The notes beneath the pieces were generated by a model that was given only the letters and a program-made list of their open reading frames with translations, made no database searches and was not told the DNA's origin. From positions 1 through 35,366 of IMG/VR virus record IMGVR_UViG_3300001847_000371: a stretch of DNA of 35,366 nt, one strand, 5' to 3'. The stretch's first letter is position 1. Each line of letters begins with the position of its first letter. The translations under genes and the position numbers were made by a program. Of the stretch, positions 1 through 35,366 are shown piece by piece. The stretch comes from a virus.

Positions 1-321
1 ACCAAGCACTGGCTTCCCACCCGGATGTATAAATTCCCTAAATTCCAAAAGGTCTTGGCTGCCATGCAAGCCCTCCCCAATGTCATGGTGCGGTATAGCT
101 CTGATGCTGTGGACGGCTCATATACACCTGGCGTCCATGGCAGCACCATTGTACCTAGTGCGGATGCTGCACCTGCTGGTGTCACGGTGTGCCAAGCATA
201 CAACCAAGGCGGCAAGTGCTTGGATTGCCGTGCATGTTATGACAAGCAGGTGGCGGTTATCGGATATCCCGCTCACGGCAAGAAAATGGCGAAGGTTATA
301 CGGATAGCGGTTGCGGCCTGA
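1..321 (+). CDS. C-terminal part of a Cys-containing phage protein (Gp88/DUF7227-like?)
   Basis: The frame is open from base 1 (reading TKHWLPTRMYKFPKF...) and stops at TGA 319-321, so the gene starts outside the window. The tail carries a cysteine cluster, CQAYNQGGKCLDCRACYDK, ahead of a basic end. The HWLPTR start of the visible part and the GGKCxDCRACxD cluster remind me of phage and plasmid proteins annotated as Gp88 or DUF7227 domain; that family name is from memory and uncertain. The cysteines could bind a metal or an iron-sulfur cluster, which is inference. The gene is on the plus strand and visibly richer in G+C than everything to its right. A strong terminator follows the stop. Confidence 0.6.
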   Translation, partial: TKHWLPTRMYKFPKFQKVLAAMQALPNVMVRYSSDAVDGSYTPGVHGSTIVPSADAAPAGVTVCQAYNQGGKCLDCRACYDKQVAVIGYPAHGKKMAKVIRIAVAA

Positions 322-332
322 TATAAGCGTAA

Positions 333-386
333 GACCCCGGAGGGGCTGCTCATCGGCTGCGGGGTCCTATGTGACCCCCTTTTTTT
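333..386 (+). terminator. Rho-independent terminator with an alternative upstream stem
   Basis: Bases 361-366 (GGGGTC) pair perfectly with 373-378 (GACCCC) across a 6-nt loop and are followed by C and a run of seven T. This is a good intrinsic terminator for the partial plus-strand gene ending at 321. The same GGGGTC can also pair with GACCCC at 333-338, extended by one G-C pair, giving a competing larger hairpin without a T run. From 387 to 461 I see no gene, only the 10-bp palindrome CCCCATGGGG at 422-431. Confidence 0.75.
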
Positions 387-461
387 GGCTATTGGATCCA
401 GCAGTGCCATGGTGGTGGGAACCCCATGGGGCGGTGCGTTAGCTAAAAAAGCTCCACCAGG

Positions 462-635
462 TCAAACTCTTTTTTCCAAATTTTTATTTTCTGGGGCCGG
501 TTCTAAGGTTTCAAAATTTTTTTTCTGGGCCCACTCCAGTCGGATATCGCATTTCTCAAAGTCACACAGATATCCGTCTACATGAGAACATCCATCTTCC
601 TTATACACATCACAATGTTTTACTGGATCTTTCAT
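462..635 (-). CDS. small Cys-rich hypothetical protein
   Basis: A 57-aa product from ATG 635, which overlaps the stop of the upstream gene as ATGA. A TTG at 656 in the same frame would add 7 residues but has a poorer context, so I prefer the ATG. The protein has four cysteines in about 25 residues (CDVYKEDGCSHVDGYLCDF..C), which could bind zinc, and an acidic and lysine-rich tail. I do not recognise a family. It is the last gene of the leftward operon, and no convincing minus-strand terminator follows. Confidence 0.6.
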   Translation of the reverse strand: MKDPVKHCDVYKEDGCSHVDGYLCDFEKCDIRLEWAQKKNFETLEPAPENKNLEKRV

Positions 636-925
636 CCTTTTCTGTATTCCTTCCAAAGGTCCTGAATAATTCGTAGTCTGGTACCACTAAGAGAACCTGC
701 AAGTGCAATCATAATATCTTCAATATTCGGATTATTCTTCCAGGTACCATAGAACCATCCAGTTGGTTCATGTATACCTATGATTTTCTCTTTACTATCC
801 ACATAAACGAAATGTGAAAGGCTTATGGAGGCATCACCTATACCGAATAGTTCTAGAGCTTTCTGTTGGATGAAATGGTTAAATTCATTGTAATTACCAC
901 AAACGACATAGTATTTGCCTTTCAT
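632..925 (-). CDS. conserved-type hypothetical phage protein, 97 aa
   Basis: Soluble protein starting MKGKYYVVCGNYNEFNHF, with a central GWFYGTWKNN segment and a basic C-terminus. Its start overlaps the stop of the upstream membrane protein (922-925, ATGA) and its stop overlaps the next start (632-635), so it sits inside a translationally coupled chain. The composition looks like a genuine globular protein. I do not recognise the family and assign no function. Confidence 0.7.
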   Translation of the reverse strand: MKGKYYVVCGNYNEFNHFIQQKALELFGIGDASISLSHFVYVDSKEKIIGIHEPTGWFYGTWKNNPNIEDIMIALAGSLSGTRLRIIQDLWKEYRKG

Positions 926-1116
926 TGGATCAAACCTTTTGATTTACAATAGTAGTAGACTGCAACACCGATAGTATACAGTAGAATCTGAGACCATATC
1001 GATTTCTGGTTACCAAAGGATGTCATGTTCATCATGCACCACAGCATACCCAGTATGAAACTGAATAAATTAAGGTTGTATACCGAAATTGTGAAAAAAG
1101 ATTCTAGGAAGTTCAT
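922..1116 (-). CDS. small membrane protein, 64 aa
   Basis: The start is chosen at ATG 1116 because GGAG lies 6 nt upstream; the longer frame to 1170 lacks such a site. Two hydrophobic stretches (about residues 4-24 and 39-55) are separated by a short polar loop, suggesting a two-pass inner-membrane protein. It is the first gene of the leftmost minus-strand unit, directly behind a sigma-70-like promoter. The role is unknown; phage proteins of this kind are often early host-interaction factors, which here is only a guess. Confidence 0.6.
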   Translation of the reverse strand: MNFLESFFTISVYNLNLFSFILGMLWCMMNMTSFGNQKSIWSQILLYTIGVAVYYYCKSKGLIQ

Positions 1117-1134
1117 GTTATTCTCCATGATTTC

Positions 1135-1162
1135 ATTATAACACGGCCATAGAATATGGCAA
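1135..1162 (-). promoter_or_regulatory. sigma-70-like promoter for the leftmost minus-strand genes
   Basis: On the minus strand TTGCCA (1162-1157) and TATAAT (1140-1135) are separated by 16 nt. That is five of six and six of six consensus bases. It lies just upstream of the 1116 start, in the divergent interval with the plus-strand gene at 1252. Confidence 0.6.
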
Positions 1163-1217
1163 TGAACCATAGAGTTTTTCTTCTAAATTGTTGTTGTGGT
1201 GCAACATAAATGGATAC

Positions 1218-1239
1218 ATATTAGTATAAACACTAATAT
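1218..1239 (+). promoter_or_regulatory. perfect inverted repeat around a TATAAAC box upstream of the plus-strand gene
   Basis: ATATTAGT (1218-1225) and ACTAATAT (1232-1239) are perfect 8-nt inverted arms around a 6-nt centre. The sequence TATAAACA (1225-1232) in the centre resembles a T4 late promoter (TATAAATA) and ends 19 nt before the ATG at 1252. It could be a promoter with an embedded operator, or a 5' UTR hairpin. Confidence 0.45.
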
Positions 1240-1251
1240 AAGGTAAATCAA

Positions 1252-1455
1252 ATGTTTTTTCCAATTCTAGTTGTTTCCATGTATATCGTTGCGTTGGTAG
1301 TGACTGGTAAGTTGTCTTTGGATATTGATAAACTGGCCAATGTTTCTCTGAAGCAAGATATGGAAACTTACGTTTCTTCCAAGGCACCACAGAGCACAGC
1401 CGATGTTGAATACTGGATCAATGAATACTCCAGAAAGAATCAATCATTCAACTGA
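1252..1455 (+). CDS. small membrane-anchored hypothetical protein on the opposite strand
   Basis: A 67-aa protein with an N-terminal hydrophobic segment (about residues 2-19) and a polar tail reading SSKAPQSTADVEYWINEY, which resembles tails of small conserved proteins in aquatic T4-like phages. AAGG lies 8 nt before the ATG, and a TATAAAC box within an inverted repeat lies upstream. The minus-strand frame at 1136-1390 looks like a shadow. It is the only complete plus-strand gene in the window. Its last 12 nt overlap the 3' end of the convergent minus-strand gene ending at 1444. Function unknown. Confidence 0.7.
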   Translation: MFFPILVVSMYIVALVVTGKLSLDIDKLANVSLKQDMETYVSSKAPQSTADVEYWINEYSRKNQSFN

Positions 1456-1695
1456 TTTCTTGATTCGTTTCTTTTTCGGTTTCTCTTCCTCTAAACCCAC
1501 AGAATAAAAATCTCGGTATTCCTGCTCTGGAATTTCTTCATGTTTCGTAGATTCTGTCCAGTAGAAACTATTGGTATGGTTCAGCATACTTTGTAGGTTT
1601 CTACCAATACACACAAACTTATATTTGAAACCCGTTTTCATGACAACATGAACCTTATAGTAAGGTGCGGGTTTCTTGGCCTTCGTTTCTGTCAT
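1444..1695 (-). CDS. hypothetical protein with basic tail, 83 aa
   Basis: Starts MTETKAKKPAPYYKVHVVM and ends in a lysine-rich KPKKKRIKKSVE tail, with a beta-rich centre (FKYKFVCIGRNLQSML). Its ATG overlaps the stop of the 51-aa basic protein upstream (ATGA, 1692-1695). Its 3' end overlaps the convergent plus-strand gene by 12 nt. The basic tail suggests nucleic-acid or membrane contact, which is inference only. Family not recognised. Confidence 0.65.
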   Translation of the reverse strand: MTETKAKKPAPYYKVHVVMKTGFKYKFVCIGRNLQSMLNHTNSFYWTESTKHEEIPEQEYRDFYSVGLEEEKPKKKRIKKSVE

Positions 1696-1847
1696 TTTCT
1701 TCTGGCTTTTCGTGTGGCTGTCGTGGCGGCGGGTTTCGCTTTCTTGAGCCGAGTGGTTTTCGTAGAAACTTTACCAGTTTTCATATTGGTTGTTTTCGTG
1801 GTACGAAAGGTACCAGCTTCTTTGATAAATCTACGGAACAAACTCAT
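1692..1847 (-). CDS. very basic small protein, 51 aa
   Basis: The start is ATG 1847, which overlaps the upstream stop as ATGA and has AAGGA about 5 nt upstream; a longer frame to 1886 lacks this support. The sequence is full of Lys, Arg and Thr and ends AATTATRKARRK, resembling a histone-like or nucleic-acid-binding tail. No family is recognised. It is coupled to both neighbours. Confidence 0.6.
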   Translation of the reverse strand: MSLFRRFIKEAGTFRTTKTTNMKTGKVSTKTTRLKKAKPAATTATRKARRK

Positions 1848-2098
1848 TTTAAATCCTTCGCATGTTCTGACATACGTTCTACGCAACCAGGACAGTTTTG
1901 GTCAAAGAATACTTCGGCCAATTCTGGTTGACTGCAATACTCACAGGTTTCTGCTCGAGCACAATCCCATGCGGCTCTTAGCCATTCGACTGCTCTTTGG
2001 TATGTCATGTATCCTAATTCTGTGTAGAACCGGTCAGAACGGTCAGCGGTGATTTCCATTTCGTCAAACCAATCTTCGAATTTTTCGTATTTTTTCAT
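1844..2098 (-). CDS. zinc-ribbon-like small protein, 84 aa
   Basis: An N-terminal helical, acidic/aromatic part (MKKYEKFEDWFDEMEITA) is followed by TYQRAVEWLRAAWDCARAE and a CEYC...CPGC pair (about residues 52-55 and 70-73), the spacing of a small zinc ribbon. The start at 2098 has GGA upstream. It is the first of three ATGA-coupled genes. Function unknown; a regulatory or protein-binding role would fit but is inference. Confidence 0.7.
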   Translation of the reverse strand: MKKYEKFEDWFDEMEITADRSDRFYTELGYMTYQRAVEWLRAAWDCARAETCEYCSQPELAEVFFDQNCPGCVERMSEHAKDLK

Positions 2099-2122
2099 AA
2101 TAGATCCGGAAGCGCTGGAAAA

Positions 2123-2278
2123 TTAATAGCAATTGAAACGTTGAGGCTTACCGCATTTCTGGCATTGGCAAACGTAGGCTGTACCAACATAATGAGTACC
2201 TTCTTTGACATTGAATTGTTCCTTGATTTGCCAACGGTGCCAGCAACCAAAGATAAGAAAATCAATTAGTTTCAACAT
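2123..2278 (-). CDS. small Cys-rich protein, 51 aa
   Basis: This gene is short but clear. It reads MLKLIDFLIFGCWHRWQIKE and then a zinc-ribbon-like CQCQKCGKPQRF end, with AGGA about 6 nt before the ATG. GCWHRW with a C-terminal CxCxxCG cluster is a pattern I associate with small conserved proteins of T4-like phages. It overlaps the 3' end of the 46-aa gene upstream by 17 nt in another frame. Function unknown. Confidence 0.75.
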   Translation of the reverse strand: MLKLIDFLIFGCWHRWQIKEQFNVKEGTHYVGTAYVCQCQKCGKPQRFNCY

Positions 2279-2402
2279 AATACATCCTATAAAGTTTCAC
2301 ATAATATGCAAAGCGAATCGGTTCCTGTTCTAGATTAGGAAGCCGGTCGCCCCAAATCTCTACCATACGATTGTAGTGATAGATCAATTCATCATTTGAC
2401 AT
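2262..2402 (-). CDS. small conserved-type phage protein, 46 aa
   Basis: The frame reads MSNDELIYHYNRMVEIWGDR, then LPNLEQEPIRFAYYVKLYRM, and stops at 2262. The RFAYYVKLYR segment is typical of a tiny helical protein common in aquatic T4-like phages (recalled, not checked). The start lies inside the 3' end of the 156-aa gene (11-nt overlap) without a strong ribosome site, so translation is probably coupled. Function unknown. Confidence 0.7.
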   Translation of the reverse strand: MSNDELIYHYNRMVEIWGDRLPNLEQEPIRFAYYVKLYRMYYVETN

Positions 2403-2862
2403 GACTGAAATAACGTTCTTTCAAACCCTCTAGGATTGTCATTACATCCTTTTCATTCATTACATTTTCTTTGTCGATACGATCCTCAAGTTGTAGAATG
2501 TCCCACTCATCATCAATCACATCATACCATGCATATATACAAACTTCTTCACCAGGTCGATGTTGAATCATTCTTCCAAAAGTAAATGCATATACATCAT
2601 GCTCAGGAAATTCAAAGCCCTCTTTCAATGCATCCTTGTGAATGAAGATGGCATATGATTCCATGTTTTCATTGCCATTTTCAATCCATGCATAATCACC
2701 ATTTTCATCTTCTGTTTCTAGATCACCATAACCCTCAAACGTAATCTTGACTTCTGGCATATCAGAGATGTTAACACCAATTTGCAAATCATCCGGATCA
2801 CGGTCTGCAACACTTAGAAACAACTTTAAAATTTTACAATAATTTTCGTAATCATAGTCCAT
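2392..2862 (-). CDS. acidic hypothetical protein, 156 aa
   Basis: The start is ATG 2862 (MDYDYENYCKILKLF), with AAGGA 7 nt upstream; the upstream in-frame TTG at 2877 is less likely. The protein is strongly acidic throughout (DRDPDDLQ, DLETEDENGDYAWIENG, YDVIDDEWDILQLEDRIDK) with alternating beta-like segments, a composition seen in DNA-mimic or inhibitor proteins but also in ordinary small phage proteins. No motif is recognised. It follows a MazG-like gene with no gap. Confidence 0.7.
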   Translation of the reverse strand: MDYDYENYCKILKLFLSVADRDPDDLQIGVNISDMPEVKITFEGYGDLETEDENGDYAWIENGNENMESYAIFIHKDALKEGFEFPEHDVYAFTFGRMIQHRPGEEVCIYAWYDVIDDEWDILQLEDRIDKENVMNEKDVMTILEGLKERYFSHVK

Positions 2863-2863
2863 T

Positions 2864-3139
2864 TTACAATCCTTCAATAGTAGACCAACGTTTTAGTTTT
2901 TCTCTTTTTGCTTTTCGTGCATGATTAACCGCACTATCAGAGATTATACACTTTTCCACAAGAATGTCAATCATTGCCAATAGATCACCGGTTTCTTCTT
3001 CCAAGGATTCTTTATTTGATTTACCGGTGATTGGATGTTTAGAATCAAATCCAAATCTGAAAATCTTGGAGATGGCCTGTGTTACTTCAGCACATTCTTC
3101 TTGTGCAATACAAAAAATCTCTTTAGTTTGATTATTCAT
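2864..3139 (-). CDS. MazG-like nucleotide pyrophosphohydrolase
   Basis: A 91-aa all-alpha protein with the MazG metal-binding pattern: EECAE at residues 14-18 and ExxD (E49, D52) in EEETGDLLAMIDIL. MazG-type enzymes hydrolyse NTPs or dNTPs to the monophosphate and pyrophosphate, and phage copies are common in T4-like aquatic phages. Single-domain size is typical. The start overlaps the preceding stop as TAATG. A different MazG-type protein is encoded at 12894-13244. The substrate cannot be told from sequence. Confidence 0.8.
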   Translation of the reverse strand: MNNQTKEIFCIAQEECAEVTQAISKIFRFGFDSKHPITGKSNKESLEEETGDLLAMIDILVEKCIISDSAVNHARKAKREKLKRWSTIEGL

Positions 3140-3363
3140 TATTTACTTTCATTTAAAAGTGAACGGCTATCATTGCCACCATTTACAAAATCTTCGGCAA
3201 TATTTTCGGCCATGTTTTCTGAACTGATGGTTCTTTTTTCGATAATTCTATCATTGATATACATGGTGACTTCCCACTTAATAAATGATTTGTCCCAATG
3301 TGTGTCAATCATTGTAACTGTGGCCTTACGGTCACCATTATAGAATTCAGAATAATTAGTCAT
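3139..3363 (-). CDS. hypothetical protein, 74 aa
   Basis: Starts MTNYSEFYNGDRKATVTMID behind a strong AAGGAG site. The first half looks like a small beta sheet (KATVTMID..KWEVTMYINDRIIEKRTI). The second half is helical and acidic (ENMAENIAEDFVNGG). No family is recognised. It lies between the CobT-like gene and the MazG-like gene, with close spacing on both sides. Confidence 0.7.
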   Translation of the reverse strand: MTNYSEFYNGDRKATVTMIDTHWDKSFIKWEVTMYINDRIIEKRTISSENMAENIAEDFVNGGNDSRSLLNESK

Positions 3364-3372
3364 AAAATCTCC

Positions 3373-5619
3373 TTATGCGATCCAAGAAATAAATTTGTTT
3401 AGAATAACACGATTGTTCAATCGATTGCCTGCATATTTACTAAATGCAGAAACCATACCACGTGTTGTGGCATTTTTGTTGAACTCCAATTCGGCGTCAT
3501 CATCTGTATCTAGACTGGCACCACGCAAAATATAATAATCATCAAAACCAGTATTTGTAGAAATGGCGTATTTGTTTTTTACAAATTCAGATTTGATTTT
3601 TTCAATTGCATCTATATTGTAGAAACCAAATTCATCTTTAGGAATATCATACAAATAACGAATTTTGTTTTTGAATTCGCCGGTATCAGCAACATAGAAA
3701 CCAATCACATGAGCACCAGTACGGTATTTCAACAAACGAACAAGTGCATTGGTTTGTCCCATTGAAATATAATCAGACAAGTTGTATTTTTCTTCGTGAC
3801 GAGTTTTTGAATCACGAAGCACAACATAACCTTTACCACGATGTAAACTATTTGTTTTCATTCCTAGTCTATCTTGATAAACGGTATTTAAATAAGAGCC
3901 TTCACCATCAGTCAGAAACACCGTGTTAACAATTTGTAGGTTATTTTTTTTCTGAAATTCAGGAACAATCTCCATGGCAGAGATGATGGCCTCATTCAAA
4001 GGAGTGCCTGACAAACACATCCACAATGGTCCTACACCAGCACGGTATGAATGACCGAGTCCAGCAATATTCATCAGAGCACCACAAGCAATGGTGAAAT
4101 CTCGGTTTGACATTCTACTAGAAAGTAGATTCAACAAACCAAATTTGTGACACACCAAATCACCGGCTTGATATTTGACGTAACTCATATATTCTTCTTT
4201 GGTGTTGTCAATGAAAGCATACACTTCAAAAGGAATATTCACCTTGCGGCAGAACATGGCCAAATTCATCAATTGCTTTACAGTATTGCCAAGGTGACGA
4301 ACCATAGAACCAGACCAATCAAGATACATTACAAGACCGTGCGATTTGCCCTCGGGAATGATTGACATTCGTTTGAAGATATCATCACTAAAATTGTATG
4401 CATAAATCTTGTTGAGATTCAATTCACCTGTTTTAGCAACCGAAGCACGTTTCATTTGATCGGCATTTTTACGCAATTCAAATTCTTTGACAAGATAAGA
4501 AACTACTTTGTTGGCTTCATTTTTGTATTTGTTGAAATGTTTTGAGGCTACAGTATATCCTTCTGCAACATAATCAGCATACAATTTTTTGTAGTCATAG
4601 ATGTGACTGGTATCAAATTTAGGAACCGATGCATATGACATTGTGGCATTTTCTTGGGAATACAATTTATTTTGATTCCGATTGTATGCTTCATCAGTAT
4701 GTGATTTCAAATCATCTTCTGTAGGTTCTTTTGGTTTGGAATTGATGCCTGCACCAGATCCAGCGGACGATTCTGTTGATCCGCCTTGACCCGGACTGTT
4801 GGAAGAATCACTTGTTGCATGGGATTCTTCGCCGGATTCATTTTCACCTGATTTTGATTCTTCACTTTCGCCAGATGAGCTAGAATTTTGCTTTTCTTCG
4901 CCTTTTTCTTCAGTTTTTTCAGATTTTCCTGTGCGAGCATCAATGATTACATCATAATCTTCGATTTTTTCTTCTTCATTTTGCTCATTTTTCTCGCCGT
5001 CAACGTCCGAATCATCAGTCAGAACAAGAATTTTCATTTTTTCTTGTTCCTGTTGCATATTTTCAAATTCTTCTTTCATATAAGAAGCAATTTTTTTCGC
5101 AACTTCAATAACTTCGCTGTATTTTTCTGCGGATTCGACTTCGGAAATCAATTGACGCTCAAAATCTGTAAATTTGATGCCTAAAATTGGGCCAACTTTG
5201 TGATGCAAATTCATCCGGTCAACAAAATTCATTTCCTGAAGGTCTTTTCCTTCAGTTTCAAAGAAATCTTTGTCCATCAACTCTTTGTAAGCTTTAACAA
5301 AGCAGTTTTTCAGACCAGGATATTTGTATTTGATTTTTCGTTCAATACGATAATCTTCACACACGTTCAAAATGGACATGTGTACGCCAGAATCTTTGGC
5401 TTCCTTCATTTCATCAACCGGAGTGTAAAGAGCATGACCAACTTCGTGACCAATGAATAGGTCATAAAGATCACCAGACAGATTGGAATCAAGGATAGGA
5501 ACGGTTAGAATACGATTCAATACATCGAAAGAGGCTGTAGGCACATTCGCCTGTTCGACATACAGGTTTTCGGTGGCCATCAATTTGGCCAAAAGTGATT
5601 TTGAATCAAACTTAGACAT
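3373..5619 (-). CDS. CobT-like protein: HExxH metallopeptidase-like N-terminus plus VWA domain
   Basis: A 748-aa protein. The N-terminus has HEVGH (residues 58-62), a zincin-type metal site, and CEDYRIERKIKYKYPG (87-102), close to the EDxRIE segment of cobaltochelatase CobT. Residues about 200-330 are an acidic, Ser/Gly/Glu-rich linker. The C-terminal half is a VWA domain with a full MIDAS set: DWSGS (434-438), SGTP (537-540) and TDG (570-572). CobT/VWA proteins normally work with a MoxR/CobS-type AAA+ ATPase to remodel a target or insert a metal, and a CobS-like ATPase is known in cyanophages. None is seen in this window, so the partner may lie elsewhere. The gene follows an AbrB-like gene with a TAATG overlap and a GGAG site. 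Confidence 0.8.
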   Translation of the reverse strand: MSKFDSKSLLAKLMATENLYVEQANVPTASFDVLNRILTVPILDSNLSGDLYDLFIGHEVGHALYTPVDEMKEAKDSGVHMSILNVCEDYRIERKIKYKYPGLKNCFVKAYKELMDKDFFETEGKDLQEMNFVDRMNLHHKVGPILGIKFTDFERQLISEVESAEKYSEVIEVAKKIASYMKEEFENMQQEQEKMKILVLTDDSDVDGEKNEQNEEEKIEDYDVIIDARTGKSEKTEEKGEEKQNSSSSGESEESKSGENESGEESHATSDSSNSPGQGGSTESSAGSGAGINSKPKEPTEDDLKSHTDEAYNRNQNKLYSQENATMSYASVPKFDTSHIYDYKKLYADYVAEGYTVASKHFNKYKNEANKVVSYLVKEFELRKNADQMKRASVAKTGELNLNKIYAYNFSDDIFKRMSIIPEGKSHGLVMYLDWSGSMVRHLGNTVKQLMNLAMFCRKVNIPFEVYAFIDNTKEEYMSYVKYQAGDLVCHKFGLLNLLSSRMSNRDFTIACGALMNIAGLGHSYRAGVGPLWMCLSGTPLNEAIISAMEIVPEFQKKNNLQIVNTVFLTDGEGSYLNTVYQDRLGMKTNSLHRGKGYVVLRDSKTRHEEKYNLSDYISMGQTNALVRLLKYRTGAHVIGFYVADTGEFKNKIRYLYDIPKDEFGFYNIDAIEKIKSEFVKNKYAISTNTGFDDYYILRGASLDTDDDAELEFNKNATTRGMVSAFSKYAGNRLNNRVILNKFISWIA

Positions 5620-5798
5620 TATTTTTTCTCCGTAATAACAATAACATTGCCTGTAGGTGTTTCTCGCAATTCAAGATTTAATTCGGTGCCTTCTTTCCAA
5701 CCAACTTCAGCAATAAAGTCATCAGGAAATTGCAATATTGCATCTCCTGTGCCATCATTAGCTTCAATGATATCACCGATCCAAGTTTTTTGCTGCAT
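5619..5798 (-). CDS. AbrB/MazE-like small DNA-binding protein, 59 aa
   Basis: The frame reads MQQKTWIGDIIEANDGTGDA and continues ILQFPDDFIAEVGWKEGTEL, then NLELRETPTGNVIVITEKK. The pattern of a short strand, LPxEhh-like turn, GhkEGDEL-type turn and a closing strand matches the swapped-hairpin AbrB/SpoVT/MazE fold of bacterial transition regulators and antitoxins. In phages it is a stand-alone protein without a toxin partner. AAGG precedes the ATG and the stop overlaps the next start (TAATG). Possibly autoregulatory (inference). Confidence 0.7.
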   Translation of the reverse strand: MQQKTWIGDIIEANDGTGDAILQFPDDFIAEVGWKEGTELNLELRETPTGNVIVITEKK

Positions 5799-5910
5799 GT
5801 TTCACCTTACGGGAGTATTTTACATCAATTTTGTGTTTTTGGACAGGTTTAATTGGTGTCCGACACACAGGACGTTGTAATTTTACAACAAACGATACTT
5901 TCTCTTTCAT
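5773..5910 (-). CDS. basic small hypothetical protein, 45 aa
   Basis: Reads MKEKVSFVVKLQRPVCRTPI and then a lysine-rich part ending KVKHAAKNLDR. GAGG lies 7 nt upstream of the ATG. It overlaps the following AbrB-like gene by 26 nt in a different frame. The sequence is very basic and may bind nucleic acid. A 7-bp inverted repeat (GTTGTAA/TTACAAC, about 5875-5890) falls inside the frame. Confidence 0.6.
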   Translation of the reverse strand: MKEKVSFVVKLQRPVCRTPIKPVQKHKIDVKYSRKVKHAAKNLDR

Positions 5911-5911
5911 T

Positions 5912-6244
5912 TTAACGCCTCATTTTCGAAATTTCTACTGCTTCTTCGCTATTAAAAACAGGAACAGCATTGGATTTATGCATTGTTGCAATTCCCATAA
6001 CTTTAGTGCCTGTGTAAACCTTTGGTGATGCTTTTGTGGCAGCAACATTACCTGTATTTAATGAAGGATAATGTGGAGTTTCACGGACATATGGTTTTGT
6101 CCCGGCCCAAGGTGTTACAGAGGTAACAATTTTCTTTGTTGGTTGATATTTTTTAACGATAGCATCCCACTCAGCAGCAAGTTGACGTTGAGCTGCATTA
6201 GATTTGCGTTTTTTGCGTTTGGGAATGTGAGGATGAATAATCAT
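5912..6244 (-). CDS. conserved T4-like phage protein, 110 aa
   Basis: The start is placed at ATG 6244, with GGAG about 9 nt upstream; the longer frame to 6301 runs through the promoter and is unlikely. The protein begins with a basic KRKKRKSNAAQRQLAAEWDA segment and ends with KVMGIATMHKSNAVPVFNSE, a pattern I recall as a conserved hypothetical in aquatic T4-like phages. The function is not known. It is the first gene behind a perfect-consensus sigma-70 promoter, so it is likely expressed early. Confidence 0.75.
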   Translation of the reverse strand: MIIHPHIPKRKKRKSNAAQRQLAAEWDAIVKKYQPTKKIVTSVTPWAGTKPYVRETPHYPSLNTGNVAATKASPKVYTGTKVMGIATMHKSNAVPVFNSEEAVEISKMRR

Positions 6245-6272
6245 TGAAAATATCTCCATAACAGATAGGTGT

Positions 6273-6301
6273 ATTATATCTGAATAGAAGATGTTTGTCA
6301 A
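6273..6301 (-). promoter_or_regulatory. perfect-consensus sigma-70 promoter
   Basis: On the minus strand TTGACA (6301-6296) and TATAAT (6278-6273) are separated by exactly 17 nt. All twelve hexamer bases match the bacterial consensus. It drives the genes from 6244 leftward, including the CobT-like gene, and should be read by host RNA polymerase immediately after infection. Confidence 0.85.
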
Positions 6302-6326
6302 TTATTTGTTGCGTAAAAACAACAGG

Positions 6327-6509
6327 TCAATATCGTATTTTTTGCGGCTTAAATTCGTATCGACTGGTATCCTCAAAGTCATCATAATACTTTTGTTTAC
6401 GATGCTCTTTTTTTCTGGCCTGTTTTTTGGATTTATATTCTTGATCTGAATAATCCGAATTATCAAAATAATCTCTGTCTCTACGAGACTGTCTAAAAGT
6501 TTTAGACAT
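6327..6509 (-). CDS. charged, disordered small protein, 60 aa
   Basis: Reads MSKTFRQSRRDRDYFDNSDY and continues with alternating Lys/Arg and Asp/Glu/Tyr residues, so it is probably unstructured. AGGAG lies directly upstream. Small Arg/Tyr/Asp-rich proteins of this kind recur in T4-like phages. The function is unknown. It ends just before the consensus promoter at 6273-6301. Confidence 0.65.
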   Translation of the reverse strand: MSKTFRQSRRDRDYFDNSDYSDQEYKSKKQARKKEHRKQKYYDDFEDTSRYEFKPQKIRY

Positions 6510-6510
6510 A

Positions 6511-6885
6511 TTACTCCTTGCTTAGTACCTCAAAATTAATTCCCTTGATTTTTGTTTCCGGCATATTATGTAAATCCGAATCCGTGATATATGTTATGTC
6601 TGACAAGGGATAACAGAACTTAACAATTTTTAATAAATTACAAACCGTACCATCACCATCCAAGAATCTAAAAGTTTCGTCAACACACTTTAAATTTTCT
6701 ACAATTTCTCGGCGTGTCTCGTAATTTTGATTTAACATACCTGTTGCCATGTGTAGATGAATATCGGAGTGAATGCCTACGATTAACCAATCTCCTTTGC
6801 TTCTGCATTTTTGGAGAAATCGTAATTCTTTGAGTGTGATTGGATCAAATATTCCTGATGTAACGATTATTTTACCTGGGTTCAT
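6511..6885 (-). CDS. nucleotidyltransferase-fold protein with degenerate HxGH motif
   Basis: The 124-aa sequence has the Rossmann start of cytidylyltransferase-like enzymes (IIVTSGIFDPITLKELRFL, then GDWLIVGIHSD). Family members such as TagD or RfaE have HxGH where this protein has TLKE, so the two catalytic histidines are missing. The C-terminal ISxTxIR segment is also not evident. It is therefore probably a binding or regulatory derivative, or an enzyme using another chemistry. It overlaps the upstream stop as ATGA. Confident on fold, not on function. Confidence 0.6.
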   Translation of the reverse strand: MNPGKIIVTSGIFDPITLKELRFLQKCRSKGDWLIVGIHSDIHLHMATGMLNQNYETRREIVENLKCVDETFRFLDGDGTVCNLLKIVKFCYPLSDITYITDSDLHNMPETKIKGINFEVLSKE

Positions 6886-7307
6886 GGAAGCATCTGTGGG
6901 AAAGCCTCTTTAACAAATTTATAATTTAAACCTTTCACACCCTGATCTTTCTGAAAGATACCCATAATAATTTCAGCTTCACGTGGCTCTATTGTGTTTA
7001 GAATTTGAAACAATAATTCCGTTCTTCGTTTTTCGGTTAAATTTTCCGCTGTAGGGTGTCCTTCTTGAAAGATATACAACCTACGCAATTGAGAATTCAA
7101 ACTATCATATGTCAAACCAGGCAAAACATCAGTTGGCATACGATAATTTTCTGGAAGTTCCTTTACCTTCCATTTAAAGTCAGGATGAAACGTCATCTTC
7201 AATACATCAACTAACGTTTGTGATAAATTGTTTCCGATGACTGCCATTCTTTCCTGTTTTGTCGTGGCTTTTTCAAATTCATCAAAAACTTCATAAAGTG
7301 CTTTCAT
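6882..7307 (-). CDS. DUF6433-like conserved T4-like phage protein
   Basis: A 141-aa helical protein starting MKALYEVFDEFEKATTKQER and ending KGLNYKFVKEAFPQMLP, with EPREAEIIMGIFQKD before it. The pattern resembles the small DUF6433 family of aquatic T4-like phages and also the N-terminal helical domain of ATP-dependent DNA ligases, where a similar LxxxEAxxlm...kG(L/V) segment occurs. The family name is from memory. GAGGA lies upstream. It sits directly behind the RNase H gene, so a DNA-repair or replication accessory role is plausible. Confidence 0.65.
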   Translation of the reverse strand: MKALYEVFDEFEKATTKQERMAVIGNNLSQTLVDVLKMTFHPDFKWKVKELPENYRMPTDVLPGLTYDSLNSQLRRLYIFQEGHPTAENLTEKRRTELLFQILNTIEPREAEIIMGIFQKDQGVKGLNYKFVKEAFPQMLP

Positions 7308-8173
7308 TAGAATTCCTCAATAACATCCATTAGATTTTTAAGTTTGTTTGCAATGAAATAATCCAGTATTTTGCCTTTTGCTGGCTTTGTTTCTTCATAA
7401 GTATTTATGATTTTGTCTTTGATTTCACCAGGAGTGTTTCTAAGGTCAATTAACGTTTGATTGCGTGAATAACCAATTTTGGCTTTCTCATCTTCCCAAT
7501 CACTTTGATTTTCTTCAAGCAATTTTTGCATTTTGTTTTTACTGATTGGTGTTTGCCGAGTTCCTGTAGCAAAACAATCAGATGCGGAAAGAATATTTGG
7601 AATACCATCTCCTTTATCACCAGAAATGATTTTTTCTTTCAACTCAAGCAATGGGTTTTGTGAAATGACAAATTTCTTTTGTGCAGGATTATATTGTTTG
7701 ATTGTATGACCAAACTTTTGTCCGTTATACATTTGTAATTGTAGAAAATCACCATCGCTAGAGATAATTAATACATCTTCGTGCATGACAGCTCGAGGAG
7801 CAAGTGTACCAATGATATCATCGGCTTCTGCTCCTTCAACATCAATTACTTTGTATGGGAAATTGTCCCTGAGCTCTTGTTTGAATTTGGCAAGCATATC
7901 AAAAATCAAATGCCAATCCAAATCAGATTTTTCACGTGCTTTTTTACGGTGCGCCTTGTATAAAGGAAAGAATTCCTTGCGCCAGTATTTACGGTTGTCA
8001 CAACACAACACAACTTCGCCGTATTGTTCACGGAAGTTTTTTAGGTGGGTCCTGATGATGTTCAAAACCATATGTCGAATCAGGCCTTCTTCCAACTGTA
8101 ACTTTGGTTTCTGATTAGCAATTTGTGCCATCAGACCAGCAAGGAGAACCTGGTTCAAATCAACGAGAATCAT
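7307..8173 (-). CDS. rnh: T4 RNase H-type 5'-3' exonuclease (FEN-1 family)
   Basis: A 288-aa protein with the metal-binding acidic residues of flap/5' nucleases in order: D5 (LVDLN), D59 (CCDNR), E116/D118/D119 (GAEADD), D140/D142 (SSDGD) and D186/D189 (SGDKGDG). The last set leads a helix-hairpin-helix-like segment. T4 RNase H removes RNA primers from lagging-strand fragments and trims 5' flaps. Length is close to the 305 aa of T4. Its own near-consensus promoter lies at 8198-8226. Confidence 0.9.
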   Translation of the reverse strand: MILVDLNQVLLAGLMAQIANQKPKLQLEEGLIRHMVLNIIRTHLKNFREQYGEVVLCCDNRKYWRKEFFPLYKAHRKKAREKSDLDWHLIFDMLAKFKQELRDNFPYKVIDVEGAEADDIIGTLAPRAVMHEDVLIISSDGDFLQLQMYNGQKFGHTIKQYNPAQKKFVISQNPLLELKEKIISGDKGDGIPNILSASDCFATGTRQTPISKNKMQKLLEENQSDWEDEKAKIGYSRNQTLIDLRNTPGEIKDKIINTYEETKPAKGKILDYFIANKLKNLMDVIEEF

Positions 8174-8197
8174 AATATACCTTTTTCAGTTTTTCTT

Positions 8198-8226
8198 ATT
8201 GTATCACAAAGCTGCCCATTTGGCAA
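8198..8226 (-). promoter_or_regulatory. sigma-70-like promoter upstream of the RNase H gene
   Basis: TTGCCA (8226-8221) and TACAAT (8203-8198) on the minus strand are 17 nt apart, with five of six matches in each hexamer. The -35 lies inside the 3' end of the upstream gene and the start codon follows 24 nt after the -10. Confidence 0.5.
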
Positions 8227-8539
8227 ACACATCCGTGGTAAGTTTGTCGGATGTTGTTGTTTTTTTGGTAACCATACCATACCAATCATCTTTAATCATT
8301 CTAGTAACATATTCTCTCGGTTCAATTAAAATTCCTTCGAATTTATCCAAATCAGTAATATTACTTTCTTCATCCATTCTGAAAAGAATAATTTCATATA
8401 AATCACCTAATTCAGAACCACCAACCTTTTCACCAATTTCTTTATATTTTGCTACTTCAATCTTTACTTGAGATTCATCGTCTGCTGGCACAAAAAAGAT
8501 TGCATCATAATCTTTAATTTTTTCGAAAATATTTAACAT
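8204..8539 (-). CDS. hypothetical protein, 111 aa
   Basis: Starts MLNIFEKIKDYDAIFFVPAD behind an AAAGGA site and ends TTDVFAKWAAL. It has alternating strand and helix segments (KEIGEKVGGSELGDLYEIILFRM..KFEGILIEPREYVTRMI) and a mildly acidic composition. I recognise no family. It overlaps the upstream GIY-YIG gene by 7 nt. The end of the gene also contains the -35 of the next promoter. Confidence 0.7.
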   Translation of the reverse strand: MLNIFEKIKDYDAIFFVPADDESQVKIEVAKYKEIGEKVGGSELGDLYEIILFRMDEESNITDLDKFEGILIEPREYVTRMIKDDWYGMVTKKTTTSDKLTTDVFAKWAAL

Positions 8540-8949
8540 TGTAATCCTTTAATGTGTGATTTTCTTACTCTTACCATAATCCAGGTATTGTAATAATCGT
8601 CACTCTCCAAAACACCATTAATAAATTGTTCTTTTGCTTCAAGATAACCACACTCACCTTTTGATTTACATAAATGCAGTATCTCTCGCTTGAACAAATC
8701 ACGTCCATGTATTATAACATGTTTTTTCAATTCCTCATTACTACCATAGTAGGATTCCCAGTCCGAGGAAACCTTTAATCGTTTCTTCTTTCCTTTTACC
8801 TGCTTTGTTTTGGTGCTGTAGAAAAATTTCTTACCTATGTATTTTTTGCCATTGGCTAGATTGGTAATACAATATACGAATCCGTAATTGTCACCAATCA
8901 TATCTTCGGTAAATTGTTGTTCTTTATATTTCCAATTCAATTGTTCCAT
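8533..8949 (-). CDS. GIY-YIG-type endonuclease-like protein
   Basis: A 138-aa protein with GFVYCITNLANGKKYIGKKF at about residues 23-42, the GIY-YIG core (here GFVY...KYIG). It is followed by a basic segment (KGKKKRLKV) and a conserved tail containing YYGSNEELKKH and EAKEQFINGVLESDDYYN. A single-domain form is common in T4-like phages. Unlike the T4 Seg homing enzymes it has no obvious separate DNA-binding domain, so a repair or recombination role is as likely as homing. It overlaps the upstream gene by 13 nt. Confidence 0.75.
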   Translation of the reverse strand: MEQLNWKYKEQQFTEDMIGDNYGFVYCITNLANGKKYIGKKFFYSTKTKQVKGKKKRLKVSSDWESYYGSNEELKKHVIIHGRDLFKREILHLCKSKGECGYLEAKEQFINGVLESDDYYNTWIMVRVRKSHIKGLQC

Positions 8950-9122
8950 TCTTCATTGTCCATGTCATCCTCATCCTCTATATATTCGGATTCGGTTAAC
9001 TCGTCTATGGGTTCACCACAAAACGGACAAAGTTCTGGATATTCCTCTGAAACTAATTGTTCTTGATAAATTACATCATATGAAGATTCGCAGCTTGAAC
9101 ATTCTGCTGTTATTGTTTTCAT
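8937..9122 (-). CDS. small zinc-ribbon protein with acidic tail, 61 aa
   Basis: Two CxxC pairs (CSSC at 8-11, CPFC at 32-35) frame a classic zinc ribbon. The C-terminus is almost entirely acidic (ESEYIEDEDDMDNEEWNN). AAGGAG precedes the ATG. Such proteins may bind RNA polymerase or other nucleic-acid machines, but that is not shown here. It follows nrdB at 10 nt. Confidence 0.7.
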   Translation of the reverse strand: MKTITAECSSCESSYDVIYQEQLVSEEYPELCPFCGEPIDELTESEYIEDEDDMDNEEWNN

Positions 9123-9132
9123 TTTTTTCTCC

Positions 9133-10119
9133 TTAATTGGCCCAAATATCTCCCCAATTTCCTGTCACGGCACCTTTTGCATAATCGGTTGCACGATTCT
9201 CAAAGAAGTTGGTGTGTGTTGGTGCATTAATCATTTCTTCAACCCATGGAAGTGGATTTCGTTTAACTTTAAAGATGCCTTTCATACCAAGGCCAATCAA
9301 TCTACGATCAGCAATGTAACGAATATATTTTTTAACTTCCTCGCTTGTTAAACCTTCCATATCTGTTACGCCAAAAGCTAGATCGATAAACTTATCTTCT
9401 AGTGCAACCATTTTTTCGGCGATAGTGTATATAGATGATTTTAATTCATCGGTCCAAATTTCAGGATTTTCGTTGATATATGTTTTAAATAACTTCATCA
9501 TGTTTTCGGCGTGCATCGTTTCATCAACGATTGACCAGGTAACAATTTGACCCATACCTTTCATCTTACCCTGTCGTGGAAAATTTAATAACATGATAAA
9601 AGATGAGAACAACTGCATACCTTCAGTAAATGCACTAAACACAGCAATATGTCGTGCAGTATTCTCTTTTGTTCCATTTCTGCCAGCAATATCAAGCACA
9701 TAATCGTGTTTATCTTTCATTTCCTGATATGCCAAAAATTCATTGTATGTTGTTTCTGGTAGTCCAAGAGTCTCAATCAAATGTGAATATGCAGCAATGT
9801 GTAAAGCTTCACGTGCAGCAAAACCCATCAACATCATTCTTATTTCGGGTTGTGGAAAATAAGGAAGATAATTACGGACATAGCCCCCAGCAACGTCAAT
9901 ATCACCTTGCGTAAAAAAGCGGAAGATATGCGTGAGAAATTGTTTTTCTTCATTTGATAGTTTTCTTTTCCAATCTTTTTCATCTTCTAACATAGGAACT
10001 TCTGTGTGAAGCCAATGTGATTGTTCGTGTTTCAACCAGGCGTCATATGCCCATGGATAGTTGAAAGGTTTAAACGAATTTCTATCATCAGTTAATCGTG
10101 AATCGTTCTTCTTAACCAT
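9133..10119 (-). CDS. nrdB: class Ia ribonucleotide reductase, beta subunit
   Basis: A 328-aa product from ATG 10119, chosen because GGAGG lies 9 nt upstream; the frame extends to 10158 but without a site. Diiron ligands are visible as D75, E104, H107, E166, E200 and H203 (EALHIAAY, TEGMQ, DETMHAEN). The radical tyrosine is Y111, four residues after H107, as in E. coli E115/H118/Y122. NrdB makes the tyrosyl radical that NrdA uses to reduce ribonucleotides. It overlaps the thioredoxin gene end by 8 nt, in the order nrdA, desaturase, thioredoxin, nrdB. Confidence 0.95.
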   Translation of the reverse strand: MVKKNDSRLTDDRNSFKPFNYPWAYDAWLKHEQSHWLHTEVPMLEDEKDWKRKLSNEEKQFLTHIFRFFTQGDIDVAGGYVRNYLPYFPQPEIRMMLMGFAAREALHIAAYSHLIETLGLPETTYNEFLAYQEMKDKHDYVLDIAGRNGTKENTARHIAVFSAFTEGMQLFSSFIMLLNFPRQGKMKGMGQIVTWSIVDETMHAENMMKLFKTYINENPEIWTDELKSSIYTIAEKMVALEDKFIDLAFGVTDMEGLTSEEVKKYIRYIADRRLIGLGMKGIFKVKRNPLPWVEEMINAPTHTNFFENRATDYAKGAVTGNWGDIWAN

Positions 10120-10363
10120 TGATCCATTCCTCCAACTCTTTAAGGGAACGAACACCACTAAATCTTTTAACTTCTGTGTTTCCGTCTTTCATCACAAGAG
10201 TGGGTACACTTCTAATGCCGTAATCCATTGCAACTTCTTGATGTACATCAATATCAACAACTTCAATTGGAATACTGTATACATTATTAACGGATTCTAA
10301 ATTTTTTGCTAACACTTTGCATGGTTGACACCACGATGCGGTAAATCTTAATACTCGTTTCAT
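10112..10363 (-). CDS. thioredoxin-like protein
   Basis: An 83-aa minimal thioredoxin fold: active site WCQPC at residues 11-15 and cis-proline segment SVPTLV at 53-58. It is shorter than bacterial thioredoxin (about 105 aa). The QP dipeptide differs from both thioredoxin (GP) and classical glutaredoxin (PY). It lies between the desaturase and nrdB, so its probable job is re-reducing the NrdA C-terminal cysteines. It could also serve the desaturase neighbour, but that is speculative. It overlaps the upstream stop as ATGA. Confidence 0.9.
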   Translation of the reverse strand: MKRVLRFTASWCQPCKVLAKNLESVNNVYSIPIEVVDIDVHQEVAMDYGIRSVPTLVMKDGNTEVKRFSGVRSLKELEEWING

Positions 10364-11070
10364 TCTGAACCTCTTATTTTTAACAATCTTAAAAAACTAA
10401 AAATTTTTATATACATCCAACCAATATCAAATTCAAACCATTTTCTACTCAATTTTGAATTGGCAGGATCTAAATGGTGGTTGTTATGTAGTTCTTCTCC
10501 ACCGATTATAACACCAAATGGGATAATATTGCAACTTTTATCTTTGGTATCTCCGTTACGGTAACCAAACCAATGACCTAGACCATTTATAACACCAGCT
10601 GCCCAAAATGGAATCCATATCATTTGAATCAACCATATTATGGCGCCAACCCAATCCCAGACGGCAAGGTTGAACATAAGGAGAATAATAATGCCAAGTC
10701 TAGATTGAGTACTGTATACGTTTCGCTCAATCCAATCATCAGGAGTGCCAACGCCATAACTATTAACCATTTGATGATCTTTTGATGCTTCATGGTACAA
10801 CATAGCTCCTTTAAATAAAACATTCCATATTCCAAAAACATGTGGACTATGTGGATCACCTCTCATATCACTATAACGGTGATGTTTGCGGTGAATTGCA
10901 ACCCATTGTTTTGTGACCATACCGGTTGTTAACCACAACCAAAATCGCATGAAGTGTTCTAATATAGGATTGAATGTTAAACCTTTATGTGCTTGGCCAC
11001 GGTGCAAATACACCGTGACGCAAATTATTGTTATGTGTGTTGCAACCAACAAGTATATTAGTTCTGACAT
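10360..11070 (-). CDS. membrane fatty-acid (acyl-CoA type) desaturase
   Basis: A 236-aa product from ATG 11070, just after the nrdA stop, with AAGG 6 nt upstream. All three histidine boxes are present: HRGQAH (about 24-29), HRKHHRYSD (60-68) and HNNHH (201-205). Hydrophobic segments lie around the first box and at about 134-165. The family is the delta-9-type membrane desaturases, which use a diiron centre and O2 to introduce a double bond in an acyl chain. It is somewhat short, as bacterial and cyanobacterial members are near 270-300 aa. Its location inside the RNR operon is unusual; altering host membrane fluidity is a likely role. Confidence 0.9.
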   Translation of the reverse strand: MSELIYLLVATHITIICVTVYLHRGQAHKGLTFNPILEHFMRFWLWLTTGMVTKQWVAIHRKHHRYSDMRGDPHSPHVFGIWNVLFKGAMLYHEASKDHQMVNSYGVGTPDDWIERNVYSTQSRLGIIILLMFNLAVWDWVGAIIWLIQMIWIPFWAAGVINGLGHWFGYRNGDTKDKSCNIIPFGVIIGGEELHNNHHLDPANSKLSRKWFEFDIGWMYIKIFSFLRLLKIRGSE

Positions 11071-11071
11071 T

Positions 11072-12886
11072 TTAACCTTCACAGGCAATACAATCATTGC
11101 CTTGAGCGATTTGCGTCATATCCAATTCTTTAATTACTTCACGTTCAATTTTCTTAGAAACTTTATCAGCCTTAGCTAATTTTTCACTACGGCAATAATA
11201 AAGAGTTTTCAATCCTTTTTTCCATGCCATAAAATGAACAGCATGAATATATTTGATGTTACTGTCGGGACGGAAAAATACATTTAATGACTGTGCCTGA
11301 TCAATATATTGTTGACGGTCTGAGGCGTGTTCAATAACCCAACGTTGGTCAATTTCCATAGAAGTTTTAAATACCGCTTTGGTGTTTTCATCCATCCAGT
11401 CTAGGTGTTGAACAGAACCATCATTGGCAATAATACTAGACCAAATTTGCTGATATTCATCTTCACCCTTTGGTGTCAATGGTGAACTATTAGGAGAAAG
11501 ATAATCCATAATTACCTTGTCAAGATAACGATTCTTGTTCAAAAATGAGCCAGATAACGTATCCTGGCGATAAGCATTAGCACGATAAGGTTCAATACTA
11601 GGGCTAGTGTTTCCCATAATGATAGACGAAGAAGCATTTGGAGCAATAGCCATAAGATGACTAAAACGTTTACCGTAGCCAACAGCATCTGGAGCTTCAC
11701 CCCTAATTTTTCCAAGAACCAAGTTAGCATCGTCAAGTCCTTCTCTAATATTTTTGAACATCGAATTGTTTAAAACTTTGGCCATCACTCCTTCGAAGGC
11801 CACACCTTTTCGCTGCAAATAAGCATGGAAACCCAAAGCACCAATGCCAATAGAACGTTCACGCATAGCAGAATGCTTGGCACGAGCAATAGCGTCAGGA
11901 GCATTATTAATAAAATATTCCAACACGTTATCAAGCATTTCTGCCACGTCCCGTAGAAAAACCATATTATCTTTCCACTCATCATAATACTCCAAATTTA
12001 AAGATGACAAACAACACACAGCAGTTCTTTCTTCATTTGTAGGAAGAATAATTTCAGAACATAAATTTGATTGGTGAATTTTCAAACCTTTTTCTTTTAA
12101 CCATTGTGGCATTTCACGATTACTGGTGTCGATAAAATGAATATACGGTTCACCCGTGTGCATACGCAAGTCGAGCAACATCTGCCATAACATTTTAGCT
12201 GAAACAGTTTCACGAACTTCTCCTGAATTAGGATCAATTAATTGCCACGCATCATCAGCGTCTTTATCAATCATACAGCGTTCAATGATTTCCATGAATG
12301 AATCTGGAATATTTACGCCATGATGAAGATTCAAACAACGCAAGTTTGGATCGCCTGTTGGTTTCCTCATCTCAAGGAAGGGAATAATATCAGGATGGGA
12401 AATATCAAGATAGGCAGCGTAAGACCCACGGCGAGTGCGGCCTTGGCGATACGCCAGACTAGAGGCATCGTAAATTTTGAGGTGCGGCATAACACCAGTT
12501 GATTTATCATCCGCCGAACGAATACCAAAACCAATCCCGACACCGCCACCAAGCATAGAAAGCCAATTAGTTTCACTAAGATTATCAACTAAACCCTCCG
12601 CTGTATCTTCAATAAAATTTAAAAAACAAGAAATGGGTAGACCACGTTTACTACGACCAAAAGAAAGAATTGGTGTGCTGTATGAAAGCCAATGCTGACT
12701 GGCATAATCATATAGTCTTTGAGCATGTGCTTTATCTGTGGAAAATTGTTTAGAAACAAATGCGAATCTATGTTGAGGACTTTGTTCATCTTCACGCATA
12801 TAAGATTCTTTTAATCTTTTTATTCCAAGTTCATCAAATAGTTTATCTCTTTCTAAGTCAATTTTAATACCCAGATATTCTTCCAT
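11072..12886 (-). CDS. nrdA: class I ribonucleotide reductase, alpha subunit (no ATP cone)
   Basis: A 604-aa catalytic subunit. Visible are C87 (PISCFLNF), N274/C276/E278 (NLCSE), C291 (AVCCLSS), the radical-transfer tyrosines Y563/Y564 and the C-terminal CIAC pair (599-602). It is about 150 aa shorter than E. coli NrdA. The sequence starts near the catalytic domain, so the N-terminal ATP-cone that gives dATP shut-off is missing. It reduces ribonucleoside diphosphates for phage DNA synthesis together with NrdB and thioredoxin encoded downstream. GAGGAG precedes the ATG. Confidence 0.95.
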   Translation of the reverse strand: MEEYLGIKIDLERDKLFDELGIKRLKESYMREDEQSPQHRFAFVSKQFSTDKAHAQRLYDYASQHWLSYSTPILSFGRSKRGLPISCFLNFIEDTAEGLVDNLSETNWLSMLGGGVGIGFGIRSADDKSTGVMPHLKIYDASSLAYRQGRTRRGSYAAYLDISHPDIIPFLEMRKPTGDPNLRCLNLHHGVNIPDSFMEIIERCMIDKDADDAWQLIDPNSGEVRETVSAKMLWQMLLDLRMHTGEPYIHFIDTSNREMPQWLKEKGLKIHQSNLCSEIILPTNEERTAVCCLSSLNLEYYDEWKDNMVFLRDVAEMLDNVLEYFINNAPDAIARAKHSAMRERSIGIGALGFHAYLQRKGVAFEGVMAKVLNNSMFKNIREGLDDANLVLGKIRGEAPDAVGYGKRFSHLMAIAPNASSSIIMGNTSPSIEPYRANAYRQDTLSGSFLNKNRYLDKVIMDYLSPNSSPLTPKGEDEYQQIWSSIIANDGSVQHLDWMDENTKAVFKTSMEIDQRWVIEHASDRQQYIDQAQSLNVFFRPDSNIKYIHAVHFMAWKKGLKTLYYCRSEKLAKADKVSKKIEREVIKELDMTQIAQGNDCIACEG

Positions 12887-12893
12887 ATTCTCC

Positions 12894-13244
12894 TCATTTC
12901 TTTATAAATTCTTTTAGTTGTGGTGGAGTCCATCCATCAGGCTTCAACACTTTACCATCTTTTCTCTTAACAACTTTACCTGTAGTGGAATCAATTTTCG
13001 AAAGATTTGATCGAGCAACTTCATTCCATGCTCCCTCAACATCAAATTCTTTCATGTAACAATAACCAAGAATAACCCAAATTAAATCCATGCATCCATC
13101 AAGCTGTCCTTCATTATCATTTTCGTGATATGCTCTAATAAATTCATCAAATTCTTCACGAATTAGATTCTTATATAGTGTGATGTTTTTTTCGTTTTTC
13201 TCTTGTTCGCAGGCTTCAATAAATTTTATTACATCGTTATTCAT
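12894..13244 (-). CDS. MazG/PRA-PH-like nucleotide pyrophosphohydrolase
   Basis: A 116-aa helical protein with metal-binding acidic residues E30/E31/E34 (REEFDEF) and D49/D53 (LDGCMDLIWVILG). A conserved tail follows: EVARSNLSKIDSTTGKVVKR and DGKVLKPDGWTPPQL. The tail is typical of phage all-alpha NTP pyrophosphohydrolases. It would remove or recycle non-canonical or excess dNTPs. It lies between thyX and nrdA, in line with nucleotide metabolism. AAGGA lies upstream and the start overlaps the end of thyX by 8 nt. Confidence 0.8.
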   Translation of the reverse strand: MNNDVIKFIEACEQEKNEKNITLYKNLIREEFDEFIRAYHENDNEGQLDGCMDLIWVILGYCYMKEFDVEGAWNEVARSNLSKIDSTTGKVVKRKDGKVLKPDGWTPPQLKEFIKK

Positions 13245-13917
13245 TTACAAATTCCTTAATCATTGGAAAAATAGGTTCAATTGCATCAACACAAGCCAAA
13301 GCCACTTCACGATGTTCCTTTTGCGTTCCGTTAGCGGAGCGGAGTTGTATATAGTGGACCCACGATCTCATCGTTCCGTTCATATACAATCTAGAACCCA
13401 TAATACCTTCAGGTAAAACTGCACGTGCTTGTTCTTTTGCGATTCCATTTTGAATAGCCCATGCATACTCTCTTTGTGCAGCATATATCACTCTTTGTTG
13501 AGCACGAAACCATTCATTCTGTAATAGATTATCATCAACCTCAATACTGTTCTGACGATTCTTTGTATCTTGTAATCTAGCTTCACGTGTTACGAAATCC
13601 AAGTCTTTGGTTGGATCGGCATAACGTTGGCTGAACTCTTGGAAACTAAAAGAACGGTGTCTTAAAATTTGTCTAGCAATATCACGTGTAGTTTCAATTT
13701 CTAGACAAACGGAAACCATCTCCAACGGAGACCAGTGTTGATTCTTAATCAAATAACGAACCAGTTTTTCTGATGTTTCCGTGTTGTTTTGGTTAGAGGG
13801 GTTTGACACTCTGGCGCAGTATGCAATCTGATCTAAAAGAGTTCTTTTTGACGGTACATCTACTCCTAAAATGTTTTCAGAGGGACCTTGTGAATAATTA
13901 ATTAATGTTACTTTCAT
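13237..13917 (-). CDS. thyX: flavin-dependent thymidylate synthase
   Basis: A 226-aa product from ATG 13917, which overlaps the primase stop as ATGA and has GGAA upstream; an ATG four codons earlier is possible. The ThyX signature RHRSFSFQEFSQRY begins at residue 86, and HWSPLEM precedes it at 61-67. ThyX methylates dUMP to dTMP using FAD, NADPH and methylene-tetrahydrofolate. It replaces the T4 td-type enzyme and is usual in aquatic T4-like phages. Confidence 0.95.
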   Translation of the reverse strand: MKVTLINYSQGPSENILGVDVPSKRTLLDQIAYCARVSNPSNQNNTETSEKLVRYLIKNQHWSPLEMVSVCLEIETTRDIARQILRHRSFSFQEFSQRYADPTKDLDFVTREARLQDTKNRQNSIEVDDNLLQNEWFRAQQRVIYAAQREYAWAIQNGIAKEQARAVLPEGIMGSRLYMNGTMRSWVHYIQLRSANGTQKEHREVALACVDAIEPIFPMIKEFVNE

Positions 13918-14939
13918 ACTTTTTTCCATTTAACAAATTCCATTTTTGCTCTCAAATTCTGAAAGGTATTTTTACTTATGATATCTTGAATTTCATCCGG
14001 TGAAAATCCTGACAGAATCATTTCATTAATATCTTTTTCTCCAATCATTTCTGGCCAGATAACGATATTATAATGTTCTTCAATTGCTTGTTCCATTTGC
14101 CGACAAATATCTTTGTTTCTTGGTTCATTATCATAAACTAATACTAACTTCGATTTATCGATATGTTTGGCTGCTGTTCTGAGGTTTGCATCTGCTGTTG
14201 CTACAGCATTATCTAAGAAAAGTGAGTCAATAGGTCCTTCTGTGACATAGACCATTTTATCTTCATCATCCATGTCAACACTCACACGATCCATACCAAA
14301 AACTTTGTGATTGTCTTTATCAATTTTTACGGTAATGTATCTCAGTTTGGATTCACCAAGCGCTCGGCCTTGAAATGCCACAAGATTCTTTTCTTCATCA
14401 TAAAAAGGAATAACCAAACGAGGATCTTCTTCTTTCAATCCATCTTTTTCAATCCCGAGGCTTTCGACAAAGTTTTTAAAATCTTCGGCAAAATATAACG
14501 ATGAAAAATGAGTTTCGGGAATTTTCCGGTTTTCCACGTATTCTTTTGCAAAATGGCCAGTTGGTAACGATTGTATGGACGGTAAAGATATTTTGGATTT
14601 AAATGTGGGAGTGCCTTTAACCAACTCAAATGTAGGTTTCGTATAGTTTGCCTTGTTATCTTCGCCATTTTTGTATCTTTCAAGTGCATATTCTTTGAGT
14701 AGATTGGGATCAACTTTGTCCAAGAAATTATAAAACGACATGGATGCACCACAGTTGTGGCACATGAAGAAATAATTATTCTTTTTCTCGTAGATATAAC
14801 CACGAGCTTTGGTTTTATTTTTGGAAGAATCGCCACAGATAGGGCATCTGAAATTGTAAAGATCAGATTTTTTCTGTGTGAATTTTTGAAGCTTAGGGGA
14901 TACCCTTAGCAGAAAGGTTCTATCAATAAAAACGGACAT
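13914..14939 (-). CDS. DNA primase, T4 gp61 type
   Basis: A 341-aa protein with an N-terminal zinc finger (C32, C35, C60, C63 in CPICG...CHNCG), a TOPRIM domain with the acidic EG (E234-G235 in VTEGPIDSLF) and YDNEP (D270, E272). It makes RNA primers for the lagging strand with the gp41-type helicase. Unlike T4, where genes 41 and 61 are near neighbours, here the helicase gene lies about 18 kb away. No clear ribosome site precedes the ATG, but a promoter with a consensus -10 lies 31 nt upstream. Confidence 0.9.
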   Translation of the reverse strand: MSVFIDRTFLLRVSPKLQKFTQKKSDLYNFRCPICGDSSKNKTKARGYIYEKKNNYFFMCHNCGASMSFYNFLDKVDPNLLKEYALERYKNGEDNKANYTKPTFELVKGTPTFKSKISLPSIQSLPTGHFAKEYVENRKIPETHFSSLYFAEDFKNFVESLGIEKDGLKEEDPRLVIPFYDEEKNLVAFQGRALGESKLRYITVKIDKDNHKVFGMDRVSVDMDDEDKMVYVTEGPIDSLFLDNAVATADANLRTAAKHIDKSKLVLVYDNEPRNKDICRQMEQAIEEHYNIVIWPEMIGEKDINEMILSGFSPDEIQDIISKNTFQNLRAKMEFVKWKKV

Positions 14940-14969
14940 AACAAAGACAAAATGTTTACAAGAAACTCA

Positions 14970-14998
14970 ATTATATACTAATTAATGTAAAAATGCAA
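14970..14998 (-). promoter_or_regulatory. sigma-70-like promoter for the primase/nucleotide operon
   Basis: A perfect TATAAT (14975-14970) has TTGCAT (14998-14993) 17 nt upstream on the minus strand. The -35 matches only the TTG. It stands between the late lysis module and the primase gene, where a switch of transcription unit is expected. Confidence 0.5.
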
Positions 14999-15287
14999 GC
15001 AACTTGTCCAGGTGACCCGAAAATATACCAGCCATGGCAACGGCACCGGCAACCATCCACATGGTTTTTTCTCGGATTTTTTCCAACTCACCAATTTTTT
15101 TGGCCATTTCGGCATGTTGGGAACATGATGTGTCATACATCTTTGCTAGTTGTTCTTTCAATTCATCACGTGTTCTATCCAAACAATCGTGCATATCTTT
15201 AACATCAACTTTTATGTCATCCAATTTTTCACTAAGATTTTCTACCTTAGTTTCAACGATGCCTAGTCTTTCGGTTGTAGTTGCCAT
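14982..15287 (-). CDS. coiled-coil protein with C-terminal membrane segment (XhlA-like, possible holin accessory)
   Basis: A 101-aa protein with a long heptad-like helix (about residues 5-75: TERLGIVETKVENLSEKLDD...) followed by a hydrophobic segment (WMVAGAVAMAGIFSG) near the C-terminus. This layout resembles hemolysin XhlA-type proteins of phage lysis modules. It ends the lysis module. No strong ribosome site is seen, so it is perhaps coupled to the gene before it. Confidence 0.65.
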   Translation of the reverse strand: MATTTERLGIVETKVENLSEKLDDIKVDVKDMHDCLDRTRDELKEQLAKMYDTSCSQHAEMAKKIGELEKIREKTMWMVAGAVAMAGIFSGHLDKLLAFLH

Positions 15288-15296
15288 TTTTTATTA

Positions 15297-15506
15297 TTAT
15301 TTCTTTGGAGGAATTTCTGTGCCTTCTAATTTCTTATGCACTTTCATTTCCTTACAGTTTTGTTTGACATTACCTTTGGCGTCTTTGACTGGTTTACCAT
15401 CTTTGTCTTTAACATCAACACAAACTTTTGTTTTTTCTGCTTCAGCGTAAACAGAAACTGAACCAAATGCCATCGCAATGGCTAAAAATATTGCATACAT
15501 TTTCAT
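15297..15506 (-). CDS. small exported protein with signal peptide, 69 aa
   Basis: A type I signal peptide is evident (MKMYAIFLAIAMAFGSVSVY then AEA, probable cut near residue 22). The mature part is short and lysine-rich, with two cysteines (KVCVDVKDKDGKPVKDA...QNCKEM) that could form a disulfide in the periplasm. AAGGGG lies 6 nt upstream. The gene is in the lysis module; the role is unknown. Confidence 0.7.
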   Translation of the reverse strand: MKMYAIFLAIAMAFGSVSVYAEAEKTKVCVDVKDKDGKPVKDAKGNVKQNCKEMKVHKKLEGTEIPPKK

Positions 15507-15739
15507 AGTAACCCCTTAGACTTTGTTTCTTTATTTATTGTTGTAAATTTTTCGGAAGCAGTAAATCCTAAACCGGCAACAACAATATACATTAATGAAT
15601 TGAATAGTTCAGCATTTACTTTATGACCCATAGTGTCCGCAACAAAACCCCATGCACACAATAAAAAAGTTAAAAATGTAATAACTCTTTTACTGCTTAA
15701 TGTGCCATTATGACTATCGCTGAATAGACCTTGTAACAT
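15503..15739 (-). CDS. two-pass membrane protein, holin candidate
   Basis: A 78-aa protein with transmembrane segments at about residues 20-35 (ITFLTFLLCAWGFVA) and 45-62 (LFNSLMYIVVAGLGFTA), a short polar N-terminus and a basic C-terminus. Size, two-segment topology and neighbours fit a class II-type holin that would release the GH19 endolysin. GGAG precedes the ATG. I cannot exclude that another small membrane protein in this module is the holin. Confidence 0.6.
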   Translation of the reverse strand: MLQGLFSDSHNGTLSSKRVITFLTFLLCAWGFVADTMGHKVNAELFNSLMYIVVAGLGFTASEKFTTINKETKSKGLL

Positions 15740-16216
15740 TTAAATCTCCGGTTGTGGTGCTGGTGCTGGTGCAGGTTTGCCACCAAATCCAGTAACTACT
15801 TGTGTAGTAACTAATGGTGGTTGTTGAACTTGAGGTTGTGTACTTGTTGCTGGCGCAAACACAGGTTCAACCTTTTGTGGTGGCGGAGGTGCAGTCATGG
15901 CTTTCTTTGTCTCAGCAAAGTTGTCTTGTGCCATTTTTTGTGCTGCCAACATTGCTTCTTGATCTTCTTTCTTATTACCAGCCAACATGATACCCGACAA
16001 TGTACCAGTCAAGAATGTGGCGATAGGAATAATCAACTCAAAGAATTTCTGGTCAATTGGAGAAATTGCATTAAGTGGTTGCGTAACAAAGATGATAGAA
16101 TATAATACAACAAATACGATTCCTGTTAGTGTCAATGCAAGGCAAACACCAATGAAGAACTTCAGTCGAGCCATCAACTGTTCTTCTGTATATAAAAATG
16201 GTATATTATTTTCCAC
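15740..16216 (-). CDS. membrane protein with Pro-rich tail, GTG start
   Basis: The start is GTG 16216, preceded by GGAG with 6-nt spacing. An upstream ATG at 16264 would add a His-rich stretch that only mirrors the overlapping gene, so I reject it. The 158-aa product (VENNIPFLYTEEQLMARLKF...) has transmembrane segments at about residues 21-43 and 58-78. A Pro/Gln/Ala-rich C-terminal tail containing PPPPQ and PAPAPAPQP repeats would reach into another compartment. The function is unknown. Confidence 0.65.
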   Translation of the reverse strand: MENNIPFLYTEEQLMARLKFFIGVCLALTLTGIVFVVLYSIIFVTQPLNAISPIDQKFFELIIPIATFLTGTLSGIMLAGNKKEDQEAMLAAQKMAQDNFAETKKAMTAPPPPQKVEPVFAPATSTQPQVQQPPLVTTQVVTGFGGKPAPAPAPQPEI

Positions 16217-16487
16217 AATTAACTCCTTGTGCTGGTGCAGGTGATGCTGATGGTAATGGTCCATTTACGCCATCTTTTGGTGGACCTAATCTAGGATCAC
16301 GTTGTCCTTTAAATACATGTTCTGGACAAGTCCTTGTCACATCACATATTGGCGCTTTACAAATATCTTTGTCCCAATTTGCTGGATCTTGGCAAGGATA
16401 ACGAAATTTATCACCACCAAAAAAAGCAAGGCCAACAGGTAACATAATCAATATTACCAACCATTTCATCATTTTTAAATCATGCAT
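16206..16487 (-). CDS. exported Cys-rich protein, 93 aa
   Basis: An N-terminal hydrophobic signal (MMKWLVILIMLPVGLAFF) is followed by a mature part with paired cysteines (YPCQDPANWDKDIC, APICDVTRTC) and a Pro/Ala-rich end. Small proteins with this cysteine pattern recur beside lysis genes of T4-like aquatic phages (recalled). The start at 16487 overlaps the upstream stop as TAATG with AAGG 9 nt before; ATG 16472 is an alternative. Likely periplasmic with disulfides; role unknown. Confidence 0.65.
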   Translation of the reverse strand: MHDLKMMKWLVILIMLPVGLAFFGGDKFRYPCQDPANWDKDICKAPICDVTRTCPEHVFKGQRDPRLGPPKDGVNGPLPSASPAPAQGVNCGK

Positions 16488-16813
16488 TATTTTCTGCCTT
16501 CTAAAACTTTTATTCGTTCTTTAAGAACGGCAATCTCTTGTTGGTTTGTTTGAATACTGTCTCTATTCTTTTGAATAGCTTCAGTTAAATCTTGACGCAA
16601 CTTTTCTCGAGCCAGTTCACTACCAGTATTAGATGCTTGTTTATTATCTTGTGTAACTACTAAACTCACTTTGCTTTCTAGTATAGTTACTTGATGATTT
16701 AATTGTGCCACAGAACTAAGCAAATACCCTACGCCTGCTATAATTAATGGTAATAGAGCAAACAGTAATTTTTCTACAAATGCACCTTTAGCGTCTTGTT
16801 CTTGTTGTGCCAT
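16487..16813 (-). CDS. membrane-anchored coiled-coil protein, 108 aa
   Basis: One transmembrane segment at about residues 14-34 (KLLFALLPLIIAGVGYLLSS) is followed by a long coiled coil (QLNHQVTILESKVSLVV ... QEIAVLKERIKVLEGRK). It resembles spanin-like or XhlA-like lysis helpers. AGGAG precedes the ATG and the gene follows the endolysin by 1 nt. Confidence 0.65.
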   Translation of the reverse strand: MAQQEQDAKGAFVEKLLFALLPLIIAGVGYLLSSVAQLNHQVTILESKVSLVVTQDNKQASNTGSELAREKLRQDLTEAIQKNRDSIQTNQQEIAVLKERIKVLEGRK

Positions 16814-16814
16814 T

Positions 16815-17438
16815 TTATGCTCCTAAAACATGTAATGCATGTTCATAGTGTTTAATACGATCTTCCAGACCAATTGTGCCACCGTTGATTCGTTTTGTTA
16901 GTGTAAGAATATCTCCCTTATCGGCCCATTGGTTTAAATTATTATTTTCCCAAAACCAACAAGCAGATTGTGCGGCACCTTCAAATGTGTGCATATATTC
17001 TGCGGCTTCTTCTACGGAAATACCAAGTGAACCTGCAAAGAATGTATAGTTGTCTTTGCCGGTCAACTGGATTAAGCCACGACCTTTGTATTTGAAACCA
17101 TCACCAGATGCTTCATCACCGTTACCCATGCGGTTTGCATAAACTTTATTTGCAATCGCTTGTTGTTTATTGGGCAAACTAGCAAATTGATTTGCAATCT
17201 CATCTGTAGGAAAATACTTTGGAAATATCTTGCGTAGTGTTGCAGCTTTATAATTTAAGTTTTCTTCCAATGCGGTAAATCCACCAGATTCATGTGAGCA
17301 TTGTGCAATAAAAGCCGCAATACGTTTTGGTGTATTGATTTCATAATCAGGCAATAACTGTGATAGAGCATTGTACCAATAATCGATATATGGATTTTTT
17401 GGTAGTAATTGTTTTAGTTGTTCTTTTGTCAGTTCCAT
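16815..17438 (-). CDS. endolysin, glycoside hydrolase family 19
   Basis: A 207-aa GH19 (chitinase class I-like) domain. The proposed catalytic acid is E50 in QCSHESGGF and the second acid E59 in LEENLNY; the family segment YKGRGLIQLTGKDNY starts at 117. GH19 endolysins cleave the glycan strands of host peptidoglycan. No signal peptide is present, so it needs a holin. It lies between the o-spanin and the membrane proteins of the lysis module. Confidence 0.9.
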   Translation of the reverse strand: MELTKEQLKQLLPKNPYIDYWYNALSQLLPDYEINTPKRIAAFIAQCSHESGGFTALEENLNYKAATLRKIFPKYFPTDEIANQFASLPNKQQAIANKVYANRMGNGDEASGDGFKYKGRGLIQLTGKDNYTFFAGSLGISVEEAAEYMHTFEGAAQSACWFWENNNLNQWADKGDILTLTKRINGGTIGLEDRIKHYEHALHVLGA

Positions 17439-17725
17439 TATTTCACACTTTCAAAGATTTTCTTTTGAATTTGATACCATTCAATCATTGCATCATGTTT
17501 CACAGCACAATCATAGTAAGTGGAATAATTCACAGTTACAGTTTTTGCAACTTCACTTAATTTAGAATCATCATTTAGTTTTTGTAGATTTGGGCATTGT
17601 TCCAAAAGTTTGTTTGGCACATCAGGAAATTTAGCGGTAACTGGTACTGTAGTTGAACAACCAGAAATGAAAAACATAACTAACAATATTAATGTTAATA
17701 CCATATATGATCTAGTTTTATTCAT
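17438..17725 (-). CDS. outer-membrane spanin lipoprotein (Rz1-like)
   Basis: A 95-aa protein with a lipoprotein signal peptide and lipobox ISGC (modified Cys23), followed by a short periplasmic part (VPVTAKFPDVPNKLLEQCPN...). o-Spanins bridge to an inner-membrane partner and fuse the membranes at the last step of lysis of Gram-negative hosts. It overlaps the putative i-spanin stop as ATGA, and GGAG lies 8 nt upstream. Confidence 0.8.
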   Translation of the reverse strand: MNKTRSYMVLTLILLVMFFISGCSTTVPVTAKFPDVPNKLLEQCPNLQKLNDDSKLSEVAKTVTVNYSTYYDCAVKHDAMIEWYQIQKKIFESVK

Positions 17726-18156
17726 TTTGGTGGCTCCGCCGCATCATTATGTGCTTTTACAAACTCTTTTGGTATCACACATGTATTATCATATTTAACA
17801 ACTTCTCTGTCGATGTATTTGATTCCAACATCAGTTCTATCTCGTATAACTTGAATCTTTGTTACAACTTTTTCAACTATCTTTACATTCTCTTCCGCAG
17901 ATTTTGCTTGTGCTTCAGCAACTTTGGCTTCCATTTCTTTCACTCTTGCAATCCAAGATTCTTCATTGTATATTGCACCTGACATGAAAACACCAAATAC
18001 AATAAAAGCAATAGACACCAATTGAATTGGTGTCTTGTACATATAGACTGCGGGAATTGGAATGTATTTGAGTAAATATGTGGCTGCGTAACCTATTACA
18101 CCTATGAATAGGATGCCATAAAAAATCCAATCAGGTAACCATTTTAATATCCACAT
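17722..18156 (-). CDS. inner-membrane spanin (Rz-like) with extra membrane segments
   Basis: A 144-aa protein with hydrophobic segments at about residues 8-30 and 44-62, followed by a long periplasmic helix (ESWIARVKEMEAKVAEAQAK...VEKVVTKIQVIRDR) and a Cys near the C-terminus. The coiled coil plus the directly overlapping lipoprotein gene identify it as the i-spanin. More than one membrane segment is unusual against lambda Rz, but similar forms occur in T4-like aquatic phages. No clear ribosome site precedes the start. Confidence 0.75.
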   Translation of the reverse strand: MWILKWLPDWIFYGILFIGVIGYAATYLLKYIPIPAVYMYKTPIQLVSIAFIVFGVFMSGAIYNEESWIARVKEMEAKVAEAQAKSAEENVKIVEKVVTKIQVIRDRTDVGIKYIDREVVKYDNTCVIPKEFVKAHNDAAEPPK

Positions 18157-18339
18157 TTACATTTTTGGCGGTTTTCTTCTAGCCAACCTCGTCATTATAG
18201 GATTTCTTTTTTTACTTACGCCTGGTTCTCTTTGTGATGCTGGCAATCTAGAATCACCAGAACCTGCAACGGCAGCAACAGTCATTCCACCACCAACTGC
18301 ACCACCATCTTCAACAAAGAACTGTTTGAACGATTTCAT
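18157..18339 (-). CDS. small putative head/internal protein with CTS-like leader, 60 aa
   Basis: Starts at ATG 18339 (overlapping the upstream stop as TGATG) with MKSFKQFFVEDGG, then a Gly/Ala-rich part and a basic tail (VSKKRNPIMTRLARRKPPKM). The leader resembles the T4 internal-protein targeting leader MKTYQEFIAE. Small Gly-rich proteins of this pattern are common next to structural genes in T4-like phages. A role as packaged basic protein is inference. Confidence 0.6.
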   Translation of the reverse strand: MKSFKQFFVEDGGAVGGGMTVAAVAGSGDSRLPASQREPGVSKKRNPIMTRLARRKPPKM

Positions 18340-19301
18340 CAGCAGTTCCACTTTCTCAATGATTTATTGATGCGTGAATTTGGATCGTGTGCGGTCTTAG
18401 CTGATGTTAAACGTTTTTTCATGCCACTCATTCTCGCACAGAATGATTTGCGGCGATTGGCAGCTTTTGATCCCGGTTTTAGTTTAGAAGGTTTTGTTGT
18501 AACAGCTGTCTTTAGTGTGGAACCAGGATGTTCTCTACGATAAGACATTACGCCTTTTTGATTTAAACCACCAGAAGGATTCTTGCCTTCTTTGCGTTGC
18601 CATGCTGGAGTTGATTCATCAACTTGTTCAACATCTTCACCCCAGTATGGACGATTTGGATTTTCACGCTTCCATTTTGCTTCGGCTGATTCTGGTGGCT
18701 TTTTTGGACCTTGAGTTGCTTTTGCAATTTCAGCATTTTGTTTTTGATTTAATTTATTACCAGCCTTCAGATAACCTTTATCACGTTTAGCAATAGTAAC
18801 TGCTCTTTTAACTGAACGATCACCTGCTTGAAAATCCGCAGATAGTTTGTCGGCATGTGCTTTAGCTTTTGTTCTGTATGAAGTTAATGTTTCTTTACTG
18901 ATTTCATCAATCTGTTCAACTTCTTCATTTACATCTTCGTTCTTGCTGGACAAATATGTTCCAACAGTATTGATGTAATCAGCAGCCAAAGTCACTTTTG
19001 ATTGTACCCATGCTGGCATTTGCTTTTCATAATCTTTACCAACATATTCACGGATCATTTTTGAACAACGATCAATATCATCCAGTTGATTTAATATCAT
19101 ACTGCCTTCGTCATCCAACATTTTACCCATAGCAATAGCAATATGATTTTCTTCTAATTCAACTTCTTCTGGTACGCAATTGGGAACCTTGCGGCCGCCT
19201 TTCATTTTCATTCCGACAGCAGTATAACCAGACCAGCAAGCGTCTTTTAATTGACCTGTTGGTTTTTTGACTTCGTTAATATATTCTTTAAATTTTTTCA
19301 T
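18339..19301 (-). CDS. putative head-packaged/scaffold-type protein, 320 aa
   Basis: Starts MKKFKEYINEVKKPTGQLKD, with a T4-IP-like leader ending in I-x-E at residues 8-10. Further parts are KDACWSGYTAVGMKMK (19-34), MPAWVQSKVTLAADYI (95-110, a segment common in phage structural proteins), EEVEQIDE (126-133) shared with the 463-aa protein, and a Lys/Arg-rich C-terminus (about 265-320, with SFCARMSGMKKR) that could bind DNA. Similar proteins in aquatic T4-like phages carry DUF6321-type annotation (recalled). Probably an internal virion protein processed by the prohead protease; the exact role is unknown. Confidence 0.65.
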   Translation of the reverse strand: MKKFKEYINEVKKPTGQLKDACWSGYTAVGMKMKGGRKVPNCVPEEVELEENHIAIAMGKMLDDEGSMILNQLDDIDRCSKMIREYVGKDYEKQMPAWVQSKVTLAADYINTVGTYLSSKNEDVNEEVEQIDEISKETLTSYRTKAKAHADKLSADFQAGDRSVKRAVTIAKRDKGYLKAGNKLNQKQNAEIAKATQGPKKPPESAEAKWKRENPNRPYWGEDVEQVDESTPAWQRKEGKNPSGGLNQKGVMSYRREHPGSTLKTAVTTKPSKLKPGSKAANRRKSFCARMSGMKKRLTSAKTAHDPNSRINKSLRKWNC

Positions 19302-19684
19302 ATCTTTAATAATACCTCTGCGATATTTGTATTTAATGGTATCTCGGAAGAATATATGTTCTTTCCTCGAATTCCGTAAACTGCTTCTGGCATAATATTG
19401 AGATATTCTAAAAATGTTTTAAGAATATCATAGTCACGTTCATCTATCTTATAGAACAATATTCTTGCTGTGACCTCTGGTCCAAAAACATTGTTCAATA
19501 AAATAAGGTGGTTCAATATCAAGCGTTCTTTAAGTGATTTCGTCACTTTGTATCTTCTAAACAATCTTTTCAGATACTTGGTACGCTTGATATCTCCCTC
19601 AAATTCTGACATAATGCATTGTGGTGAATTATAGTGTTTCACCGCATACATCACGAAATTTTCTTCATTCAAATCATCAAACAT
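19298..19684 (-). CDS. conserved T4-like phage protein (DUF7207-like), 128 aa
   Basis: A helical protein starting MFDDLNEENFVMYAVKHYNS, with KSLKERLILNHLILLNNVFG in the middle and a C-terminal YSSEIPLNTNIAEVLLKI. The pattern matches a small conserved family of aquatic T4-like phages that I recall as DUF7207. Its ATG lies 7 nt behind a terminator hairpin that takes up the place of the ribosome site. Function unknown. Confidence 0.7.
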   Translation of the reverse strand: MFDDLNEENFVMYAVKHYNSPQCIMSEFEGDIKRTKYLKRLFRRYKVTKSLKERLILNHLILLNNVFGPEVTARILFYKIDERDYDILKTFLEYLNIMPEAVYGIRGKNIYSSEIPLNTNIAEVLLKI

Positions 19685-19707
19685 GATTAAAAGGGGCCGA
19701 AGCCCCT
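19685..19707 (-). terminator. strong intrinsic terminator with TTCG tetraloop
   Basis: On the minus strand AGGGGC-TTCG-GCCCCT (19707-19692) forms a perfect 6-bp stem with a very stable UUCG loop, followed by TTTAATC. It lies 5 nt behind the stop of the Ig-like virion protein gene and only 7 nt before the next ATG. Confidence 0.85.
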
Positions 19708-19712
19708 ATTGA

Positions 19713-20423
19713 TTAGGCTGAAATTAGAATTCGGCCATTGGCAGAGGTTGCTGTAGCACCTGTACCTGTTGCAGATACAACTGCACGGAACACATAGTTG
19801 TTTGCATCCACATTTGTTGGATCAACAGTCAATGTTGCGGTTGTAGCGCCACTAATAATTGTGTTAGCAGGAATACCAGAACCATTCTTGTTACCGTTGG
19901 TCAAATCAACCCAAACACCACCGGCGTTGTTGTTAACTTGCCATTGATATGTCAATGGAGCCGCAGTATTGCCAGCAGTAATTGAAGCTACAACAGAATA
20001 TGAAACGGTATTTGCACTAGCAGCACTTACTGGACCTGCAACTGAATCTGGTTGTGTGCTAATTGTAATGATGGCGTCTTGATAAATTGTATCTTCACCA
20101 TCACCATTAACGCTAGCCAATGCAACTAAAGTTTCTGTTTGTATACGACCTGCACGACCACCAGTACCAACGGTTCTCAAATTCCATCCTTTATGAGCAC
20201 CCATGCCATGGCCTTGTGCTTGAATTTCATTTCCGTCAATATTGAAAAGACCAATGGTTTCATTTGTAATATATGCGTCAGCTGTCGTATTGTTGTAAAG
20301 AATCGCAACATTGGCTGCTGTTGGTGCAGAATTTGCTGCTCCAGCTGCTGATTTTGCAATTGCTGAGCTAACTGCCCAATATGGAGCGTTAGCTGCGTTG
20401 TCGTTATTTCCCCAAGATGACAT
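19713..20423 (-). CDS. virion protein with conserved N-terminal domain and Ig-like C-terminal domain
   Basis: A 236-aa protein rich in Ala, Asn, Thr and Gly with almost no cysteine. The N-terminal half (MSSWGNNDNAANAPYWAVSS ... HKGWNLRTVGTGGRAGRIQT) is a family found in abundant virion proteins of aquatic T4-like phages. The C-terminal half (about 120-236: SVVASITAGNTAAPLTYQWQ ... DANNYVFRAVVSATG) is a bacterial Ig-like fold such as occurs on Hoc-type capsid decoration proteins. It has a strong AAGGAG site, a late-promoter-like box at 20455-20462 and a terminator of its own, as expected for a highly expressed structural protein. Confidence 0.75.
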   Translation of the reverse strand: MSSWGNNDNAANAPYWAVSSAIAKSAAGAANSAPTAANVAILYNNTTADAYITNETIGLFNIDGNEIQAQGHGMGAHKGWNLRTVGTGGRAGRIQTETLVALASVNGDGEDTIYQDAIITISTQPDSVAGPVSAASANTVSYSVVASITAGNTAAPLTYQWQVNNNAGGVWVDLTNGNKNGSGIPANTIISGATTATLTVDPTNVDANNYVFRAVVSATGTGATATSANGRILISA

Positions 20424-20454
20424 TTTATTCTCCTTTTAACCGAGGGTTATATTG

Positions 20455-20462
20455 TATTTATT
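20455..20462 (-). promoter_or_regulatory. T4-late-like promoter box
   Basis: AATAAATA on the minus strand matches seven of eight bases of the T4 late consensus TATAAATA. It lies 31 nt upstream of the Ig-like virion gene, which has its own terminator. Confidence 0.45.
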
Positions 20463-21564
20463 TAATTGGTTTCTCTGAACCGAAAGTTGCTTGTTTTTTG
20501 GTTTTCATCATCGGATCAATCTCAATGGTGTCTCTTGGAGCACCAGTCATAGTCTTACCACCACTTAAAACTGCTGCGGCTTGTGGTGCTTCTTTAGTCA
20601 TAGCGTCAACGCCAGGTTTTTGCAACTTGGTCTTTTTACCGGGTGATGCAACAGGTTTATCTTCTTTTTCATGGTCAAACATATCTTCTTTAATGCCCTT
20701 CTTTTTATAGATGGACTTAATGATTCTTGCTGACTTTGACATTTCTTTCATATTCTTGCGTTTTGCAGGAATTACATCATCAGGATTATTTGCACCGTCA
20801 AATGGCATTTGTGTGGCTGCGTCGGATCCATGGAAAACATCTTCTTTTTTAAACATCTTTTCGATTTGTTTTCCAGTAGATTTCATATGCCCCATCCAAC
20901 GTTTGTTGGATTTTTTATACTCACCTTTTGATGCCAAATCCTTGGCTGATTGACCTGCTTTATCTCTGTAACGATTCAATAGTTCTGGTGACAATTCATT
21001 TAGATACTCAACGGCTTCTTTGATGTTGGCTACTGTATCGTAATCATCCATCGTTAACATACCTTTTTTGCGAATTTCAATCAATTTTTCCACAACACGG
21101 TGTAGATCCATATCAGATTTTAAATCTTCACGTGCAAGTTCCAAAACACGAATCAATAAAGGAATATCAAATGTAACAGTATCTTTTTTGTCTGTTGCCT
21201 CAGAGTGTAATTGTTTATGGCCATCAGCAACACGAATTTCTTTATTCATGTGTTGTGCCTTTTTCAAAGCGTGTAATCTTTTTTGTGTTGGTGTGTGTTG
21301 AGAAGAAATAGATTCTTTCACAGGATCATTTAAATGCTGTGTCGCCCACATTTTATATGCATTTGTCTTAGAATGTGCAACTTTAATATCTTTTGTTGCA
21401 AATTCTGGATTAATACCCCTTGATTTCAGGTATTTGTCTAACAAAGCAGTTTCTGTTATGTTTGCTTTGGCTGACCAAGGATCATTAGGATCGGTACCGA
21501 ATGTTGGCTTACTACAACCACATCCTTTTACCGTATCCTTAACTATTCTTGCTTTTCTGCTCAT
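20458..21564 (-). CDS. capsid/scaffold-type protein, 368 aa
   Basis: The start is ATG 21564, overlapping the upstream stop as ATGA with AAGG 7 nt before; an ATG two codons earlier lacks spacing. Segments: MSRKARIVKDTVKGCGCSKP (1-20); TFDIPLLIRVLELAREDLKS (131-150) followed by DMDLHRVVEKLIEIRKKGML, which recurs in phage scaffold-type proteins; LNELSPELLNRYRDKA (188-203), a relative of the EQIDELSK...LxSY motif of its neighbours; and SKSARIIKSIYKKKG (about 277-291), an echo of the N-terminus. Aquatic T4-like relatives are annotated as capsid and scaffold protein (recalled). Highly charged and probably part of the prohead core. Confidence 0.65.
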   Translation of the reverse strand: MSRKARIVKDTVKGCGCSKPTFGTDPNDPWSAKANITETALLDKYLKSRGINPEFATKDIKVAHSKTNAYKMWATQHLNDPVKESISSQHTPTQKRLHALKKAQHMNKEIRVADGHKQLHSEATDKKDTVTFDIPLLIRVLELAREDLKSDMDLHRVVEKLIEIRKKGMLTMDDYDTVANIKEAVEYLNELSPELLNRYRDKAGQSAKDLASKGEYKKSNKRWMGHMKSTGKQIEKMFKKEDVFHGSDAATQMPFDGANNPDDVIPAKRKNMKEMSKSARIIKSIYKKKGIKEDMFDHEKEDKPVASPGKKTKLQKPGVDAMTKEAPQAAAVLSGGKTMTGAPRDTIEIDPMMKTKKQATFGSEKPIK

Positions 21565-22952
21565 TTCCATGCCTTATCTTCGGTTGTACCTGTTTTGCCA
21601 AGCATTTCAGTTTTCATTCTTTTCATTGCTTGTTTAGCCAAATGTTTAACTCTGGACATTGGTGTGTGTTTTGCACCAGATTTGTCTGTAACAGTTGCTG
21701 GTTTGGATGTTGGATTATATGGACCTTCAAATGGAACGTTATCAGTTTCTGGTCTTTTAGACTCAGTTACTTTTTTTTTATCTTCTGGTTCATCATGTTC
21801 TGGTTTGCTTTTTTGTGCAGCACCACCATATGCACGACCAGCTTTAACGCCTGATCCACCTTTTGATTCTGGTGGTTTTGGTTTTTTCCAATCAAATGCA
21901 TTTTCTTCTACTTGTTCGGTATCTTCTTTGGTCAAACGCTCAACTGCCTTACCAATACCTGCATGACGTTTTTGGGCCGTAGCCATGAATTTTTTAGAAA
22001 GACTGGATGATGCTGCTTTTGAGCTAGGTTTTCTAGCTTTATCTGCCTGATTCTGGAAATCGGCGGAAAGTTTACGAGAAGCACCAACATCTCTTGCTGC
22101 ACTTTTCACATAAGAACCTAAAGTTGATTTTGACAATTCATCAATCTGTTCAACTTCTTCTTCAATATGATTTCCACCACATACGCATGGATCTTGCATA
22201 CAGTCTGGACAAATATCGGTTTCAACTTCTTCGTTGCGTTGTTTTGCATAATAAGCGGCTAAAGCCATCTTTTTACGCATTTCTGTTGATTTGCCTTTAA
22301 ACTTAGGATTATCAGAATGAACAAAATCGTGAATCCAATCACCAGCTTTTGCATCTTTAGATAATACTTCTTGGATCATTTGATCGAAAATTGAATGTTC
22401 TTCGTATTCTTCTTTGAACTTCTTCAATGTCATGGCCAAATTGGCACGCTTACCTAATTTACCACCTTTTTCTGCTGCGGCTTTTAGTTTTTCGGCAGGA
22501 ATCTTTTTGTCAGCAGGAACATGTAGTTGTTTGTGTAGGGCGCCTGGCTTTTTGATAGCCTTTTGGATCCATTTTTCTTTTTCTTCAATCTGTTCAATTT
22601 CTTCTTTTACATCACCAGCAATCTTAACTTTCTTAGACAAATAAGGATCAGCAGATTTCTTTTCACGACCTTTTAATGTGTCTGTTACTTCTTCTTTCAT
22701 TTTGGCTTGTTTGGCAGCTTGTTTCATTGGTTCTTTTTTATTGCCGTCTTTATCTAGATCCAAGAAATCTGGCTTAGCTGCTTCTTTAACTGGTTTCTGA
22801 CCAGCACGAAGCTTAGCTAAATCACCAGCATCAATCTTATCTGCTGGAGGAGACATTTTAGCAATTTGCTTTTGTTTTGGAGAAAGTTCTTTTTTCTCTA
22901 AAATGGATTTTACTGAATCTGCAACAGAATCTTTTTTGTTAAGATTGATCAT
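21561..22952 (-). CDS. capsid/scaffold-type protein with EF-hand-like loop and Cys cluster, 463 aa
   Basis: A modular, highly charged protein. The N-terminal MINLNKKDSVADSVKSILEK with LSPKQKQIAKM and KIDAGDLAKLRAG is a common phage module. DLDKDGNKKEP (65-75) resembles an EF-hand or dockerin calcium loop. EEIEQIEE (117-124) and EEVEQIDE (265-272) contain I-x-E, the T4 prohead protease site. Cys 248, 251, 256 and 258 (CPDCMQDPCVC) may bind zinc. The end (SRVKHLAKQAMKRMKTEML) is seen in capsid/scaffold proteins. It starts inside the upstream stop (ATGA) and has AGGC upstream. Probably a prohead-core or internal head component; the function of each module is unknown. Confidence 0.65.
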   Translation of the reverse strand: MINLNKKDSVADSVKSILEKKELSPKQKQIAKMSPPADKIDAGDLAKLRAGQKPVKEAAKPDFLDLDKDGNKKEPMKQAAKQAKMKEEVTDTLKGREKKSADPYLSKKVKIAGDVKEEIEQIEEKEKWIQKAIKKPGALHKQLHVPADKKIPAEKLKAAAEKGGKLGKRANLAMTLKKFKEEYEEHSIFDQMIQEVLSKDAKAGDWIHDFVHSDNPKFKGKSTEMRKKMALAAYYAKQRNEEVETDICPDCMQDPCVCGGNHIEEEVEQIDELSKSTLGSYVKSAARDVGASRKLSADFQNQADKARKPSSKAASSSLSKKFMATAQKRHAGIGKAVERLTKEDTEQVEENAFDWKKPKPPESKGGSGVKAGRAYGGAAQKSKPEHDEPEDKKKVTESKRPETDNVPFEGPYNPTSKPATVTDKSGAKHTPMSRVKHLAKQAMKRMKTEMLGKTGTTEDKAWK

Positions 22953-24811
22953 TTTTTGCCTGCCTTTTTTCGTTTTATTGTATCGTAGGTATAACCAACT
23001 TTATCTTTAGGATTTTCAATCGGTTCTTTATTATCTGCACCGCTTAGTGTTCCAGCAAATCCAGATTCTTGATCGTTTTGAAATCCATTATACTCATTAA
23101 TTGTTTTTCTAAACTTACCAAAATTTTTATCTTCTCTGTAAGTAACATCGCCCAATCCAGACATAGGGTATACTGTTCCCTGTTGGCGAGTGTCAAATTC
23201 AGGACCAATTCCAGATTGGTTTCTCAACCTTTGATTAACTGTAGGAGAGTCAACAAATCTGTTTTTTTTACTCTTTACTTTTTCTTTGTCTTGCTTGAAG
23301 TTGCTTTCTTTTGGCTCTGGGAAGATTTTGATCGACCCTTCTTTGGACTCGGAGTAGGTTCTGAAGGTGTAACTTCCACGCTTGGCGTTTCTGTCCCACT
23401 TGATGTTGTCTGCGTTTGGATCTCCTGCTCGATTATCGGCTGGGATATCTCCTGGACGGTCTGCTGTGGGGCCTGCTCCTGCACGGAGTTTTGGTTCGGA
23501 ACCGCTGCTGTCCTTTCCGTAAAGTCCAATGGATGGCTTTCTTCTACTTTCTTTGAGCTTCTGAATAAATCTAGAATCTTTCTTAACATAATTTTGTTCC
23601 TCAACAAAAGACTGGTGAATATTATTATTTAGCTTACCGTGATTCTCTAACCACAGGTATGCTTCCTCATTTAGAATCTTGATATCAATAAAATCGTTGA
23701 TACTTTGGTATATATCTGTAATATCTTCTTCTATTTCTTCTAACGAACCACTATTATTCAAATCAATAAAGTGTTCAAATTTATTCTGGTATAGTTCTTT
23801 GTTTGTTTGTGCTTCTTTCCACTTCTTCTGTCTTATGGATTCAGCAATCATTTTTGTCAGTTTTTCGTTGCGTTCTTTACTTGTTTCATTTGAAGTTTCA
23901 ACGAAAACCATTAATGTATCGTATCCTAATTCTTCCAGTTCTTCCTTGATCCAGAACATCTCATTTTGTTTATCGGCAGGACCATTAATAATCAATGGTT
24001 TACGAGTTCTAATTGCTTCTCTACGATAATCAGCCGTTCTTTCTGTTAATTTTTGCTTATCGGCTAAGTATTCAAAGGCCTGAACCGAATTGATTTCCAC
24101 AGCTCTGCTTTCGGCAATTGCTTCACGCAAAATAACATCTTTACCAGAACCAGGTCCACCAGTAACAAAAATGGCTTTGAACATGCCACGATTGACATTT
24201 TCGTGTAGACCCATACCACGACGAACATCATGCATCAATTCTTTTGCATGTGTATCGGAAACATGATGTGGGACACCTTGACGGAAAGATGAAAAATCTT
24301 TGTTTTTAGCATGTTCACGCATTTTAGAACCAGACATGCCCTCTGTACCTTCTGCATCTGGGTCACGATGGCCAGCAGAATGAACGGTTATCTTTTTGAA
24401 ATGGTACAATGCACCTTTGTGTGTACCATTATATTGGTGTAGTTTATCATGGTATTCTTTGACACGGTCTGAACCAGCAACCATATGTAAATGAGTTACA
24501 CCTTTTTTGTGTAACTCAGCTGCATGGTGCAAAAATGTTGGATGCTCTTTTGATGAAGTTGCAAAGTTTGTTCCAGGAGAATAACGCTTTAAGTGTTTGA
24601 GTTTTTGTTCTCCACTTAGAGGATTCTTTTTTGTGTCTTGTGAATGTGAAACAACAACGGAATGCTTTCCGCCGACCTTTTGTGCAACACCTTTAACTTT
24701 GTCGATTAGTTTCAAGTGTCCTGTGGTTGGAGGATTCATGCGGCCAAAGGCCATCACATGATGGTTTTCTTTAGTTTCTTCTTCTCTTAATAACTGTGAA
24801 AATGATTTCAT
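22949..24811 (-). CDS. nucleotidyltransferase + P-loop kinase-like fusion with structural tail, 620 aa
   Basis: Residues 1-10 (MKSFSQLLRE) look like a T4 capsid-targeting leader. Residues 18-200 form a cytidylyltransferase/NMNAT-type domain with GRMNPPTTGHL (23-33, TxGH) and GMSGSKMRE (158-166), the counterpart of ISxTxxR. Residues 211-380 are a P-loop domain with GGPGSGKD (218-225). The order NMNAT-like then P-loop kinase is that of NadR, which makes NAD from nicotinamide riboside. Residues about 400-620 are a low-complexity, then conserved tail (YPMSGLGDVTYREDKNFG) typical of virion-associated homologues in aquatic T4-like phages. A second open frame is printed inside 23275-23589. The substrate is not known. 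Confidence 0.75.
   Translation of the reverse strand: MKSFSQLLREEETKENHHVMAFGRMNPPTTGHLKLIDKVKGVAQKVGGKHSVVVSHSQDTKKNPLSGEQKLKHLKRYSPGTNFATSSKEHPTFLHHAAELHKKGVTHLHMVAGSDRVKEYHDKLHQYNGTHKGALYHFKKITVHSAGHRDPDAEGTEGMSGSKMREHAKNKDFSSFRQGVPHHVSDTHAKELMHDVRRGMGLHENVNRGMFKAIFVTGGPGSGKDVILREAIAESRAVEINSVQAFEYLADKQKLTERTADYRREAIRTRKPLIINGPADKQNEMFWIKEELEELGYDTLMVFVETSNETSKERNEKLTKMIAESIRQKKWKEAQTNKELYQNKFEHFIDLNNSGSLEEIEEDITDIYQSINDFIDIKILNEEAYLWLENHGKLNNNIHQSFVEEQNYVKKDSRFIQKLKESRRKPSIGLYGKDSSGSEPKLRAGAGPTADRPGDIPADNRAGDPNADNIKWDRNAKRGSYTFRTYSESKEGSIKIFPEPKESNFKQDKEKVKSKKNRFVDSPTVNQRLRNQSGIGPEFDTRQQGTVYPMSGLGDVTYREDKNFGKFRKTINEYNGFQNDQESGFAGTLSGADNKEPIENPKDKVGYTYDTIKRKKAGKK
23275..23589 (-). CDS. candidate overprinted gene inside the 620-aa gene, 104 aa
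   Basis: On the same strand but in another frame, ATG 23589 follows GAGGA by 8 nt and opens 104 codons. The product has an amphipathic N-terminal helix (MLRKILDLFRSSKKVEESH), a Gln/Thr/Ser/Pro-rich middle and a Lys/Ser-rich tail (SSQSQKKATSSKTKKK). The host frame here (about residues 408-512 of the 620-aa protein) is low-complexity and the DNA is locally richer in G+C than its surroundings, as expected of two overlapping codes. The composition looks like a membrane- or protein-binding disordered phage protein. Expression is unproven. Confidence 0.45.
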   Translation of the reverse strand: MLRKILDLFRSSKKVEESHPLDFTERTAAVPNQNSVQEQAPQQTVQEISQPIIEQEIQTQTTSSGTETPSVEVTPSEPTPSPKKGRSKSSQSQKKATSSKTKKK

Positions 24812-26004
24812 TTACGTACTTTTAACAGATTTATCTTACTGAATTCTTTGCGATTTACTAACTTTGTTGGTTCACCTGCATGATGAACAACAAATCCTTC
24901 TGGATCTGTTCTTTTTAGTTTACCACCTTCAACTTCTACGTGATGTTCTAATCCACCTTCATGTTGATTTAATGTTCTAACTAACACATCTTTTGCTTGT
25001 TGTAGATGGTGATGCATCTTTAATAAATTATCATATTGTTGTTTATTCTTTTTAATATGATCGACATGTAATTTTGCTTCAGCTTGTTTTCTACCTTGAG
25101 CAGCAGGAGTCTTTAATTTTTCACCGGCCTTTTTATACTTATCCTGTATGAATTTTGATAGACCTTCTGCGTTTGGTTTTTCGTCTGTTCTTACTGTATG
25201 GTTAATATATTGTTCTAGATGACCGCCTTCACCACTATGTGGACTTACAGCAGAATACATCTTTTGACCATTTTTATCGTGAATTTCTTGTGCGGCTTTA
25301 ATATGTTTATTGAATTCACCTTGGTCATCAACAGAATAGTGTACTTGTTTGGTATCATGGTTTGGTGAAATTCTCCAAACGTCTGGGTGATTTTTGAAGT
25401 TGTGTAGGTCTGGATGCGGATCGGCACTCATGGCTTTTGCAGAATCACCATGATATTGCGTGTGTACCACTACTCCAAGCTTTGCTTTTCTAACCTTATC
25501 AGCTTCTTCACCCTTTGCCGTATACTGAATAGTGTTTGGTGTAAAAGAAACTCCTTGTTTTGTTTCTTTCTTATCATCACCAGAGAACATCAAATCACCT
25601 TGATAAACACCAGTTTTTGGTGCGACTTTCTTTAGGTGATTCAAAGCATCATGTAACTTGGCCATTAAACCTGGTGCGTGACCATGGTTTTTTAATATAT
25701 CGGCATGTGTATAGTTAACTTTTGGTGTTTTGTTGAAAGCGGATTTTGACGCAACAAAAAACTTACCTGTTTCTGGGTGATGACCAAACACGATAGATGG
25801 TGAACCATCATATTTCATAGTCAAATGCGAACTGTTGCCACCAGACTTAATATGCTGGTGTGCTTGTTTTAATGCGGCTACGGCATGGTCGAAACCTTCT
25901 GCACCTTTTTGCAAAGGTCTATCTTCCGCATGAGTAATGTGTTTTAATTTTCCGCCTTCGGCTTCTTCAGCCTGTTCACGGATATATGTGACGAAATCTC
26001 TCAT
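24808..26004 (-). CDS. DUF6267-like protein with ligase-type nucleotidyltransferase motifs, 398 aa
   Basis: The leader MRDFVTYIRE (1-10) resembles the T4 capsid-targeting leader. Then come KYDGSPSIVFG (64-74, like motif I KxDG of DNA/RNA ligases and capping enzymes), YQGDLMF (134-140), EGFVVHH (369-375, like motif IV EGxV) and KLVNRKEFSKIN (381-392, like motif V). Related phage proteins with KWDGAP in place of KYDGSP are annotated DUF6267 (recalled). The sequence is unusually rich in His and Lys. It is the first gene behind a consensus late promoter and overlaps the 620-aa gene as ATGA. Predicted adenylyltransferase or ligase-fold virion protein; activity unproven. Confidence 0.65.
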   Translation of the reverse strand: MRDFVTYIREQAEEAEGGKLKHITHAEDRPLQKGAEGFDHAVAALKQAHQHIKSGGNSSHLTMKYDGSPSIVFGHHPETGKFFVASKSAFNKTPKVNYTHADILKNHGHAPGLMAKLHDALNHLKKVAPKTGVYQGDLMFSGDDKKETKQGVSFTPNTIQYTAKGEEADKVRKAKLGVVVHTQYHGDSAKAMSADPHPDLHNFKNHPDVWRISPNHDTKQVHYSVDDQGEFNKHIKAAQEIHDKNGQKMYSAVSPHSGEGGHLEQYINHTVRTDEKPNAEGLSKFIQDKYKKAGEKLKTPAAQGRKQAEAKLHVDHIKKNKQQYDNLLKMHHHLQQAKDVLVRTLNQHEGGLEHHVEVEGGKLKRTDPEGFVVHHAGEPTKLVNRKEFSKINLLKVRK

Positions 26005-26046
26005 TGATACCTTTTGAAATGCAACACACTTTGGTTGCCTGCGGTA

Positions 26047-26054
26047 TATTTATA
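26047..26054 (-). promoter_or_regulatory. consensus T4-type late promoter
   Basis: TATAAATA on the minus strand is an exact match to the T4 late promoter box read by the gp55-type sigma factor. It lies 42 nt upstream of the 398-aa gene in the only sizeable gap (26005-26109) of this region and would drive the head-protein module. Confidence 0.75.
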
Positions 26055-26109
26055 TAAGATTTAAATATACGGTTCTAAACTAAACAAATATTGAAACTGA
26101 TATATAGCG

Positions 26110-26802
26110 TCAATAATATTCAATATTGCCATTTCCAGACAACCATCCAAAACAATGAATTTGGTCCAATTCGACCAGATATTCTTTTGGAATATTATGG
26201 AAATGTGCATGTTCAGTATCAAAACCTTGTTGAATTACTGGTATGTTTTTTCTAATGACTTCAAGGTACGTGTCTATTAATGATGGACACATAGAAAACA
26301 TTCTGGTGATTAGAAGATCCGATATTTCTTTATTGTGCATCCAAGTTGGTATTCTTTTCTTAAAAACGAATTTACCAAAAATATCATGTTCTTCTGCATT
26401 AAAACCTTCCAACAAAACACTTCTACCAGAAAACTTAAAGATTCTTTTAACCGAACTCATCATTTTTGATGTGTCTGGATTCTGTTTAAGTGTAAGTAAT
26501 GTTTTGTATAACATTAGATTTTCAGCAAGACCTTTTTGACCAACTTGAGATAGTTTTAAAACATCAGCATCTTGCGTCATATCAATAAAATAATTTGACT
26601 TTTCTGCAACTGAAGTTCTTTCTAAATCTGTCAATGCACGTATAGAAGCATCAGTTGTTACGATAATTGCATCAGGAACAATCTTGCGAATTGATCTTAG
26701 ACCATCTACTGTTTGTTGAAATCTTTCACCGTCACTAAAAGGACTTACCAAAGGTTTTAACGCTGAAGTAACGATGAATAGGTTTTTGTCAGGCATAATC
26801 AT
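26110..26802 (-). CDS. hypothetical protein of the glycan cluster, 230 aa
   Basis: Starts at ATG 26802, overlapping the upstream stop as ATGA. It begins with LFIVTSALKP and contains RKIVPDAIIVTTDASIRALT and GRSVLLEGFNAEEHDIFG. The start pattern, with a short strand and then a query-like loop, and its placement suggest a glycosyltransferase-related or sugar-reading protein such as those in viral glycan clusters, but I see no DxD metal site. The C-terminus IHCFGWLSGNGNIEYY is distinctive. I do not assign an activity. Confidence 0.6.
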   Translation of the reverse strand: MIMPDKNLFIVTSALKPLVSPFSDGERFQQTVDGLRSIRKIVPDAIIVTTDASIRALTDLERTSVAEKSNYFIDMTQDADVLKLSQVGQKGLAENLMLYKTLLTLKQNPDTSKMMSSVKRIFKFSGRSVLLEGFNAEEHDIFGKFVFKKRIPTWMHNKEISDLLITRMFSMCPSLIDTYLEVIRKNIPVIQQGFDTEHAHFHNIPKEYLVELDQIHCFGWLSGNGNIEYY

Positions 26803-27830
26803 AAAAAATCACTTAATTTATCATCATTTCTATAAAGATTGATTGCAACTGCCCTTGGATATGGATTTGATTCATTATAATCATTAATCAGTATGCGTTT
26901 TGAATTCTGCAAACCACAAATGAGATTGAAACTCATAAACCCAAGGTCATACAACATTTGTCTGGTGATACTGGTATATTCGTTTGGTCTTGCTGATGTA
27001 AAGATAAATTGAGCACCTTTGGCTTGTAATTCTAACAATCGTTTGATATTCTTATGCAAAGGAATAGGTTTGCTCTCATAACTATTTGAACCAACACGTG
27101 TCTGGTTCTGTATGATTGTTCCATCAATATCACAGAAAATGACTGGTTTATCATTATATTCAAACCAATCATTTGCAGTACCAACATCAACATAATCTGT
27201 AATATACTTGTTAGTAAAGATTTGTAGATTATTGATGCAACGACCAATTACATCTGAAACAAACACTTCCCTATTAGTGTTTAATTCTTCAAAAGCCTGT
27301 TTATATAACATTGCTGATGAAAACTTATAACCACCGACACAAAAGGTGTCAGACACAACTTCTTTCTCTACGATATCCGTTATTATACCATTATTGTTAG
27401 CAATTGTAAAGCTTTTTGATGCCAACTTCTTTAGGATTTCATGTTGTGAAATTTTTGTAACACAAACGTAGTTGTCGCCTTCGGTAATATCATGCTCAAA
27501 AAAACTATCACAATCTTTAATGAATATCTCGGAAGTGTGTAATCCTGCGGATTTAATGATTTGATATACTGTGTCGGCCGGACCTCTGGTTGGTTTATCA
27601 ATAATCACATAATTGATATTGTCAGCCCATTCATGTTGTATCTGTTCAATAACACCATACTTTTCTTCGTGTTCTTTTAATATGCCTATATGAATTCTAA
27701 ATCCTTTCTGTCTAAAGGTTCTCAAGGCATTCATCAACATCATTTCACCCTTATAATCATATAATAGATATTTGGGCTTCATATTTGGAAATCTGGTAGA
27801 AAGACCAGCTGCTGGTACAATTACTTCCAT
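26799..27830 (-). CDS. sugar-nucleotidyltransferase fused to HAD-family phosphatase, 343 aa
   Basis: Residues 1-225 form a nucleotidyltransferase: PAAGLSTRFP (6-15) with PKYLL (19-23), KDCDSF (105-110) and VDVGTANDWFEY (214-225). Residues 229-343 form a HAD domain: FCDIDGT (232-238), FTSARP (277-282), K311 and ILINDY (313-318). It could both make an NDP-activated sugar or polyol and remove a phosphate from an intermediate. With the kinase gene directly upstream (10-nt overlap), the pair resembles LicC/LicA-type or capsule precursor systems. The substrate is unknown. Confidence 0.8.
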   Translation of the reverse strand: MEVIVPAAGLSTRFPNMKPKYLLYDYKGEMMLMNALRTFRQKGFRIHIGILKEHEEKYGVIEQIQHEWADNINYVIIDKPTRGPADTVYQIIKSAGLHTSEIFIKDCDSFFEHDITEGDNYVCVTKISQHEILKKLASKSFTIANNNGIITDIVEKEVVSDTFCVGGYKFSSAMLYKQAFEELNTNREVFVSDVIGRCINNLQIFTNKYITDYVDVGTANDWFEYNDKPVIFCDIDGTIIQNQTRVGSNSYESKPIPLHKNIKRLLELQAKGAQFIFTSARPNEYTSITRQMLYDLGFMSFNLICGLQNSKRILINDYNESNPYPRAVAINLYRNDDKLSDFL

Positions 27831-28564
27831 AATCTATGAATCTCTTTCATTAAAAAATTGTAATTATTATCACCACGTTCACAATATTGAATTACTCTCA
27901 ATAACATTAATATTAATAGTGAATCGTCAATATCTTGTGAAAATGAATGTTTGATTTTTGAATTTAATATCTCTAACTTGGTATCTAGTTTAACTTCCGA
28001 GTTGCGTAAAAACCATTTACATTCTATGTCTTGTCTTAGTTTTGCAAGATCGAACACATAAGAATCATATTCTGTCGTGACAGGATCAATCATAACAAAA
28101 CCTGTGTTTGTGTGCAATATATTTTCTAGTGTAAAATCGCCGTGATATGTGGATTTAGGAAGAACTTTTGGTAATTTTGCAATTAAATCATACTTTGTGA
28201 ATGGCATATCTTTTGATTTGTCCAACCAAGCCAATTTATTGTAGTATGTTTCTGTGTAATCTTTCATTTCAGATTCATTAGAAAAACTATCCATTGTTTC
28301 GTTGATGAAATTGAACAACTGATTGATATTATTATGAATCAAATAATTCTTCATGTCCAAACCATGGATATATTCCATCAGTAGACTATCATCGATTGAT
28401 AGGTATACTTTTGGAACATGATATCCCAGTTTTGTTAATTCGGACATTCTTTCAAGATTGCGTTTTGTGTTACCGATCTTTTCGACACAATAAACACCTT
28501 CAATCTCTTTCAAATAAACTTTTGAACCAGAATGACCTTGTAACTCTTTAATTATTTTTTCCAT
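27821..28564 (-). CDS. aminoglycoside/choline-kinase-like small-molecule kinase
   Basis: A 247-aa member of the APH/ChoK kinase superfamily. The catalytic loop YHGDFTLENIL has H141, D143 and N148; the metal-binding D160 lies in VMIDPVTTEYDS, and a Lys in VYCVEKIG fits the ATP-binding position. It would phosphorylate a small alcohol such as choline, ethanolamine or a sugar. It sits between a glycosyltransferase-like gene and the nucleotidyltransferase/HAD gene, fitting a pathway kinase-then-nucleotidyltransferase. The substrate cannot be read from sequence. Confidence 0.75.
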   Translation of the reverse strand: MEKIIKELQGHSGSKVYLKEIEGVYCVEKIGNTKRNLERMSELTKLGYHVPKVYLSIDDSLLMEYIHGLDMKNYLIHNNINQLFNFINETMDSFSNESEMKDYTETYYNKLAWLDKSKDMPFTKYDLIAKLPKVLPKSTYHGDFTLENILHTNTGFVMIDPVTTEYDSYVFDLAKLRQDIECKWFLRNSEVKLDTKLEILNSKIKHSFSQDIDDSLLILMLLRVIQYCERGDNNYNFLMKEIHRLWK

Positions 28565-29235
28565 TGTTCTATATCATCACGAATCAAAGAGTGCCATGTT
28601 CCATTATATGGTCCTGGTGGAAATGGATTATTCATATTGACATAGACGAGATTCTCACCACAAAGACCATGATATCTCAAATTGGCTTGCATCAGATTTT
28701 CACCAATAAAGTTTGCACCATTTTCATAGTATTCATCTATACGTTCAAAAGTGGACATATACTTTTTCATGTTTTTTTGTGAACTAAATGCAAATTGATC
28801 GTTGCCAAAATCTCGTTCTGGTACCATACGACAGTTTGGTATATACAGTTTTGAATTATTCAGTTCTGAAAAAGGTATTACCACATTTAACGCATAGTCG
28901 GTCCTTGTAGAAATGACCCAATCATATTGCCCATCAATAAGTTTCAACACCTCATTCTTTGAGTAAAACATTGAATAGGTGAATCGTGGTGGGTGTTTAA
29001 CTGCATCCGGTGTTCTGGTGTAAATTGAATCGTAATCACACATCAACTTATCTTCAAAAAGATAATCTTTAGGTTTGTATAGTCCATTTACACAAGACAC
29101 ACCTTCAGTTGCGGTTCTTTTCCAACTATGGATATAAACATCAACATCATAGTGATCCAAAAGATTGCGCTTGAAATATTCGTAACCTTTTTCAAACGAT
29201 CTGGTTTGACCAGAAAAACATAATGCAATTTTCAT
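28552..29235 (-). CDS. glycosyltransferase-like protein, 227 aa
   Basis: The start MKIALCFSGQTRSFEKGYEY followed by DVDVYIHSWK matches a family of putative glycosyltransferases seen in giant viruses, phages and surface-polysaccharide clusters. A possible catalytic area is YDWVISTRTDYAL with FGNDQFAFSS. No classical DxD is clear. It overlaps its neighbours by 4 and 13 nt, so the cluster is transcribed as one. Confidence 0.6.
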   Translation of the reverse strand: MKIALCFSGQTRSFEKGYEYFKRNLLDHYDVDVYIHSWKRTATEGVSCVNGLYKPKDYLFEDKLMCDYDSIYTRTPDAVKHPPRFTYSMFYSKNEVLKLIDGQYDWVISTRTDYALNVVIPFSELNNSKLYIPNCRMVPERDFGNDQFAFSSQKNMKKYMSTFERIDEYYENGANFIGENLMQANLRYHGLCGENLVYVNMNNPFPPGPYNGTWHSLIRDDIEQWKK

Positions 29236-29801
29236 TTAATCCAATACCAAACATCACATTCTGTTGTTAGAATTTCTTTGCCTACTTTAACAGCAAACTC
29301 TTTGGCTGCACGATTGACACCTTCGATGGCGGTAAAATCGTGGCCAGCAAAAATGCCTCCAGGTTTAACCTTGGAATAATAGTTTGCACAGTCAATCGTT
29401 AATTGTTCATAGGTGTGTAAACCATCAATAAAGACCAAATCATATTCACCATCACCAAATAATCCGGATGCATCATCAGATGTTTTACGAATGTGTGTAA
29501 ATCTGTTTGAATAACCTTTTAATCTGTCATTCATTCTTTTACACATTTCTTCACGTTCGTTCATCATTCTGCCGTTCCAGTCTTGGTATTCCATATAAGG
29601 ATCAACAGAAGTTAAATTCAAAGTGGGATTTGAATCTAATAGAAAATTGGCTGTGTCTCCAATATCACAACCAATTTCAATTGCTCTTGGATTTTTCAAA
29701 TCTTTAATCAATGCACCTAGACCGTAACCAGAACATTTAAAAGATTGTTGTTGAATACCAAATGCTTGGTTTTCTGTATTAAAAACAATCACATCATTCA
29801 T
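29232..29801 (-). CDS. class I SAM-dependent methyltransferase
   Basis: A 189-aa protein with SAM-binding motif EIGCDIGDT (42-50), an acidic ribose-binding area at VDPYMEY (66-72), DLVFIDGLHTYE (121-132) and GGIFAGHDF (148-156). The IDGxHxYE segment is typical of the Methyltransf_24 type, often seen in sugar or cell-surface clusters. It probably methylates a sugar or other small group added by the neighbouring transferases. AAGG precedes the start. Confidence 0.8.
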   Translation of the reverse strand: MNDVIVFNTENQAFGIQQQSFKCSGYGLGALIKDLKNPRAIEIGCDIGDTANFLLDSNPTLNLTSVDPYMEYQDWNGRMMNEREEMCKRMNDRLKGYSNRFTHIRKTSDDASGLFGDGEYDLVFIDGLHTYEQLTIDCANYYSKVKPGGIFAGHDFTAIEGVNRAAKEFAVKVGKEILTTECDVWYWIK

Positions 29802-29803
29802 GA

Positions 29804-30661
29804 TTAAACCTTGTAGACGAACGAACCACTATCGTCTTGTTGACCAAACTTTTCTTGGACGAACTTTTTCCATTCGGGAACACGATCATATTGGTGAACG
29901 ATTGGATATACATATTGATCGTGTGTTTTTACCAGTCCATCCTGGAATACAGGTTCAGCCGAAAGCAATTTTGGTCTAAAATCGTTGATCTTTGTAGGAT
30001 CAGCAACAGTTCCAGCTTCGCAAGCCCAATGATATGAAGCTACAATACTATCTTTAAATGGTTGTGTGTTGATTAAAACATTGAATACTGCCTGATCACA
30101 AATTGGAATCGGTCTGTTGATGGCGTTTGTGAAAATGTGAAAAACCATATCCATAACATAATCTGCATGACCACCAAAAGTTCCAACATTATAGATTGGC
30201 ATATTTTTAAATAAACCATGAACGTATGGTCCATATGATTTGAAAAGATTTTCGTTACCCCAAGGTTCATCACAATATCTTAGAGCTTCACCTGCAATCA
30301 CTAGTCTTAAATTTCCTGGTGAATCAAAAGCTGTTTCAAAGAAATCGAAAGGACTCTTTTGGAAATAAACATCTTTAACATCTGTCACTACAACATAATG
30401 ATAGTTTGCCCAAAAGTTTCTTAGATATTCATAGATATAAAGAAAACGATATACGTGAATAGGAATATTATCGTTTTTGGCCATAGGAAAAACAATTACT
30501 CCTTGTTCTTCCAACCACTTAGTAGTTTCTTCGGTAGTTTCACCCGCACACAATACAACATCGCAATTTTCACCGCCATGTTCTTTCGCAGATAAAACCC
30601 AAGGTTTTAACTCGTTAATACCATATCTTGTAAAACCACCAATAATTAAATTTTTATCCAT
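29804..30661 (-). CDS. glycosyltransferase-like protein, 285 aa
   Basis: A GT-A-like layout: MDKNLIIGGFTRYGINELKP, then YVVVTDVKDVYFQKSPFDFF (89-108), where TDVKDV may serve as the metal-binding DxD region, and later CDQAVFNVLI. Similar proteins are putative glycosyltransferases of phages and large viruses. GGAG lies 7 nt before the ATG. It overlaps the GT2 gene by 16 nt. Confidence 0.7.
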   Translation of the reverse strand: MDKNLIIGGFTRYGINELKPWVLSAKEHGGENCDVVLCAGETTEETTKWLEEQGVIVFPMAKNDNIPIHVYRFLYIYEYLRNFWANYHYVVVTDVKDVYFQKSPFDFFETAFDSPGNLRLVIAGEALRYCDEPWGNENLFKSYGPYVHGLFKNMPIYNVGTFGGHADYVMDMVFHIFTNAINRPIPICDQAVFNVLINTQPFKDSIVASYHWACEAGTVADPTKINDFRPKLLSAEPVFQDGLVKTHDQYVYPIVHQYDRVPEWKKFVQEKFGQQDDSGSFVYKV

Positions 30662-31356
30662 GGGAACTCTCCATTATATTTTTGTTTCATAATTTCATTG
30701 CCTTTTAAAAAGAATTCTGCATTAACAGAACCCGGATTTCCATCAACACGATAGTTAACTGTGTATTTACCAGTACAATCAAATTTAGGAAAATGTTGAG
30801 ATAACACAGAAAGAAAAACTCTGTCTTGGCCCCAACCGCCATGCCATACACTTGCTAATTTTATCGCAACCGATGTTTTTATGCAATAGCAATTAGTATC
30901 TATGTGATTTACTCCATGATACGTTTGCCATTTACCAAGAGATTCGCAATCATCGTTACAAATATAATTGCCTTCTTTGTCACATATCTTACGGAGTGAA
31001 TAGGACCAATCCAGGTCTTTCTCTTTCATGATTTCGATACATTGTTCTACGTGATCTGGTTCGAACCAACAGTCTTGATCCAGGTAAAGAACATAGTCGG
31101 TATTGATTAGGTGTGTAAATGCTGCATAAACACGATGGCCATAGAATCCGTTGGCACCGACATTAATTGGTAGAAAACACTTTTCTAATTTTTTTCTTGA
31201 TAGAAAATTATCGGTAATAATTCTCGTTTTTGAATGTGTTTGAATACCATCAGCTACAACATAGCACATGGTATCATATGTTTGATTCATCACACCTTTT
31301 ACAGCATCTTCCAACTCTGGAGAACCCGTGGTTGGTATAATCACAGTTGCACTCAT
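30646..31356 (-). CDS. family 2 glycosyltransferase
   Basis: A 236-aa GT-A enzyme: VIIPTTGSPELEDAVKGVMN at the N-terminus (GT2 start), YLDQDCWFEPDH (91-102) carrying the DxD metal site, and GGWGQDR (173-179) near the acceptor side. It transfers a sugar from a nucleotide donor to a glycan, lipid or protein. It is the first gene of the glycan cluster, with AAAGGA upstream. No signal or membrane anchor is seen, so it works in the cytoplasm. Confidence 0.8.
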   Translation of the reverse strand: MSATVIIPTTGSPELEDAVKGVMNQTYDTMCYVVADGIQTHSKTRIITDNFLSRKKLEKCFLPINVGANGFYGHRVYAAFTHLINTDYVLYLDQDCWFEPDHVEQCIEIMKEKDLDWSYSLRKICDKEGNYICNDDCESLGKWQTYHGVNHIDTNCYCIKTSVAIKLASVWHGGWGQDRVFLSVLSQHFPKFDCTGKYTVNYRVDGNPGSVNAEFFLKGNEIMKQKYNGEFPWIKI

Positions 31357-31377
31357 AATATCCTTTATTCAATTATT

Positions 31378-32124
31378 TTATACGAAACAACCCAAATTCA
31401 TTTGATTCTTAATTATATTAACCGATTTTCCATCCACCGGTGCAATATTAAACGGAGATTTTTTAGAAGAAGGAATAGAAAACTGCATTTCAAAGGTAAA
31501 TTGATAGTTGTCGCTGCCCTTATATTGTACACGAATACGATATATTGCTTTTGCTGATTGTCCAAAACGAGGAACATCTTTAAGTTTCAAAGGGTTTGAA
31601 CTTCCCATCAAATAAAATCCATGTGTTCCAACGTTTACATAGTATGTATCTTTCTTGTTATAGTATTCTTCAATTTTAGAAGCAGAAATTTCACCTTTAA
31701 TATCAGGAAAAGTATCTCTGTCTCTTTCGTATATTTGTTTTTTAGACATACCTTTTGTTTGTAAAGGTAATAAATCGTCCTTCTCTCTTTTCAGAGGAAT
31801 ACTTTTCCAGTTTTTCTTAAGCAAATCATACACACCAATTTCTTCCGCAAGATTTTTGATGAACATTTTTTCTGCATCATCTTCTTGAATTTTATTGAAA
31901 GACCATGGGTTTCTTTTATTTTTCCCGTCATACTTTAACACAAGAGAACCTGCTGATGCAGCTGAAATTTTCAATTCGCAACCTGATTTCTTATTGTTAT
32001 GTTCCAACATCAAATCAGGCTGGTCATGGCCTGCGCCAGCAGGAACAAAAGATTTTGGAACCAAACCTAATGGTTTTAAAACTTTTGCTGCGTTCTTTTC
32101 GTATTCGAAACCTTGTTGTGCCAT
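31378..32124 (-). CDS. PD-(D/E)XK-like nuclease, 248 aa
   Basis: Reads MAQQGFEYEKNAAKVLKPLG, then HDQPDLMLE (33-41, D37) and GCELKIS (48-54, E50 and K52), a D-(12)-ExK spacing that fits the PD-(D/E)XK core. SAASAGSLVLKYDGK follows. Homologues with the same AGAGHDQPDL start are found in aquatic T4-like phages (recalled). It may process or degrade DNA; the exact role is unknown. AAGG precedes the start, and a late-like box lies 20 nt upstream. Confidence 0.65.
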   Translation of the reverse strand: MAQQGFEYEKNAAKVLKPLGLVPKSFVPAGAGHDQPDLMLEHNNKKSGCELKISAASAGSLVLKYDGKNKRNPWSFNKIQEDDAEKMFIKNLAEEIGVYDLLKKNWKSIPLKREKDDLLPLQTKGMSKKQIYERDRDTFPDIKGEISASKIEEYYNKKDTYYVNVGTHGFYLMGSSNPLKLKDVPRFGQSAKAIYRIRVQYKGSDNYQFTFEMQFSIPSSKKSPFNIAPVDGKSVNIIKNQMNLGCFV

Positions 32125-32143
32125 TATTGACCTTAAATAGAAA

Positions 32144-32151
32144 TATTTATC
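32144..32151 (-). promoter_or_regulatory. T4-late-like promoter box
   Basis: GATAAATA on the minus strand matches seven of eight bases of TATAAATA and lies 19 nt before the nuclease ATG at 32124. It overlaps the last bases of the upstream gene, so support is positional only. Confidence 0.35.
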
Positions 32152-33253
32152 TGATGATTTGAATATCTTTTCCTGAAGTCCATACTTCTAATTCAGTTCT
32201 CAATCGACCTTCATTATATAAAGTTTCATACCGATTGCAAGCTTTGTTTCGCCACCACTCAATCAAATTCTTCAAATGATGTTTTTCATAATTTTCACCA
32301 GGTGATAATTTATCAGTTTTACAATTAATATAATCTTTCATATTTTTAAAACCATAGTCAGAATGGTAATATCGCTTCTGTTCTGTCAACCCTTTAGCCT
32401 TCTCAATCGTTGATATGAATGTCCGTCCTTCATCAGTATCCTTTAGGGCTGATTTAGTTAGAGCTATAATTCTCATTGTAATCTTAAGCTTTTTACTTGA
32501 GGCTTCCGGATCGATAATCTCACCAACTTTACTTTCCACAAAGTTTTTTAGATTCTCATAGGGTTTACCATGCATCATGGGAACAAAGTCACTATCGGTT
32601 AATCCATTATAACGTATATATGGTTTCATACCATCATATTGTGATACAGTTTTTGATGATCCATATAGACTTGTTGTTTCAAACAGACACAGATTCATTC
32701 CATATTTCTTATTCACAATCTCTCTGACTTCATGTGAGGTACAGATACCTGCAAGTAACTTTCCGCCAAGATAATTGAAACCGAAAGGTTGTGATGGAAC
32801 AATCACAAAACCCATCAAAGCAGAATCGTTGAATCGTTTGGACCATTCAGGTTGTTGTGTAAAAACCTGACCAAGTAATTCATTACGAGGTTTCATATTG
32901 ATAACAGGAGAACCAAGGCGGATAAATCCAACCCATTTATCTGTATTGGTTTCTTTTACACCCAATCTTATTTGCCGGCCAACAGGTGAAATGTTGATGT
33001 GTGAAGAGGTAATATTCAGTAGTGTTTCCCATTCTGATTGTGCCATACCAACAACTTCAAAATTCATATCTTTTGGATGCATTTTGAAATCAGAAAACAA
33101 TTCATCTTCCAATGGAAATAAAGGATTAGTTGGCAACTCAGAAAGAGAAGCCAACTTTTGGTCTCTCATGTATTCATCGATGCGATTAAAATTACCAAAG
33201 TAATCTTCAAACACCTTTGCACAATATAGTGCATCATCAAACTTTAAATCCAT
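32147..33253 (-). CDS. conserved phage protein, 368 aa, with DUF4338/DruA-like segment
   Basis: Starts at ATG 33253; the codon before it is TTG. The centre (WVGFIRLGSPVINMKPRNEL, then FNDSALMGFVIVPSQPFGFN and YLGGKLLAGICTSHEVREIV) and SLYGSSKTVSQYDGMKPYIR follow the pattern of DUF4338 (the DruA domain of Druantia): a conserved entry strand, N/D-S segment, LL helix and a YGSSK-type turn. Homologues with the YGSSK-SQYDGMKP segment are widespread in T4-like aquatic phages (recalled). The C-terminus (EKHHLKNLIEWWRNKACNRY) is basic. Overlaps the helicase end by 17 nt; the activity is not known. Confidence 0.55.
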   Translation of the reverse strand: MDLKFDDALYCAKVFEDYFGNFNRIDEYMRDQKLASLSELPTNPLFPLEDELFSDFKMHPKDMNFEVVGMAQSEWETLLNITSSHINISPVGRQIRLGVKETNTDKWVGFIRLGSPVINMKPRNELLGQVFTQQPEWSKRFNDSALMGFVIVPSQPFGFNYLGGKLLAGICTSHEVREIVNKKYGMNLCLFETTSLYGSSKTVSQYDGMKPYIRYNGLTDSDFVPMMHGKPYENLKNFVESKVGEIIDPEASSKKLKITMRIIALTKSALKDTDEGRTFISTIEKAKGLTEQKRYYHSDYGFKNMKDYINCKTDKLSPGENYEKHHLKNLIEWWRNKACNRYETLYNEGRLRTELEVWTSGKDIQIIR

Positions 33254-34631
33254 CAAAGCTCTTCTTCATTGGTTTTTCACGATTGCCAAAAGTATTCAGG
33301 GGTTTATCTGTAATGCCAGCATCAGCCAGACCATCTTGTGCTGATTGTTCAACATCATATAGTTTCATTTTTGATCTGTCAACACCTATGGTAAATCTCT
33401 TATACATTGTTGGATCGGAGTAACGATTCTTCAACTGTTTGACCATAATTTGGCCAAGTTCTTCTAGTTCTTCGGATGTAATCAACGCAAACATCAAGTC
33501 GGCGGTAGCTGGCAAACCAAAAGACTCACTTGTGTCCTCAAGTCCGGGATCGGAACTTGTATAACCTGACCGAGTTGTCTGTGTAGCAGAAACAATTGGA
33601 ACTCCGAATTCAACGGCAAGACCTCGCAATTCTTCGGCAATTGCCTTGACATAGGTATAAGAGTTGACATTAGCTCCGGCTTTAATACGAGAACTACAAC
33701 AAATATTGAGGTAATCCACAAAGATAATATCAGGAACAAAGCTTTTCTTGAGATTGAGTTCATTTAACAAAGTCCTAAAGTGTGTAACAGATGCGGCCGC
33801 AGTTGGATATTCTTTGATAATAAGTTTACCCACAGTCTTTGAACGAACCTTTTCTATCTTTCTATCATACATTTCTTTTGGTAGACTAACCAAATCATCT
33901 ACTGTTACGTTCAGCAAGTTTGCATCTATGCGTTCAGCAATTTTTTCTTCAGCCATTTCCATAGTGATATACAGTACATTTTTGCCTTGCACCATACAAC
34001 CAGCGGCAACGTGACACATAAAGAGAGACTTACCAACACCGGTACCAGCAAGAGCGATATTAAGAGTTTTAATAGGAAGACCGCCTTTTGTAATTTTATT
34101 GAAGTATTCCAAATCAAAAGGAATTCGTTCTTCTTTTCTATGATAAAATTCAAAACGTTCATCACTATTCTCCAAATAATCGTGGCCTACAGAACTATCA
34201 AAACTTACTGCGAGGGCATCGGAAAGTAACTTAGGTATGGACCCCTTATCTTGGGTTTTGTCCTTCCCATCGAGGATTGAAATAGACCCCAATACTGCAT
34301 TGTATATGGCCTTCTCTTGACAGAATTTTTCGGTTTTATCAACCAACCAGTCAATCTTGGATTGTTCATCCTTAAATTTGACAATCTCCTGTAAACAAGT
34401 TTCGCACTTCTCCACTTCATCATCTGAGAGATTTCGCCTTTCTTTGACGGCCAATTCAAGTGCTTCAATCGTTGGTGTAGAATTATAGTCCTCAACGAAT
34501 TTGGAAATTTCATTGAAGATTGTTCTATCGGTCCTATCCGTGAAGTAGTCGGCTTTAATAAAAGGGAGTACTTTGCGTAAGTATTCATCATTGTAAATTA
34601 GATTCTTCAGAATCATTTGTTCCAGTTTCAT
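33237..34631 (-). CDS. replicative DNA helicase, T4 gp41 / DnaB type
   Basis: A 464-aa product from ATG 34631; the residue before it in the open frame is a TTG. It has the Walker A GTGVGKS (196-202), the EM-containing motif YITMEMAEEKIAERIDANLL and Walker B DIIFVDYLN. A later SATQTTRSGY segment is typical of the RecA-fold DnaB family. It unwinds the fork 5'-3' and recruits the gp61-type primase encoded at 13914-14939. It starts 44 nt inside the upstream gene. The gene order uvsX, small protein, gp41 is T4-like. Confidence 0.92.
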   Translation of the reverse strand: MKLEQMILKNLIYNDEYLRKVLPFIKADYFTDRTDRTIFNEISKFVEDYNSTPTIEALELAVKERRNLSDDEVEKCETCLQEIVKFKDEQSKIDWLVDKTEKFCQEKAIYNAVLGSISILDGKDKTQDKGSIPKLLSDALAVSFDSSVGHDYLENSDERFEFYHRKEERIPFDLEYFNKITKGGLPIKTLNIALAGTGVGKSLFMCHVAAGCMVQGKNVLYITMEMAEEKIAERIDANLLNVTVDDLVSLPKEMYDRKIEKVRSKTVGKLIIKEYPTAAASVTHFRTLLNELNLKKSFVPDIIFVDYLNICCSSRIKAGANVNSYTYVKAIAEELRGLAVEFGVPIVSATQTTRSGYTSSDPGLEDTSESFGLPATADLMFALITSEELEELGQIMVKQLKNRYSDPTMYKRFTIGVDRSKMKLYDVEQSAQDGLADAGITDKPLNTFGNREKPMKKSFDGFKV

Positions 34632-34914
34632 CAATTATGTCCTGTTCCATATTTTGTGACATTAGTTCGACCAATAGGTCACCAATGTAGTTTTTAAAAT
34701 CACCGTCTTTTTCTAACTTACCTGGTTTCTTAACTGGTGATTCTATCACATCATAAGCAAAAAGTAAATAGACCTGTTCATTTTCTTCTTTGAATTTAAC
34801 TTTACCATATTTGAATACGGTATCTTTATATGGTCCATCTAAAAACCTAATGTGAACTGCCGCACCATCTTCTTTTGGATAAATGAAGCAGTAATCTAAA
34901 CCTTCAATCATCAT
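34588..34914 (-). CDS. conserved small protein between uvsX and the helicase, 108 aa
   Basis: Starts at ATG 34914, overlapping the uvsX stop as ATGA. It begins MMIEGLDYCFIYPKEDGAAV, with a central beta-rich part (HIRFLDGPYKDTVFKYGKVKFKEE) and an acidic tail (QDIIDETGTNDSEESNLQ). This position and pattern recur in aquatic T4-like phages, but I know of no function. The tail overlaps the helicase start by 44 nt in a different frame, so expression is coupled. The acidic tail could contact UvsX or helicase (inference). Confidence 0.7.
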   Translation of the reverse strand: MMIEGLDYCFIYPKEDGAAVHIRFLDGPYKDTVFKYGKVKFKEENEQVYLLFAYDVIESPVKKPGKLEKDGDFKNYIGDLLVELMSQNMEQDIIDETGTNDSEESNLQ

Positions 34915-35366
34915 TCACTCTCTGCAAATGTTTGTTCAATATCGGAATCTTGTAAAATTTCCGATGCAGCAACACGATATTTGCTTTCAACAAAATCACG
35001 GAACGATTGTTGTTTTAAAACAGGAATCCAAAACTCAGATGTGTTGGTGTCTTTCTCACGATATTTCTTTTCTTCAACTTCACCAGTTTCAATATTTACT
35101 TTTGAATACCACCCATTACTTGGCTTAATAACATGTCCAGATTCAAGAGCAAGGTCAAGTAAACCAGACCACCTATTAATACCACCATCAAAAGATACAT
35201 TGACAGGTATTTTAGATTTTTCTTTAACATAACGGGATTTTTCTACGTTGATGATGAAATTGTAACCTGTGATTTCGGTTCCGTCTTTTTCTTGTTGACG
35301 GCCAAGAATAAAGATGTTATCAGCAGAATAATAAGAACCTGTACCACCACCAACAATATCTTTAGG
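34911..35366 (-). CDS. uvsX: UvsX/RecA-like recombinase, C-terminal part
   Basis: The open frame from the right edge to TGA 34913-34911 gives 151 residues; the start lies outside the window. It reads PKDIVGGGTGSYYSADNIFI and continues with LGRQQEKDG, TGYNFIINVEKSRYVKEKSK and INRWSGLLDLALESGHVIKP, then SNGWYSKV, the typical C-terminal third of T4-like UvsX. The tail ends in acidic EQTFAESE. UvsX forms filaments on single-stranded DNA for recombination-dependent replication. It was found by direct translation of the edge. Confidence 0.92.
   Translation of the reverse strand, partial: PKDIVGGGTGSYYSADNIFILGRQQEKDGTEITGYNFIINVEKSRYVKEKSKIPVNVSFDGGINRWSGLLDLALESGHVIKPSNGWYSKVNIETGEVEEKKYREKDTNTSEFWIPVLKQQSFRDFVESKYRVAASEILQDSDIEQTFAESE

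Follow-up and report, generated by a model that had tools for sequence, protein, structure and literature searches.

The internal proteins IPII and IPIII of phage T4 begin with a ten-residue N-terminal capsid targeting sequence (CTS) in which positions 4 and 7 are aromatic or hydrophobic and residues 8 to 10 read I/L-x-E. In the available text of a mutagenesis study of IPIII, targeting is assigned to positions 4 and 7 and cleavage to positions 8 and 10 (PMC9026906). T4 also packages and injects an enzyme, the ADP-ribosyltransferase Alt, whose N-terminal propeptide is cleaved (PMC5694885, available portion). Among cyanophages, the accessible parts of the published papers report a cytidylyltransferase in the virion and do not mention a targeting signal.

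We analyzed a 35,366-nucleotide stretch of DNA from a T4-like phage (the window), in which four minus-strand genes, starting at positions 26004, 24811, 19301, and 18339, encode proteins with similar leaders. A sequence-only reading had likened these leaders to those of the T4 internal proteins and had predicted that enzymes are packed into the head. We estimate a probability of about 0.8 that the four N termini are CTSs of the T4 kind that load late-module proteins into the head. Because the tags are of the T4 type and tagged relatives of one enzyme are found in purified particles, we infer that this phage probably packs enzymes along with its DNA.

A common leader in one late module

When reread from the sequence, the four starts and N-terminal sequences (Table 1) were exactly as first described. 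Their consensus is M-x-x-F-x-x-[YLF]-[ILF]-x-E. Position 4 is F in all four, position 7 is Y, L, Y, and F in the order given above, and residues 8 to 10 are I/L-x-E in three leaders and F-V-E in that of the 60-aa protein, as the sequence-only reading had it. The pattern M..[FY]..[FYLIVM][LIVFM].E matched 4 of the 49 genes called by our script in the window. Decoy patterns, made by rearranging the four constraints in 7,919 ways, gave a mean of 0.05 matches and a maximum of 3; none gave at least 4. The proteins that share the leader are otherwise unrelated, namely, a DUF6267 protein, a cytidylyltransferase, a DUF6321 protein, and a small basic protein.

Table 1. Features of the window, with positions counted from its first nucleotide
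Feature	Position	Strand	Evidence or remark
Candidate fifth leader protein, 51 aa, MSLFRRFIKE	1692..1847	-	Very basic, Lys/Arg-rich body
60-aa basic protein, leader MKSFKQFFVE	18157..18339	-	70% identity to G001 homologue
60-aa gene leader, codons 1-10	18310..18339	-	Sequence
Modular protein, CW-x-GY and DUF6321 domains, 320 aa, leader MKKFKEYINE	18339..19301	-	PF19846, E=2.9e-19
DUF6321 gene leader, codons 1-10	19272..19301	-	Leader also on G001 and G002 homologues
DUF7207 protein, conserved module marker, without leader	19298..19684	-	PF23837, E=1.5e-36
Protein with stretch related to virion-detected S-SZBM1_136	19713..20423	-	35% identity over 105 residues, E=2.8e-8
370-aa protein, without leader	20458..21570	-	Same module
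463-aa modular protein, without leader, EQI[DE]E linkers	21561..22952	-	Same module
Cytidylyltransferase/NMNAT-like and P-loop kinase-like domains plus tail, 620 aa, leader MKSFSQLLRE	22949..24811	-	phrog_3041, E=6.9e-66; PF01467
Cytidylyltransferase leader, codons 1-10	24782..24811	-	F4 in 47/47 and E10 in 45/47 unique relatives
DUF6267 protein, 398 aa, leader MRDFVTYIRE, then disordered linker	24808..26004	-	Pfam PF19782, E=1.6e-98
DUF6267 leader, codons 1-10	25975..26004	-	Conserved positions in 44/44 unique relatives
T4-type late promoter TATAAATA	26047..26054	-	Upstream of module

As a control, a stricter form of the pattern was applied to 220 T4 genes; it picked ipII, ipIII, and 61.1 and missed IPI and Alt. 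A gp21-type protease is found in the window's phage group, a further likeness to the IPII/IPIII system. Unlike that system, the window's cargo includes two predicted nucleotidyltransferases, and several tagged proteins lie in a single module. The mature parts of the four window proteins matched no PHROG internal-protein family at E 0.1. Alt resembles the proposed cargo in being a head-carried enzyme with an N-terminal propeptide that is cut off, but it starts with MELITE, which is outside the leader pattern, and its chemistry is different.

The sequence-only reading had proposed a search of the rest of the genome for a gp21-type protease. None was found in the 35-kb fragment, but 12 of 14 related records contain the protease, and L-x-E occupies the expected capsid-protein site in all 8 relatives examined. 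The late promoter that had been placed ahead of the module held up. Its single exact copy in the window (1 found versus 2.6 expected) is not above chance alone, and we count it as significant because of its conservation: it lies within 160 nt upstream of the module in 35 of 45 unique relatives, mostly at 50 to 53 nt, versus 64 of 5,093 background tiles.

Leaders among relatives and in virions

Among the relatives of the DUF6267 protein, all 44 unique N termini have F4, [FY]7, [LI]8, and E10, whereas positions 2, 3, 5, 6, and 9 of the first ten residues vary; codons 4 and 8 show synonymous variation. A looser pattern was positive in 140 of 159 unique DUF6267 N termini, at identities down to 26%. 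In the cytidylyltransferase leaders of unique relatives, positions 7 and 8 are hydrophobic, and the two exceptions at position 10 are both D (Table 1); only 101 of 161 cytidylyltransferase N termini have the leader. In the cytidylyltransferase of the relative G001, position 7 is Arg and position 10 is Asp; in T4, Asp10 abolishes leader processing. Two leader matches were present among the called genes of each of G001 and the Methylophilales phage Melnitz, numbers equaled by 66 and 37 of the 7,919 decoys, respectively. HTVC008M gave no match among 183 called genes, only loose matches by eye, and was dropped as a positive example. The alignment across homologues thus showed the targeting and cleavage positions to be fixed in DUF6267 and positions 4 and 10 to be near-fixed in the cytidylyltransferase. 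The T4-like reading of the leader is supported in that positions 4, 7, 8, and 10, which are functional in T4, are matched and are conserved in two unrelated families.

We compared leader-bearing proteins with the virion proteomes of three cyanophages: S-CREM2 (219 genes, 52 virion proteins), S-SZBM1 (218 genes, 30 proteins detected), and S-CREM1 (14 proteins detected). For S-CREM2 and S-SZBM1 we used the annotated starts because our gene caller mis-sets starts there; the script-called genes give 1 match each, which 609 and 463 of the 7,919 decoys equal. With the pattern that was fixed before S-CREM2 was examined, 5 of the 219 S-CREM2 genes matched, and the products of 4 were virion detected (p=0.012). 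The pattern defined by the DUF6267 relatives gave 3 matches, all detected (p=0.013), and the strict pattern, which was set after some S-CREM2 starts were known, gave 4, all detected (p=0.0029). The S-CREM2 proteins with the leader include a SAM lyase and kinase-like proteins. In S-SZBM1, the pattern fixed beforehand matched 4 of 218 genes, none of them in the virion list, and both strict-pattern matches, gp191 and gp192, are absent from its 30 detected proteins. When the two phages were pooled, the strict pattern gave p=0.013.

The cytidylyltransferase/NMNAT proteins of marine T4-like cyanophages (T4-GC190 in S-SM1, and those of S-SCSM1, S-SZBM1, and S-CREM2) share a homologous domain and the leader with the window's protein, and the gene neighborhoods in S-SM1 and S-SZBM1 are similar to the window's; unlike them, the window's version has a P-loop domain fused on. 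All four of these virion-detected proteins carry the leader, that of S-SZBM1 in a nine-residue form. The S-CREM1 cytidylyltransferase has the leader, yet it is not named among the 14 detected proteins. DUF6267 is absent from the S-SZBM1 and S-CREM2 virion tables, and the DUF6267 homologues of these phages have no leader. The virion-detected S-CREM2 gp137 also has a DUF6321 domain. The predicted packing of enzymes is supported by the leader-bearing cytidylyltransferases in virions of relatives but not by S-SZBM1 gp191 and gp192 or by S-CREM1.

Predicted cargo and rival explanations

The DUF6267 protein has the motifs KxDG, PEG[FY]V, and KLV, and residues K64, D66, G67, E369-G370, and K381 are invariant in 26 sequences. 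We take KxDG to be motif I, and the later motifs to be their counterparts, of the RNA/DNA ligase-type covalent nucleotidyltransferases. In the AF2 model (pLDDT 88.9), the only stretch below 50 is residues 1 to 20, which comprise the leader and linker. A structure search ranked RNA ligases first, with a Z of 9.0 over 182 residues and an rmsd of 3.6, a Z only slightly higher than the 7 to 8 that this tool usually gives as its best, and the best Foldseek E value was 8e-3; in a comparison with PDB sequences, all matches were weak and involved unrelated helical proteins. From its motifs and model, the DUF6267 protein is probably a ligase-fold nucleotidyltransferase resembling RNA ligases, with a predicted activity of that kind. 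We found no mention of DUF6267, DUF6321, phrog_455, or their Pfam numbers in the open-access literature searched. The tail of the window's cytidylyltransferase is predicted to be unstructured (mean pLDDT of the model, 60.8), and this protein had no match among PDB sequences at 0.01.

Of the proteins in the module that have no leader, the DUF7207 protein has homologues in all six other phages compared. The SKxTLxSY module has I/L-D-E directly ahead of it in all 15 contexts; we do not claim these internal sites as cleavage points between modules because they may be mere linkers. Elsewhere in the window, an open reading frame with a candidate fifth leader (Table 1) was absent from the list of the sequence-only reading. 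Its product has 17 K/R and 1 acidic residue overall, and no homologue was found in the loci compared (E 0.01).

If the four leaders are CTSs, the proteins would be made late in infection from one late-promoter module, and the leader would dock each of them into the prohead core. A gp21-type protease would presumably cleave behind Glu10, and the mature proteins would remain in the head beside the DNA and would probably pass into the next host. The predicted cargo consists of the ligase-like DUF6267 protein, the NMNAT/cytidylyltransferase-like and P-loop kinase-like protein, the modular DUF6321 protein, and the small basic protein. Our best guess is that the enzymes may carry out early post-entry repair of host-inflicted damage to nucleic acid or NAD.

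The leader might instead target the prohead core mainly for assembly, the proteins being consumed or kept in the head and none delivered. In the available text of PMC9026906, fragmentation in the T4 prohead is described for gp22, gp67, and a further core protein, and several proteins of the window's module are modular, with I/L-D-E ahead of a repeated module. However, the enzyme motifs behind the leaders are invariant, and tryptic peptides of leader-bearing enzymes have been published from virions, so we regard an assembly-only role as unlikely. Those virion data would be uninformative about the leader if the cyanophage cytidylyltransferases were contaminants, a concern raised by the authors themselves (PMC9602691; PMC10665884, in whose available text CsCl-purified virions may carry contaminants) and one that the S-CREM1 result favors. 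Against it, the enzyme was detected in four different phages, with the leader in all four, and the S-CREM2 DNA polymerase subunits gp40 and gp42, which are replication proteins, are missing from the virion list; contamination is thus improbable.

It is also conceivable that the N termini are alike through translational or start-site constraint, or through common descent of adjacent genes, since the leader genes adjoin within a single module and begin with AT-rich sequence. We consider this very improbable because positions 4, 7, 8, and 10 are fixed in DUF6267 despite synonymous codon variation and the leader is borne by unrelated families. In addition, the decoy arrangements fail, and the pattern is enriched among the S-CREM2 virion proteins. 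Targeting to the head remains our preferred reading.

T4 gp61.1, capsid-arm copies, and implications

T4 gp61.1, picked out by the strict pattern, has the leader MKTFKEFIKE, is small, has a Lys-rich tail, and adjoins the primase gene 61. In the open-access literature searched, as far as the accessible texts go, it appears in gene tables. We found that gp61.1 reproduces both the gp21 site of gp23 and its mature N-terminal arm (0 of 2,000 shuffles): gp61.1 aligns to gp23 residues 57 to 93, which span the gp21 cleavage site, and its leader falls on the gp23 processing segment. Of 6 Straboviridae records queried with gp23, 5 yielded the gp61.1 locus (E 1.9e-6 to 6.9e-4), and the comparison of gp61.1 with gp23 in phage 4S gave 0 of 1,000 shuffles. 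Coevolution of gp61.1 with the gp23 of its own genome was rejected; scores were generally no higher with the own capsid protein.

The window's 60-aa protein is like gp61.1 in its leader, small size, and basic tail, but gp61.1 is a clear copy of the gp23 arm, and no capsid-arm motif was found in the 60-aa protein itself. Seven sampled relatives of this protein have a capsid-arm-like [AG]PTN motif between the leader and the basic tail. T4 and the window's lineage share the order leader, arm copy, and basic tail. S-CREM2 gp160 and the S-SM1 "major head protein" gp197 have an arm copy without a clear N-terminal leader. Among the matches listed from the open-access literature, nothing was relevant to a capsid-arm mimic. 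Tentatively, and at somewhat less than even odds, we suggest that the heads of T4-like phages contain small proteins bearing a copy of the mature N-terminal arm found in the phage's own major capsid protein. Once cut or exposed, such a mimic might bind the site of the capsid arm and press its basic tail onto the DNA or the shell; alternatively, it may serve as a decoy for the protease. If this is true, then together with the tagged enzymes it would make the region between genes 41 and 61 a head-loading module common to phages from T4 to the window's phage.

If the leaders are indeed CTSs, a short sequence rule would help to predict the head-loaded proteins of T4-like phages, and T4's own gp61.1 would become a candidate head protein. 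The rule would offer a reason for the presence of cytidylyltransferases in cyanophage virions and would place a ligase-like enzyme among the likely cargo. In aquatic phages, hypothetical genes would then become candidates for injected effectors.

Leader genes and conservation of leader positions

The four starts and leader sequences proposed in the sequence-only reading were recovered exactly when the window was re-read. The DUF6267 gene does not overlap the preceding gene, and each of the remaining three genes shares only 1 to 4 bases at its start with the stop before it; thus, the leaders are not imposed by an upstream reading frame.

Features of the 35-kb viral record (window) and of loci from other phage records
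Feature	Record	Position	Strand	N terminus	Basis or remark
DUF6267 protein	window	start 26004	minus	MRDFVTYIRE	family match
Cytidylyltransferase-like protein with P-loop domain	window	start 24811	minus	MKSFSQLLRE	family match
DUF6321 protein	window	start 19301	minus	MKKFKEYINE	family match
60-aa protein	window	start 18339	minus	MKSFKQFFVE	family search; no family
51-aa Lys/Arg-rich ORF	window	1692-1847	minus	MSLFRRFIKE	fifth leader-like start; 17 Lys/Arg, one acidic residue; overlaps stop of preceding gene
Nucleotidyl-transferase with HAD-type phosphatase domain	window	26799-27830	minus		directly upstream of the module
Modular protein	window	21561-22952			EQI[DE]E-like linkers
Modular protein	window	18339-19301 (the DUF6321 protein above)			EQI[DE]E-like linkers
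Extra gene, 334 aa	G002, L171	9167-10171			between DUF6267 and cytidylyltransferase
Extra gene, 324 aa	G001, L162	12520-13494			between DUF6267 and cytidylyltransferase
gp12 ("Cas9")	S-CREM2, L011	7704-10313			detected in virions
Gene 61.1	T4, L332	18966-19130			uncharacterised protein; capsid-targeting-like leader at start

The linkers common to the two modular proteins precede small domains (SKxTLxSY, DUF6321) and could be internal protease sites. The extra gene of the related phages G002 and G001 is absent from the window; the G002 product matched no Pfam family, and similar proteins in other loci begin with a leader (MISFKSFLKE).

Among the best 80 of 500 candidate DUF6267 loci in the viral collection (start readable in 78), F4, [FY]7, [LI]8, and E10 were present in all 44 unique N-termini, and positions 2, 3, 5, 6, and 9 varied. 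The alignment over homologues, for which the sequence-only reading had called, thus shows conservation at the positions needed for targeting and cleavage in T4: according to the T4 mutagenesis described in PMC9026906, targeting depends mainly on residues 4 and 7 and processing on residues 8 and 10, and Asp10 blocks processing with targeting unaffected. For the cytidylyltransferase, 78 of 79 loci gave 47 unique N-termini, all with F4 and 45 with E10, the remaining two having D; residues 7 and 8 were mostly hydrophobic. Codons at leader positions 4 and 8 varied synonymously. With broader sets and a looser pattern, the leader was found in 140 of 159 unique DUF6267 and 101 of 161 cytidylyltransferase N-termini. 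Below 40% identity, the DUF6267 figure fell to 11 of 22, and several forms begin directly at the domain; a few leader-less cytidylyltransferase sequences are fusions that begin inside a DUF6267 domain.

Of 45 unique relatives, 35 had the late-promoter sequence TATAAATA no more than 160 nt ahead of DUF6267, usually at 50 to 53 nt, versus 64 of 5,093 background tiles; within the window alone its frequency was not above chance. The gp21-type protease that the proposed cleavage calls for was sought in 14 related records, and Peptidase_S77 (the gp21 family) was present in 12, being absent only from the two shortest (71 and 56 kb). In all 8 matched records of the 10 searched, the processing site expected in the capsid protein reads L-x-E, with PTN after it.

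The leader pattern, chance, and virion proteomes

A simple gene-calling script found 49 genes in the window, of which 4 matched the pattern M..[FY]..[FYLIVM][LIVFM].E; decoys with the same four constraints shifted to other positions (7,919 arrangements) gave a mean of 0.05 hits and a maximum of 3. Matches in G002 (4 of 200 called genes, all in the module) were equaled by none of the 7,919 decoys; those in G001 (2/222, both within the module) and Melnitz (2/195) were equaled by 66 and 37, respectively. None of the 183 called genes of HTVC008M fit. S-CREM2 and S-SZBM1, in which the script mis-sets starts, had one match each (equaled by 609 and 463 decoys).

A strict pattern, M[KR].[FYL]..[FYLIVM][ILVFM].E, matched 3 of 220 annotated T4 genes (ipII, ipIII, and 61.1) and did not catch IPI or Alt. 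It was composed after some matching S-CREM2 starts were known, and in that phage it matched 4 of 219 genes (SAM hydrolase gp6, gp13, kinase-like gp14, and cytidylyltransferase gp154); an S-adenosylmethionine lyase domain is present in gp6. The 52 proteins detected in the virion table (PMC10665884) include these four, and the 167 undetected proteins include none (P = 0.0029; P = 0.00027 without 26 annotated structural and lysis proteins). A pattern written before the S-CREM2 starts were seen matched five genes, four of them detected (P = 0.012), and one set by the DUF6267 relatives matched three, all detected (P = 0.013). A relaxed pattern added gp136 (detected) and gp32 and gp175 (undetected). 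For S-SZBM1 (table in PMC9146016), neither strict match (gp191, gp192) was among the 30 detected proteins, nor were any of the four genes matching the pattern written before S-CREM2 was seen; the relaxed pattern added cytidylyltransferase gp140 (detected) and gp147 (undetected). Pooled, 4 of 6 strict matches were detected (P = 0.013). S-CREM2 gp12 has a shifted leader-like RFASFMAE at residues 18 to 25 and no Pfam match at 0.01.

Cytidylyltransferases or NMNATs are also reported from virions of S-SM1 (PMC3037559; start MKKFSAFLNE) and S-SCSM1 (PMC9602691; MKSFLQFLKE), and S-CBWM1 is a further report through citation elsewhere. All four virion-detected enzymes with a readable start carry the leader (S-CREM2, S-SZBM1, S-SM1, and S-SCSM1), in S-SZBM1 in a nine-residue form, MRFRQFIIE. 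Counting against a link to virion detection, the S-CREM1 enzyme also has a leader (MKRYTNFLSE), and the 14 proteins detected there are described in the available text as four structural and ten unknown (PMC9964418). The text covered of the cyanophage virion-proteome papers gives no targeting signal, and the words "N-terminal," "leader," and "targeting" occur nowhere in PMC10665884.

T4 gp61.1 and the capsid arm

T4 gp61.1 aligned to gp23 residues 57 to 93, which span the gp21 site, with Glu10 on Glu65 (score, 82; maximum of 2,000 shuffles, 54). The uncharacterised gp61.1 carries a copy of gp23's mature N-terminal arm and of the site where gp21 cuts it. A gp23 query found the gp61.1 locus in five of six records (E, 1.9e-6 to 6.9e-4), missing Ac42; parts of the locus aligned directly with the phage's own capsid protein beat 1,000 of 1,000 shuffles in T4, RB43, Ac42, Rgz1, and 4S. 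Searching with gp61.1 gave matches in 1,343 phage records, some possibly gp23 itself; some of the genes found carry the name "major capsid protein," and the three matches examined adjoin the primase gene.

In cyanophages, the virion protein gp160 of S-CREM2 matched the capsid arm of its own phage (0 of 2,000 shuffles reached the score), and the S-SM1 "major head protein" gp197 matched the S-SCSM1 capsid protein (2/2,000). Matches were weak for S-SZBM1 gp134 (34/2,000) and a small G006 protein (43/2,000). Small proteins of seven sampled relatives of the window lineage matched some capsid arm of the group (4/500 shuffles for G001, 0/500 for the other six); the window's own 60-aa copy had no match (492/500).

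Proposed cargo proteins and overall reading

DUF6267 has invariant K64-x-D66-G67, E369-G370, and K381 (26 aligned sequences). In its predicted model (mean pLDDT, 88.9), no segment other than residues 1 to 20 falls below 50, consistent with a detachable leader. Foldseek matched DNA ligases weakly (best E, 8e-3), and a second structure aligner placed RNA ligases on top (Z, 9.0; rmsd, 3.6; 182 residues). We read DUF6267 as a ligase-type nucleotidyltransferase of predicted activity. In HTVC008M, the P-loop part is encoded apart from the cytidylyltransferase, by an adjacent gene.

The interpretation of the leader as a T4-type capsid-targeting signal is well supported. Packaging of the leader proteins in the window phage is likely, cleavage of the leaders is probable, and delivery to the host is plausible; the enzymes may have a repair or NAD-restoring role at entry. 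The signal is of a known kind on new cargo, and it raises a testable question in T4 itself.
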